Of a stretch of 46,859 bases of DNA, positions 1-46,859 are shown in pieces. This stretch comes from Anaerolineae bacterium (lineage in GTDB: Bacteria; Chloroflexota; Anaerolineae; Aggregatilineales; Aggregatilineaceae), in assembly GCA_018432315.1 (NCBI GenBank), contig JAHDLB010000014.1:1-46859 (forward strand), written 5' to 3'. The number at the start of each line of letters is the position of its first letter. Positions within the stretch are counted from its first letter, which is position 1. The notes beneath the pieces were generated by a model, which ran no database searches, was not told where the DNA came from, and was given only the letters and a program-made list of their open reading frames with translations. Position numbers and translations under genes: made by a program.

Positions 1-43
<43 letters not shown>

Positions 44-246
44 TACACGGTTCTTCTCAACATTACCCCACAGGGCAATGCCACTTTCCTCTAGCTCGCA
101 CGTCGCTGTGCTTTCTGTCACTCTGCTGTTGTTAAGGTGCCTCCCCCATTGCGACGAAAAAACCGACCTAAGCCGGCTTCCTCCTCGCTTTGGAGGAAAT
201 ATTGAGTCTACTTAGTGTAGCTCAGCCACTCATCCCTTGTAATCGT

Positions 247-275
247 ATCGTAACATACAATCACAAAGCTGACAA
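247..275 (-). promoter_or_regulatory. rRNA operon promoter P2 (candidate)
   Basis: A second minus-strand promoter reads TTGTCA (270-275), a 17-base spacer, then TACGAT (247-252). It matches consensus at 5/6 and 4/6 positions. Tandem promoters are usual for rRNA operons, which supports it, but it is weaker than P1. Confidence 0.5.
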
Positions 276-328
276 GAGGACTCTTAGGCTTTCAAGTTGC
301 GCCCCTGCTATCGCCGAGGCAGGGAAGC

Positions 329-356
329 ATTATATAAGAGAAACGCCATCTGTCAA
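329..356 (-). promoter_or_regulatory. rRNA operon promoter P1
   Basis: On the minus strand a perfect TTGACA (351-356) and a perfect TATAAT (329-334) are separated by 16 bases. It lies about 285 bases upstream of the 16S gene and just downstream of the last Mrp gene, so it is the likely main rRNA promoter. The leader from here to position 44 holds no gene; it contains a small CCTCC/GGAGG hairpin near 179-195 but I see no leader tRNA. Confidence 0.8.
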
Positions 357-376
357 GGCCGATCTCGGGAAAACAT

Positions 377-760
377 TCACATTCCTTCAAACTCAGCATC
401 GACCTCTATGTCTTCCCGGTCGATTTGCGGTCCGTAGCGATCGCGCAGATCGTCCCGAACCGTCCGATCGCTCAGCTCCACGCCCACCCGATATCCCGCG
501 CGGCCAAGCACATGCGCCGCCACCGGCACCGTCAGCAGCACAAACGCAAGCGTCGCCATCGTCCGGCTGATGACGCCAAGCTCGCCGAAATACACCGCTG
601 CCGACACCAAAATCGTCCCAACGCCCAGAGTCGATGCCTTCGTGCTCGACGACATGCGCAAGAAAAGATCGGGCATCCGCAGCATCCCGATGCTGGCGAT
701 GAGGGCAAACACGGCCCCGACAATCATCAACGCGGCGCTGATCTCGTCACGCATCTTCAC
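377..760 (-). CDS. mrpG: Mrp Na+/H+ antiporter subunit G
   Basis: This 127-residue membrane protein matches the MrpG/MnhG family. Three hydrophobic helices (about residues 7-25, 41-62 and 67-88) carry the family's conserved stretch LRMPDLFLRMSSSTKA at about 27-42. A charged C-terminal tail of about 35 residues follows. MrpG is a small, essential subunit of the multi-subunit cation/proton antiporter in the cytoplasmic membrane. Its start overlaps the stop of mrpF by four bases (ATGA), so the two are translationally coupled at the end of the operon. Identification is firm; the acidic tail looks somewhat long. Confidence 0.93.
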   Translation of the reverse strand: MKMRDEISAALMIVGAVFALIASIGMLRMPDLFLRMSSSTKASTLGVGTILVSAAVYFGELGVISRTMATLAFVLLTVPVAAHVLGRAGYRVGVELSDRTVRDDLRDRYGPQIDREDIEVDAEFEGM

Positions 761-1023
761 ACTCTCCGCTCGACATACAACGCGAACCCCACCGTCCCCA
801 AGAATGAGACGAGTGCCAACACAACCGCTGTATCCAGCAGCGAGGGCTGATCGGTCGCGATCGCATACGTCGCCACGAAACCAATGCCCAGCGCCGACAT
901 CAAATCCAGTGCAGCCGCCCGGTCCGGCAGCGTCGGTCCGCGCATCAGGCGCACAAACGTCAGCAGGACGGCCACCGCCAGCATGGGCAGCACCACATAA
1001 ATCGCCACGTCTGATAGAGTCAT
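757..1023 (-). CDS. mrpF: Mrp Na+/H+ antiporter subunit F
   Basis: This 88-residue protein has three predicted membrane helices (about 5-24, 37-55 and 62-83). It carries the MrpF/MnhF signature RLMRGPTLPDRAAALD at about residues 25-40, where a conserved Asp lies in the loop before helix 2. It is a small subunit of the Mrp antiporter. It overlaps mrpE upstream and mrpG downstream by four bases each, typical of tight Mrp operons. Length and sequence agree with the family. Confidence 0.94.
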   Translation of the reverse strand: MTLSDVAIYVVLPMLAVAVLLTFVRLMRGPTLPDRAAALDLMSALGIGFVATYAIATDQPSLLDTAVVLALVSFLGTVGFALYVERRV

Positions 1024-1493
1024 CGCGTTATCTCCAATAAGCGGCGTTCGAACCCCTGTTTGATATCGTCCCGGAACTGATCGACATCTTCCAGATAGAT
1101 CGTATGGACGAACATCGTCTTTCGATCATCGGAAATGTCCAGGTACAGCGTGCCCGGCGTCAGCGTTATCAGGTTTGCCAGCAGCGAGATCTCGAGATCG
1201 CTCGTCGCCTCCAGCGGGATCGCGACCACCGCAGGCCGGATCCTCAGGCGTGGTGATAACACCATATACGCCACCCGCAGGTTTGCTAGCAGCAGTTCCC
1301 CCAGGATAAACAGGACAAACGTGATCACACGCGGAAACTTCGACCGGTAGCCCGCCGCGCGCCCGCTGCGCTGTGAGAGTCCCAGCGCCAGATACCCCAC
1401 GACGAACCCGAACAACAGGTTCACAGGCGTAAACGTGCCCGTCAGGGCAATCCAGGCAATCGCCAGCAGCACGTTCAACAGAAGTGTATTCAC
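1020..1493 (-). CDS. mrpE: Mrp Na+/H+ antiporter subunit E
   Basis: This 157-residue protein matches MrpE/MnhE. Two or three N-terminal helices lie at about residues 5-40 and 54-78, followed by a cytoplasmic domain with the family pattern [18 protein letters not shown] at about 104-121. MrpE is needed for full antiport activity but, in family knowledge, not for complex assembly. It overlaps mrpD upstream and mrpF downstream by four bases. The start GTG/ATG region is fixed by the coupling with mrpD. Confidence 0.94.
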
Positions 1494-3007
1494 GGCGTCC
1501 CTCCCAATACAGCCTGGATGTAACTCGCCGGATCGAGCAGTTGGCGCGCTGCATCACGCGCCAGCACGAAGAACGGCTCCGCCGCAATGCCCAGCACGAT
1601 GGTCAGTGCCCCCAGCGCGATAATCGGAGCCACCAACGCCAGCCACGCCCGGCTCGTCCGCAATTCAGGGAGCCCGTCAGACGCCGCCTCATCGCTCTCA
1701 GGACGGTCCTTCCAGAACGCTTCGGCCCAAATTTTCATCATCGAGAACAGGGTCAGAATGCTCACGCCGAGCGCCACCGCCACAATCGCGTACTCTTCGG
1801 TTTCCAGCCCGGCCCGGACCAGCGTCAGCTTGGCCCAAAACCCCGACAGCGGCGGAATGCCGGCCAGCGACAGCGCGGGAAACAGAAACATCATCGACAG
1901 CCCGACGTGCGACTTGTACAGCCCGCCCAGCTTTTTGAGATCGTAGGTCCCGGCGATCTGGTAGACCGCACCGCTCACCAGGAACAAGGCGGATTTGGCG
2001 ATGATCACGTGCACCATGAAGAACACGGTCCCCGCGAGCGCCAGCTCGGTGAACAGCCCCAACCCCATCAGCAGGTACCCGATCTGGCTGACAATGTGAA
2101 ACGAGAGCAGCCGCCGAAACCCCGTCTGGGCGACGGCGCCCAACACGCCCGTGACCATCGTAAACCCCGCGATGACCAGGATGAGCGTGTGCGTGTAATC
2201 CACATCGCGCAAGAAGATCAGCGTGAAGACGCGGATCAGCGAATAGACGCCCACCTTGGTCAACAGCCCGGAGAAGATGGCCGTTACGGCAACCGGCGGC
2301 GTGTGATAGGACGCGGGCAGCCAGAAGAACAGCGGAAACACTGCCGCCTTGATCCCGAAGGCGATCAGAAACATCATCGACAGTGCCGTGACCATCCCCG
2401 GATCGACGTCGCCCGAATTGAGCCGCTGCGCCAGGTCCGCCATGTTCAGCGTTCCGGCCACGCTGTACAGAATGCCGATCGCCGTCAGGAAGAGCGCGGA
2501 CGATACCAGGTTGATGGTGACATACTTGATCGCGCCTTCGAGTTGAACTCGTTCGCCGCCCAGGGCCATCAGCACGAAGGACGCGATCAACATCACTTCG
2601 AACCACACGTACAGGTTGAACATATCCCCAGTCAGGAACGCACCATTGACGCCCATCAACAGCACGTGAAACAGCGGGTAGTACCCGAACGATTCGCGCG
2701 GCGCATCCATGCTCGACAGCGAATAAACGGCCACCGCTAGCCCCATCAGGCCGGTCATCGTCACCATGATCGCGCTGAACAGGTCGGCCACCAGGGTGAT
2801 ACCGAACGGCGCCGGCCAATCGCCGATTTGAACGACAGCGATGCCGTCGCTTGACACGCTCGTCAACAGCCCGATCGCCGCCAGGAACAGAATCAAAGCG
2901 CCGGCAACGCTGATGCGGCGCTGAATCGCGCGGTGATTCCACGCCAGCACCAACGCGATGGCCGTCATCAGGGGGATGAGTATGGGCAGGATCAGCAGTC
3001 CGTTCAT
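1490..3007 (-). CDS. mrpD: Mrp Na+/H+ antiporter subunit D
   Basis: This 505-residue polytopic protein belongs to the proton-conducting subunit family shared with complex I NuoL/M/N. About 14 helices are visible. The conserved motif [12 protein letters not shown] (about 125-136) contains the key helix-5 Glu, and [19 protein letters not shown] (about 220-238) contains the helix-7 Lys. MrpD is one of the two ion-translocating subunits of the Mrp antiporter, so the visible residues suggest an active pump or antiporter. It follows mrpC by 23 bases. Length matches the family. Confidence 0.96.
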
Positions 3008-3030
3008 GGATTCCTCGTCAGTTCGTCCAT

Positions 3031-3381
3031 TCAGCTTTTCTCAGTGGCTCTGATGCTGTCCAGATCGTCAGTCCCCACGCTTTGATACGTGCGCTTGAAA
3101 AGCACCAATGCGAACGCCTGCACGCCAAACCCGATCACGATCGCCGTCAGAATCAGCGCTTGTGGCAGCGGATCGGCGAATGGCGCGGCGGGCTGCGCGG
3201 CATCTGCCGGAATCAGCGGAGAGGAGCCGCGAGTCAAACGGCCCACGGTGAAGATCAGCAGGTTAGACGCATACCCCAGCAGGGCCAGCCCCATGATCAC
3301 CTTCACCATGCTCCGGCGCATCATCATGAACAAGCCGGCAGCGTACAGCCCACCGATCACAAATGCCAGCACGACCTCCAT
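3031..3381 (-). CDS. mrpC: Mrp Na+/H+ antiporter subunit C
   Basis: This 116-residue protein is a NuoK-like subunit with three helices (about 2-20, 27-46 and 73-95). The family pattern [19 protein letters not shown] lies at about 31-49 and [20 protein letters not shown] at about 72-91. NuoK-like subunits carry buried acidic residues in the ion path. The gene sits 3 bases after mrpB and before mrpD, the canonical order. Confidence 0.95.
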
Positions 3382-3384
3382 ATA

Positions 3385-3792
3385 TCATTCCTCCGCCAGT
3401 GAAAAGATGATCGTCAGAGCGACGCCCATGACGGCCAGATAAACGCCGATATCGAACAACAGCGGCGTGCCCATCTTGCCCACAACGGGTATCTCGCGCG
3501 AATCCCAGGCGGTGGTCATGAACGGCTCGCCGAACAGCATCCCGATCAATCCACTTGTCACCGCGATCAACAGTCCCGCAGCGATCAACAGGCGCGGATT
3601 AAGCGGTAGGATAGCGCGCGCCCGCTCGACGTCGTGCGCCAGGGCAAACAAGGTGAACGCCGCCGACGCCACCAGCCCGCCCACGAACCCGCCGCCCGGC
3701 TCGTTGTGCCCGCGCAGCAGCGCAAAGATCGAAAAGAGCAGCAGCAGCGGCAGCAGATAGCGCGTCGCCGTCGACAAAATAACCGACTTCAT
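3385..3792 (-). CDS. mrpB: Mrp Na+/H+ antiporter subunit B
   Basis: This 135-residue membrane protein carries the MnhB domain. The segment [14 protein letters not shown] at about residues 29-42 is diagnostic, and about four helices are visible. It is a separate MrpB in addition to the MrpB-like C-terminal part of MrpA, as in other seven-subunit Mrp systems. It begins 19 bases after the M50 protease gene that separates it from mrpA. Confidence 0.94.
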
Positions 3793-3811
3793 CGATGCCC
3801 CTCCGTCACTC

Positions 3812-4933
3812 TCACAATCCCAGCTCGCTGCGCATCCGCACGTACCGGATCACCTGCTCGCGCGTCAGCATACCGACCAGCTCCTCGCCTACCACCACAG
3901 GAACCTGCCCCACTTGCGCCCGGTCCATGATGCGCAGCGCGTCGAGCAGTTCCGTGCTCGGCGTGACGCGTTGGATTTGGTCCCACGGCACCATGATCTG
4001 CTCAGCCGTCACCTGGTTCCACTCGTCGCGCGAGATGGCGGTCACGTCCTGGATCGTCAGCAGGCCGCGCGTGGCGTCGCCCTCATCTACGAAGAAGCAG
4101 CGCTGCGGACGCCCGCTCAAAATCTGTTCGTCGACCAGTTCTTTGATCGACAGCCGGTGCGGCACGTGCGCGCATTCGGTCGTCATCACCTGCGAAACCG
4201 TCACGCCGCGCAAGGCTTCCTGCAGGCCGGACTGCGCGGCGCTGGCCGTTGCTGCGTTTTGCAGAAACCAGCCGATGAAAATCAGCCACAGCCCGTTGAA
4301 AACCCCGCCGGCCAGCAGCGCGAAGGCGCCCCAGGCCATGAACCCGAACGCGACGACCTGTCCCATCGTCGCGGCGATGCGGGTGGCGCGGTGCAGGCTC
4401 CCGGTGAACTGCCACACCACGGCCCGGAAGACGCGCCCGCCATCCAGGGGAAAGCCGGGGATCATGTTGAACACGGCCAGGATCAGGTTGATTCGCGCCA
4501 GCCACACGCTTGGCGCGGCCAGATGCATCGACACGTTTCGGTCCGCCAGCCAGATCACGTAGAACACCGCGGCCAGCGCCAGGCTGACGATCGGCCCCGC
4601 GATAGCGATCCGGAACTCGGCCCCGGCGGTGCGCGGCTCCTCTTCGATCTGCGCCACGCCGCCGAAGATGAACAACGTGATCGAGCGCACGGGAATCTTG
4701 TTGCGCATGGCGACGAACGAGTGTCCCAGCTCGTGCGCCAGCACCGATCCGAAGAACAACAGGCTGGTGATCGCGCCCAATATCCAGTACGCCGCGCCGT
4801 TCATGTCGGGATACTCATCCGGAAAATAACCGACCGCCAGCGAAAAGGTCACCAGGCCGAAGATGAAAAACCAGCTCGGATGCAGCCCGATGGGAATGCC
4901 CCATATATGGCCAAGCTTCACGCGCGACTCCAT
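3812..4933 (-). CDS. M50 site-2 protease with CBS domains, inside the Mrp operon
   Basis: This 373-residue protein is an intramembrane zinc metalloprotease of the M50 (SpoIVFB/Rip3-like) class. The zinc motif HELGH is at residues 67-71 in a hydrophobic helix, and the third ligand motif PGFPLDGGR places Asp at about 162. About six helices span residues 15-235. A C-terminal pair of CBS domains (about 245-370) usually binds adenine nucleotides and could gate the protease. It lies between mrpA and mrpB with 37- and 19-base gaps, so it is probably co-transcribed with the antiporter. The substrate is unknown; a membrane-bound anti-sigma factor or an Mrp subunit are both possible. The catalytic motifs are intact. 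Confidence 0.9.
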
Positions 4934-4970
4934 CTCTCACCTCTCCTCCCCAAACCTGACATCATGCAGG

Positions 4971-7280
4971 TCAGGACTCCTCATCACCCGCCTGCCCCAG
5001 GCGCAGCTTCATCAGCGCGTAGACGCCGATCGCCGCCACCGACAGCACGGTGATTTCGCCCAACGTGTCAAACGCACGAAAATCCACCAGAATGACGTTG
5101 ACGATGTTCCGGCCCTTCCCCAGCGGCAGGCTGTTTTCTGCGAAATACGGAGTCAAGCGCGACCGCAGGGGTTCCGCCGTCACGATCAACACCAGGGTTG
5201 TCATCATGGCGCCCGCCAACAGCGCCACAACGGCATCGCGCACGCGATCCCGCCGGCTGGTCAATGTGGCGTACTTCGGCAGGCGGTAAATGACGAACAC
5301 GAACAGCAGTACGGTTAGCGTCTCGATGGCAAACTGGGTCATCGCCAGGTCTGGCGCGCTGAACAGCACGTACAGCAGCGCGATCCCATAGCCCACAGTG
5401 CCCAGCGCCGCGACAGACGCCATCCGCGACCGCATCAGGGTCACGCCTAGCGCGCCCGCCAGGATCATGCCCGCCACCAGGATTTCATAGATGCGCACAT
5501 CCGGCGTCCGCCACATCCCGCCTGCGTCGACCCGGCTCGCCAGCGTGAAGCCGACCAGCCCAACCGTCACGACGACGATTGTCGTCAGGTAGAGCCGCAA
5601 GTAGCCGCTTTGCAGCACGCTCGTCACCGCCGTGGCAAAGCGCGGAAGCCCATCGACGGCCTCCTGGTAAATGCGCGCCGGGCCGAACCGCGATCCGGGA
5701 TCGAGGATGTTCAGCCGGTTGCCCAGCCGCTCCCGCCACACGTACGCGGCCACGCCCAACCCGACGGTGATCACGCTCAGCACCAGCATCGGGTTGATGC
5801 CGTGCCACAGCGCCAGCTTGACGGTTGTCTCTTTCTGCAGAACGGCGCTCGCTGCCGGCGCGATCAAGTCGTGCGACACCACCCCCGGGGCCAGACCGAC
5901 GAACAGGCCCAGTCCGGCCAGCAGCACCGGCCCCAGCCACAGGCCGACGGGACCTTCGTGCGGGTGTTTGGGCGTTTCGACCCACTCGCCCCAGAACGGT
6001 TTGATCGCCACCAGCCCGGCTGCCGCGACCACGAACACGTTCCCGGCCACCGCCACCGCCGTGATCAAAGCGGGCCAGACGGCATCTTCGAGCGTCGCTT
6101 CGTACAACACCTCTTTGCTGATGAAGCCCACCAGCGGCGGCAGACCGGCCATCGACAGCGCCGCCAGGCTCGCCGCCAGCATAGAGACCGGCATCGAGCG
6201 CGCCAGCCCGCCCATCGCCGTGATGTCCCGCGTGCCGGTTTCGTGATCGAGTCCCCCGGCCATCAGGAACAGCGATCCCTTGTACATGGCGTGAGCCAGC
6301 AGCAGGACCGCCGCACCTTTCACGGCGATGCTGCTTCCAATGCCCAACAGCAGCACCAGCGTGCCGAGCGTGCTCACCGTGGAATAGGCCAGAATGCGCT
6401 TCAGGTCGGTCTGCTTCCACGCCAGAAACCCGCCCAGAAACATGGTGACCGCGCCTGCGCTCGTGACCAGGGCCGTCCATTCGTCCGTGCCACCCAGGGC
6501 CGGGCTCAGACGCGCCAGCAAGAAGACCCCCGCCTTGACCATCGTGGCGGAATGCAGGTACGCGCTGACGGGAGCCGGTGCTTCCATTGCACCGGGGAGC
6601 CAGAAATGGAACGGAAACTGCGCCGACTTGGTGAACGCGCCAGCCAGGATCAACAGCAGCGCCGGGAGATACAGGTGATGCGCCTGAATCGCCTCGGCCT
6701 CGCCGAATAGCGCGGAGATCTCCCAACTGCCACTGATAAGGCCCAGCAGCAGCAGCCCGGCCAACAGGGCCAGCCCGCCGCCGCCGGTCACCAGCAGCGC
6801 CTGGAGCGCCGCCGCCCGCGACGCCGCTTTGTCGAATTTGTAGCCGATCAACAGGTACGAGCTGATGCTGGTCAGCTCCCAGAACACGAACAGCGCGATC
6901 AGGTTGTCGGCGATCACAACGCCCAGCATGGACGCCATGAAGATCAGGACGATGGCGTAGAACCGTCCCAACCAGGGATCGCCCGCCAGATAACTGCCCG
7001 CGTAGACGATCACCAGCGTCCCGATCCCCGTGACGATCAACGCAAACAACAGGCTCAGGCCGTCGAAATAGAACGTAAGGTTATAGCCGAGGCTGGGAAA
7101 CCACTCGTAAGACGCGACGATGACCTCGCCGCCGGCCACCCGCCCCACCAGGCTCAAAAAATACGCGAAAAGGCCCGCCGGCAGCAGCGCGATGATCCAT
7201 CCGGACCACCGGCGCACGACGCGGTGAACGGCTGGCGCGGCGAGCGAGAGCGCATATCCGGACATAATAGCGGTTACCAT
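4971..7280 (-). CDS. mrpA: Mrp Na+/H+ antiporter subunit A
   Basis: This protein of about 769 residues is MrpA, the large NuoL-like subunit. The first ~500 residues form the 14-helix proton-conducting module, with [14 protein letters not shown] (helix-5 Glu, about residue 132) and [27 protein letters not shown]-type helix-7/8 residues. The C-terminal part (about 580-769) holds the domain typical of MrpA, with [12 protein letters not shown] and [17 protein letters not shown]-like sequence (here [17 protein letters not shown]). I chose ATG 7280 because GAGGGAT lies just upstream; an in-frame extension to 7337 lacks family similarity. First gene of the operon. Confidence 0.95.
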
Positions 7281-7421
7281 AGGCAATCCCTCAGTCCACA
7301 GGTGTGCCATTCGGGTGGCACTGCATCCGGAAGGCACGGGCCTCCACGTTTGCGGACAGCTATTCGGTACAACGTGTGATCGGTGAGTTATTCTGCTGCG
7401 AGGCTCTTACAGCCTAAAAGA

Positions 7422-7450
7422 GATATAGCAGAATTATAGACGGATATCAA
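7422..7450 (-). promoter_or_regulatory. Candidate mrp operon promoter
   Basis: In the 213-base gap between the hydrogenase protease gene and mrpA, the minus strand has TTGATA (7445-7450), a 17-base spacer and TATATC (7422-7427). A perfect TATAAT at 7433-7438 lies inside the spacer but has no good -35. The mrp operon therefore probably has its own start, about 135 bases upstream of mrpA, in addition to any read-through from the hydrogenase operon. Only a weak AGGCT/AGCCT hairpin is seen as a possible terminator. Confidence 0.5.
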
Positions 7451-7493
7451 AGTACACTGATAAATTTCTTAGAAAAAGGGTGATGCCTGGCCG

Positions 7494-7994
7494 TCATTCG
7501 CCGCGCAGCACGCGCAGCGCCAGCGAGGCAGCGCCGGGGATCGCCTGCTCGACGGAGGGCGTGCATTCCTCGGAGAAAGTCCACACATCCTGGACTTCGA
7601 CCGCGACGATCGAAATGGCATCGTCAGGTGGCAGTTCCGCCCCAAAGCGCCGCAGCGCGCGCAGCGCCGTGACGAGGTTGGTGTCGTGCGCGGACGCTAT
7701 GTTGAGCGTGCCCGGCAGGTCGGCCAGCGCCAGGTGCGAAACGGTCCCCGGCGGGTCGTTGCCGGTCATGATCGCGTCGATCACGATCGCCCGCCGAAAG
7801 CCCACCAGCATCTCCGCGAGCGACAGCCCCCCCACGCACGCTTCGCGGACCACCACGCGGCGCTCGTCCCCCGCCTCGCGCACAGCGACCCGCACAAGCT
7901 GGACGACGCGCCACCCCACGCCGTCATCGGACAGGATCGGATTCCCCAGTCCAATGATGATCGTGGGATACGGCGCGTCGTCCATAAGGTTCAC
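7494..7994 (-). CDS. [NiFe] hydrogenase maturation protease (HycI/HoxW/FrhD-type)
   Basis: This 166-residue protein belongs to the M52 family that removes the C-terminal peptide of the [NiFe] large subunit after nickel insertion. The N-terminal motif GLGNPILSDDGVG (about residues 15-27) contains the acidic residue that in HycI/HybD binds the nickel, and a second conserved Asp lies in IVIDAIMTGNDPPG (about 80-93). The substrate is surely the adjacent large subunit, which keeps a cleavable tail. GTG 7994 directly follows the mvhA stop; ATG 7985, three codons on, is an alternative start. It is the last gene of the operon. No hyp maturation genes are in the window. Confidence 0.9.
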   Translation of the reverse strand: MNLMDDAPYPTIIIGLGNPILSDDGVGWRVVQLVRVAVREAGDERRVVVREACVGGLSLAEMLVGFRRAIVIDAIMTGNDPPGTVSHLALADLPGTLNIASAHDTNLVTALRALRRFGAELPPDDAISIVAVEVQDVWTFSEECTPSVEQAIPGAASLALRVLRGE

Positions 7995-9488
7995 TCAGCG
8001 ATCGAACTGCTCGAGCAGTTCGGGCGGCACATACTGGCTGGCGTGATGGGTCACCGCGCCGCGGCTGTCCCGCACAACAAGCTCCAGCGGCATCTGCCCC
8101 GGCAGCGAGTGCGTCGCGCACGACAGGCACGGATCGTAGGACCGGAACGCCATCTCGATCATGTTCAGGATGCCGTCGTTCACGTTGCCATTCTGGATCA
8201 ACGCCTCGGCAGCCTTGCGAATGCTGATGTAGATCGGGGCGTTGTTGTTCGTCGTGCCCACGATCAGGTTGACCTCGGTCAGGATGCCATCCGGATCGGT
8301 CTTGAAGTGATGGGTCAGCGTGCCGCGCGGCGCCTCGACGATGCCGATGCCCTCGGTCGGGGTTGCCGTCGGGATCGCGCGCACGACCGGATCGGCCACT
8401 TCCGGATCCTCGGCCAGTTGCAGCATCCGTTCCGCCGCGTATTGCAGCTCGATCACGCGCGCCCAGTGAGCGGCCAGCGTGTGATGGACCGGCTTGCCGC
8501 CGAGCGTCTCGTACATCCGCTCGTACTCGGCCTGGGCCAGCGGAGTCGCCATGCCGTCCGCCGCGTTCAGCCGCGAGAGCGGCGTCGCGCAGTAGATTCC
8601 GCTGTCCTTACCGTCGACGAATCCCTTCCAGCCCACGTTCTTCAGGTACGGGAACTTGAGATAGCTCCACGGCTCGACGTGCTCGGCAATGTGCTCCGTG
8701 TATTCGCCCGGCGCGTATTTGCAGAATTCGTGCCCATCCGGATCGACCACCCGCACCTTGCCATCGTAGAAATTGACGTGGTTGTTCTCGTCGACCAGGC
8801 CCATGTAGTAGGTCTTCTGCGTGTAGCCGGGGCTGGTGATCAGATCGACATAGTCAGTGTTCGCCAGCACGACGTCGTGAAACAACTGGATCGTGAACTG
8901 GCCGAACTCAACGTTCTGGCGAGCGATCTCGATGATCTGCTGGCGCTGCTCCTCGGTAATCGGCTGGCTCATCCCGCCCGGCAACGCCGCGACCGGGTGA
9001 ATGGTCCGCCCACCGATCATCTCGATCACCTGGTGGTTGCGCTTGCGGGTGGCGATCACCTGCCCGCCGATTTCAAGCCCCACCTTGGCGATCACGCCCA
9101 GGATGTTCCGTTCCGCGGGCGGGGCGCCCGGCCCCACGACGAAGTCCGGCCCACCCAGCGCGTAGAAGTGCGTGGTGTGATCGGTGACGTAAAACGCCAT
9201 GTAGAACATCTCGCGCAGCTTCTTGCCCGCCAGCGGCGGTTCGACGCGATACAGGTCGTCGAGCGCCTTGGCCGCGGCCATGTGGTGTGCTTCCGGACAC
9301 ACGCCGCAGATCCGGCTGGTGAGGCGCGGCATCTCTTCGGCGGGCCGCCCCACGCAGAACACCTCGAACCCGCGCAGTTCCGGCACTTGAAAGTAGCAGT
9401 TATCGACGTTACCTTGCTGGTCCAGGAAGATTTCGATCTTTCCATGTCCCTCAAGTCGCGTGATCGGATCGATGGAAATGCGTGTCAT
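7995..9488 (-). CDS. mvhA: [NiFe] hydrogenase large subunit, MvhA-like
   Basis: This 497-residue protein is the catalytic subunit of a cytoplasmic group 3 (3c-like) [NiFe] hydrogenase. The N-terminal pair RICGVCPEAH places Cys at 61 and 64; the C-terminal pair DPCLSCATH places Cys at 454 and 457. These four Cys ligate the Ni-Fe centre. A 37-residue tail after His460 marks the protease cleavage site, so the subunit is made as a precursor. ATG 9488 is preceded by GGGAGGT; an upstream in-frame extension overlaps mvhG and is not family-like. The reaction is H2 = 2H+ + 2e-, with electrons passed to the small subunit and then MvhD/HdrA. Confidence 0.95.
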   Translation of the reverse strand: MTRISIDPITRLEGHGKIEIFLDQQGNVDNCYFQVPELRGFEVFCVGRPAEEMPRLTSRICGVCPEAHHMAAAKALDDLYRVEPPLAGKKLREMFYMAFYVTDHTTHFYALGGPDFVVGPGAPPAERNILGVIAKVGLEIGGQVIATRKRNHQVIEMIGGRTIHPVAALPGGMSQPITEEQRQQIIEIARQNVEFGQFTIQLFHDVVLANTDYVDLITSPGYTQKTYYMGLVDENNHVNFYDGKVRVVDPDGHEFCKYAPGEYTEHIAEHVEPWSYLKFPYLKNVGWKGFVDGKDSGIYCATPLSRLNAADGMATPLAQAEYERMYETLGGKPVHHTLAAHWARVIELQYAAERMLQLAEDPEVADPVVRAIPTATPTEGIGIVEAPRGTLTHHFKTDPDGILTEVNLIVGTTNNNAPIYISIRKAAEALIQNGNVNDGILNMIEMAFRSYDPCLSCATHSLPGQMPLELVVRDSRGAVTHHASQYVPPELLEQFDR

Positions 9489-9502
9489 CGGTACCTCCCT
9501 GG

Positions 9503-10513
9503 TTAGGCCGGCTCGCCGGCGGCTTCGCTGGCGGGTGCGACGATCTTCTCGCCGTTGGCCCTGGCGCGGCGGCGCAGCAGCGAGTCGGGCAGATGGAATC
9601 GGTAGAAGTAGCCCGCCGGATCGGGCAGCGTATCCAGGATGGCATCGACCTCCTCCGGCGTCTGGGCATCGAGCACGGATGCGATCCCGGTCAGAATCTT
9701 CGCGCCGTGATCCACCACGCCCTCGTTCGGCCCGTAACACCCGCGGCAGCCCATACCGACCTGTGGACAGCGCGCCCCACAGCCCGATCGCGTCGCGATC
9801 CCCGCGCAGAACAGCCCCTGCTCCAGCAGGCACGTGTCCGGATCAGGGATGATCTCGTACGGGCGATAGAAGCGCTTGATCTTCTTCTCGTGTTTTTCCC
9901 GCGGACACTCATCACACACCGTGACGTCCGGCCCGATCACCGACCCCGGCGGCGGAAGCTGCCCTGTCAGAATGGCGTTGACCGCCATCTCGATCGAGGA
10001 CGCTTCCGGGGGACAGCCGGGCAGGAAGTAGTCCACGGGGACCACCTGCGCCAGCGTCTTGACCGTGTGCCAGAAACCGGGCAGTTCGAGATCTCCCTCC
10101 GGCACATCGGTATGTTTCATGGGTACAATCCCATCCGGGTTGTCCGTGGTCGGCGACTTGTGGTAAATCCAGTCGAACATGGCGTCGCGATCGGTGAAGT
10201 TCGCCAGCCCTGGCATTGATCCGCCAGACGCGCACGAGCCAAACGCGACCATCACCTTCGACTTCCGCCGCAGCAGGTGCGCCAGCCGGGCGTTTTCGTC
10301 GTTGCGGATCGCCCCGTTGAACAGGCACACGTCGATCGAGTCGTCGTCCATCGCTTCGACATCGGCGTACTTGAAGTCCATCACGCACGGCCAGAAAACG
10401 ATGTCGAACGCTTCCGCCACGTTCAAGATTTTTTCGTGCAGGCCCAGCACGGCGATCTCGCAGCCGCCGCACGACGAGGCCCAATACAACGCTAACTTCG
10501 GTTTCTCACTCAT
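9503..10513 (-). CDS. mvhG: [NiFe] hydrogenase small subunit, MvhG-like
   Basis: This 336-residue protein is the electron-transferring small subunit. The proximal cluster motif SSCGGCE gives Cys15 and Cys18, GSCASGG and PGCPPE supply the remaining ligands, and a Cys-rich C-terminal half (CDECP, CLLEQGLFCAG, CGARCPQVGMGCRGC) can bind two further [4Fe-4S] clusters. There is no twin-arginine signal, so it is cytoplasmic, as expected for group 3c. It overlaps mvhD by four bases and precedes mvhA by 14 bases. Its tail after about residue 290 is slightly longer than in methanogen MvhG. Confidence 0.94.
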   Translation of the reverse strand: MSEKPKLALYWASSCGGCEIAVLGLHEKILNVAEAFDIVFWPCVMDFKYADVEAMDDDSIDVCLFNGAIRNDENARLAHLLRRKSKVMVAFGSCASGGSMPGLANFTDRDAMFDWIYHKSPTTDNPDGIVPMKHTDVPEGDLELPGFWHTVKTLAQVVPVDYFLPGCPPEASSIEMAVNAILTGQLPPPGSVIGPDVTVCDECPREKHEKKIKRFYRPYEIIPDPDTCLLEQGLFCAGIATRSGCGARCPQVGMGCRGCYGPNEGVVDHGAKILTGIASVLDAQTPEEVDAILDTLPDPAGYFYRFHLPDSLLRRRARANGEKIVAPASEAAGEPA

Positions 10514-10974
10514 GAATTGGCCTCCTGTAACGCATAGGGGTCTTCATTCGGCCAGTTGTGAGGCCAGTCGAGTGGGCCCAGCGCCTTGATCTCTTCGGTC
10601 ACACGCGCGACCGTCTGCGCGAACCGCACACCCTCGGCAGCCGACGCCCAGTGAAGCTGGACGCGGGCATCGTCGATGCCCATCTGGCGCAGCGTCCGGC
10701 GCAGCAGCACAAACCGCCGGATGGCCTTGTAGTTGCCCTCCTGATAGTGGCACTGGCCGGGATGGCAGCCCATGATCAGGACAGCGTCGGCGCCTTTTTG
10801 CAGGGCGCGCAGCACGAAGGTCGGGTCGAGCCGCCCGGTGCACATGATGCGAATATCCCGCAGCGTCGCCGGATACCCCATCCGCGAAGTGCCCGCCAGG
10901 TCAGCCGCGCGATACGAGCACCAGTTGCACAAGAAGCCCACGATCACGGGCTCAAACGTTCCATTATCGCTCAT
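10510..10974 (-). CDS. mvhD: MvhD-like hydrogenase/heterodisulfide reductase linker, [2Fe-2S]
   Basis: This 154-residue protein matches MvhD. Five Cys are conserved: Cys16 and Cys19 in FLCNWCSY, Cys45 in IMCTGRLDP, and Cys70 and Cys75 in GCHPGQCHY. In methanogens MvhD binds one [2Fe-2S] cluster and passes electrons from the hydrogenase small subunit to HdrA. Its place between hdrA and mvhG therefore says the two enzymes form one complex. It overlaps mvhG by four bases and follows hdrA by 20 bases. An acidic, tryptophan-containing C-terminus (WPHNWPNEDP) is visible. Confidence 0.93.
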   Translation of the reverse strand: MSDNGTFEPVIVGFLCNWCSYRAADLAGTSRMGYPATLRDIRIMCTGRLDPTFVLRALQKGADAVLIMGCHPGQCHYQEGNYKAIRRFVLLRRTLRQMGIDDARVQLHWASAAEGVRFAQTVARVTEEIKALGPLDWPHNWPNEDPYALQEANS

Positions 10975-10994
10975 CGCATATCTCCTGACCTAGC

Positions 10995-13010
10995 CTATAT
11001 CACTTCCGTTACCAGAGGCATCTCGCCCGTCACGTCGACCAGGATTCCATCGATTTCGGCCATCAGTTGGTCGAACGTGAAGTGCGCGCCGGTGATCACC
11101 TGGCTCGGGCAGGCTGCCACGCAGGTACCGCAGCCTTTACACAGAGCCGGGTTCACGCGCGACACGCCTTCGGCCTCGATGAAATCGATCGCGTTGTAGG
11201 GGCACATGTTGTTGCAGATACGGCAGCCAGAGCAGCGGCTCTCGTCGATGCTGGCGCGCACGGGCTCTAGCGCCACCTCGCGCCGCGAGATCGTGCCCAG
11301 CACGCGGGCTGCTGCCGCCGCGCCCTGTGCCACCGAGTCCGGGATGTCTTTGGCGCCCTGGCAGGCCCCGGCGATGAACACGCCTTCCGTCGCCGTTGCC
11401 ACCGGGTCGAGCTTGGGATGGCGCTCGGTGAAGAAACCCGTATCGCCGCAGCCCACGCCGAACATATAGCCCACTGCCTGCGAGTCGGCGCGAGGCTCCA
11501 GCCCAGCGGCCAGGATCACCATATCCACCGGTACGCGGCGCTGCTTGCCGATCAACGTGTCCTCGGCCACGACGATGAGCTTCCCCTCTTCATCGGGCGC
11601 ATGGGCCGCGTCCGTGATCTCGGACACCTTGCCACGAATGAACGTGGTACCCTCGCTCAGGATGCGATGGTAGAACTCCTCGTAGCCTTTGGAGATGGGC
11701 CGCATGTCGATGTAGAAGTTGTAGACTTGCGCCCCGGTCTTTTCCATGACCAGGTGCGCAAACTTCAGCGACGACATGCAGCAGATCGCCGAACAGTGCT
11801 CGTTATAGTTCTTGTCGCGACTGCCCACGCAGTGGATGATCGCCACCGACTCGGGCACGGTTTCGCCGTCGCGCAGCACGACCTTGCCTTCGGTGGGACC
11901 CGCCGCGTTGGTCAGCCGCTCGAACTCCAGGCTGGAAAAGACGTTCTCCAGCCGCCCATATCCGTAGTTCGGAATGCGCCGGCAGTCGAACAGCTTGTAC
12001 CCGGTCGCCAGGATCACGTTGCCCACTTCGAGATCGACATACTGATCTTCCATATCGAACCGGATGGCCTCCGTCGGGCAGACCTTTTCGCACATCCGGC
12101 ACTTGCCGGTCTTGAAGTAGGTGCAGTTCTCGACGTCAATCACCGGATACTTGGGCACCGCCTGCGGGAAAGGCCGGTAGATCGCTTTGCGATAGCCCAT
12201 GCCCGCCTCGAAGACGTCGTCCACGACCTTGATCGGGCACTTATCCCAGCACGAGCCGCAGCCGGTGCACAGGTCTTCGTCGACCATGCGCGCCCGCTTG
12301 CGCACCCGCACGGTGAAGTTGCCCACGTAGCCATCGACTTTTTCGACTTCGCTGTAGGTCAGCAGGGTGATATTCGGGTGCGCCCCGGCATCGAACATCT
12401 TGGGCGTCAAGATGCATGCCGAGCAGTCCAACGTGGGGAACGTCTTGTCGAACATCGCCATGTGGCCGCCAATGCTCGGCTCGCGCTCCACGAGGTAGAC
12501 GTGGTAGCCCGCATCGGCGATCTCCAGCGCGGCTTGAATGCCCGCGATCCCCCCGCCCACGACCAGCGTTTCGGGCCGGATCTTCACCTGCATCGGCTCC
12601 AACGGCTCGTGGTGAATCACGCGGTGAACCGCCGCGCTGACCAGCGCCTTGGCTTTGTTCGTCGCGCCGTCGCGGTCGTTCGGATGCACCCAGGACGCGT
12701 GCTCGCGGATGTTCGCCATCTCGAACAGGTACGGGTTCATCCCCGCGCGGGCGCACGCGTTTCGGAAGGTTTTCTCGTGCATGTGCGGCGAGCACGACGC
12801 CACCACTACGTGCGTCAGGCCGAACTCCTTGATGTCTTCTTCGATCTGCTCCTGCCCGGTGCTCGCGCACATGAACTTGTTGTCACGCGAAATCACCACG
12901 TTCGGCAGGTGCTGCGACCATTCGGCGACGTGCTCCACGTCCACCGTGCCGGCGATGTTGTGCCCACAGTGGCAAACATATACGCCTACTCGTTTCTCCT
13001 GTTCGCTCAT
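10995..13010 (-). CDS. hdrA: Heterodisulfide reductase-like subunit A (FAD, Fe-S)
   Basis: This 671-residue iron-sulfur flavoprotein matches full-length HdrA. The FAD-binding GGGIAG lies at residues 152-157. Four Cys-rich cluster motifs are visible: CTGCGSCWDKC at 248-258, Cys296/304/307/311, CSGCRICNNMC at 593-603 and CKGCGTCVAAC at 624-634. An N-terminal domain has VCHCGHNIAG at 12-21. In methanogens the HdrA FAD bifurcates electrons from H2 to ferredoxin and to HdrBC. It is not fused to any other subunit. AGGAGGT before ATG 13010 overlaps the hdrB stop. Confidence 0.95.
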   Translation of the reverse strand: MSEQEKRVGVYVCHCGHNIAGTVDVEHVAEWSQHLPNVVISRDNKFMCASTGQEQIEEDIKEFGLTHVVVASCSPHMHEKTFRNACARAGMNPYLFEMANIREHASWVHPNDRDGATNKAKALVSAAVHRVIHHEPLEPMQVKIRPETLVVGGGIAGIQAALEIADAGYHVYLVEREPSIGGHMAMFDKTFPTLDCSACILTPKMFDAGAHPNITLLTYSEVEKVDGYVGNFTVRVRKRARMVDEDLCTGCGSCWDKCPIKVVDDVFEAGMGYRKAIYRPFPQAVPKYPVIDVENCTYFKTGKCRMCEKVCPTEAIRFDMEDQYVDLEVGNVILATGYKLFDCRRIPNYGYGRLENVFSSLEFERLTNAAGPTEGKVVLRDGETVPESVAIIHCVGSRDKNYNEHCSAICCMSSLKFAHLVMEKTGAQVYNFYIDMRPISKGYEEFYHRILSEGTTFIRGKVSEITDAAHAPDEEGKLIVVAEDTLIGKQRRVPVDMVILAAGLEPRADSQAVGYMFGVGCGDTGFFTERHPKLDPVATATEGVFIAGACQGAKDIPDSVAQGAAAAARVLGTISRREVALEPVRASIDESRCSGCRICNNMCPYNAIDFIEAEGVSRVNPALCKGCGTCVAACPSQVITGAHFTFDQLMAEIDGILVDVTGEMPLVTEVI

Positions 13011-13019
13011 GTGGACCTC

Positions 13020-13973
13020 CTATTCCGGCATGGCCGGCATCGGTAGCGCTTGCTTGGAGCGCCGCTCGGGTTTGGCCTTGGGCGGCGGCACGTCCTGAAT
13101 CTTGGCCGGCACGCCCGACGCGTCGACGAACTCCTGGCCGAAGCCCAGTTCTTTGGGAGTCAGCCCCAGCGCCAGGCCAATCACCTGAGTGAAATACAAG
13201 ACAGGCATATCGTAACTGGTATCGAACAACCGGTTGGCGTATCCCTGGTAGACGTCCAGATTGAGCTGGCACATCGGGCAGATCGTGACCAGCGCATCCG
13301 CGCCGCTGTCCGCCGCGCTTTTGATGATCTTGTGGATCATCTCGAGCGCCGTCGTTTCGCTGATCTGCGTCATGTGTCCACCGCAGCAGAACGTCTTCAG
13401 GCGGAACGCCGTCGGCTCCGCGCCCAGCGCGGTGAACATCTCGTCCATCGCCATTGGTTGCTCGGTGCTGTCGAATACCGCGTCGGGCCGCGCCACCAGG
13501 CAGCCATAATAGGCCGCCAGCTTGAGCCCGTACAGCGGGCGCCGCGTCCGCTCTTTGAGCGTGTCGAGCCCAAAGTCGGTCAGTACGGCTTCCAGCAGAT
13601 GCCGCACGTGCACCGTCCCCGGCTCGTAATGCAGGTTTCCGGCGGACAGCGCCTTGTTGACCTTCTTGCCGAGCGCCGGGTAAAGGCCCATATTCTTGTC
13701 GGTTTTGTGCAGGTTCAGATAGCACGCGCTGCACGGCACCACCAGTTGATCCGCCCCGGCATCCGCCGCCCGCGCCAGGTTGCGCGCCACCAGCGAGTAC
13801 GCCGGCAGACGGTTTACCGAGAAATACTCGGTCGCGCCGCAGCAGTTCCAGTCGTCCATCTCGACCAGCTCGAAGCCCAGCGCGCTGGCGATGGCCTGCG
13901 TGGATACCTCGTAGGCGTGGCTGCGATGCGAGAGAGAACATCCGGGGTAGTATGGATAGCGTCGCTCGTTCAT
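13020..13973 (-). CDS. hdrB: Heterodisulfide reductase-like subunit B (two CCG domains)
   Basis: This 317-residue protein has two complete CCG domains. The first has Cys12, Cys44-Cys45 and Cys81/Cys84 (C-X31-CC-X35-CXXC). The second has Cys158, Cys196-Cys197 and Cys232/Cys235. In HdrB these bind two non-cubane [4Fe-4S] clusters that cleave a disulfide such as CoM-S-S-CoB. All ligands are present, so the subunit looks catalytically competent. The true substrate in this non-methanogen is unknown. The last ~25 residues form a Pro/Lys/Arg-rich tail not needed for the fold. The start overlaps the hdrC stop by four bases. Confidence 0.95.
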   Translation of the reverse strand: MNERRYPYYPGCSLSHRSHAYEVSTQAIASALGFELVEMDDWNCCGATEYFSVNRLPAYSLVARNLARAADAGADQLVVPCSACYLNLHKTDKNMGLYPALGKKVNKALSAGNLHYEPGTVHVRHLLEAVLTDFGLDTLKERTRRPLYGLKLAAYYGCLVARPDAVFDSTEQPMAMDEMFTALGAEPTAFRLKTFCCGGHMTQISETTALEMIHKIIKSAADSGADALVTICPMCQLNLDVYQGYANRLFDTSYDMPVLYFTQVIGLALGLTPKELGFGQEFVDASGVPAKIQDVPPPKAKPERRSKQALPMPAMPE

Positions 13974-14539
13974 ACCCTTCTCTCCTCTGCCGCAATGGTT
14001 TTGGCCTCAGCCAGGATGGCCTGCAATTGGTCGAGCTGGCGGATCGACTTGGGACGCAGTGGCAGCCGGTTGCGTCGCAGCATGTTCATGCCCATCATGC
14101 CCAGCTTGACCATCTGCTGAGGGTGGTGGAACAGGTGATAGCGCGTTGCCAGGCCGGCCTCAAAACTTCGCCCGCGCTGCTCGACAAACCCGATGAATGT
14201 CTCGGAGAATTTGGCAGCCCCAGGGTGCTCGTAGCGTCCGGACTGGATCGCCATTTCTTTGAGCGTATACATGATGTCAGTGATCGGGATTTGTTGTGGA
14301 CATCTCGTCGTACAGGCGTAGCACGAGACACAAAACCAGGGCGTGTTGCTGCTGAGAACCTCGTCTTCAAGCCCGGCGCTGATCATCGCGAACAACGCGC
14401 GCGGGGTGTGGTCCATGTCGGCCCCGGACGGGCACGAGCCACCACACGAACCGCACTGAAGACATTGGCTGAGCAGCTCCCCACCCGGGGTTGCCTCCAC
14501 AACCCGTTGGAAAAAGGTGGAATTGCCTGCTGCTTTCAA
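13970..14539 (-). CDS. hdrC: Heterodisulfide reductase-like subunit C (two [4Fe-4S])
   Basis: This 189-residue protein carries two classic ferredoxin motifs, Cys26/29/32/36 (CLQCGSCGGSC) and Cys70/73/76/80 (CVSCYACTTRC). HdrC wires HdrA to HdrB. The start is a TTG at 14537-14539, chosen because a strong AGGAGGT lies nine bases upstream and no ATG or GTG gives the usual ~25 residues before the first cluster. It is the first gene of the seven-gene operon. The C-terminal third is helical and basic, without membrane segments, so the complex is probably soluble. Confidence 0.93.
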   Translation of the reverse strand: MKAAGNSTFFQRVVEATPGGELLSQCLQCGSCGGSCPSGADMDHTPRALFAMISAGLEDEVLSSNTPWFCVSCYACTTRCPQQIPITDIMYTLKEMAIQSGRYEHPGAAKFSETFIGFVEQRGRSFEAGLATRYHLFHHPQQMVKLGMMGMNMLRRNRLPLRPKSIRQLDQLQAILAEAKTIAAEERRV

Positions 14540-14540
14540 G

Positions 14541-14554
14541 GGAGGTCTACCTCC
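14541..14554 (-). promoter_or_regulatory. Hairpin enclosing the hdrC ribosome binding site
   Basis: The sequence GGAGGTCTACCTCC is a perfect 6-base palindrome around two bases. On the hdrC mRNA the Shine-Dalgarno GGAGG can pair with CCUCC just before the TTG start, giving a five-pair stem with a four-base loop. This could hold the site closed until translation is licensed. The hairpin is short, so the effect is an inference. Confidence 0.5.
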
Positions 14555-14625
14555 TAAAGTCTAGTACCGGATGCGCGCAAAAGAGAAGTACACAGTGGAA
14601 GAAGAGAGCCGGGAACATACCTTTC

Positions 14626-14641
14626 TGGTTCATTTGAACCA
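14626..14641. promoter_or_regulatory. Inverted pair TGGTTCA-TT-TGAACCA in the hdr leader
   Basis: A perfect 7-base inverted repeat with a 2-base spacer lies about 45-60 bases downstream of the proposed proximal hdr start. The same heptamer is present as a tandem repeat inside the promoter of the neighbouring response-regulator gene (15677-15690). This suggests one regulator binds both places. Confidence 0.55.
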
Positions 14642-14685
14642 TTATCAGTAGAGTAAAACCTACCGCGGTCGTCCGTCATTCTTGA

Positions 14686-14703
14686 TTGTGAAATTATACA
14701 CAA
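14686..14703. promoter_or_regulatory. Dyad TTGTG-N8-CACAA over the hdr -10 box
   Basis: A perfect 5-base inverted repeat with an 8-base AT-only spacer contains the TATAAT of the proximal hdr promoter. It can also be read as TGTGA-N6-ACACA, one base off the CRP consensus. Binding here would block polymerase, so a repressing role is likelier than activation. Confidence 0.5.
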
Positions 14704-14721
14704 TGCCATTCTGTGAATTCA
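14693..14721 (-). promoter_or_regulatory. hdr-mvh operon promoter, proximal (candidate)
   Basis: On the minus strand a perfect TATAAT occupies 14693-14698. The -35 position (about 14716-14721) has no good match to TTGACA, and instead a CRP-type palindrome lies over it. A weak -35 covered by an activator site is typical of an activator-dependent promoter. Transcription would start near 14686 and give a leader of about 147 bases. Confidence 0.5.
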
Positions 14722-14727
14722 TTCACA
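14712..14727. promoter_or_regulatory. Consensus CRP/FNR-family site TGTGA-N6-TCACA
   Basis: The 16 bases TGTGAATTCATTCACA match the CRP consensus half-sites exactly. The arms are perfect over seven bases (TGTGAAT/ATTCACA). The centre lies about 33 bases upstream of the proposed proximal start and 25 bases from the second dyad over the -10 box. A CRP/FNR-family regulator, sensing redox or a nucleotide, is a reasonable but unproven binder. Confidence 0.6.
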
Positions 14728-14762
14728 CATGCTATGCTTAACGACGCCTGCATATTAATCGC

Positions 14763-14792
14763 ATTATATCAGCGACGGGTCTTAAGGGTCTA
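14763..14792 (-). promoter_or_regulatory. hdr-mvh operon promoter, distal (candidate)
   Basis: The minus strand has TAGACC (14787-14792), an 18-base spacer and a perfect TATAAT (14763-14768). A transcript from here would begin near 14756 and run through both palindromes, which could then act as roadblocks. The rest of the 342-base gap between hdrC and the response regulator contains no gene; everything I see in it is listed here. Confidence 0.45.
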
Positions 14793-14881
14793 TACGCCGT
14801 TTGCACCAGATTCCCCGCAAACTGGGTCAAATGAACTATCCTCATCGTGTCGCATGCAGACCAGATGGGGATTGCAGAATC

Positions 14882-15562
14882 TCATGACACGTTCCGAAAG
14901 TCGATCAGGCCGTGCATGACGCTGTACACCGCGACCTGTAATCGATTCTCGAGGTTTAGTTTCTGGTAGATGCTGCACAGGTGGTTGCGAACGGTGTGCT
15001 CCGATATTTTCAGCACGCTCCCAATCCGCTTGTTCGTCATGCCGCGCGCCACCAGCACCAGCACTTCCGACTCGCGCGGGGTCAGGTTGGGATGCGACTC
15101 AGCGCGCAAACACAGCGTGCACCGGCTGTCGCTCAGCCGCTGCATCAACGCGGCCACCGTGGTCAGCGATATGGCGGCCTCGCCCTCGAACAGCCCGCGC
15201 AGCCGCGCGAACAGCTGATCGGGCGTGATGTTCTTCTGGAGATATCCGTCCGCGCCCGACAGCACACAGCTCAACACATCGTCAGCCTCGATGTGGGACG
15301 CCATCAACACAACCTGGATGCCCGGGTACTGGCGTTTGATCATGCCCGTCAGGGCGGGAATTTCGCAGCCGGTTAGCTCGTTATCGAGCAGCACGACATC
15401 GGGCCGTACGCGTTTGAGCAGTTCGACCGTCTCGAGATAGTCGCCTGCCTCCCCCACCACCTCGATCCCGGTCTGGGCCTCCAACAGACGCGCGATGCCG
15501 CTTCGAAACAATACGTTCGGATCTGCCAGAATCACCTGGATGACATCAAGTGAACCGTCCAT
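14882..15562 (-). CDS. NarL/LuxR-type response regulator
   Basis: This 226-residue protein has an N-terminal receiver domain (about 8-122) with the phospho-accepting Asp60 in VVLLDNELTG and Lys110 in GYLQKNI. Only one residue of the usual acidic pair is seen (Asp13 in ILADPN). A LuxR-type helix-turn-helix lies at about 160-210 (LTPRESEVL, ISEHTVRNHL). The linker has a CXXC (Cys148, Cys151), and four other Cys occur at 66, 99, 196 and in the receiver surface region, which is unusual. No partner histidine kinase is adjacent. Its position upstream of hdrC, same strand, makes the hdr-mvh operon a candidate target. Confidence 0.9.
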   Translation of the reverse strand: MDGSLDVIQVILADPNVLFRSGIARLLEAQTGIEVVGEAGDYLETVELLKRVRPDVVLLDNELTGCEIPALTGMIKRQYPGIQVVLMASHIEADDVLSCVLSGADGYLQKNITPDQLFARLRGLFEGEAAISLTTVAALMQRLSDSRCTLCLRAESHPNLTPRESEVLVLVARGMTNKRIGSVLKISEHTVRNHLCSIYQKLNLENRLQVAVYSVMHGLIDFRNVS

Positions 15563-15669
15563 CGTCGCGCCGCCTATTTTGTTATTTTGATGATAAATTT
15601 AGCATATAAGACACAATCTCATACTTCGTGTGAACATATCTCAGTTAAGTTTGCCTACTCTCTTTTCAT

Positions 15670-15697
15670 ACTATAATGGTTCATGGTTCAAACTCAA
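15670..15697 (-). promoter_or_regulatory. Response-regulator promoter with tandem TGAACCA in its spacer
   Basis: The minus strand has TTGAGT (15692-15697), a 16-base spacer and TATAGT (15670-15675). The spacer is almost exactly two head-to-tail copies of TGAACCA (15677-15690). A protein bound there would sit between the -35 and -10 boxes, as MerR-type activators or simple repressors do. The start would lie near 15663, about 100 bases before the gene. Confidence 0.5.
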
Positions 15698-15700
15698 GTT

Positions 15701-15714
15701 CGTGAAAAATCACA
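15701..15714. promoter_or_regulatory. Dyad GTGA-N4-TCAC upstream of the response-regulator promoter
   Basis: The 14 bases CGTGAAAAATCACA form an inverted repeat immediately upstream of the -35 box, centred about 44 bases before the proposed start. The spacer (4) is two shorter than in a CRP site, so it is similar to, but not the same as, the 14712-14727 site. The remaining gap 15563-15774 contains nothing else I can support. Confidence 0.35.
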
Positions 15715-15774
15715 CAATTAGTACACTCGCAGAGCGTCCCCTCACCGCGTATGGCGCGCTGACGCGATGTACTA

Positions 15775-15804
15775 TAAAAAACGCGCCCCAGCCCTGGGAC
15801 GCGT
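15775..15804 (-). terminator. Rho-independent terminator of the ybeY-barrel protein operon
   Basis: On the minus strand ACGCGTCCCA, a GGGC loop and TGGGGCGCGT form a 10-pair stem (one G-U) followed directly by TTTTTTATA. It closes the operon ending with the gene at 15833 and insulates the response regulator. Confidence 0.88.
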
Positions 15805-15832
15805 CAGGATATTCTTCGCCTGGATGTGCCAA

Positions 15833-16876
15833 TCAACCCGATTTCTTGCCCAACCAGTCCGTCTGGAAATACGTCCATTCCAGCGAATCCGTGGATTTGT
15901 ACTCGTACAACCCCACCCCTTTGACGAGCTCGCCCGCCGACTCGGCCCGCTTGACGCCGTCCTTCACGCCTTTGATGGCTGCCCGCACGTTCTCGACCTC
16001 CGGATCGCGATCCGGGGCGGCATCGTACGTGGGCAGCGCGACGATGATATCCGCCGGGCGGTCCAGCTCGTCGATGGCCGTGGCGTAACTCGCGACCTGA
16101 TACGCTACCCACACAGTATACTGCGCGGAATCCTGCAGCCCGCTGGCATGCGGCATCACGACGACCTCGTCGACGCGCAGTAGCGCCACCCGCTGTTTGA
16201 AGTTCACATCCCACGTCAGATCAGGCTCGGCTGTCGAGCCAATCGGCACGTCCGGATCGGAGGGAATGCGATCGGCGGGCACCGTAACCGAGAGCAGCGC
16301 ATTCGGGCCGATTGCCGTGCGCAGCGCCCGCACCATCTGAATGAACGCTTCGCTGTTGTTACGCACCCCGCGCCCATTGAGCTGCACGCCGTCGAGCGTC
16401 CACTCGCGCACCGCCTTCTCCGCCAGCCCAATCGCCACCGCGCGGCGATCGGCATCGTCGATCTCGGCCCCGGACATACGCAGCCAGGCCAGAATGGTGA
16501 TCTCGGGATAGGCCGCGCGCAGCTTTTCAGCGAACTCGGCCACATGCTCGCCCTCGAGCAGCGTCCCATCCGCGCGCCACGCCGCACACTCCAAATACAC
16601 GCTCCGGATCGAGTACGACTTCAGGCGCTCGCCAAGCTGCCGGACCGCGTCGTCATTCACCGGCACGGACGTCCAGGCGAATTCCAGCCACGTGCGATTG
16701 TCGCCAGTCGACGCGTCATCTTCCAGGGCCGGCAGCACGAACTGCGTGATCAGGACGATCACCACTACCAGCACCAATACGCCCGACGCTAAGGCAATGG
16801 CCCACCGAATCCACGCGGGTCCCTGTTCGATCCGAACGTGTCCCCGGCTCGATCTCACTTGCGAGCGGCGCACCAT
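15833..16876 (-). CDS. Membrane-anchored protein with barrel-like extracellular domain, function unknown
   Basis: This 347-residue protein has one N-terminal membrane helix (about 25-50) after a short basic cytoplasmic stretch, so the rest is outside. Residues 70-335 alternate strands and helices in a pattern like a TIM-barrel glycosidase (VYLECAAW, ITILAWLRM, WTLDGVQLNGRG, LLSVTVPADRIP, DEVVVMPHA, DIIVALPTYD). The segment DGVQLNG sits where GH18-like enzymes have an acidic DXXDXDXE motif, but those acids are missing. A hydrolase role is therefore uncertain. AAGGGAGGT precedes ATG 16876, and it follows ybeY by 36 bases. Confidence 0.75.
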   Translation of the reverse strand: MVRRSQVRSSRGHVRIEQGPAWIRWAIALASGVLVLVVVIVLITQFVLPALEDDASTGDNRTWLEFAWTSVPVNDDAVRQLGERLKSYSIRSVYLECAAWRADGTLLEGEHVAEFAEKLRAAYPEITILAWLRMSGAEIDDADRRAVAIGLAEKAVREWTLDGVQLNGRGVRNNSEAFIQMVRALRTAIGPNALLSVTVPADRIPSDPDVPIGSTAEPDLTWDVNFKQRVALLRVDEVVVMPHASGLQDSAQYTVWVAYQVASYATAIDELDRPADIIVALPTYDAAPDRDPEVENVRAAIKGVKDGVKRAESAGELVKGVGLYEYKSTDSLEWTYFQTDWLGKKSG

Positions 16877-16912
16877 CGATACCCAACCTCCCTTCTCAAG
16901 GGGTGCCCCACG

Positions 16913-17428
16913 TCAATCCGGCTCAGAACTGCGCTCGTCGTCGCCGAACGTGAAAAACGGGACAGCGATATCAACAGCCAACGCCTCGAGCGCCTCGGCC
17001 TGCAAAGTCCACATCTCGGATTGGTTCTCAGAGGTATCGTGATCGTAGCCCAACAGGTGCAGCGTCCCGTGAACCACCGCCAGGATCAGTTCATCGTCAA
17101 CCGCGTGATTTTCGGCGCTCGCCTGGCGCTGGATATACGGCAGGGCTAGCACCAGATCGCCGAGATACGGGGCTTCGCCCTCCAGCGGCACACTATCACC
17201 AGCGGGAAAAGACAGCACGTCGGTCGGCGCATCGACGGCACGGTAACGCCGGTTCAACCGCCGCATTTCGTCGTCCGTCACGGTGACGATGCTCATCCCG
17301 GTGCCAGTTGGCACGTCATGGCGGTGCAGCAGCCATTCGACAGCCTCTTGGATGCGACGCTCGGGGAGCACATAGTCGGTTTCGATTTGAATCTGCGTGT
17401 ACAGGTCGTAATCAGCCGGTTTCGGCAT
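16913..17428 (-). CDS. ybeY: Endoribonuclease YbeY, rRNA maturation
   Basis: This 171-residue protein has the YbeY zinc motif HGTLHLLGYDH with His120, His124 and His130. The upstream pattern LNRRYRAVDAPTDVLSFP (about 58-75) is also typical. YbeY acts in 16S rRNA 3'-end maturation and ribosome quality control in the cytoplasm. It sits 36 bases downstream of the 7TM-HD gene, a common pairing; the phoH gene often found beside them is not present here. AAGGTG lies upstream of ATG 17428. Confidence 0.95.
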   Translation of the reverse strand: MPKPADYDLYTQIQIETDYVLPERRIQEAVEWLLHRHDVPTGTGMSIVTVTDDEMRRLNRRYRAVDAPTDVLSFPAGDSVPLEGEAPYLGDLVLALPYIQRQASAENHAVDDELILAVVHGTLHLLGYDHDTSENQSEMWTLQAEALEALAVDIAVPFFTFGDDERSSEPD

Positions 17429-17464
17429 GGATGGAACACCTTGCTTTCAGGGAAAATAAGCGAG

Positions 17465-19750
17465 TTATCTCTTGCGCGCTGACTCCGCTGGGCGCGAGAC
17501 GACCGGCTCCTCTGGCGACCGTCCCGCCCCGTCGCTCGATTTCGGCTGGTGAGCTAGCGCGTCCGGCACGGGCTGCGGAGAACTCTCCACCGCGCCCGGC
17601 GGCAGCGACGCGACATCGCCCGGCGGCAGCGCTTCGGCCCCCTGGCCTGGCGCTCCCGGATAGGCGATCCGCGGGTGAAAGACGCCCTGCAGCGCCGTCA
17701 GGAACGCATCTCGCAGCAGGCGCACGTCGCTCAACGTCAGGCCGCTGTCATCCAGCTCGCGGCTCTGCATACGCGTATCGAAAATATAATCCACCGTCTC
17801 CTGGATATCCTGTTTGCTCTGAGGACGGCGCCCCCGGACGCTGCTCTCGCATCCATCGGCCAGCATCAGAATCGCCGTCTCGCGGGTCTGTGGTCGCGGG
17901 CCGGGATACGTGAAATCCGCCGGGTCTACGTCTTCGCCCAAATCTTGTGCGCGCTGCACTGCCTTCTGGTAGAAATACGCCACCTGGGTTGTCCCGTGGT
18001 GCTCCATGATGAAATCGCGGATGCGGTTGGGCAGCCGGTAGCGGCGGGCGAGCCGGTCCCCTTCGGCCACGTGCCCGATGATGATGCGCGCGCTCTGCCA
18101 CGGATCGTCCAGGCCGTCATGCGGATTCACGCCGTCCGCCTGATTCTCGACGAAGAAATGCGGGTTCAGGATTTTGCCCACGTCATGGTACATCGCCGCC
18201 ACCCGGACCAGCGACGCGTTGGCGTTGATCTGCTGCGCGCCCAGCTCGGACAAGTTCGCCACCTGGAGGCTGTGCTGGTAGGTACCCGGCGCCTCGCGCA
18301 GCAGCCGCTGCAACAGCGGGTGATTCGGCTGCATCAACTCGACGATTTTCAGGCTAGTCGGGATGTTCAACACGTTGCTGATCAGGTACAGGCCCACCAG
18401 CGCGAGCGCCGCCGACAGCATGCCGTTCGCCAGCGAGCCAGCGATCTGGGACAGCAGCGTGAACGCGTCGACCGGGCCGTCCAGCCCCAGCGCGAACAGC
18501 ACCGCGTTGCTGATGGCGGCGATGGCAACCACGCCACCGGCCACGAAATAAGCGTTCAGTCGCTCGGTGCGCCCCAGGCTCAGGACCCCCAGCGTCCCGG
18601 CGACCGCCACCAGCACCGCGAATTCGAGCGACTGCCCGCCCATGAACCCGGCCAGCGCCGCAAGCGCCATCGTCATCACAATCGCCAGTTGCGCGCCGAC
18701 CAGCGTCGTCACCAGCAAAGCCAGCGCCGCGCCGGGGAAGTAGTACGGCTGGACGCGCCCGTCCGCGTCGATGGCCTGCGCGCCACTCAAGAACAACAGG
18801 AACAGCAGGCCCAACAGCGTCGCAAACTGGGGATCGGTCACCACGTGGGGGTAAAACTGCCAGGTGTACGTGCCCAGCACCACCGTGACCAGCGTCATCG
18901 CCAGCAGGCCCGCCACAAATCGCTCGACCTGCCGCCGCGAGACTTTCAGCAGGCCAAACCGATCGAGCGCCTCGATGTGGGCGGCGGTGGCGATTTCGCC
19001 TTCGCGGATGATCATCTGGCCGCGGACGAACGTGCGCACTTCGTCCGGCACGCTTCGCCGCGCCTCTTCCTGGGCCTGGCGCGTCAGTTCCTCGTTGTAA
19101 AACGTGTTGACGCGGATCAGGTTGCCGACAATCCCGGTGATGACCTTGACCTCGGACTCGCTGTAACTCGCGCTGATCAGGTTGGGCAGATTGTCACGCC
19201 TGGACTGGATATTGTCCTCGCGCACTTCGCCGCTCATCACGCGCTCGAGCAGCCGCATCACCTGCGCATCGATCGCGCGCCACGTCGTATCGTCTTCGAT
19301 GCTGAGTAACGCCGTGATCACGGAATCGTCGAGGTTCAGCTCGGTGATGGCCTCAATATCTTCGCGCCTCTGCTCCGGAGTCGCGAAGGCGTCGTAGCGG
19401 ACGTTCTCGATGTAATCCAGGATCTGGCGTGCAAGCTGGGATTGTTCCGCTTCAACGCCGGGATCGGGGGGATCGTACACGGGGCGAACCGCCGCCACTT
19501 CGGCATCGCGCTTGGCCTCGGTGAGGACGTCGCTCGCATATTGGAGGCTGCGCGGCGCCAGGATGTCTTGCGGGGCGACGTCTCCCTCTTCCAAAGCTAC
19601 CTTTGCGTTAGATGGAATCAGGACGTCGTAGGCGATGATCGAGGCGCCCCCGACCACGAACGCGCCCAACAGCACGGCGTACACGGCGGTCTGCAGCCAG
19701 CGCTGCACCTGTTCCTGCCGGATATCGACCACCGGTTCCGTGGAATTCAT
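17465..19750 (-). CDS. 7TM-HD membrane phosphohydrolase (PgpH/YqfF-like)
   Basis: This 761-residue protein has an N-terminal helix (about 22-45), an outside domain (about 50-280), seven closely spaced helices (about 290-480) and a cytoplasmic HD domain with MYHDVGK near residue 520 and EHHGT near 590. This is the 7TM-7TMR_HD architecture of PgpH, a c-di-AMP phosphodiesterase in Firmicutes. By family, the likely activity is hydrolysis of c-di-AMP to pApA. A Pro-rich tail of ~60 residues follows. ATG 19750 was chosen because GAGGA sits six bases before it; a TTG at 19765 overlaps that site. Confidence 0.93.
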   Translation of the reverse strand: MNSTEPVVDIRQEQVQRWLQTAVYAVLLGAFVVGGASIIAYDVLIPSNAKVALEEGDVAPQDILAPRSLQYASDVLTEAKRDAEVAAVRPVYDPPDPGVEAEQSQLARQILDYIENVRYDAFATPEQRREDIEAITELNLDDSVITALLSIEDDTTWRAIDAQVMRLLERVMSGEVREDNIQSRRDNLPNLISASYSESEVKVITGIVGNLIRVNTFYNEELTRQAQEEARRSVPDEVRTFVRGQMIIREGEIATAAHIEALDRFGLLKVSRRQVERFVAGLLAMTLVTVVLGTYTWQFYPHVVTDPQFATLLGLLFLLFLSGAQAIDADGRVQPYYFPGAALALLVTTLVGAQLAIVMTMALAALAGFMGGQSLEFAVLVAVAGTLGVLSLGRTERLNAYFVAGGVVAIAAISNAVLFALGLDGPVDAFTLLSQIAGSLANGMLSAALALVGLYLISNVLNIPTSLKIVELMQPNHPLLQRLLREAPGTYQHSLQVANLSELGAQQINANASLVRVAAMYHDVGKILNPHFFVENQADGVNPHDGLDDPWQSARIIIGHVAEGDRLARRYRLPNRIRDFIMEHHGTTQVAYFYQKAVQRAQDLGEDVDPADFTYPGPRPQTRETAILMLADGCESSVRGRRPQSKQDIQETVDYIFDTRMQSRELDDSGLTLSDVRLLRDAFLTALQGVFHPRIAYPGAPGQGAEALPPGDVASLPPGAVESSPQPVPDALAHQPKSSDGAGRSPEEPVVSRPAESARKR

Positions 19751-19807
19751 CGGGTTCCTCAACAAACCAGAGCGGTGCGCCGGGCGCGGCGTTCCGGCCA
19801 GGGCAGC

Positions 19808-20254
19808 CTACTGCCTGAGCAGGTCCTGCACGACCGCGCTCACCAGCTTTCCGTCCGCCTGGCCTTTCACCTGCGGCATGAGGGCCTTCATTACCTGGCC
19901 GGTGTCTTTGGGCGATGTCGCCCCGACCTGCTGGATGACCTCGCGCGCCAGCGCCTCGATCTCCTCTCGGCTGAGCTGCTGCGGCAGATATGCCTCGATG
20001 ACTCCTAACTCGTACCGTTCTTTGTCCGCCAGGTCGGCGCGCCCGGCGCGATCCATTTCCTCGATTGCCTCGCGCCGTTTCTTGGCCTCGCTCGACAGAA
20101 TATCGATGGCATCGCTCTCGGACAGCTCCACCTGCCGATCGACCTCGGCCTGTTTGAACGCAGCCAGCAGCAGGCGCAGCACCTCGCGGCGCTGCGTGTC
20201 GCCCGCTTTCATGGCCGTCTTGAGATCACCGGTAATCGTTTCTTTCGGATGCAT
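19808..20254 (-). CDS. GatB/YqeY domain protein
   Basis: This 148-residue protein matches the YqeY family, related to the C-terminal domain of the GatB amidotransferase subunit. The pattern DLKTAMKAGDTQRREVLRLLLAA at the N-terminus (about 9-31) and YLPQQLSREEIEAL in the middle (about 90) are characteristic. Its cellular role is not settled; tRNA or stress links have been proposed for relatives. I use ATG 20254 (AAGG just upstream), which gives the normal family length; a frame extends further upstream without similarity. The 7TM-HD gene follows 57 bases later. Confidence 0.88.
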   Translation of the reverse strand: MHPKETITGDLKTAMKAGDTQRREVLRLLLAAFKQAEVDRQVELSESDAIDILSSEAKKRREAIEEMDRAGRADLADKERYELGVIEAYLPQQLSREEIEALAREVIQQVGATSPKDTGQVMKALMPQVKGQADGKLVSAVVQDLLRQ

Positions 20255-20344
20255 GTCTACCTTGCCCATGTTCAGATGGTGTGGGGAATCAACGCCGGGG
20301 TGCTCGCCCCGCCACTTCATAACTTGCGCTCCCCCGGTCCGGAC

Positions 20345-20367
20345 CACTGTGCCCAGGTGGCACAGTG
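20345..20367 (-). promoter_or_regulatory. Perfect 9-base inverted repeat in the yqeY leader
   Basis: CACTGTGCC and GGCACAGTG are separated by five bases. The element starts about eight bases into the transcript from the TATAAT promoter at 20382-20411. It has no following T-run on either strand, so it is more likely an operator or a 5'-end stabilising hairpin than a terminator. Confidence 0.5.
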
Positions 20368-20381
20368 ATTCCATCGCAGGC

Positions 20382-20411
20382 ATTATAACGGCGCAGACAC
20401 GTTGGTGCCAA
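20382..20411 (-). promoter_or_regulatory. yqeY operon promoter
   Basis: The minus strand has TTGGCA (20406-20411, 5/6 match), an 18-base spacer and a perfect TATAAT (20382-20387). Transcription would begin near 20375, giving a leader of about 120 bases to ATG 20254. It probably drives yqeY, the 7TM-HD gene, ybeY and the barrel protein. Confidence 0.7.
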
Positions 20412-20463
20412 CATTCTTGCCGGGAAGCAGGCCGTCAAAAAGGCAGGCACGCCGACCGCCCGA

Positions 20464-21165
20464 TCAAACAGCATCCGGTTGTGCGCGGACTGCCCGCACC
20501 GCCGGGGCTGCGGGGCTCCAGGTGAACCAGCGAGGAAATGCGCGCGTCAGGCGCGGAACGCCCGTAACCCTCAGGCCGTACTCGCTGATCGCTTCGCGGT
20601 AATCGATGCGCCCCAACCACACTTTGAAGAAAACCGCCAGATCAGCATCGACCAGCACGTCAACCTCATAACCGGGATCAGTCAGGCACACCGTCACGTC
20701 CTCACGCGCCAGGACCAGCCAATACGTCTCGGTTTTCGCGCCGTGAAAATCGAACTGGATCACGACGCGGCGATCCGGCAGTTGCGCTCGGTCCACGTGG
20801 TCGTGCATCCACCACATCAGCAGCAGCGGATCGAGTTCGTCCGGCGACGGATCGCCGAACGCCCACGCAGCGCCCCACCCCAACAACGCGCCGATCACCG
20901 GCTCCAACGCCTGTCCCGCGGGCGTCAGGTGATATTCGGTACTCTGGCGTCCCGACTCGAACACCCGCTTCTCAACGATCCCCGCATATTCCAACTGGCG
21001 CAGGCGTTTCGACAACAATCCCGTCGAAAGGCCGGGCAGCCCCCGCTTGAGCTCGTTGAAATGGCGCGTCCCCGTCAGCATGTCGCGAATGATGAGCAGT
21101 GTCCAGCGATCGCCCAGGATCTCGAGCGCGCGGGCCACCGGGCAGTATTGACCGTACTTGGACAC
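20464..21165 (-). CDS. HxlR-type transcriptional regulator with SCP2-like C-terminal domain
   Basis: This 233-residue protein starts with an HxlR winged helix-turn-helix (about 5-95): CPVARALEILGDRWTLLIIR, then FNELKRGLPGLSTGLLSKRL. The N-terminal Cys8 is the redox or electrophile-sensing Cys position in some HxlR proteins. The C-terminal half (about 115-215) resembles the sterol-carrier (SCP2) ligand-binding fold sometimes fused to HxlR. Start is GTG 21165, with AAAGGGG upstream. It diverges from a methyltransferase gene across a palindrome, so it likely represses itself and that gene. Confidence 0.87.
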   Translation of the reverse strand: MSKYGQYCPVARALEILGDRWTLLIIRDMLTGTRHFNELKRGLPGLSTGLLSKRLRQLEYAGIVEKRVFESGRQSTEYHLTPAGQALEPVIGALLGWGAAWAFGDPSPDELDPLLLMWWMHDHVDRAQLPDRRVVIQFDFHGAKTETYWLVLAREDVTVCLTDPGYEVDVLVDADLAVFFKVWLGRIDYREAISEYGLRVTGVPRLTRAFPRWFTWSPAAPAVRAVRAQPDAV

Positions 21166-21189
21166 GAGAAACCCCTTTCGCCAGCCACC

Positions 21190-21214
21190 AACCGGTTCAA
21201 TAAATGAACTGGTT
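21190..21214. promoter_or_regulatory. Operator-like palindrome between hxlR and the methyltransferase gene
   Basis: Arms AACCGGTTCA (21190-21199) and TGAACTGGTT (21205-21214) are inverted repeats with one mismatch and a 5-base spacer. The right arm continues into a second TGAAC-N2-GTTCA dyad (21205-21216) and overlaps a possible -35 for the plus-strand gene (TAGCAT at 21228-21233 as -10). HxlR-family proteins bind such dyads next to their own genes. Confidence 0.65.
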
Positions 21215-21272
21215 CATCGCCCGATTGTAGCATAGCCTGAGGTGGAAAGTAAATCGAAAGGAGCTTTTCACG

Positions 21273-22073
21273 ATGACCGACATCGACCGAGGACAGGTGA
21301 GCCACACCGCCGCTGACATCTACGAGGAGTTCTTCCTGCCCGCGCTGTTCGAAGAATGGGCGGTCCCGGTTGCCCACGCCGCCGGGATTCAGGCCGGCGA
21401 CCGCGTGCTCGACGTCGCCTGCGGGACTGGCGTGCTGGCCCGCGCGGTGTCGTCGCACGTCGGCCCAACGGGCTCAGTGGTCGGGCTTGACATCAACGAG
21501 GGGATGCTGGCGGTCGCCATGCGGCAAGCGCCGGACATCGACTGGCGGCATGGGCGGGCCGAGGCGCTCCCCTTCGATTCTGGCATTTTCGACGCGGTCG
21601 TGTGCCAGTTCGGCCTGATGTTCTTCGAGGATCGCGAGACGGCGATCCGCGAAATGTACCGCGTGCTGCGACCCGGTGGCCGGATCGCCGTCGCGGTCTG
21701 GGATGCGCTCGACAACACGCCGGGTTACGCCGCGATGGTCGATCTGTTGCACAATCTATTTGGGGAGGAGGCCGCGCACGGCCTGCGCGCGCCTTATAAC
21801 ATGGGCGACAGAGCGGCGCTGCAAGCGCTGTTTGCCAGGGCGGGATTTCCACACGCCAAAGTGACTACCCGGCGCGGAACGGCGCGCTTCCCGTCGATCA
21901 AATCGTGGGTTCACACCGATATATACGGGTGGGTGCTCGCGGATATGCTGGATGACGCGATGGTCGACGAACTGAGTAACCGGGCGCAGCGCGCCCTGGC
22001 ACACTTCGCGGATGCCAGCGGACGCGTCGCGTTCGACGCCCCGGCACACATCGTTTCCGCCACCAGGGACTGA
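21273..22073 (+). CDS. Class I SAM-dependent methyltransferase
   Basis: This 266-residue protein has a UbiE/Methyltransf_11-type fold. Motif I RVLDVACGTGVLARAV (about 44-59) binds SAM, acidic GLDINEGM (about 74-81) follows, and RVLRPGGRIAVAVWD (about 130-144) is motif III. The substrate cannot be read from sequence; a small molecule is likelier than RNA or protein. AAAGGAG precedes ATG 21273. It diverges from the HxlR gene and is the probable target of that regulator, so it may act in response to a toxic or signalling compound. Confidence 0.88.
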   Translation: MTDIDRGQVSHTAADIYEEFFLPALFEEWAVPVAHAAGIQAGDRVLDVACGTGVLARAVSSHVGPTGSVVGLDINEGMLAVAMRQAPDIDWRHGRAEALPFDSGIFDAVVCQFGLMFFEDRETAIREMYRVLRPGGRIAVAVWDALDNTPGYAAMVDLLHNLFGEEAAHGLRAPYNMGDRAALQALFARAGFPHAKVTTRRGTARFPSIKSWVHTDIYGWVLADMLDDAMVDELSNRAQRALAHFADASGRVAFDAPAHIVSATRD

Positions 22074-22102
22074 ATCGGCATGGCGACCATCGCCCGGCCA
22101 CG

Positions 22103-22444
22103 CTAACCTGGCGGCCAGCCCATCCGGCGCCCGCCCAGCAAGTGCAGGTGGACGTGAAACACCGACTGGCCGCCGTTTCGCCCCTGGTTGAGCACCAGCC
22201 GGTAGCCGCCGGCGGATATCCCCTCGTCGGCGGCCACCCGCGCCGCCACCGCCACCAGGTGCCCGATCACCATCTCGTTGTCCGCGCCGGCGTCCGCCGG
22301 GCCGTCGATGTGCTCACGCGGAATGATCAGGATATGCGTCGGCGCCTGCGGGTTGATGTCCCGGAAGGCCACCGCCCGCTCGTCTTCGTACACGATGTTG
22401 GCCGGGCGTTCACCGGCCACAATCTGGCAAAAAACACATGCCAC
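22103..22444 (-). CDS. HIT-family nucleotide hydrolase
   Basis: This 113-residue protein carries the histidine triad His97-Val-His99-Leu-His101 near the C-terminus, typical of HINT/HIT enzymes that hydrolyse adenosine phosphoramidates or related nucleotides. CVFC at 3-6 supplies two of the usual zinc ligands. It begins four bases after mtaB ends, so it is in that operon. The exact substrate is unknown. The length agrees with HinT. Confidence 0.93.
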   Translation of the reverse strand: MACVFCQIVAGERPANIVYEDERAVAFRDINPQAPTHILIIPREHIDGPADAGADNEMVIGHLVAVAARVAADEGISAGGYRLVLNQGRNGGQSVFHVHLHLLGGRRMGWPPG

Positions 22445-22447
22445 GAA

Positions 22448-23758
22448 TCACGCTCCTTCTTCGCATAGGGTGCTCTGCACGGGCTCGGCGTGCACGCCCG
22501 CTTCAGTCACCTGGACGAGGCGCGCGCAGCCAATCGTGTTGGTGAGCGCCTCCGGCGCGATCATCTCCACGCGCAGGTAATTGTCGGTGAGCCCGGTGTT
22601 GACGAAGCCCGCCTCGGTCGCCCCGGCGACCTGTTCCCACAGCACGGGCAGCGTCCGCCCCACGAACCGCCCGGCGAAGCGCCGCGCGCCTTCGTCCGAC
22701 AGCGCGAGCAACCGCGCGCTGCGCGCCTTTTTCGTGCTGTCCGGCACCTGCCCCTTGAAGCGCGCCGCCGCTGTCCCTGCCCGCGGCGAATAACGAAACA
22801 CGTGCAGCTTCATGAAATCCATCTCGCGCACGAACGCGATGCTCGTCTCAAATTCGGCATCCGTTTCGCCAGGGAATCCGGCGATGATGTCCGTGCTGAT
22901 CGCCAGATCGGGGATCTGGCTCCGCGCCTCGTGAACCAGCGCCCGAAATGCCGCCTGCGACGTCCGCCGGGCCATGCGCTTCAGCGTCGCGTCACAGCCG
23001 CTTTGCAGCGGCAGGTGCAGGTGACGGCACAGGCGCGGGTTCGCCCACAGCCCGAAAAAGCCGGGCGACAGGTCCCAGGGTTCCAGCGACGACAGCCGCA
23101 CGCGAGGCATATCCGTGTCGTTCAGGATCGCCGCCACCAGCACGCGCAGCCCGTCTGTCTCGCCCCGGTCGTGCCCGTAGGATCCCAGGTGAACGCCGGT
23201 CAGAACGGCTTCGCGGTAGCCCGCCTCGGCCAGCGCCTGGACCTCGGCCACGATATCCGCCGTCGCCCGGCTGCGGCCCGGCCCGCGCGCGATCGTCGTC
23301 ACGCAGAACGTGCAGCGGTTGTCGCAGCCATCCTGCACTTTGACGAACGCCCGCGTGCGCCCCAGCGCGCTCGCGGCCAGCCCGCGCACAACCGGCTCCT
23401 GGTCGAACGGTTCGACGTCCCCATCGCTCCGGAGCACCAGCGGCACCAGCCGGTCTTTGTCCAGGTTGTTCACGACCTGCCCCACCCCCGGCAGCGCCCC
23501 AACGACGTCCGGCGACAGGTGCGCGTAACACCCCGTCGCCACGATCGTTGCCGCTGCGTTGGCGCGATGCGCGCGCCGGATCATATTCCGGCTGGAGCGC
23601 GCCGCCTCTCGCGTGACGGCGCACGTGTTCACGACCACCAGATCGGCATCTTCCGCGGCGGGCACCAACGTATGCCCCGCCTGTTGGAACTGCCGTGCCA
23701 GCGTATCGATCTCGCTCTGATTCAACCGGCAGCCGGTCGTATCCAGAAAGACGCGCAT
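22448..23758 (-). CDS. mtaB: tRNA t6A37 methylthiotransferase MtaB
   Basis: This 436-residue protein is a radical-SAM methylthiotransferase. The N-terminal MTTase domain has Cys10, Cys46 and Cys77 for one [4Fe-4S] cluster. The radical-SAM motif CDNRCTFC has Cys145, Cys149 and Cys152 for the other. A C-terminal TRAM-like domain begins near 375. The start pattern FLDTTGCRLNQSE matches the MtaB (t6A to ms2t6A) subfamily rather than MiaB or RimO. ATG 23758 was chosen on family grounds and a GGAAGGA upstream. The upstream LamG-like gene ends four bases before it. Confidence 0.92.
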   Translation of the reverse strand: MRVFLDTTGCRLNQSEIDTLARQFQQAGHTLVPAAEDADLVVVNTCAVTREAARSSRNMIRRAHRANAAATIVATGCYAHLSPDVVGALPGVGQVVNNLDKDRLVPLVLRSDGDVEPFDQEPVVRGLAASALGRTRAFVKVQDGCDNRCTFCVTTIARGPGRSRATADIVAEVQALAEAGYREAVLTGVHLGSYGHDRGETDGLRVLVAAILNDTDMPRVRLSSLEPWDLSPGFFGLWANPRLCRHLHLPLQSGCDATLKRMARRTSQAAFRALVHEARSQIPDLAISTDIIAGFPGETDAEFETSIAFVREMDFMKLHVFRYSPRAGTAAARFKGQVPDSTKKARSARLLALSDEGARRFAGRFVGRTLPVLWEQVAGATEAGFVNTGLTDNYLRVEMIAPEALTNTIGCARLVQVTEAGVHAEPVQSTLCEEGA

Positions 23759-23762
23759 CGCC

Positions 23763-25148
23763 CTATCCTTCCTCGCTGTCTGCCGGCTCCGGCCCAACGA
23801 TCACCAGGTCGTCGAACGCCACCGTCACCGCGCTGCCATCGAACGTGCCCACCGCCAGCGCGATCCGGCCCTGTGCGAATTCGTCGTCGCGGTACTCGGG
23901 CTGGAGATCGCTCGTGAAGCACACGCCCGGCTCGGACCACATGCTGGTGCGGTTGTCGCCGCGCAAGCAGAGCGGCATGGCCTGCCCGTTGACGTAGAAC
24001 CGGAACGTATCGCCGCGCGCCACGACGCGAATCTCGTTCGCCGTCTCGCGGATCGCGTCCGAGACGCCCCAGTCGCTGATCTTCTCTTCGATCCCGTCCT
24101 TTACCCGTGCAAGCGAATAATACCGGTCGCTGGTAATGCGAAAGATGTAGAAGTTTTCTTCGTCGCGATAGCGGAAGATCACGCCGTACTGGTTCTGGTC
24201 CACCGGCCCGGCGACCTGCTGTGCCGTCACGCGCAGGTCGAAATCGTTGAACTTGCGGTTCAGCGACGACCACACCACCTCGCCCGGATAAGGCGAGCCG
24301 TGGACCACTTCGAGCACCTGCCCGCTCAGCACGTCTTCGCCGGGGGCTGCTCCGTCCCAGGCCAGATCGGCCACCGCCACGACGGCGGCGGCGTCGCGGC
24401 CCGGGTACAGGTCCCATTCCTTGAGATCGGTATCCGCCTCGAACGTCGTGGCGTACAGCAGCTCGCCCGGCTCCGGCGACGAGATCGGGACCTCGAACAG
24501 CCAATCGGTCGCCACGCCCAGCGCCGCGCCCAGCCCGACCACGACCGCCACCCACAGCGCGATCCCGGCGGCGCGCAGCCGCCGCACCGGCGAGTCCGGC
24601 ATGGCATCGCCCAACGCGAACGCGGCCCGAACCCCTCGCGAGGACAGGCGTATCGCGTAGCCCACCGCCAGCGCCGCCTGGATTGCCAGCGCCGCCGCCA
24701 CCGCCCGCAGCCCATTCTGCACCAGGCTCACCGGGGCGCCGGGGATGTCGAGCTCGCTGTTCCACAGCCACCAGGCCAGCGCGCCCCCCGCCACCAGCAT
24801 GAGCACCGCCACCCAGACGACTCCCATGCCGCCGCGCTGGCTGCGCCCCAACCGCCGCACCGCCGAAAACTGGATCACACTCGCGGCGCCCAACGCCAAC
24901 GCCAGCAGCAGCTTGATCTGGATCGAGGACTGGTACAGCCTGGACGTCCGCTCGAACCGCAAGCTCCAGTCCAGGCCGGTGCGGTCGAATTCCGAATACA
25001 ACGATCCCGCCAGGGCCAGCCCGGCCACGAACAGGATTACCCCGGCGAGCGCACAGTGCCAGCGCATCAGCCGCAGCGTCCGGCCCGGCCAGTCGACCGC
25101 CTGCGGCGCTTCGCTGAGCCGGTGAAACGATCGGGAAGCTCTGATCAT
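23763..25148 (-). CDS. Membrane protein with C-terminal LamG-like domain
   Basis: This 461-residue protein has about five membrane helices (about 27-50, 60-80, 103-122, 150-170 and 195-220), followed by an outside domain of ~230 residues. That domain has the beta-rich pattern of concanavalin/LamG folds (DLYPGRDAAAVV, YGVIFRYRDEENFYIFRI, IRVVARGDTFRFYVNGQ, ending VAFDDLVIVG). Such domains often bind sugars. The end of the next gene is built the same way, so the two likely share a function, perhaps at the cell surface. Start overlaps the stop of the upstream gene by four bases. Confidence 0.78.
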   Translation of the reverse strand: MIRASRSFHRLSEAPQAVDWPGRTLRLMRWHCALAGVILFVAGLALAGSLYSEFDRTGLDWSLRFERTSRLYQSSIQIKLLLALALGAASVIQFSAVRRLGRSQRGGMGVVWVAVLMLVAGGALAWWLWNSELDIPGAPVSLVQNGLRAVAAALAIQAALAVGYAIRLSSRGVRAAFALGDAMPDSPVRRLRAAGIALWVAVVVGLGAALGVATDWLFEVPISSPEPGELLYATTFEADTDLKEWDLYPGRDAAAVVAVADLAWDGAAPGEDVLSGQVLEVVHGSPYPGEVVWSSLNRKFNDFDLRVTAQQVAGPVDQNQYGVIFRYRDEENFYIFRITSDRYYSLARVKDGIEEKISDWGVSDAIRETANEIRVVARGDTFRFYVNGQAMPLCLRGDNRTSMWSEPGVCFTSDLQPEYRDDEFAQGRIALAVGTFDGSAVTVAFDDLVIVGPEPADSEEG

Positions 25149-25822
25149 GGCCGCGCGCTTCCACTCACGATGATGTCATCGAACGACACGTCCAAATACC
25201 CTTTTCCAGATTGCGCGATCAACCCAAACACACCCTCGAACTCGCCGTCATCAAATGGAATTTCGCCCGCCCGCCGGCCATCGACCGCGAGCGCCACGGC
25301 ATCCGGACCGACGTCCACTGATAATTCCAGCGCCCGACCGACTGCGATCGCGTCCACATGCGCCTCGTCGTCAGGTGTGGCAGTCACCCACATCCGGCCA
25401 TCGCGGCGCATGAGCTGCCACTCGCCGCCCGGCCACAGCGCCAGCGCGGTGAACTGCTCGTCACCGGCATAGCGCACCACGATCCCAAACCAGGAATCCG
25501 GCGTGGCGGCATGGACCGTTGCGCTCACCTGCAGGCGATACGCGCCGAGCGGCACGGCGAAGTCCGGCACGGACCAGATGCTCACCCCCGGCGACGAAAT
25601 CCGGAACCGCAGCGCGCCGTCACGGTACGCAACCTCAGCCTTCGGCGTTTCAACCACGCGCCAGCGGTTGCTGTACGTCTCGAAATCGTCCACAAACAGC
25701 CGGATCGAGGTCGCGGTCGGCGTCAGCGCGCCGGAGTCATCCCCGGCTGCCGTCCCCGCCGCCGCCAGCAGCGCCACCAAAAGCAGCCCTGCCCAAAGTC
25801 CTAACGCGATTCTCAGCCTCAT
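25145..25822 (-). CDS. Secreted protein with LamG-like domain
   Basis: This protein of about 225 residues starts with a signal peptide or membrane anchor (residues 1-30, LGLWAGLLLVALLAAAGTAAG). One beta-rich domain of LamG/concanavalin type follows (about 45-220: DDFETYSNRWRVVE, WFGIVVRYAGDEQFTALAL, ending VSFDDIIVSG). The repeated plan with the C-terminal domain of the downstream protein is clear, including the FDD-hydrophobic-G end. The start is placed at ATG 25822 because the upstream 37 in-frame codons are charged and lack similarity. Function unknown. It heads the operon. Confidence 0.75.
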   Translation of the reverse strand: MRLRIALGLWAGLLLVALLAAAGTAAGDDSGALTPTATSIRLFVDDFETYSNRWRVVETPKAEVAYRDGALRFRISSPGVSIWSVPDFAVPLGAYRLQVSATVHAATPDSWFGIVVRYAGDEQFTALALWPGGEWQLMRRDGRMWVTATPDDEAHVDAIAVGRALELSVDVGPDAVALAVDGRRAGEIPFDDGEFEGVFGLIAQSGKGYLDVSFDDIIVSGSARP

Positions 25823-26021
25823 ATGCCGTGTGTTCCGCTGTGTTTCCTCTGGCCGGATTGTAACCGCCTCGACCGGGAATCGCCCATCGCTAATCCGGCG
25901 ATCGCCGGGCGCGCGCCCCATGATACCGCGCACGATGATACCCTGTCACATCTGCGTCGCGACGCGGGCCGCGAGCGCGTGGCGGCCTGGGAACATGCGT
26001 GCTAGAATTGGCCCGTAAGGC

Positions 26022-26050
26022 TTCCCGATACCGATCGATTGTGTTATTAT
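26022..26050 (+). promoter_or_regulatory. ftsK promoter (candidate)
   Basis: TTCCCG (26022-26027), a 17-base spacer and TATTAT (26045-26050) lie 35 bases before the ftsK start. The -10 matches at 5/6. The rest of the gap 25823-26021 between the divergent genes shows nothing else I can support. Confidence 0.45.
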
Positions 26051-26085
26051 GGGCACGTTTTCCGGACACCGAGAGACGTTATTGC

Positions 26086-28908
26086 ATGGATCAGAAAAAG
26101 GCAGCCGGTGACGGTCGCTCGACATCCGATCGTAACAAACAATCCCGCCGGTCGAAGACCCCCTCCGGGGCGAAAAAACCATCTGCCGCGCGCCAGAGCA
26201 AGACGCCAAAAACGCGCACGCGTGCATCGCAGCGCCCGAAAATCGCGAAACGCACCAGCACGCTGCAGCGCCTGCGCCAGTGGGTGGCGGCCATTTTTTC
26301 CGCGCTCAAAGACCCGCAGACATGGCGCACCACCAAGCAGAAACTGCCGCCCTGGATCGACGAGTTGGGCGCCATCCTGTTGATCGTACTGGGCGCCGTC
26401 ATGCTGACCGCGCTCCTCAACACGACCTCGGAGGCGCGCGCTTCGGTGATGCTCCGCGACGGTCTGCGCCAGTTGTTCGGCTCGATGGCCTACGTCGCCT
26501 CGCTGGGCGTGTTGGGCGCGGGGATCATCATCCTGCTGCCCAAGTTCGGCGTCGTCGTGCGCATCAGTTGGCCGCGCGCCGTCGCGATCGAGCTGGCCTT
26601 CGGCGCGGCCTGCGCCCTGCTGCACCTGGCCGCCAACGATCCGCAGCCGCGCACGTTGGCCTGGGAAGGCGGCGGCGGTGGTTTCCTCGGCTGGGGCCTT
26701 ACCGAGATCACGGGCGGCCTCGGGCGGGCCGCATCCATCGCGCTGTTCGGAGCGATCGTGAGCGCGGCTGCCGTGTACGTGTCTGGCCTGAGGGGCCACC
26801 ATTTCGTGGTGGCTATGAACTGGATCGCCAGCTTACTGCGCCGGGGAATCGACCGCGTGGAGGCGATCGAGATCGAGCCGCCGCCCCCACAGCCCGAATC
26901 GGACTCGCCCGACGAGATCGAGATCGATCGGCTGCGGTTCTCCAACGACACCGGGGACGACCCGCCGCACCAACCCTACGGACGGCCTTCCATCGTCCCC
27001 CGCGAAGCACTGCCCGACGATCCGCCGGACCCGCCGCGCCAACCGCGGAACAACCCGGCGCCGCCGCCCGATCCGGAGCCGGAGAACGAGGCGAGCGCCG
27101 GTGATCCCGGCGAAGCGCCAGCCGAGAAGGCGCAGCCCAAGCCGCCGGCGCGACCGCTCTCCAAAGCGCAGAAACGCGCGATTGCCGACCAGACGCGACG
27201 GCGTCTCGGCGCGGCGAACGGGCGCAGCCTGATCGCTCCCGGCGACCCCGGCGAGCGCCCGTCCATCGTGCCGCGCGACCTGATGCCCGGCGCGGGCCTC
27301 CCTCAGGCGGGAACGCGAGCGCGGTCACTGCCCCGCAACGGCGCGGGCTTGGAGCGGACCTTCACCGTCGAAGACTTCACCGAGACGAAGAAGATCGGCA
27401 AGCGCGACCCGGTTCTGCCGCCACTGGAACTGCTGAGCGACGTCGAGCTGAACAAGCCGACCGAGGAAGAAATCAACACGAACGCGCGGATCATCAAGAA
27501 CACGCTGCTCGAATTCGACGTCGAAACCGAGGTCATCGACGTCAAAGTCGGCCCGACGGTCACGCAGTACGCCGTCTCGCCCTACACCGAAAGCGTGAAC
27601 GGCGAGGGCGAGCGCGTGCTCAACCGGGTGCGCGTCAGCCAGATCGCCAACCTGGCCGGCGACCTGGCGCTGGCTCTCTCCGCGCGGCGGCTGCGCATCC
27701 AGGCGCCGGTGCCGGGCCATTCCTACGTAGGCGTCGAGGTCCCGAACCGCAACCCCAGCACGGTAGCGCTGCGCCCGGTCCTGGAATCCGAGCGCTTTTA
27801 CGCCTACCGGGACCGCCCGCTGGCGCTGCCGCTGGGCCGCGACGTGTCGGGCGACCCGTTCATCACGGACCTGGGCACCATGCCCCACCTGCTGATCGCG
27901 GGCACGACCGGGTCCGGCAAATCGATCATGCTGGCGGCGATGACCACGGCCCTGGTCGTGAACAACCCGCCGGACCGCGTCAAGCTGGTGCTGCTCGATC
28001 CCAAGATGGTCGAGCTTTCGCGGTTCAATGGGCTGCCCCACCTGCTGGGGCCGGTCGAAACGGAGCTCGACCGCATCATCGGCGTGCTGCGCTGGGCCAC
28101 CCGCGAGATGGATTACCGCTACAAACTGCTCGAAAAAGAGGCGGCGCGTAACATCGAGACGTACAACAGGGCCCTTGGGCGCCGCCGCAAGGACGAACAG
28201 CTCCCCTATCTCACCATCATCATCGACGAGATCGGCGACCTGATGATGCAGCGCCCGGACGAAACCGAGCGCGCGCTCACCCGCCTGGCCCAGATGGCCC
28301 GCGCCGTCGGCATTCACCTGATGGTCGCCACGCAGCGTCCCAGCGTGGATGTCATCACCGGGTTGATCAAGGCCAACTTCCCCGCGCGCATCTCGTTCGC
28401 GGTAGCGTCCGGCATCGACTCGCGCGTGATCCTCGATCACACCGGCGCCGAGACGCTCATGGGCCGCGGCGACATGCTGTTCCTGGCGCCCGATGCCGCC
28501 GGTCCCCAGCGCATCCAGGGCTGTTACATCTCCGACGAAGAGGTCAACGACGTCGTGGGGTACTGGAAGGACTGGTACGAGGCCGAAATCGAAGCCGGGC
28601 GGATGGAGCCTAACAGCATCGCCCCGTGGGAGCGCGGCATGACCCGGCGCGAGGTGCTGGCCGAAACCGACCCCATGCTCGAAGAGGCGATCGCGCTGGT
28701 CGTGGCCGAGCGCGAAGCGTCGGCGTCGCTCATCCAGCGGCGGCTGGGCCTCGGCTATCCCCGGGCCGCGCGGTTGATCGATCTCATGCACGAGCTTGGC
28801 GTGGTTGGCCCGGCGCGCGCCGGTGGGCGCACGCGCGAGGTGCTCGTCAAGCCAGGGTCCGATCCGTTCAAAAAGCTGATCGACAAGCGCCTGCAGAACA
28901 AGCACTGA
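26086..28908 (+). CDS. ftsK: DNA translocase FtsK/SpoIIIE
   Basis: This 940-residue protein has a basic N-terminus, four membrane helices between about 92 and 235, a Pro/Glu-rich linker (about 260-430) and the FtsK motor. The alpha domain precedes the Walker A AGTTGSGKS (about 604-612) and Walker B LTIIIDEIGDLMM (about 708-720). A C-terminal winged helix (about 865-935) matches the DNA-orienting gamma domain. FtsK pumps DNA at the division septum to complete chromosome segregation. ATG 26086 is chosen because the in-frame extension to 25999 overlaps the promoter. It stands alone on the plus strand. Confidence 0.96.
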   Translation: MDQKKAAGDGRSTSDRNKQSRRSKTPSGAKKPSAARQSKTPKTRTRASQRPKIAKRTSTLQRLRQWVAAIFSALKDPQTWRTTKQKLPPWIDELGAILLIVLGAVMLTALLNTTSEARASVMLRDGLRQLFGSMAYVASLGVLGAGIIILLPKFGVVVRISWPRAVAIELAFGAACALLHLAANDPQPRTLAWEGGGGGFLGWGLTEITGGLGRAASIALFGAIVSAAAVYVSGLRGHHFVVAMNWIASLLRRGIDRVEAIEIEPPPPQPESDSPDEIEIDRLRFSNDTGDDPPHQPYGRPSIVPREALPDDPPDPPRQPRNNPAPPPDPEPENEASAGDPGEAPAEKAQPKPPARPLSKAQKRAIADQTRRRLGAANGRSLIAPGDPGERPSIVPRDLMPGAGLPQAGTRARSLPRNGAGLERTFTVEDFTETKKIGKRDPVLPPLELLSDVELNKPTEEEINTNARIIKNTLLEFDVETEVIDVKVGPTVTQYAVSPYTESVNGEGERVLNRVRVSQIANLAGDLALALSARRLRIQAPVPGHSYVGVEVPNRNPSTVALRPVLESERFYAYRDRPLALPLGRDVSGDPFITDLGTMPHLLIAGTTGSGKSIMLAAMTTALVVNNPPDRVKLVLLDPKMVELSRFNGLPHLLGPVETELDRIIGVLRWATREMDYRYKLLEKEAARNIETYNRALGRRRKDEQLPYLTIIIDEIGDLMMQRPDETERALTRLAQMARAVGIHLMVATQRPSVDVITGLIKANFPARISFAVASGIDSRVILDHTGAETLMGRGDMLFLAPDAAGPQRIQGCYISDEEVNDVVGYWKDWYEAEIEAGRMEPNSIAPWERGMTRREVLAETDPMLEEAIALVVAEREASASLIQRRLGLGYPRAARLIDLMHELGVVGPARAGGRTREVLVKPGSDPFKKLIDKRLQNKH

Positions 28909-28989
28909 CCGGCTGGATTCGAGCGCCGCACACGGGACCGGATCGCCCCGCAGCCGCCATCATCACAACGCCCGGTTGATTTTTCGTTA

Positions 28990-29018
28990 TTGATTTTTCG
29001 ACTCTGAATCAGTAAGAT
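28990..29018 (+). promoter_or_regulatory. rpe promoter
   Basis: TTGATT (28990-28995), a 17-base spacer and TAAGAT (29013-29018) lie 31 bases before the rpe start. An 11-base direct repeat TTGATTTTTCG (28976-28986 and 28990-29000) covers the -35. Confidence 0.55.
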
Positions 29019-29049
29019 ACGCCTCGCGCTCATAATGAGGAGAACGCGT

Positions 29050-29712
29050 GTGACCACTGTGCGAATCGCCCCATCGATCCTGGCTGCCGACTTCGCCCGC
29101 CTGGGCGAGCAGATCCGGGATGCTGACGCTGCTGGCGCAGATTACATTCACATCGACGTCATGGACGGGTGTTTCGTCCCCAATATCACGATGGGACCGA
29201 TGGTGGTCGAGACGGCGCGACGCGTTACACAGCTCCCGCTTGACGTTCACCTGATGATCGTCGAGCCGGAAAAACATGTCGAAACCTTCGCCAGGGCCGG
29301 GGCGGACATCATCTCGGTCCATGTCGAAACCTGCCCTCACCTGCACCGCGTCGTACAGCAGATCCGGGATGCCGGGGCGCGGCCATCCGTCGTGTTGAAC
29401 CCGCACACGCCCGCCGTGATGATCGAGGAGATTCTGCCGTTCGTCGACATGGTGCTGGTCATGACGGTGAATCCGGGCTTTGGCGGGCAGACGTTCATCC
29501 CGCAAACGCTGTCCAAGGTCCGGGCCATCCGCGACATGATCGCGCAGCGGGGCCTTGCCGTGGATGTCGAGGTAGACGGGGGGATCGATGAAGGGACCGC
29601 CGCTCAGGTCGTGGCACATGGCGCGTCGGTCCTGGTAGCGGGCACGGCGGTGTTCGGCCATCCGGATGGCGTGCGAGCGGGCATGGCCGCCCTGCGCGCA
29701 GCGCTGGCCTGA
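29050..29712 (+). CDS. rpe: Ribulose-phosphate 3-epimerase
   Basis: This 220-residue TIM-barrel enzyme interconverts ribulose 5-phosphate and xylulose 5-phosphate in the pentose phosphate pathway. Family motifs are complete: APSILAADF at the N-terminus, HIDVMDGCFVPNITMGP, DVHLMIVEPE, MTVNPGFGGQ and VDGGID. The catalytic Asp pair and the metal-binding His in these motifs are present. GTG 29050 is chosen because AGGAG lies seven bases upstream; ATG 29035 would place that sequence inside the gene. Confidence 0.95.
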   Translation: MTTVRIAPSILAADFARLGEQIRDADAAGADYIHIDVMDGCFVPNITMGPMVVETARRVTQLPLDVHLMIVEPEKHVETFARAGADIISVHVETCPHLHRVVQQIRDAGARPSVVLNPHTPAVMIEEILPFVDMVLVMTVNPGFGGQTFIPQTLSKVRAIRDMIAQRGLAVDVEVDGGIDEGTAAQVVAHGASVLVAGTAVFGHPDGVRAGMAALRAALA

Positions 29713-29724
29713 TGCGGGACGGAA

Positions 29725-29756
29725 AACAAAAAGCCAGCGAAGCGGGCTGGCTGTTT
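29725..29756. terminator. Bidirectional terminator between rpe and rpmB
   Basis: AGCCAGC (29732-29738) and GCTGGCT (29746-29752) form a seven-pair stem with a seven-base loop. The minus strand, for rpmB, continues TTTTTGTTTTCC; the plus strand, for rpe, has the weaker GTTTGT. Confidence 0.7.
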
Positions 29757-29786
29757 GTCATCGGGCAGACGGTGAGACAGAGGACG

Positions 29787-29972
29787 TCAGACGATGTCCT
29801 TGCTCATAGTCCGAATGCACCGGGCACACATGTACTTGCTCACCAGGCGACCGTTCTCCATCACCTTGACGCGCTGAATGTTGGGGCGGAACTGCCGCTT
29901 GGTCTTCCGGTTTGAGTGGCTGACGTTATGCCCGAACTGGGGAGATTTGCCACATACATCACACTTTGCCAT
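29787..29972 (-). CDS. rpmB: 50S ribosomal protein L28
   Basis: This 61-residue protein is L28 with the start [20 protein letters not shown] and the basic stretch [14 protein letters not shown]. Two CXXC pairs (Cys4/Cys7 and CARC near residue 50) make it a zinc-ribbon form. ATG 29972 follows GAGG; the in-frame extension to 30095 has no ribosomal similarity. It diverges from asp23, the same arrangement as rpmB-yloU in Bacillus. Confidence 0.95.
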
Positions 29973-30071
29973 TGCCGTACCTCGCCAAGATCTGTTCAAA
30001 TATGCGAGCGCCATGCTACCATAGAGCGAGGCGTTACGCAAGGGCTTTGATATCAAGATACGAGAAAACCG

Positions 30072-30428
30072 ATGACAACCAACCAAACGCCACACGGCAA
30101 GATTGAGATATCACCGACCGCCATCGCTACGCTGGCGAGCCATGCGGTCCTGCAAACATATGGCGTCGTGGGCATGGCTTCTCCCAACCTGGCTTCCGAC
30201 ATCGCCGCCAGTCTCACGCGCGATCCGAACCGTGGCATTCAGGTCCGCCAGGAAGACGGCCAGATCATCATCGACGTTTACGTTATTATTGAGCACGGCA
30301 CGCGAATCGCTTCGGTGGCCAACAGTCTGATCAACGGGGTGCGCTATGCGCTCGATCAAAGCATCGGCGTCCAGGTCAGCCAGGTAAACGTTCACGTGCA
30401 GGGCCTCCGTGTCAGCCGTTCCGAATGA
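30072..30428 (+). CDS. Asp23/Gls24 family protein (YloU-like)
   Basis: This 118-residue protein matches the Asp23/YloU family: [27 protein letters not shown] at the start and [13 protein letters not shown] at the end. Its cellular role is poorly known; relatives are linked to envelope stress. It sits immediately before fakA, with which it is usually paired, and overlaps any GTG start of that gene. No strong ribosome binding site is visible. Confidence 0.92.
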
Positions 30429-30444
30429 AAGCGTAGCAAAACTC

Positions 30445-32115
30445 ATGGCCGAACAACCTTCTCCATCCGATCATCGCTCTTGTACGGGGAGCACCCTGCG
30501 GCAGCTCGCCCAGGCGGGCCGCGACTGGCTGGACCAACACCACACCCTGGTCAACCAGCTCAACGTGTTCCCCGTTCCGGACGGCGACACCGGCACGAAT
30601 ATGTTGATGACAATGCGCAACGCCATCCAGGAAGCGGTCAGCCACGAGAGCGACGACATCGGCCAGGTGGCGAGCGATCTGGCGCACGGGGCCATGATGG
30701 GCTCCCGCGGCAACTCCGGGACGATCCTCTCGCAGTTGTGGCAGGGCTTCGCCCACGCCCTCAAAGACCAGTCCACGCTCGATGCCGCCCTGTTGGTCAA
30801 AGGCTTGCGCGAGGCCGCCGACACGGCCTACCGGGGCGTGATCAAGCCCGTCGAGGGCACCATTCTCACCGTCGCGCGCGAGATGGCCGAAGAGGCGGAA
30901 GCCGCCCACCACGACACTCACGACATGGTCGAGATTCTCGAGCGGGTTGTTCAGCGGGGCAAAGACACGCTCGCCCGCACGCCGCAGATGCTGCCCATTC
31001 TGCAAAAGGCGGGCGTCGTCGATTCGGGCGGCAGCGGGCTGGTCTACATTGTCGAGGGGATGCTGCGCTACGTGAGGGGGGAATCCGTGCTTTCCGAAGA
31101 ACGACCGGTCGCCGTGGTGTCCGAGCTGGCGGCGGCGCTGGCCCCTGAAGATGAGTTGGGCTACGGGTACGACGTCCAGTTCATCATCAAGGGCGACAAT
31201 CTGAACGTCAACCTCGTCCGCTCGGCCATCGACGCGATGGGCTGGTCGACCGTCGTGGTCGGTGATGAGCGGGCGGTCAAGGTTCACGTCCACGTACACG
31301 ATCCGGGCATTCCGCTGAGTTACGGCGTCAGCCTGGGCACGATTTCGGACATCGTGGTCGAAAACATGCAGGAGCAGTACCAGGACTATCTGCGCGCCCG
31401 AACGGGTCACCCAGCCGAAGCGTCCGACCCGTCGCCCAGGCTGGACCTCGAAACCGACGACATCGGCGTGGTTGCCGTCGCGTCGGGCGATGGCCTGGCA
31501 CGCGTTTTTAGCCAGTTGGGCGCTGCCGAACTGGTGATGGGCGGCCAGACCAACAACCCCAGCACGCAAGAAATTCTGGAAGCGATTCAGCGCCTGCCCA
31601 CCCGGCGAGTCATCCTGCTGCCGAACAACAAGAATATCATCCTGGCCGCCGAGCAGGCCGCCCGCCTGGCAACCGATCGCGAGGTCATCGTGGTGCCCAC
31701 GCGCAGCATGCCGCAGGGAATCAGCGCGCTGCTGCCGTACGATCCCAAAGGCGACTTCGAGGACATCGCGCAGGCCATGCTCCAGACCAAAGACGACGTC
31801 GCCACCGGCGAGATCACGACCGCCACCCGCAGCGTCGAGTTGAATGGGGTCAAGGTGGCGGAAGGGCAGATCATCGGCCTGATCGATGGCGCGCTGGCGG
31901 CAGCCGGCGACAACCTGGACGCGGTGCTGAGGCAGGTACTGGACCAGATTTGCACCGCCGACTGTGAATTGATTACGTTGTATTATGGCAACGGCATTCA
32001 TCAGGATGACGCGCAGAAGCTGGCCGATGATCTGCGCCAGAACTACACGGAGCAGGAGTTCGAGCTGGTTTATGGCGGCCAGCCGCACTATCACTACATC
32101 CTGAGCGTCGAATGA
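30445..32115 (+). CDS. fakA: Fatty acid kinase FakA (YloV/DAK2 family)
   Basis: This protein of about 556 residues has an N-terminal DAK2 kinase domain with the metal-binding motif FPVPDGDTGTNM (Asp46, Asp48), and a C-terminal FakA domain. FakA phosphorylates fatty acids held by DegV/FakB proteins, giving acyl phosphate for phospholipid synthesis. Two degV genes follow directly, which supports that role. ATG 30445 is used; a GTG at 30409 inside asp23 is the alternative and neither has a strong ribosome binding site. Confidence 0.92.
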   Translation: MAEQPSPSDHRSCTGSTLRQLAQAGRDWLDQHHTLVNQLNVFPVPDGDTGTNMLMTMRNAIQEAVSHESDDIGQVASDLAHGAMMGSRGNSGTILSQLWQGFAHALKDQSTLDAALLVKGLREAADTAYRGVIKPVEGTILTVAREMAEEAEAAHHDTHDMVEILERVVQRGKDTLARTPQMLPILQKAGVVDSGGSGLVYIVEGMLRYVRGESVLSEERPVAVVSELAAALAPEDELGYGYDVQFIIKGDNLNVNLVRSAIDAMGWSTVVVGDERAVKVHVHVHDPGIPLSYGVSLGTISDIVVENMQEQYQDYLRARTGHPAEASDPSPRLDLETDDIGVVAVASGDGLARVFSQLGAAELVMGGQTNNPSTQEILEAIQRLPTRRVILLPNNKNIILAAEQAARLATDREVIVVPTRSMPQGISALLPYDPKGDFEDIAQAMLQTKDDVATGEITTATRSVELNGVKVAEGQIIGLIDGALAAAGDNLDAVLRQVLDQICTADCELITLYYGNGIHQDDAQKLADDLRQNYTEQEFELVYGGQPHYHYILSVE

Positions 32116-32154
32116 TGGCGCGCCCGGATGATCGCACTGGGGAGGTGAATCAGG

Positions 32155-33024
32155 TTGGCTAGGGTTCGGATTGTGACGGACAGCTCGGCGCATTTCCTCG
32201 ATCCGGCGTTCGTCGAGCAGCACCATATCGAGGTCGTGCCGCTCAAGATTCAGATCGGCAACAAGGTCTATCGCGAGGGCATCGACGTAGACTCGGCCAC
32301 CTTCGCCCAACTGCTCGACGCCACCGGCGCGCTCGCCACCCTGGTGCCCCCATCGATGGACGATTTCGCCGCGCTGTACAGCCGCCTCAACCGCGAAACC
32401 GACCAGATTCTGTCGCTGCACATCTCGCGGCAGATGAGCGACACCTGGGACATGGCGCGGGCGGCCACCAAGACCCTGCTGGGCCGCTGCGAGATCGCGG
32501 TAGTGGACTCGATGACGACGTCGGTCGGATTAGCCATGCTGGTCGAAGCCGCCGCCCACCTCGCCGAGCAGGACGCCTCGCTGGATGAGGTCGTGCGCGA
32601 GGTGCGCGCGCTGGTGCCGCGCGTCTACGCCGTCTTTTTCGTCGATTCGCTCGACTACCTGCGCCAGAACGGCCTGCTCAGCGAAGCCCAGTCGATTCTG
32701 GGGACGATGCTCAATATCAAGCCTTTTCTGACCATCGAAGAAGGCGAGTTAATCCCGATGGAAAAGGTCCGCACCCAGGTGCAGGCCGTCGACAAACTGG
32801 TCGAGTTCGTGACCGAGTTCTCCGACGTCGAGCACCTGGTCATCCTGCAGAGCACGCCCTACCCGACCGACGACTCGCGGCTGCTGTTGGAACGGCTGGC
32901 GGTCGAGTTCCCCGGCGAAGTTTTTCCTTCCGTCGCTTATCGGCCCAGCCTGGCAACCCTGATCGGCCTCAACGGCATGGGCCTGGTCGTGTTCGAAGGT
33001 CTGGATGACGAGGACGAGGACTGA
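32155..33024 (+). CDS. DegV family protein, likely fatty-acid carrier FakB (first copy)
   Basis: This 289-residue protein has the DegV fold with VRIVTDSSAHF at the start, where the serines bind the fatty-acid carboxylate or phosphate, and the ligand loop HISRQMSDTWDMA (about 81-93). DYLRQNGL (about 169-176) is also conserved. The likely job is to present fatty acids to FakA upstream. It starts with TTG 32155, supported by GGGGAGGTGA six bases upstream. It overlaps the second degV by one base. Confidence 0.9.
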   Translation: MARVRIVTDSSAHFLDPAFVEQHHIEVVPLKIQIGNKVYREGIDVDSATFAQLLDATGALATLVPPSMDDFAALYSRLNRETDQILSLHISRQMSDTWDMARAATKTLLGRCEIAVVDSMTTSVGLAMLVEAAAHLAEQDASLDEVVREVRALVPRVYAVFFVDSLDYLRQNGLLSEAQSILGTMLNIKPFLTIEEGELIPMEKVRTQVQAVDKLVEFVTEFSDVEHLVILQSTPYPTDDSRLLLERLAVEFPGEVFPSVAYRPSLATLIGLNGMGLVVFEGLDDEDED

Positions 33025-33875
33025 TGTCCCGCATTCTGATCATGGCAGACAGCACGTGCGACCTGCCCGCCGCCTGGATTCGCCGGTACGATATCCGCAT
33101 CGTGCCCACCTACGTCCAGTTCGACCAGGAGAGTCTCGCGGATGACGGCGTTCAACTGCGGCGAACCGAATTCTACGAGCGCCTCGCGACCTCCAGCACC
33201 CTGCCCACCACAGCCGCGCCGCCGCTCGGCCAGGCAATCGAGGTCATGTCGGCGGCGCTTGAGGATGCCGATCACGTCGTCGCCCTCACCGCCCCGGCAG
33301 ACCTGAGCGCGATCTTCAACATCTTCCATCTGGCCGCCGAGCAGCTCGCCCCGGAACGAGTCACGCTGATCGACAGCCGGATGGTCACCATGGGCATGGG
33401 CTGGCAGGTCGTCCAGGCAGCGGAGCTGGCCGCCGCGGGATATGCCCCGGAGGAGATCGAAGCTGCCGTGCGCGCCATGCAGCCGCGCACCGACGTATGG
33501 GCCGCCCTGGATACGCTCGAATACCTGCGCCGCAGCGGGCGCGTCGGGTGGGCGGCGGCCTTTGTGGGCGAGTTGTTTCACATCAAGCCCATCATCCGCC
33601 TGCACGACGCCGTCGTCAGCTCGGTGGCCCGCGTGCGCACCAGCCAGAGCGCGTTCCGCACCCTGATCGATCTGGCGCACAAGGCCGCCCCACTCGAACG
33701 GCTGGCCGTTTTGCATACCAACAATATCGACCGCGCCCGCGATCTCGTGGACGCGCTTACCGACATCCATCCCCAGGGCGAAGTGCCCATCGTGGACGTC
33801 ACGCCGGTCATCGGCGTGCACGTTGGCCCGCGTGGGCTCGGCCTGGGACTAGTGCGCAAGCAAGTGCAGGAATAA
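33024..33875 (+). CDS. DegV family protein, likely fatty-acid carrier FakB (second copy)
   Basis: This 283-residue protein is a diverged paralogue of the previous gene, with ILIMADSTCDLP at the start (Ser and Thr of the lipid-head site) and YLRRSGRVGW near 167-176. Two FakB proteins with different chain preferences are known in Firmicutes, so the pair may divide saturated and unsaturated fatty acids. ATG 33024 overlaps the previous stop as TGATG. Confidence 0.9.
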   Translation: MSRILIMADSTCDLPAAWIRRYDIRIVPTYVQFDQESLADDGVQLRRTEFYERLATSSTLPTTAAPPLGQAIEVMSAALEDADHVVALTAPADLSAIFNIFHLAAEQLAPERVTLIDSRMVTMGMGWQVVQAAELAAAGYAPEEIEAAVRAMQPRTDVWAALDTLEYLRRSGRVGWAAAFVGELFHIKPIIRLHDAVVSSVARVRTSQSAFRTLIDLAHKAAPLERLAVLHTNNIDRARDLVDALTDIHPQGEVPIVDVTPVIGVHVGPRGLGLGLVRKQVQE

Positions 33876-33880
33876 ACCCT

Positions 33881-36448
33881 ATGCCCTCGGCATTAGAAAC
33901 ACTCGTCAAGATACTGAAACTGGAACAAGACACGCTCTGCAAGAACACCGCCGTCATCGGCGGGCTGGAGTCCTTTGCGGACAACTGGGCCCGCGAAGCG
34001 CGCCAGCAGGCCCGGCGTCCGGAGCATCACCAACTGATCGATGAGCTGGTCGAGCGGATGCGCGAATATCCGCACCTGGAAGAAACCGAGCCGCGCTACG
34101 AGGCCATCAAGTACATGATCGGTCGCATCATGGGACGTATTCCGGCGCCGCCCGATCTGCCGCCCTCGCCCTATGCCGTCGAAGACTCGCCCGATCAGCC
34201 TCCCGGTGACGAGGCCGGAGAACCGGCTGGCGAGGTGGCTCGCGACGGCGAACCGGACGAGGACGAATACTCCCTGGAAGCGCTGATGGAGACGGCAGAG
34301 CCGGCGGTCAAGCCGCTGCCGGCCACCCCGCCGCCGCGCCGGGGGCGCCGTCCGAAGCTGTCGCCGGACGAGATCGAGGCCCAGCTTCAGGCGCTCCGAG
34401 AGCCGGTGACCGTGCTGCACAAAGTCGGCGACAAAATGGCCGAAAAGCTCCAGCGCCTGGGCATCTTCACGGTCGGGGATATGTTGTTCACCTTCCCGCG
34501 CCGCTATGATGACTACACGCAAATGCGTACCCTGAACCACCTGAAACCCGGCGAGACCGTCACGGTGATCGCCACCGTCCGCTCGCAGGAGAAGAAGATC
34601 GCGCGCGGCAATCGCCGGTACCTGCTCATCACCGTCGACGACGGCACCGCGACGATGCAGGTGGTTTTCTTCGGCCAGCTTTGGCTTCAGCGCCAGTTCA
34701 AGCGGGGCAGCCAGGTCGTCCTCAGCGGCACCGTCGAGCTGTTCCGCGGCCAGCCCATGATGACCAACCCCGAATGGGAGATGCTCGAGCGCGACAATCT
34801 GCACACCAGCCGCGTGGTCCCCGTGTACCCGCTCACCAAGGGGCTGGCGGCCCGGACCATGCGCCGCCTCATGCGCCAGGTGCTCGAAGACTTCAAAGAC
34901 AAGGTTCCGGACTACATACCGGAGAGCGTGTTGGACCGCACCGGCCTGGTTGACCTGGGGTGGGCGTTGGAGCAGATCCACTTCCCCGATTCGTTCGACA
35001 CGCTGGCCCACGCGCAAACGCGCCTGAGCTTCGATGAGCTGTTCCTGTTCCAGATGGGCATGCTCGGCAACCGGCGCGAATGGCAGTCTGTGCCCGGCCA
35101 GCCGCTGCACGTCCCCGACGAGTGGCTCGACCAGTTCCTCGCCGCCCTGCCCTACCCGCTGACCGGCGCTCAACAGCGCGCCCTGGGCGATATCCGCGCC
35201 GACCTCGCCCGCGATGTCCCCATGAACCGCCTGCTGCAGGGCGACGTGGGATCGGGCAAGACGGTCGTCGCGGCTACGGCTCTCGCGATGGCCGTCCAGC
35301 AGGGCAAACAGGCCGCGCTGATGGCGCCCACCAGCATCCTGGCCGAGCAGCACTTCCGCAGCGTCGGCGAGCTTCTGCGCAACGCGCCCGGCGGCGAACA
35401 TATCCAGGTCCGCCTCTTGACCGGCAACACGTCCGGCGCCGAGCGCGACGAGGTCTATCGCGGGCTGGCGGAAGGGTGGGTCCACGTCGTCATCGGGACG
35501 CACGCCCTCATTCAGGAGGGGGTCGCCTTCCACGATCTGGCGGTCGCCGTGATCGACGAGCAGCACCGTTTCGGCGTCGAGCAGCGCGGCGCCCTGCGCG
35601 GCAAGGGGACGAATCCCCACATCCTGATCATGACCGCCACGCCCATCCCGCGCACGCTGGCGCTCACCCTGTACGCCGACCTGGACCTGAGCATCATCGA
35701 CGAGATGCCGCCGGGCCGCACGCCCGTCGAGACGCGCGTCTTGACCATCGCCGAGCGCGAGCGCGCCTACAGCTTCATCCGGTCCCAGATCGCCGCGGGC
35801 CGCCAGGCGTTCATCATCTATCCGCTGGTCGAGGCGTCCGAGAAGATCGCCGACCTGGGCGCTGCCGTCGACGATTACGAGCGGCTCAAGAACCAGGTGT
35901 TCCCCAAACAGCGCGTCGGCCTGCTGCACGGGCGCATGACTCCCGCCGAGAAGGACGAGGTCATGTCGGCGTTTGCTGCCGGCGAGATCGACATCCTCGC
36001 CTCGACGTCGGTGGTCGAAGTGGGAATCGACATCCCCAACGCCAGCGTGATGCTCATCGAGAATTCCGAGCGGTTCGGGCTGTCGCAATTGCACCAGTTC
36101 CGCGGGCGCGTGGGCCGCGGGCCGCACAAATCGTATTGCCTGCTGGTCGCCGGGACCACCACCAACGAAACCAATGAGCGGCTCATGGCGATGGAAGAAA
36201 CCACCGACGGCTTCAAGCTGGCCGAGATCGACTGGAAACTGCGCGGGCCGGGCGATCTGTTGGGCGTCCGCCAGAGCGGGCTGGCGCAGTTCAGCCTGGC
36301 CGAGCTGATGAATCCCCGGCTCGTCGAGCTGGCCCAGCGCGAAGCCCGCACCGTCTACGCCGAAGACCCGACGCTCTCACAAACCGAACACGCCCTGCTC
36401 GCGCAACGCATCCAGGCGCTGCTCGACCGGCGCGCGGATGTCAGCTAA
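33881..36448 (+). CDS. recG: ATP-dependent DNA helicase RecG
   Basis: This 855-residue protein has the RecG plan: an N-terminal extension of ~165 residues, a wedge OB-fold (about 180-330), Walker A GDVGSGKT (about 451-458), DEQHRFG (about 558-564) and a C-terminal helicase domain with QFRGRVGRG. RecG remodels stalled replication forks. It is longer than E. coli RecG because of the N-terminal acidic/Pro-rich stretch, which is common in Chloroflexi-type proteins. ATG 33881 has CAGGA upstream, five bases after the degV stop; in-frame codons upstream to 33497 overlap degV and are not real. Confidence 0.95.
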   Translation: MPSALETLVKILKLEQDTLCKNTAVIGGLESFADNWAREARQQARRPEHHQLIDELVERMREYPHLEETEPRYEAIKYMIGRIMGRIPAPPDLPPSPYAVEDSPDQPPGDEAGEPAGEVARDGEPDEDEYSLEALMETAEPAVKPLPATPPPRRGRRPKLSPDEIEAQLQALREPVTVLHKVGDKMAEKLQRLGIFTVGDMLFTFPRRYDDYTQMRTLNHLKPGETVTVIATVRSQEKKIARGNRRYLLITVDDGTATMQVVFFGQLWLQRQFKRGSQVVLSGTVELFRGQPMMTNPEWEMLERDNLHTSRVVPVYPLTKGLAARTMRRLMRQVLEDFKDKVPDYIPESVLDRTGLVDLGWALEQIHFPDSFDTLAHAQTRLSFDELFLFQMGMLGNRREWQSVPGQPLHVPDEWLDQFLAALPYPLTGAQQRALGDIRADLARDVPMNRLLQGDVGSGKTVVAATALAMAVQQGKQAALMAPTSILAEQHFRSVGELLRNAPGGEHIQVRLLTGNTSGAERDEVYRGLAEGWVHVVIGTHALIQEGVAFHDLAVAVIDEQHRFGVEQRGALRGKGTNPHILIMTATPIPRTLALTLYADLDLSIIDEMPPGRTPVETRVLTIAERERAYSFIRSQIAAGRQAFIIYPLVEASEKIADLGAAVDDYERLKNQVFPKQRVGLLHGRMTPAEKDEVMSAFAAGEIDILASTSVVEVGIDIPNASVMLIENSERFGLSQLHQFRGRVGRGPHKSYCLLVAGTTTNETNERLMAMEETTDGFKLAEIDWKLRGPGDLLGVRQSGLAQFSLAELMNPRLVELAQREARTVYAEDPTLSQTEHALLAQRIQALLDRRADVS

Positions 36449-36471
36449 CCAACCCACCAAGGGGGTACTCA

Positions 36472-37011
36472 GTGGCTCCAATCTCATCGTGTGCAATCTA
36501 TCCCGGATCGTTCAACCCCGTCCACTACGGGCACCTGGACATCGCCCGGCGCGCGCTGCGCATGTTCGACCGCGTGGTCGTCGCCATCTACGTCCATCCC
36601 GGCAAGCCGGACCTGTTCACCGCCGAGGAGCGGCTGGATCTGGTGCGCGAGGCGCTCAAAGACGAGCCGCGCGTGCGGGTTGCGTCATATAACATATTGA
36701 CTGTAGACTATGCACGTGAGATAGGCGCACACGCCATCGTGCGTGGTCTGCGCGTGTTCTCGGATTTCGAGCTCGAGTTCCGGATGGCCCTGGCGAACCG
36801 GCGGCTCGCACCCGAAATCGAGATCGTCAATTTCATTGCTGCCGAGGAGCATCTGCACATCAGCTCCAGCACGATTCGAGAGATCGCTTCACTGGGTGGG
36901 GACGTGGCAAGTATGACGCCACCTCATGTGGTTGACGCGCTCAAGCGGCGGTTCGCCGAGCTAAGAGCCGGAGGGTCGCAGTCCTCGTTCATGGTGAGCC
37001 TGGAAGATTAG
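36472..37011 (+). CDS. coaD: Pantetheine-phosphate adenylyltransferase
   Basis: This 179-residue nucleotidyltransferase makes dephospho-CoA from phosphopantetheine and ATP. The nucleotide motif PGSFNPVHYGHLD with HYGH at 18-21 is present, as are VRGLRVFSDFELEFRMA and the late ISSSTIRE motif. The start is GTG 36472 after GGGGG, 23 bases after recG. The recG-coaD order is common in Gram-positive bacteria and Chloroflexi. Confidence 0.95.
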   Translation: MAPISSCAIYPGSFNPVHYGHLDIARRALRMFDRVVVAIYVHPGKPDLFTAEERLDLVREALKDEPRVRVASYNILTVDYAREIGAHAIVRGLRVFSDFELEFRMALANRRLAPEIEIVNFIAAEEHLHISSSTIREIASLGGDVASMTPPHVVDALKRRFAELRAGGSQSSFMVSLED

Positions 37012-37038
37012 CGCGTCGGTGAAATGGGAGGGAATTGA

Positions 37039-37617
37039 ATGGACATCCAGCATCTGGTCGACCGGCTCGAGGACCTGATAGACGAGGGTCGTCATGTCCC
37101 GTTCAGCAAATTCACGCTTATCGACGAGGAGCGCGCCCTGGAGATTATCGACCAGATGCGCATCTCGGTCCCCGAACAGATCGAGAAGGCATCCCGGCTG
37201 ATCAACCAGCGCGACCGGCTGCTGGCCCAGGCCAACGAGGAAGCCACGCGCATCGTCGAGCTGGCGCGCGAGCGCAGCGAGGAATTGATCAAGCGCGACG
37301 CCGTCCTGCAAACCGCCAAGAGCCGGGCCGCCAACATCATCGAGCAAGCCCAGGCCGAGGCCGAGGTGATCCGCAGCGACGCCGACGCCTACGTGATGCA
37401 GGTCCTCAAAGAGCTCGAAGGCCAGCTCATCCGCAACCTGACCGTCGCCCGCAACGGCATCGCCACCATTCTCGAAGAGCGCGAATCGAGCCGCGCGCAG
37501 CGCCAGGCAGCCTACGAGCAGGCGGCGTCCGAGATCGATGCGGCCTCTGAGGAACTGGTCGAAGCCTCCGTCGAATCGGAGCCAACGGCACCGCCCGCCG
37601 ACGACGAGCAGGCGTGA
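37039..37617 (+). CDS. Coiled-coil protein, possibly division-related
   Basis: This 192-residue protein is mostly alpha-helical. A long charged helix runs from about 40 to 165, with heptad-like spacing and many Ala, Glu and Arg (QANEEATRIVELARERSEEL). It ends in an acidic, Pro-containing tail. It has no membrane segment or Cys. The pattern resembles ATP synthase b or DivIVA/YlqF-type coiled coils, but I do not recognise a family with confidence. It follows coaD by 27 bases, with GGGAGG before ATG. Confidence 0.7.
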   Translation: MDIQHLVDRLEDLIDEGRHVPFSKFTLIDEERALEIIDQMRISVPEQIEKASRLINQRDRLLAQANEEATRIVELARERSEELIKRDAVLQTAKSRAANIIEQAQAEAEVIRSDADAYVMQVLKELEGQLIRNLTVARNGIATILEERESSRAQRQAAYEQAASEIDAASEELVEASVESEPTAPPADDEQA

Positions 37618-37642
37618 TCCGGTTACCGGCGCCTTCACACTC

Positions 37643-37672
37643 TTGACAGCGGCTGATGGGCTGCTTTATAAT
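37643..37672 (+). promoter_or_regulatory. rpmF promoter, full consensus
   Basis: A perfect TTGACA (37643-37648) and a perfect TATAAT (37667-37672) are separated by 18 bases. The start would be near 37680, 48 bases before rpmF. Confidence 0.85.
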
Positions 37673-37727
37673 CCTGCCCGTTGTCCGGCGCATCGCCGCG
37701 GCAAGTACTGATGAAGGAGAAAGCTTT

Positions 37728-37919
37728 ATGGGTCCGCTGCCTAAGCGAAAAGTCTCAAAAACGCGTCGGAACAAGCGACGTTCACACGATCACCTGACTC
37801 CGCGGCATCTGGTGCTGTGCGACGAGTGCGGTGAGTACAAGCCCGCTCACGAGGTTTGTCCGCACTGCGGGTCGTACAACGGGCGCGAAGTGATCGCAGT
37901 GGAAGAAGCTGAAGACTGA
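37728..37919 (+). CDS. rpmF: 50S ribosomal protein L32
   Basis: This 63-residue protein starts MGPLPKRKVSKTRRNKRRSH and has the L32 zinc ribbon CDECGEYKPAHEVCPHCG (four Cys). ATG 37728 is preceded by GAAGGAG; an in-frame extension to 37656 would start inside the promoter. The neighbour fabD is the usual partner of rpmF. Confidence 0.95.
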   Translation: MGPLPKRKVSKTRRNKRRSHDHLTPRHLVLCDECGEYKPAHEVCPHCGSYNGREVIAVEEAED

Positions 37920-37941
37920 CAGCTTTATTGCGGTATCATCG

Positions 37942-37971
37942 GAGCCGTGCAGCGTGCACGGCTCTTTGTTT
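37942..37971 (+). terminator. rpmF terminator
   Basis: GAGCCGTGCA, a GCG loop and TGCACGGCTC form a perfect ten-pair hairpin, followed by TTTGTTTT. Confidence 0.92.
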
Positions 37972-37995
37972 TCCCGGCCCTTCATCCGCTACAAT
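37966..37995 (+). promoter_or_regulatory. fabD promoter (candidate)
   Basis: TTGTTT (37966-37971), an 18-base spacer and TACAAT (37990-37995) lie 37 bases before fabD. The -35 overlaps the T-run of the rpmF terminator. Confidence 0.4.
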
Positions 37996-38032
37996 TGCCG
38001 CGTTTGTCTTCTCCGCGTGAAAGGACACCAGC

Positions 38033-38989
38033 ATGATCGATTGGACACGGACCGCGCTCATCTTCCCCGGCCAGGGATCGCAACATGTCGGCATGGGCGC
38101 CGACCTGGCCGAGCGGTACCCCGAAGCCGCCGCGACGTTTGCCGAGGCTGACTCCGTGCTCGGGTTCCCGCTCAGCCGCCTGTGCTTCGATGGCCCGGAA
38201 GCCGACCTCAACGACACAGTGAACACCCAGCCGGCCCTGTTCGTGATGGGTATCGCCATCCTGCGCGTGCTCAATGCGCACCTGGGCGCCGTCTCACCGC
38301 GTTTCGTGGCGGGGCACAGCCTGGGCGAATTCACCGCGCTGGCCGCGGCAGAGGCGCTCACCTTCGCCGACGGTGTGCGGCTCGTCCGCGAGCGTGGGCG
38401 CCTGATGCAGCAGGCCGGCGAACACACGCCCGGCGCGATGGCCGCCGTGCTCGGGCTGGATGCGGCTACCGTGCGCGACATATGCGCCGCCGCCAGCCAG
38501 CAGACGGGCCAGCCGCTCGTCCTGGCAAATGACAACTGCGACGGCCAGCTCGTGATTTCGGGCGACAAAGCCGCCCTCGAGGCCGCCCTCCCCCTGGCGA
38601 CCGGGCGCGGCGCGAAGCGCGTCGTACCGCTGGCCGTCAGCGTGGCCTCCCACTCGCCGCTGATGGAGAGCATCACCCCGGCGTTCCGCGAAACGCTCGC
38701 CGCGACCCCATTCGACGCGCCCGCGATCCCGGTGGTGGGCAACGTCGGGGCCGCGCCGCTCACGTCGGTCGACGCCATCCGCGAGGAACTGGGCGCGCAG
38801 CTCACCTCGACCGTACGCTGGACGGAATCGGTCCAGTACATGCGCGGCCAGGGCATCGAGACGTTCATCGAGGCCGGCCCCAAAGACGTGCTGACCGGCC
38901 TGGTCAAGCGGATCGACCGCGCCGCCGAACGAGTCACACTCAACAGCGCGGACAGTGTGGCCGCTTTCCTCGCCGCGCAGATATCATGA
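38033..38989 (+). CDS. fabD: Malonyl-CoA:ACP transacylase
   Basis: This 318-residue protein has the FabD catalytic motif GHSLGEF with Ser96, Arg121 in VRERGRLMQ and His207 in VASHSPLM. FPGQGSQ (11-17) forms the oxyanion loop. It loads malonate onto acyl carrier protein for fatty acid synthesis. No other fab gene is adjacent. AAGGACACC precedes ATG 38033. Confidence 0.96.
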   Translation: MIDWTRTALIFPGQGSQHVGMGADLAERYPEAAATFAEADSVLGFPLSRLCFDGPEADLNDTVNTQPALFVMGIAILRVLNAHLGAVSPRFVAGHSLGEFTALAAAEALTFADGVRLVRERGRLMQQAGEHTPGAMAAVLGLDAATVRDICAAASQQTGQPLVLANDNCDGQLVISGDKAALEAALPLATGRGAKRVVPLAVSVASHSPLMESITPAFRETLAATPFDAPAIPVVGNVGAAPLTSVDAIREELGAQLTSTVRWTESVQYMRGQGIETFIEAGPKDVLTGLVKRIDRAAERVTLNSADSVAAFLAAQIS

Positions 38990-39040
38990 TCCTGTAAAAA
39001 ACGAATAAAACTTCGTGCAAGGTGCACAAAACAAACCGGG

Positions 39041-39084
39041 CTGCCCGGACAACTCGAACGAAAACCGGTTCCGGGCAGTTTTTT
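39041..39084 (+). terminator. fabD terminator
   Basis: CTGCCCGGA (39041-39049) and TCCGGGCAG (39070-39078) form a perfect nine-pair stem with a 20-base loop, followed by TTTTTT. Confidence 0.85.
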
Positions 39085-39112
39085 CCTTGTTCAAATCATA
39101 CAAAAATCCGCT

Positions 39113-39140
39113 TTGCCCTCGCTGAGACTGCCACTATAAT
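39113..39140 (+). promoter_or_regulatory. glnA promoter
   Basis: TTGCCC (39113-39118), a 16-base spacer and a perfect TATAAT (39135-39140) lie about 63 bases before glnA. No riboswitch-like fold is obvious in the leader. Confidence 0.65.
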
Positions 39141-39202
39141 TCCGAATGTAGCCATGTGGCAACACGGTCAGTCATAGCACACTAAAGGGAGAAATAAACG
39201 GT

Positions 39203-40537
39203 ATGGACGACAAATCCCGCGAAATCCTCGAAACCACCAAGGCCGAAGGCGTCCAGTTCATCGACCTCCAGTTCACCGACATCTTCGGGACGACCAAGAG
39301 CGTCACCATCCCTGGCAGCGGCCTCGAAGAGGCGCTGGAGCGTGGCGTATGGTTCGACGGATCTTCCATCCAGGGTTTCGCGCGTATTCAGGAATCCGAC
39401 ATGTTCCTGCGGCCCGACCCGGTCACCTACCGGATTCTGCCCTGGACGCGCAACGGTTCCCTGCGCGCGCGCATCATCTGCGACGTACACGGGCCGGACG
39501 GCAGCCCCTACGAAGGTGATCCGCGGTATGCTCTGAAACGCGCCGTCGCCCACGCCGAAAAACTGGACTTCATGTACAACACCGGGCCCGAGCTGGAATT
39601 CTTCCTGTTCCGCAACGAGGGCAGCACGGCAGTCCCGCACGACGTCGGCGGTTACTTCGACTTCTCGCCCGGCGACGAAGCGCAGCGCGTCCGCAGCGAG
39701 ATCGGCAGCAACCTGCTCGACCTGCGCATTCACGTCGAGATGAGCCATCACGAAGTCGCCATCGGCCAGCACGAGATCGACTTCCGGTACTCCGACGCGC
39801 TGCACACCGCCGACAATGCGGTCACGTTCAAATACACGGTGAAGGGCGTCGCCGCGAAGCACGGGCTGTTCGCCACCTTCATGCCAAAACCGATCTTCGG
39901 CCAGAACGGCAGCGGGATGCACGTCCACCAGAGCCTGGTCGACGTCAAGACCGGCGATAGTGCCATGTACGATCCCAAGGGCGAATTCGCGCTCTCGAAG
40001 GTCGCGCGCCAGTTCGTCGCCGGGCAGCTCGCCCATGCGCGCGCGCTGGCCGCCGTCGTGGCGCCCACGGTCAACAGCTACAAGCGCCTGACCCCCGGCT
40101 ACGAAGCCCCCGTGTACGTGTGCTGGGCGCAGCGCAACCGCTCGGCCCTGATCCGTGTGCCGCGTTACTCGCCGGGCCGCGAGAACAGCACCCGCGTCGA
40201 GCTTCGCTTCCCGGATCCGAGCTGCTGCCCGTACCTCGCCTTTGCGGTCATGCTCGAAGCCGGCCTCGACGGCATCGAAAAGGGCATGGAGCCCCCGGCG
40301 CCGGTCAGCGACGACGTGTTCCACTGGACCACCGAGGAACGTGAAGCGCACGGCGTGGACGTGCTGCCGGGCACGCTGGAAGAGGCCCTCAACGAGCTGG
40401 CCGGTGACGAGGTGCTGCGCCGTGCGCTGGGCGATCACATCTACACCGCCTACGATCGCGCCAAGCGGTCGGAATGGGACGATTACCGCATTCACGTCAG
40501 CGAGTGGGAGATCGATCGGTACCTGCACACGCTCTAA
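39203..40537 (+). CDS. glnA: Glutamine synthetase, type I
   Basis: This 444-residue protein matches GSI (short, alpha-type). WFDGSSIQGF (about 49-58) is the conserved beta-grasp end, EFFLFRNEG and MSHHEVAIGQHEIDFRYSDALHTADN contain metal-binding Glu and His, GSGMHVHQSL follows, and RNRSALIRVPRYSPG and EVRFPDPSCCPY-like sequence (ELRFPDPSCCPY) complete the active site. The adenylylation Tyr region of beta-type enzymes is not present, so control is more likely by feedback or GlnR-like proteins. It makes glutamine from glutamate, ammonia and ATP. AAGGGAG precedes ATG. Confidence 0.96.
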   Translation: MDDKSREILETTKAEGVQFIDLQFTDIFGTTKSVTIPGSGLEEALERGVWFDGSSIQGFARIQESDMFLRPDPVTYRILPWTRNGSLRARIICDVHGPDGSPYEGDPRYALKRAVAHAEKLDFMYNTGPELEFFLFRNEGSTAVPHDVGGYFDFSPGDEAQRVRSEIGSNLLDLRIHVEMSHHEVAIGQHEIDFRYSDALHTADNAVTFKYTVKGVAAKHGLFATFMPKPIFGQNGSGMHVHQSLVDVKTGDSAMYDPKGEFALSKVARQFVAGQLAHARALAAVVAPTVNSYKRLTPGYEAPVYVCWAQRNRSALIRVPRYSPGRENSTRVELRFPDPSCCPYLAFAVMLEAGLDGIEKGMEPPAPVSDDVFHWTTEEREAHGVDVLPGTLEEALNELAGDEVLRRALGDHIYTAYDRAKRSEWDDYRIHVSEWEIDRYLHTL

Positions 40538-40568
40538 ACCGGCATCATCCTCACAGCACGAACTAGGG

Positions 40569-40598
40569 CGGGGCGGTCTCCGGCGAGGCTGCCCCGCG
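40569..40598 (+). terminator. glnA terminator (candidate)
   Basis: GCGGGGC and GCCCCGC are the base of a 13-pair stem with a four-base loop. The following GATTCTGTCT is only modestly T-rich. Confidence 0.55.
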
Positions 40599-40618
40599 AT
40601 TCTGTCTGTGGTATGATC
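40590..40618 (+). promoter_or_regulatory. moaB promoter (candidate)
   Basis: CTGCCC (40590-40595), a 17-base spacer and TATGAT (40613-40618) lie 40 bases before the gene. The -35 is weak and lies in the glnA terminator stem. Confidence 0.35.
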
Positions 40619-40657
40619 GAGTCTCCGGACTGCGAACCGACAGAAGCGAGGCTTAAC

Positions 40658-41173
40658 ATGACGACCGGCAGCAGCGCCCAACATCGAGCCACCGCCGCCC
40701 AACAGGGGCCCGTGCCCATTGCGCTGGTCACGGTCAGCGATTCGCGCACGCCCGAAACCGACGAGAATGCGGCCTACCTGCGCGAGGAGATCCGGCGCGC
40801 CGGGCACGACGTCGTCGCCTACCGGCTAATCAAGGACGAGCCCGCCCAGGTCGACGCCGTCCTGGACGAGCTGGCCGCCGGCGCGGCGCGCATCATCCTG
40901 TTCAACGGCGGCACGGGCATCTCCCCGCGCGACCGTACATTTGACGTGCTGAATCGCAAGCTCGAAAAGACGCTGCCCGGTTTCGGCGAATTGTTCCGCA
41001 TGCTCAGCTTCGAGCAGGTCGGGGCAGCGGCGATGCTGTCCCGCGCCGTGGCCGGGGTGTATCGCAACACGCTGGTCATCTCCACGCCGGGATCGCCTGC
41101 CGCGGTCCGGCTGGCCTGGGAGCGCCTGATCGCCCCGGAGCTTGAACACCTCGCCTGGGAGCTGGTCCGTTAG
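40658..41173 (+). CDS. moaB: Molybdenum cofactor biosynthesis protein MoaB/Mog family
   Basis: This 171-residue protein has the MoaB/Mog fold: [15 protein letters not shown] near the start, [15 protein letters not shown] in the middle (the molybdopterin-binding TGGT-like loop) and [14 protein letters not shown] at the end. MoaB/Mog proteins adenylate molybdopterin before metal insertion. No other moa or moe gene is in the window. ATG 40658 follows GAGG; a frame extends upstream to 40613 but begins inside the -10 box. Confidence 0.88.
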
Positions 41174-41208
41174 GCGAAAACCGGGCCCTAAAACGCTCGA
41201 AAAAGGCA

Positions 41209-41236
41209 TTGACGCATACCCGTCTGCTGGTATAAT
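41209..41236 (+). promoter_or_regulatory. tRNA promoter
   Basis: TTGACG (41209-41214), a 16-base spacer and a perfect TATAAT (41231-41236) precede the tRNA by 11 bases. Confidence 0.8.
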
Positions 41237-41247
41237 ACAGGCTGTCG

Positions 41248-41322
41248 GGCGACGTAGCTCAGCGGTAGAGCAGGGGACTCATAAGCCCTTGGTCGTGTGT
41301 TCAAATCACACCGTCGCCACCA
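41248..41322 (+). tRNA. tRNA with CAU anticodon (elongator Met, possibly Ile2)
   Basis: The 75 bases fold as a tRNA: acceptor GGCGACG/CGTCGCC, D stem GCTC/GAGC, T stem GTGTG/CACAC with TTCAAAT, discriminator A and an encoded CCA end. The anticodon loop is CTCATAA. A paired G1-C72 excludes initiator tRNA. The acceptor stem resembles E. coli elongator tRNA-Met more than tRNA-Ile2, but lysidine-modified Ile2 cannot be excluded. One A-G mismatch closes the anticodon stem. Confidence 0.95.
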
Positions 41323-41326
41323 CCAA

Positions 41327-41350
41327 CCTCCGCCTCTGCGGGGGTTTTTT
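41327..41350 (+). terminator. tRNA terminator
   Basis: CCTCCGC and GCGGGGG pair over seven bases around CTCT, followed by TTTTTT. Confidence 0.88.
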
Positions 41351-41434
41351 GTTGCCCCGGTTTCCCCAAATCCCAACGTCGCGTACACTTACGATCAAAC
41401 CGCATCGGTAGACCAGAATCGGGGAGAAAGCGCG

Positions 41435-41770
41435 ATGACCAGGCGGCCCAACCCTTTTGACCAGGCTCAGCTCGAACAGGCGTTGCTCGATCTGGGGTGT
41501 CCGGAATCGTTCGTGTCGACGGCGGTCAGCAACTATCGCCTGTTCGTCCCGCTGGTGCTGGCCGAGCTGGGCGAAGACCGGATCTACGAGCTCATCGACG
41601 GCGCGCGCTACGACCTCGGGCTGGGCGAGCAGGAGTCGGCGTGGCGGTCCAGCGTCAAGTACATCGTCGCGTGGGCCCGCGCCACCATCGCGGATTACAA
41701 GGTGCGCCGCGGGAACGCGATGGTGCTCGCTCCGCCGGTCGAAGACACCCAGCAGCCGCGCCTGTTGTGA
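41435..41770 (+). CDS. Small protein of unknown function
   Basis: This 111-residue soluble protein is not one I recognise. It is rich in hydrophobic and charged residues and predicted mostly helical (FDQAQLEQALLDLGC, FVPLVLAELGEDRIYELIDGARYDLGLG). It has no signal peptide or metal motif. ATG 41435 follows GGGGAG. Codon use agrees with its neighbours, which supports it as a gene. It lies between the tRNA and adk and may be transcribed alone. Confidence 0.75.
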   Translation: MTRRPNPFDQAQLEQALLDLGCPESFVSTAVSNYRLFVPLVLAELGEDRIYELIDGARYDLGLGEQESAWRSSVKYIVAWARATIADYKVRRGNAMVLAPPVEDTQQPRLL

Positions 41771-41775
41771 TCGCC

Positions 41776-41803
41776 TTGTCCATCCGGCAAGTTCGGGTAC
41801 AAT
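41776..41803 (+). promoter_or_regulatory. adk promoter
   Basis: TTGTCC (41776-41781), a 16-base spacer and TACAAT (41798-41803) lie about 41 bases before adk; the -35 follows the upstream stop. Confidence 0.65.
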
Positions 41804-41844
41804 CCCCGTAGCGTAACTCTTTCCACTATGATGAGGGGAGCACT

Positions 41845-42420
41845 ATGTCTGCCTATATCGTGTTTTTTGGCCCGCCCGGTTGCGGCAAAGGCACACAGGC
41901 CAGCAAGGTCAAGGATGAATTAGGTCTCGCCCAGATCTCGACCGGCGAGCTTTTCCGCAAACACCTGAGCCAGGAAACGCCGCTGGGCCTGGAAGCGCAG
42001 AAATACATGTCCAAAGGCGCGCTGGTCCCGGACGAGATCACCATCGGCATGGTGCGCGAGCGGCTCCAGGAGCCGGACGCCCGGCAGGGCGCCATCTTCG
42101 ACGGATTCCCGCGAACCGGCGCGCAGGCCAAAGCGCTCGACCAGCTCCTGGGTGAGCTTGGCGCCGAGTTGTGCATGGTCGTCGATTTCAAGCTGCCGAT
42201 GGAAGAATCGCGCCGCCGCCTGATGGGCCGCCAGGAAGGCCGCGCCGACGATAGGCCGGAGGTGATCGAAAAGCGCCTGAACGATCACGCCGATGTCGAG
42301 GCCAGCGTCATGCCGCACTATCGCGCGCGCCTGGGTCTGATCAAAGAGGTCGACGCCCACGGCACCATCGACGAGATCTACCAGACGGTGCTCGCCCTGG
42401 TGAAAACCTGTCTGGGCTGA
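41845..42420 (+). CDS. adk: Adenylate kinase, short form
   Basis: This 191-residue enzyme converts ATP and AMP to two ADP. The P-loop GPPGCGKGT is at about 9-17, QISTGELFR follows, FDGFPRTGAQA is the AMP-binding segment and RLMGRQEGRADDRPEVIEKRL marks the lid. The lid is short, as in AK1-type enzymes, without the ~25-residue insert of long bacterial forms or any zinc Cys. GAGGGGAG precedes ATG 41845. It stands apart from the ribosomal-protein cluster where adk often lies. Confidence 0.95.
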   Translation: MSAYIVFFGPPGCGKGTQASKVKDELGLAQISTGELFRKHLSQETPLGLEAQKYMSKGALVPDEITIGMVRERLQEPDARQGAIFDGFPRTGAQAKALDQLLGELGAELCMVVDFKLPMEESRRRLMGRQEGRADDRPEVIEKRLNDHADVEASVMPHYRARLGLIKEVDAHGTIDEIYQTVLALVKTCLG

Positions 42421-42452
42421 TTCGCCCCCCCGGTTCAAACACGATCCAAAAA

Positions 42453-42479
42453 GAGAGGGCGCCCGCCGGGCGTCCTCTC
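42453..42479. terminator. Bidirectional terminator between adk and the GH13 gene
   Basis: A 12-pair stem (one G-U) with GCC loop joins GAGAGGGCGCCC and GGGCGTCCTCTC. The minus strand continues TTTTTGGAT, so it is strongest for the convergent GH13 gene. Confidence 0.75.
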
Positions 42480-42502
42480 GTTCTATCCGCACATCCCAAC
42501 AG

Positions 42503-44443
42503 CTATTTCCGCAGCCGGGGAAAATCCGGCTCGCCCTCGAAGATCAGCACGTGCCCGTTGCCCAGCTTGGCCTCGACCCCCACCGACCCGCGCCCCAGGT
42601 GCGCCACGTCCGTCCCCCACAGCGGGGCCATGTCGCACTCGCACACCGGGAAATAGGCGGTCCCCTCCTCGACGGTGCCCATGCTTGAACTGGCGATCAG
42701 CGCCACCGTCTGGCCGTCGTTCTGCCGCGCGAACACCACGAAATGCGGGTTGTCCGCGTAGCCCACGAACATCGTCGCGGGATCGGGATTCGCCAGCAGG
42801 TCAGCGTATTTCCGGCGCAGCGCCAGCGCATAGCGCACCGATTCGACCAGGTTGTCGGGCCGGGTCCAGTTGTACGCCCACTCGCTGAACAGAGGCAGCG
42901 TCTCGGCAGGATTCGCCTGGATCATCTCGTCGGTGAAGCCCAGCCCGGTATTGACCGGCTTGGTCTCCATCAGTTCGAACCCGCTGTAGATCACCGGGAC
43001 GCCCGGCACCATCACGCTCAGCGCCAGCGTGTAATGCGAGTACGCCAGCGGGTACGCGCGGCTGGCCGCCCGCGGCGTGTTGTGGCTCTCCGCGGTGGCG
43101 AAGAACGGCAGTGGCAGCCGCTCGTGCGCCAGGCGGGTCACAAACTCGCGCAGCTTGTCGCCGATGTGAAAGTCGAAGACCATGTACCCCAGAACGGCGT
43201 TGTATCCCTCGTCGACGCTCTTCTGCTCGATCAGGAAATTCTCGTCCCAGAAGGCGAAGTCGGGGTTGATGGACCGCGCCGCTTCGACCACCCGCCGCTT
43301 CAGCGGCATGGGCAGCGCGTGGCCCATATCCATCATCACCCCGTCGATTCCGAAATCGTTCTGGTAGTGCGGGATGACGCCCACGATCGCATCCCACAAA
43401 TCACTCACCGCGTTTTCGGGCTGGGCCAGCCGTTCGTCGTACATGCGCAGCGTGTTGTACGCCATGTAGTTGAAGTCGGGATGATCGTACATCCTGAGAT
43501 ACGTCACATCAGTCCAGGGAGGCTGGTTGTCGTCCGGGGGCCAGTCGGTGAACGCGCCCGGAATTCGCACGCGCGTCCCGTCGTCCAACTGCCCCACCCA
43601 CCGGCCATGCTCCATCCACACCTGGTCGGGGCGCGGCGGGGGCGCGAACATCCCCCGGTGTGCTTCCGGCGGCGCGGGCAGATCGGTGAAATCGCCGCTC
43701 TCCACCTGCCCCTTGATGAGGCCGATCTCGTCCGGCGTGAAGACCGGGCTGCCGTAGGCGTGCGGGTCGGCGCTGCCCGGCTCGCGATCGGGCACGTCGT
43801 CACGGATCCAGTAGAACCAGTTCGGATGCTCGCCGATCCAATCGCCGTCCTTCGACGAGGTGCGCAGCACGAACTCCATCACCACGCGCATCCCCAGGCG
43901 GTGAGCTGCTTCCACGAACCCGGCGAACAGCGCATCCACATCCAGCCCCAGCGCCGGCTCGGCCAGGTTGGCGTCGAGCTTGTACGGGTTGCGGATGCCG
44001 TACGGTGAGCCGAGCGTGCCCTTCTTGCCATCCTGCCCCACCGAGGTAATCGGCAGCAGGTAGACCGTGTTGAAGCCCATGTACTGGACATACGGCAGCA
44101 GGGCGATGCTCTTGAGCAGCGAGCCGGTGTCGCGCCAGCCGTCCGCCGAGGGCTCGATCGACAGGAGCCCGTCGTGCGCGTGATCGTAGGCTGTGGTCGC
44201 GCGCGGGAACAGGTTGTAGACGATCGCGTGCCGCGTCCACTCACCGCCGCCGCTGCCCTGCACCAGCGGCTGAGGCTCTGCCGCCAGGATCGACTCGAGC
44301 TTGGCCGCGTAGAAATCGTAGGGATTGACCGCCTGGGGGTCAGTCTGCTGGTGGTCGATCCACAAACCGGGGACGTGATACGCGTGGCTCACGTCCCGGC
44401 GTTGGCTATGCAATACGGAAACGATGCGTTCAAGCGCCGACAT
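42503..44443 (-). CDS. GH13 alpha-amylase family protein, GlgE-like, altered catalytic residues
   Basis: This 646-residue protein is related to the GH13 family, most like GlgE maltosyltransferase: EHPNWF (205-210), Asp372 in MDMGHALP as the likely nucleophile, Glu401 in FWDENF as likely acid/base, SHNTPR at 453-458 and YSGFELMETKP later. The invariant Arg two residues before the nucleophile is Met, and the Asp after NTP in GlgE is Arg458. It therefore may have a different substrate or no catalysis. No signal peptide is seen, so it is cytoplasmic. Other glycogen genes are not nearby. It converges on adk; AGGAG lies upstream of ATG. Confidence 0.8.
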   Translation of the reverse strand: MSALERIVSVLHSQRRDVSHAYHVPGLWIDHQQTDPQAVNPYDFYAAKLESILAAEPQPLVQGSGGGEWTRHAIVYNLFPRATTAYDHAHDGLLSIEPSADGWRDTGSLLKSIALLPYVQYMGFNTVYLLPITSVGQDGKKGTLGSPYGIRNPYKLDANLAEPALGLDVDALFAGFVEAAHRLGMRVVMEFVLRTSSKDGDWIGEHPNWFYWIRDDVPDREPGSADPHAYGSPVFTPDEIGLIKGQVESGDFTDLPAPPEAHRGMFAPPPRPDQVWMEHGRWVGQLDDGTRVRIPGAFTDWPPDDNQPPWTDVTYLRMYDHPDFNYMAYNTLRMYDERLAQPENAVSDLWDAIVGVIPHYQNDFGIDGVMMDMGHALPMPLKRRVVEAARSINPDFAFWDENFLIEQKSVDEGYNAVLGYMVFDFHIGDKLREFVTRLAHERLPLPFFATAESHNTPRAASRAYPLAYSHYTLALSVMVPGVPVIYSGFELMETKPVNTGLGFTDEMIQANPAETLPLFSEWAYNWTRPDNLVESVRYALALRRKYADLLANPDPATMFVGYADNPHFVVFARQNDGQTVALIASSSMGTVEEGTAYFPVCECDMAPLWGTDVAHLGRGSVGVEAKLGNGHVLIFEGEPDFPRLRK

Positions 44444-44509
44444 ACGTCACTATGCTCCTGCTGCGGGAAGGTTTCAGACTGCGCGATTATACCAGCAAGT
44501 CACCCCAAG

Positions 44510-45772
44510 TCACTGGTTGTAGCCGGGACCGAAGATCTCCAGCATCAGCGGGCCGATCCGCTCGCGGTTGGGCACGAGAATCGCCTGCCCCTGCCAGTTC
44601 GTCGGCGTGACGTGCTGCCACCCCACAACCCCATTGGTGAAGTTCTCCTTGGGGATATTCTGCAAATACAGCGCCAGCTCCAAAATCTGATCGAGTGCCA
44701 GGCCGGTATCGACGCTCTGCGCGTATTCCGACCACAGCACCGGGGATTGCAGCGCCAGCTTGGGGATCATGTCTAGCGACACGAGCTTGTCGCGGATGGC
44801 GTACAGCACCTGCTGCTGGCGGCCCGCCCGGTCGATGTCGTCCGACCCGTGCCGGCTGCGCGCGTACTTGAGCGCCGTCACGCCGTCCAGGTGCTGCATG
44901 CCGGCATTCAGGTAGAACGGGTCGTAGCCGTAGTTCATGTCCGGATAGGTCGGGTCGTAAATGGCGCGCTCGACGTTGACATCGATCCCCCCGATCAGGT
45001 CCACCAGCCGGATGAACGCGTTGAAGTCCACGATCACGTAGTCGTTCACCGGAATGCCCAGGTTGTACTGCACGGTTTGCATCGCCAGGCGCGGCCCGCC
45101 CCCCGCCCCGGCGTATTCGCCCAGGCCATAGGCGGTGTTCACGCGCTGCAGGCCGTACCCCGGCACGTCGACGTACAGGTCGCGCGGAATGCTGAGCATC
45201 CCCACGTGGTTGGTGGCGGGATCCATGCTCAGCAGGATCATCGTGTCGGTGCGGAAGGCTGCGCCCGACTCGCCGGGGCGCTTGTCCATGCCCATCAGCA
45301 GCACGGTGAAGCGCTCTTTACCGTTCCAGGGCCGGATGATCATGCTCTCGCCATCGCCGAGCATGCCCCCCACCGGGATATCGTCGTTGTCCGTTTCGAG
45401 AATCCCCCCCGGCCCGTACAAGACCGACGTCGGCTCGACGACCGGCGCGCTCGCCATCTGGTCAGCCGGGTCGTCGCGTACCAAGTTCAGCAGCACGAAC
45501 GTCCCCAGGCTCACAAGGACCGTCATTCCCAGCAGCGTGGAACCGACAATCACCCAGATCCAATCGTTCATCGCGCCGTTCCGGCGGCGCGGCTGGGGGC
45601 GCCGGGGGGGCTGCGGGGCGCGATACGTGCCGGCAGGGCCGCGCACCGGGGATTGAGGTCCCGGCGGCACGAGGTTGATCGGCCCGTCCAGCGGTCCCGG
45701 CACGGCGGAACCCAGATGGCGGGTCTGACGGCTGTCGTGATGAGTCTGCGTTGTGACCGTCTGATTAGGCAT
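44510..45772 (-). CDS. LytR-CpsA-Psr (LCP) family cell-wall ligase
   Basis: This 420-residue protein has a Pro-rich cytoplasmic N-terminus (1-65), one membrane helix (about 69-95) and an outside LCP domain (about 150-335). Family motifs include VLLMGMDKRPGE, RTDTMILLSMDP, MLSIPRDLYVDVPG and KYARSRHGSDDIDRAGRQQQ with the polyprenyl-phosphate Arg residues. LCP enzymes attach wall polymers or glycans to peptidoglycan or lipid carriers. It starts at ATG 45772 with GGAGA upstream. Confidence 0.93.
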   Translation of the reverse strand: MPNQTVTTQTHHDSRQTRHLGSAVPGPLDGPINLVPPGPQSPVRGPAGTYRAPQPPRRPQPRRRNGAMNDWIWVIVGSTLLGMTVLVSLGTFVLLNLVRDDPADQMASAPVVEPTSVLYGPGGILETDNDDIPVGGMLGDGESMIIRPWNGKERFTVLLMGMDKRPGESGAAFRTDTMILLSMDPATNHVGMLSIPRDLYVDVPGYGLQRVNTAYGLGEYAGAGGGPRLAMQTVQYNLGIPVNDYVIVDFNAFIRLVDLIGGIDVNVERAIYDPTYPDMNYGYDPFYLNAGMQHLDGVTALKYARSRHGSDDIDRAGRQQQVLYAIRDKLVSLDMIPKLALQSPVLWSEYAQSVDTGLALDQILELALYLQNIPKENFTNGVVGWQHVTPTNWQGQAILVPNRERIGPLMLEIFGPGYNQ

Positions 45773-45810
45773 AGAAGTCTCCGAGGCCCATGACCTCTCA
45801 CTGTGGAACT

Positions 45811-45839
45811 ATTGTAACTATAAACAAGTCGCCGCTCAA
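45811..45839 (-). promoter_or_regulatory. LCP gene promoter
   Basis: On the minus strand TTGAGC (45834-45839), a 17-base spacer and TACAAT (45811-45816) lie about 38 bases before the gene. A TACAAT at 45845-45850 on the plus strand may serve lipM but has no good -35. Confidence 0.6.
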
Positions 45840-45897
45840 TGTGCTACAATCCTGCTGTTTGGCAACGGAAGACTGACTTCAGGAGTGAAGAAACGCC

Positions 45898-46722
45898 ATG
45901 CCTCACGCGATCTGGCGCCTGTTGGTCACCGACCCGACCGACGGACCTATGAACATGGCTATCGACCAGGCGATCATGGAAGCGGTCGCCGAGGGACGCG
46001 TCGCGCCCACCCTGCGGTTTTATGCCTGGGAGCCACCGTGCCTCTCGCTCGGTTATACGCAGCCGATCAGCGAGGTCGACCGGGAACGTCTCGCCGCGCG
46101 CGGATGGGATCTCGTCCGGCGCATGACCGGCGGGCGCGCGATCCTGCACACCGACGAGCTGACGTACAGCGTCGCGCTCCCCGCCGACAACCCGATCGTC
46201 ACCGCCGACATCGTGGAGAGCTACCGCCGGCTGAGCGGTGCGCTGGTGGCCGGGCTTCAGCGTCTGGGCGCCGATCCCCAGGCCGACAAGCGGGCCGACG
46301 GGCATCGCGGCGCCAGCACCGGCCCGGTGTGTTTCGAGGTGCCCAGCCACTACGAGATCACAATCGATGGGAAGAAGCTCGTCGGCAGCGCCCAGGTGCG
46401 CAAATTTGGCGCGGTGCTCCAGCATGGATCGCTGCCGCTCGGCGGCGACATCACCCGCATCTGTGACGCCCTGGTTTACAGCGACGATCACCAGCGCGAG
46501 GTCGTGCGCGAGCGCGTGCGCCGCCGGGCGGCCACGTTGGAAGACGCGCTGCACGCGATCGTTCCGTGGGAAGACGCAGCCCAGACGATGGCGCACGCCT
46601 TCGCGGACACGTTCGACCTGGAACTGGACGCAGCGACCGGCCTCACCCCCGAGGAGCTGGAGCGGGCCGCAGACCTGCGCACCGGGCAATACACGTCAGA
46701 CGACTGGAACGCGCGCTTCTAG
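45898..46722 (+). CDS. Lipoate/octanoate transferase, LipM/LplA-type
   Basis: This 274-residue protein has the BPL/LplA/LipB fold: RRMTGGRAILH (about 74-84), PVCFEVPSHYEITIDGKK with Cys145, and LVGSAQVRKFGAVLQHGSL with the conserved Lys160 just before it. The Cys at this place is the acyl-holding residue of LipM octanoyltransferases, so LipM is favoured over lipoate-protein ligase. It modifies lipoyl domains of 2-oxoacid dehydrogenases or the glycine cleavage protein. AGGAGTG precedes ATG 45898. The stop is followed at once by an IS-like end. Confidence 0.88.
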   Translation: MPHAIWRLLVTDPTDGPMNMAIDQAIMEAVAEGRVAPTLRFYAWEPPCLSLGYTQPISEVDRERLAARGWDLVRRMTGGRAILHTDELTYSVALPADNPIVTADIVESYRRLSGALVAGLQRLGADPQADKRADGHRGASTGPVCFEVPSHYEITIDGKKLVGSAQVRKFGAVLQHGSLPLGGDITRICDALVYSDDHQREVVRERVRRRAATLEDALHAIVPWEDAAQTMAHAFADTFDLELDAATGLTPEELERAADLRTGQYTSDDWNARF

Positions 46723-46859
46723 AGCGTGTTATGCACTTTTGAGGTGCACAATGTTAAACTGGGGGCATGAGCGAACGAAAAGCATACCCCAGTGACGTAA
46801 GTGACGATGAATGGGCGTTTGTGGCTCCGTATCTGACGTTGATGACGGAAGAGGCGCCA
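46723..46859 (+). mobile_element. IS5-like insertion sequence, left end (cut by the window)
   Basis: Directly after the lipM stop, GAGCGTGTTATGCACTTT resembles the terminal repeats of IS5-type elements, and a hairpin TGCACTT-TTG-AGGTGCA lies at 46732-46748. A transposase-like reading frame starts at 46767. The right end and target duplication lie outside, so the boundaries are approximate. Confidence 0.6.
46767..46859 (+). CDS. IS5-family transposase, N-terminus (partial)
   Basis: The 31 codons present read MSERKAYPSDVSDDEWAFVA and onward to PYLTLMTEEAP. The pattern YPSDVSDDEWAFVAPYL matches the start of IS5/DUF4096-type transposases (YPSDLTDEQW...L.P.L). GGGGG just before ATG serves as the ribosome binding site. 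The gene continues beyond the window, so intactness cannot be judged. Confidence 0.75.
   Translation, partial: MSERKAYPSDVSDDEWAFVAPYLTLMTEEAP

Follow-up and report, generated by a model that had tools for sequence, protein, structure and literature searches.

HdrABC-MvhADG complexes have been characterised in methanogens, and Mvh/Hdr genes of Chloroflexota already appear in passages of two published studies (PMC3971608, PMC11650866). For the marine Chloroflexi DscP3, part of PMC5736913 describes an HdrABC-MvhD-MetVF cluster, and a passage on uncultured bacteria describes what group 3c [NiFe]-hydrogenases do in bacteria as unresolved (PMC6472368). We analysed a stretch of 46,859 nucleotides from an Anaerolineae bacterium (hereafter the window, contig C66 of its genome), in which seven contiguous and co-directional genes run on the minus strand from 14539 to 7494 and encode HdrC, HdrB, HdrA, MvhD, MvhG, MvhA and a HycI-type protease (Table 1). 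Comparison of these sequences with their relatives makes it probable that the operon encodes a bifurcating complex that oxidises H2 and reduces ferredoxin; its second acceptor would not be CoM-S-S-CoB and may come via a docking peptide.

Table 1. Genes of the window operon, the C-terminal tail of HdrB and the regulator gene upstream.
Feature	Coordinates	Strand	Length	Description
hdrC	13970..14539	-	189 aa	8 Cys for two [4Fe-4S] clusters; Fer4_8 E=1.9e-9
hdrB	13020..13973	-	317 aa	two CCG domains, PF02754 E=2e-28 in two stretches
HdrB residues 286-317	13023..13118	-		variable basic/Pro-rich linker, then ALPMPAMPE (309-317, 13023-13049)
hdrA	10995..13010	-	671 aa	FAD-type and ferredoxin domains; MvhD encoded separately
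mvhD	10510..10974	-	154 aa	[2Fe-2S]-type subunit; PF02662 E=7.9e-51
mvhG	9503..10513	-	336 aa	small hydrogenase subunit; PF01058 E=2e-21
mvhA	7995..9488	-	497 aa	[NiFe] large subunit; PF00374; RICGVC and DPCLSCATH ligand motifs
Hydrogenase maturation protease	7494..7994	-	166 aa	PF01750 E=2.4e-9; TIGR00072 above cut-off
NarL/LuxR-type response regulator	14882..15562	-		upstream of hdrC; PF00072 and PF00196

Domain calls (Pfam/NCBIfam) assigned a Fer4 dicluster to HdrC, two CCG domains to HdrB, HdrA/HdrA2 to HdrA, FlpD to MvhD, Oxidored_q6 to MvhG, NiFeSe_Hases to MvhA and HycI to the protease. In a sequence search of the PDB, all six structural subunits had their top match in an Hdr/Mvh-type complex from a methanogen: HdrA (5odc_A, E=2.1e-212), MvhA (5odc_F, E=1.1e-117), MvhG (5odc_E, E=2.4e-72), MvhD (7bkb_F, E=1.9e-44), HdrB (E=1.8e-43; matched chains 9sfi_C, 8rvu_b and 5odc_B) and HdrC (E=2.9e-21). 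The same gene order was found again in other genomes, so the operon arrangement is not due to chance. Domains, PDB matches and recurring order thus bear out an earlier sequence-only reading of this DNA, which had described seven tightly ordered genes for all Hdr and Mvh subunits plus a protease. For MvhA the most likely start is the ATG at 9488, which a GGGAGG ribosome-type site precedes, and not the ORF start at 9833. Several gene layouts relied on a plain ORF/GC-frame rule by which some genes are lost (mvhD in L078, for example), and the presence of all seven subunits across loci was read from tblastn.

The same reading had held that the cluster and Ni ligands are intact and had named loss of cluster ligands as what would refute it. 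An alignment of 31 operons (the window, 29 from Chloroflexota and one from Thermoplasmata) revealed no such loss. All 31 keep the 8 Cys of HdrC, the 10 Cys of the two noncubane clusters expected in HdrB, 5 Cys of MvhD, 4 of MvhA, 11 of MvhG and 22 of HdrA (C196, C199, C248-258, C296-311, C394-411 and C593-634); MvhG C18 and the N-terminal HdrA residues C13, C15, C48 and C73 are present in 30/31, and HdrA C86 in 24/31. Of the features expected in a group 3c complex, the locus has the six structural genes (HdrABC and MvhADG) and the Fe-S ligands in HdrABC, MvhD and MvhG. The group motifs of MvhA, L1 ICGxCxxxH and L2 AYDPCxxCATH (PMC6085437), read ICGVCPEAH and SYDPCLSCATH in the window, so that the first Ala of L2 is replaced by Ser while the motifs otherwise agree and the ligands are kept. 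None of the window proteins reached the NCBIfam cut-offs for methanogen HdrB, HdrC or VhuA. HdrC scored 87.8 bits against TIGR03290 (cut-off 160), HdrA 829.7 bits against NF040770 (cut-off 1100) and HdrB 191.3 bits against TIGR03288, the CoB-CoM HdrB equivalog (cut-off 345.15), slightly below its 196.1 bits against the 8-methylmenaquinol:fumarate reductase anchor SdhE (cut-off 500).

A bifurcating H2:ferredoxin complex, as suggested before, is the natural reading by homology, and we infer both bifurcation and its direction from the characterised methanogen complexes. The product would be an HdrABC-MvhADG complex of the cytoplasm, belonging to the group 3c [NiFe] hydrogenases, in which MvhAG would split H2 and MvhD would hand electrons to the flavin of HdrA. 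This flavin would bifurcate them, one electron going to ferredoxin and the other through HdrC to HdrB. In the host organism, reduced ferredoxin could feed the encoded CODH/ACS.

HdrB keeps both CCG domains, as had been claimed, but it is not simply the methanogen subunit and belongs to a Chloroflexota group that has its own loops and a C-terminal motif. The loops read CCGATE and CCGGHMTQ in the window against CCPAPG and CCGAGGGVR in the methanogen chains, and the LPMP of the tail starts at residue 310. Remodelled loops (CCGA[TV]E; CCGGHMxQ) occurred in 47/47 HdrB rows bearing the tail and in 0/14 tail-less rows, a comparison that excludes L015, L019, duplicate stretches and the HdrB paralogue on contig C30 of the same genome, whose loops are CCGSSA and CCGAAHSLT and which has neither tail nor GHM loop. 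In an HdrB tree built after cutting the tails, a branch with support 99/98 separated the tail-bearing rows from all others. Since loops and tail seem to stem from a single evolutionary event, the 47 rows are not independent cases of their linkage. LP[ML]P was written with varied codons (Leu by 5, Pro by 4) in 46 rows, which were preselected as tail-bearing and hence give no frequency; these sequences indicate that the motif is conserved at the protein level. The final Glu codons in many tail rows resemble the hdrA ribosome site. We rejected a cause for the motif at the RNA level alone, considering that LP[ML]P lies upstream of the Glu codons and that its codons vary.

The predicted model of HdrB had a mean pLDDT of 85.6 and a TM (query) of 0.82-0.85 to methanogen HdrB chains. 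The last two blocks of the tail, 301-310 and 311-317, had mean pLDDT of 57 and 50, so the tail is probably flexible; the first CCG loop also falls in a low-confidence region (block 41-50, mean pLDDT 57). The ORFs taken from the host-genome stretches examined held one other LPMP, internal to a window protein (42503-44443), and a limited literature collection yielded no mention of LPMP together with heterodisulfide. Going by its conservation, we propose that the tail most likely serves to dock a protein carrying or presenting the second acceptor; no such protein was found, and packing of the tail on another subunit is an alternative.

We also compared subunit distances over 30 rows from Chloroflexota, including 6 that lack the tail. 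Co-variation was high for HdrB-HdrC (r=0.92), HdrA-MvhD (0.86), MvhG-MvhA (0.94) and MvhA-protease (0.87), and lower for HdrB or HdrC against the remaining structural subunits (r=0.58-0.68), suggesting that HdrB and HdrC evolved somewhat separately from HdrA-Mvh. Separate paralogues, a caveat of the sequence-only reading, are nevertheless not what was found, as the subunits lie in one conserved operon. In some related operons the HdrB position is altered or replaced, the putative modules there being AOR-type, NuoF-type and Etf/membrane CCG ones; these names were checked by Pfam in L100, L101, L104, L107 and L109, with one or two loci for each family, and assigned by layout and start of sequence in L102, L103, L105, L106 and L108. 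We tentatively suggest, as a possibility rather than an expectation, that one HdrB type arose once in Chloroflexota, with remodelled loops coupled to a tethered LP[ML]P that recruits a dedicated partner protein, so that the H2-driven hydrogenase would use a protein-borne acceptor, and that HdrA-MvhDGA is a plug-in engine whose HdrB slot has been exchanged for other acceptor modules across the class.

The neighbourhood of the operon was compared as well. A response regulator lies upstream of hdrC in 8/8 of the closest Chloroflexota loci, one of them merely a contig-edge fragment, whereas a search of up to 2.5 kb in 25 other stretches, including 3 with less than 1.2 kb upstream, did not find one. 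The regulator is not quite confined to the window subclade, as a 34%-identical one stands just upstream of hdrC in L054 (genome G004), which is tail-bearing and outside that subclade. A tie between the tail and a small cNMP-binding gene downstream was rejected, since L095 has the gene and no tail and the window has the tail and no such gene, its protease being followed by MrpA. That gene, with a cNMP_binding domain, is present in L074 and had no match in the available room downstream in L014. The downstream Mrp antiporter genes found no support as part of the system: MrpA was not found in the 14 loci compared, most of which stop short of the protease or close to it; L014 is the one Chloroflexota locus among them that extends about 3.5 kb past it.

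The host is a Chloroflexota genome with a haem-copper oxidase. That it is a bacterium without methanogenesis genes stood insofar as MCR_alpha (PF02249) gave no McrA match in the genome, the 2 methanogens among 14 control genomes being matched; the surroundings are, however, not empty. Searches for acsB, metF and hyp genes, recommended with the first reading, found a Wood-Ljungdahl cluster with acsB (CdhC) and a CODH/ACS cluster, three MTHFR (PF02219) matches (on C30, C51 and C63) and hypA, hypB, hypC, hypD and hypF, so that a loss of hyp genes was not borne out; a sequence of L090 that looked HypE-like on inspection had, as a query, no match in the host stretches examined. C51 carries a MetV-MetF fusion and C30 a separate HdrA-MvhD-MetVF-HdrCB cluster with fused HdrCB. 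From the gene absence we infer that the acceptor of HdrB is not CoM-S-S-CoB.

Several other acceptors or directions were considered. HdrB might reduce a low-molecular-weight disulfide (a bacterial thiol) or a persulfide, the tail being merely structural, and we give this a real but minor chance: HdrB retains all 10 Cys and its predicted fold matches methanogen HdrB, whereas the loops at both CC pairs are unlike those of the methanogen chains and the tail, in which a variable linker modelled at low confidence carries a conserved motif, rather resembles a binding peptide. Somewhat less probable is that in vivo the complex works in the opposite direction, making H2 from reduced ferredoxin and a dithiol during fermentation. 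In favour of this, a part of PMC11650866 places Dehalococcoidia mvh/hdr once under H2 production, and elsewhere as H2-using, and the host genome has further hydrogenase-type loci, one 3b-like and one group 4-like. Direction is not fixed by sequence, and the enrichment of the Wood-Ljungdahl pathway discussed below rather favours ferredoxin supply.

We consider it unlikely that the acceptor is methylene-THF, with MetVF docking on the window HdrBC to give an H2-driven bifurcating methylene-THF reductase. The pathway and the fusion on C51 speak for it, as do a genome of the same taxonomic order in which the operon adjoins acsB and a cooS-like gene (G127, locus L077) and Sporomusa ovata, whose MetVF is linked through MvhD and HdrCBA according to a passage of PMC9430772. 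Moreover, acsB is enriched among the listed MvhA carriers, with matches in 65/95 of them and in 57/203 other class genomes, counts that ignore kinship. Against it, the genome has its own MetVF-containing cluster on C30, while the window operon has no metV/metF and contig C66 no PF02219 match. Furthermore, 30/95 listed carriers have no acsB match (20/60 in better genomes, with completeness and contamination taken from rounded values), and the tail occurs without an acsB match in G213, G194 and G199 and is missing in G061 and G179, which have acsB. A Wood-Ljungdahl-only acceptor was rejected on these grounds, and across the class the complex does not depend on this pathway. DsrC trisulfide has been proposed as an Hdr acceptor in sulfate reducers. 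Despite the overall homology to methanogen complexes, it is highly improbable that CoM-S-S-CoB, as in methanogens, or DsrC trisulfide serves here, the genome having no match to MCR_alpha and none to DsrC (PF04358, which matches E. coli among the 14 control genomes).

The complex is neither new in Chloroflexota nor unusual for the class, as MvhA of the window type was found in at least 95 of 298 class genomes among the matches listed, down to about E=7e-114, and carriers in fragments may be missed. We agree with the first reading that the electron acceptor in this organism is not known. Chloroflexota genomes often encode group 3c hydrogenases, yet with their second acceptor missing, models of hydrogen and carbon cycling stay incomplete. 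The diagnostic HdrB signature and its short conserved tail offer a concrete, testable handle on this acceptor. Module exchange at the HdrB slot would show how bifurcating complexes gain new acceptors.

In comparison with known systems, the HdrABC-MvhADG complex of Methanothermococcus thermolithotrophicus (5ODC) and the related 8RVU, 9SW2 and 9SFI share the six subunits and the cluster and Ni ligands with the window, which differs in its HdrB CCG loops, its C-terminal tail, a genome with no McrA match and genes that all lie in one operon with the protease. Bacterial group 3c members described in part of PMC6472368 belong to the same group, and that part does not mention the HdrB loops or tail. 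In Chloroflexi, the sulfur-type hdrABC genes of Thermomicrobium roseum are HdrABC-like and go with etfAB, tusA and lbpA, not with Mvh, in the relevant part of PMC6776052. As far as the passages of PMC5736913 and PMC9430772 describe them, the MetVF clusters of DscP3 (HdrABC-MvhD-MetVF) and S. ovata (MetVF-MvhD-HdrCBA) have the same HdrA-MvhD core as the window and resemble the cluster on C30, whereas the window operon has the MvhAG hydrogenase and no MetVF. The HdrBCA-MvhD-FdhBA cluster of DscP3, also from part of PMC5736913, follows the same core idea, with formate dehydrogenase where the window has MvhAG.

The seven genes that the sequence-only reading had described follow one another in the order hdrC-hdrB-hdrA-mvhD-mvhG-mvhA-protease on one strand, and each of the six structural subunits has as its top PDB match a chain of a methanogen Hdr/Mvh-type complex. 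The same reading held the cluster and Ni ligands to be intact, and the comparison of operons bore this out: the Cys of HdrC (8), HdrB (10), MvhD (5) and MvhA (4) are kept in 31/31 operons, as are 22 Cys of HdrA and 11 of MvhG, while the four N-terminal Cys of HdrA are found in 30/31, its C86 in 24/31 and C18 of MvhG in 30/31. These comparisons establish the gene set, its ligands and the conservation of the operon. Mrp-type antiporter genes lie directly downstream on the same strand (window 1490-7337), with an M50 peptidase/CBS gene inside the set (3812-4933); small ORFs at 377-1493 may extend it.

Coordinates of the operon genes in the window and of the second Hdr cluster of the host genome (G000; C30 is one of its contigs, L033 and L025 are stretches)
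Feature	Position	Strand
hdrC	13970-14539	minus
hdrB	13020-13973	minus
hdrA	10995-13010	minus
mvhD	10510-10974	minus
mvhG	9503-10513	minus
mvhA	7995-9488	minus
maturation protease	7494-7994	minus
MetVF-linked Hdr cluster	L033:13326-18500 + L025:1-10245 = G000:C30 about 103.3-115.2 kb	

The HdrB of the window belongs to a distinct group, recognised by its C-terminus and by its two CCG motifs. The protein ends in a basic, Pro-rich linker followed by ALPMPAMPE (residues 309-317), and an LP[ML]P tail occurs in 47/61 HdrB rows. All 47 tail rows carry CCGA[TV]E at the first CCG motif and CCGGHMxQ at the second, whereas neither is found in the 14 tail-less rows, the nearest approach being CCGAAE at the first motif of one tail-less row (L021). 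In a tree of 48 HdrB rows with the tails removed, in which 16/45 inner branches are open and some are long, the tail rows form one side of a branch (support 99/98). Among 46 rows selected as tail-bearing, Leu is written with five codons and each Pro with four, which argues that the tail is conserved as protein and not as RNA; in many of these rows the last Glu codons overlap the likely hdrA ribosome site. The predicted HdrB fold resembles that of methanogen HdrB (TM 0.82-0.85) with a mean pLDDT of 85.6, residues 301-317 giving block means of 57 and 50, and the first CCG loop is also of low confidence.

Distances between subunits group into blocks: over 30 Chloroflexota rows (6 tail-less; pairs non-independent), r was 0.92 for HdrB-HdrC, 0.86 for HdrA-MvhD and 0.94 for MvhG-MvhA, with 0.78-0.80 for HdrA against MvhG and MvhA and 0.58-0.68 for HdrB or HdrC against the remaining structural subunits. 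No HdrB of the window type was found beside HdrA-Mvh genes in ten stretches from other families (L100-L109). In these stretches, the place of a separate HdrB is taken by proteins of AOR or NuoF type, by HdrC-CCG fusions or by Etf/CCG proteins. According to Pfam, run on one or two loci of each family, f41 has an AFOR protein together with a ferredoxin and an MvhD to which ferredoxin domains are fused; f11 has an HdrC-CCG fusion of 401 aa and f36 a NuoF-like protein; and one genome of f28 has a CCG protein of 679 aa alongside an ETF-domain protein and an HdrC-CCG fusion.

By its subunits, the complex would oxidise H2, bifurcate the electrons at the HdrA flavin and reduce ferredoxin, a second acceptor presumably meeting it at HdrB; we propose that the HdrB tail docks an acceptor protein. 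The host genome (5.69 Mb, 66 contigs, completeness 99.4%, contamination 3.3%) bears on what this acceptor could be. Methylene-THF is possible, though not as a general acceptor; a MetV-MetF fusion was found. CoM-S-S-CoB and DsrC are disfavoured, because MCR_alpha, in line with the earlier reading's remark that no methanogenesis genes were in view, and DsrC gave no match across the genome. The search also recovered hypA, B, C, D and F and a CODH/ACS cluster in which a protein of methyltransferase type accompanies CooS, AcsB and the delta and gamma subunits, together with one 3b-like hydrogenase and one group 4-like complex. Near hypD lies a gene for a PLP-type member of the D-cysteine desulfhydrase family (L036:10760-11854, on contig C3); its scores stay below the cut-offs set for XcbE, an enzyme of CoM synthesis, and for cysteate sulfo-lyase. 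Subunits I and II of a haem-copper oxidase (COX1/COX2; L121:6422-9193, on contig C9) are encoded in the same genome as CODH/ACS and the group 3c hydrogenase. Mvh is placed in obligate anaerobes in a passage of PMC6085437; the mixture is nevertheless not unprecedented, since part of another report describes a Lost City Chloroflexi MAG in which Hdr and cytochrome c oxidase occur along with genes of the Wood-Ljungdahl pathway (PMC7117926).

Within the class, MvhA at at least 55% identity was found, among the matches listed, in 95/298 genomes (carriers chosen by hand), and acsB in 122/298. An acsB match accompanies MvhA in 65/95 carriers against 57/203 non-carriers, counted without kinship correction, and in 40/60 against 30/130 when only better genomes are taken, again uncorrected and with quality partly from rounded values. 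Around selected HdrB matches, Hdr and Mvh genes stand together in 16 of the 20 stretches inspected; three end at contig edges (L072, L075, L082) and one has hdrCBA without adjoining mvh (L086). The operon adjoins acsB and a cooS-like gene in L077, and hyp-type genes lie near it in L080, L081 and L090 (the last identified by eye). One genome, G080, has two HdrB operons on separate contigs (L072 and L073; one 80% identical, the other 56-57%), which may be true paralogues or a binning error. Across the phylum, HdrB matched at 1e-70 in 31/301 genomes, and the tail, present in 5/7 loci read from outside the class, shows that its group reaches beyond it. Judged by HdrB, the closest relatives that bear a name are eight MAGs from Chloroflexota (71-80% identity) assigned to Anaerolineae, Anaerolineales, Ardenticatenia, Thermoflexus and, in one case, merely Chloroflexi.

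A NarL-type response regulator lies upstream of hdrC in 8/8 nearest loci of the window's subclade, one being a contig-edge fragment; outside it, one was seen (L054, 34% identity), and none within 2.5 kb of hdrC in 25 other stretches. In many other operons the regulator gives way to a small cNMP-binding protein, whose gene follows that of the protease (L074:10923-11387, L076, L077, L084, L085 and others). The branches may thus differ in how they control this one complex.

That Chloroflexota carry Mvh/Hdr genes is already in print, as parts of two reports indicate (PMC3971608, PMC11650866), and a passage of PMC6472368 calls the role of bacterial 3c enzymes unresolved. The HdrB loop and tail signature seems unreported within the literature searched, which covered few subscription journals, as no paper there paired LPMP with heterodisulfide. 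Methanogen HdrB chains in the PDB have CCPAPG and CCGAGGGVR where the window type has CCGA[TV]E and CCGGHMxQ. In the host's second, MetVF-linked Hdr cluster, MetV and MetF are encoded along with HdrA, MvhD, a GltD-like/HdrA protein and a fusion of HdrC with HdrB; the HdrB paralogue of this cluster, which stood outside the 61-row comparison, has neither the LP[ML]P tail nor the remodelled CCG loops. This cluster resembles the hdrABC-mvhD-metVF cluster of DscP3, which, in the section of PMC5736913 that describes it, likewise has a fused HdrCB.
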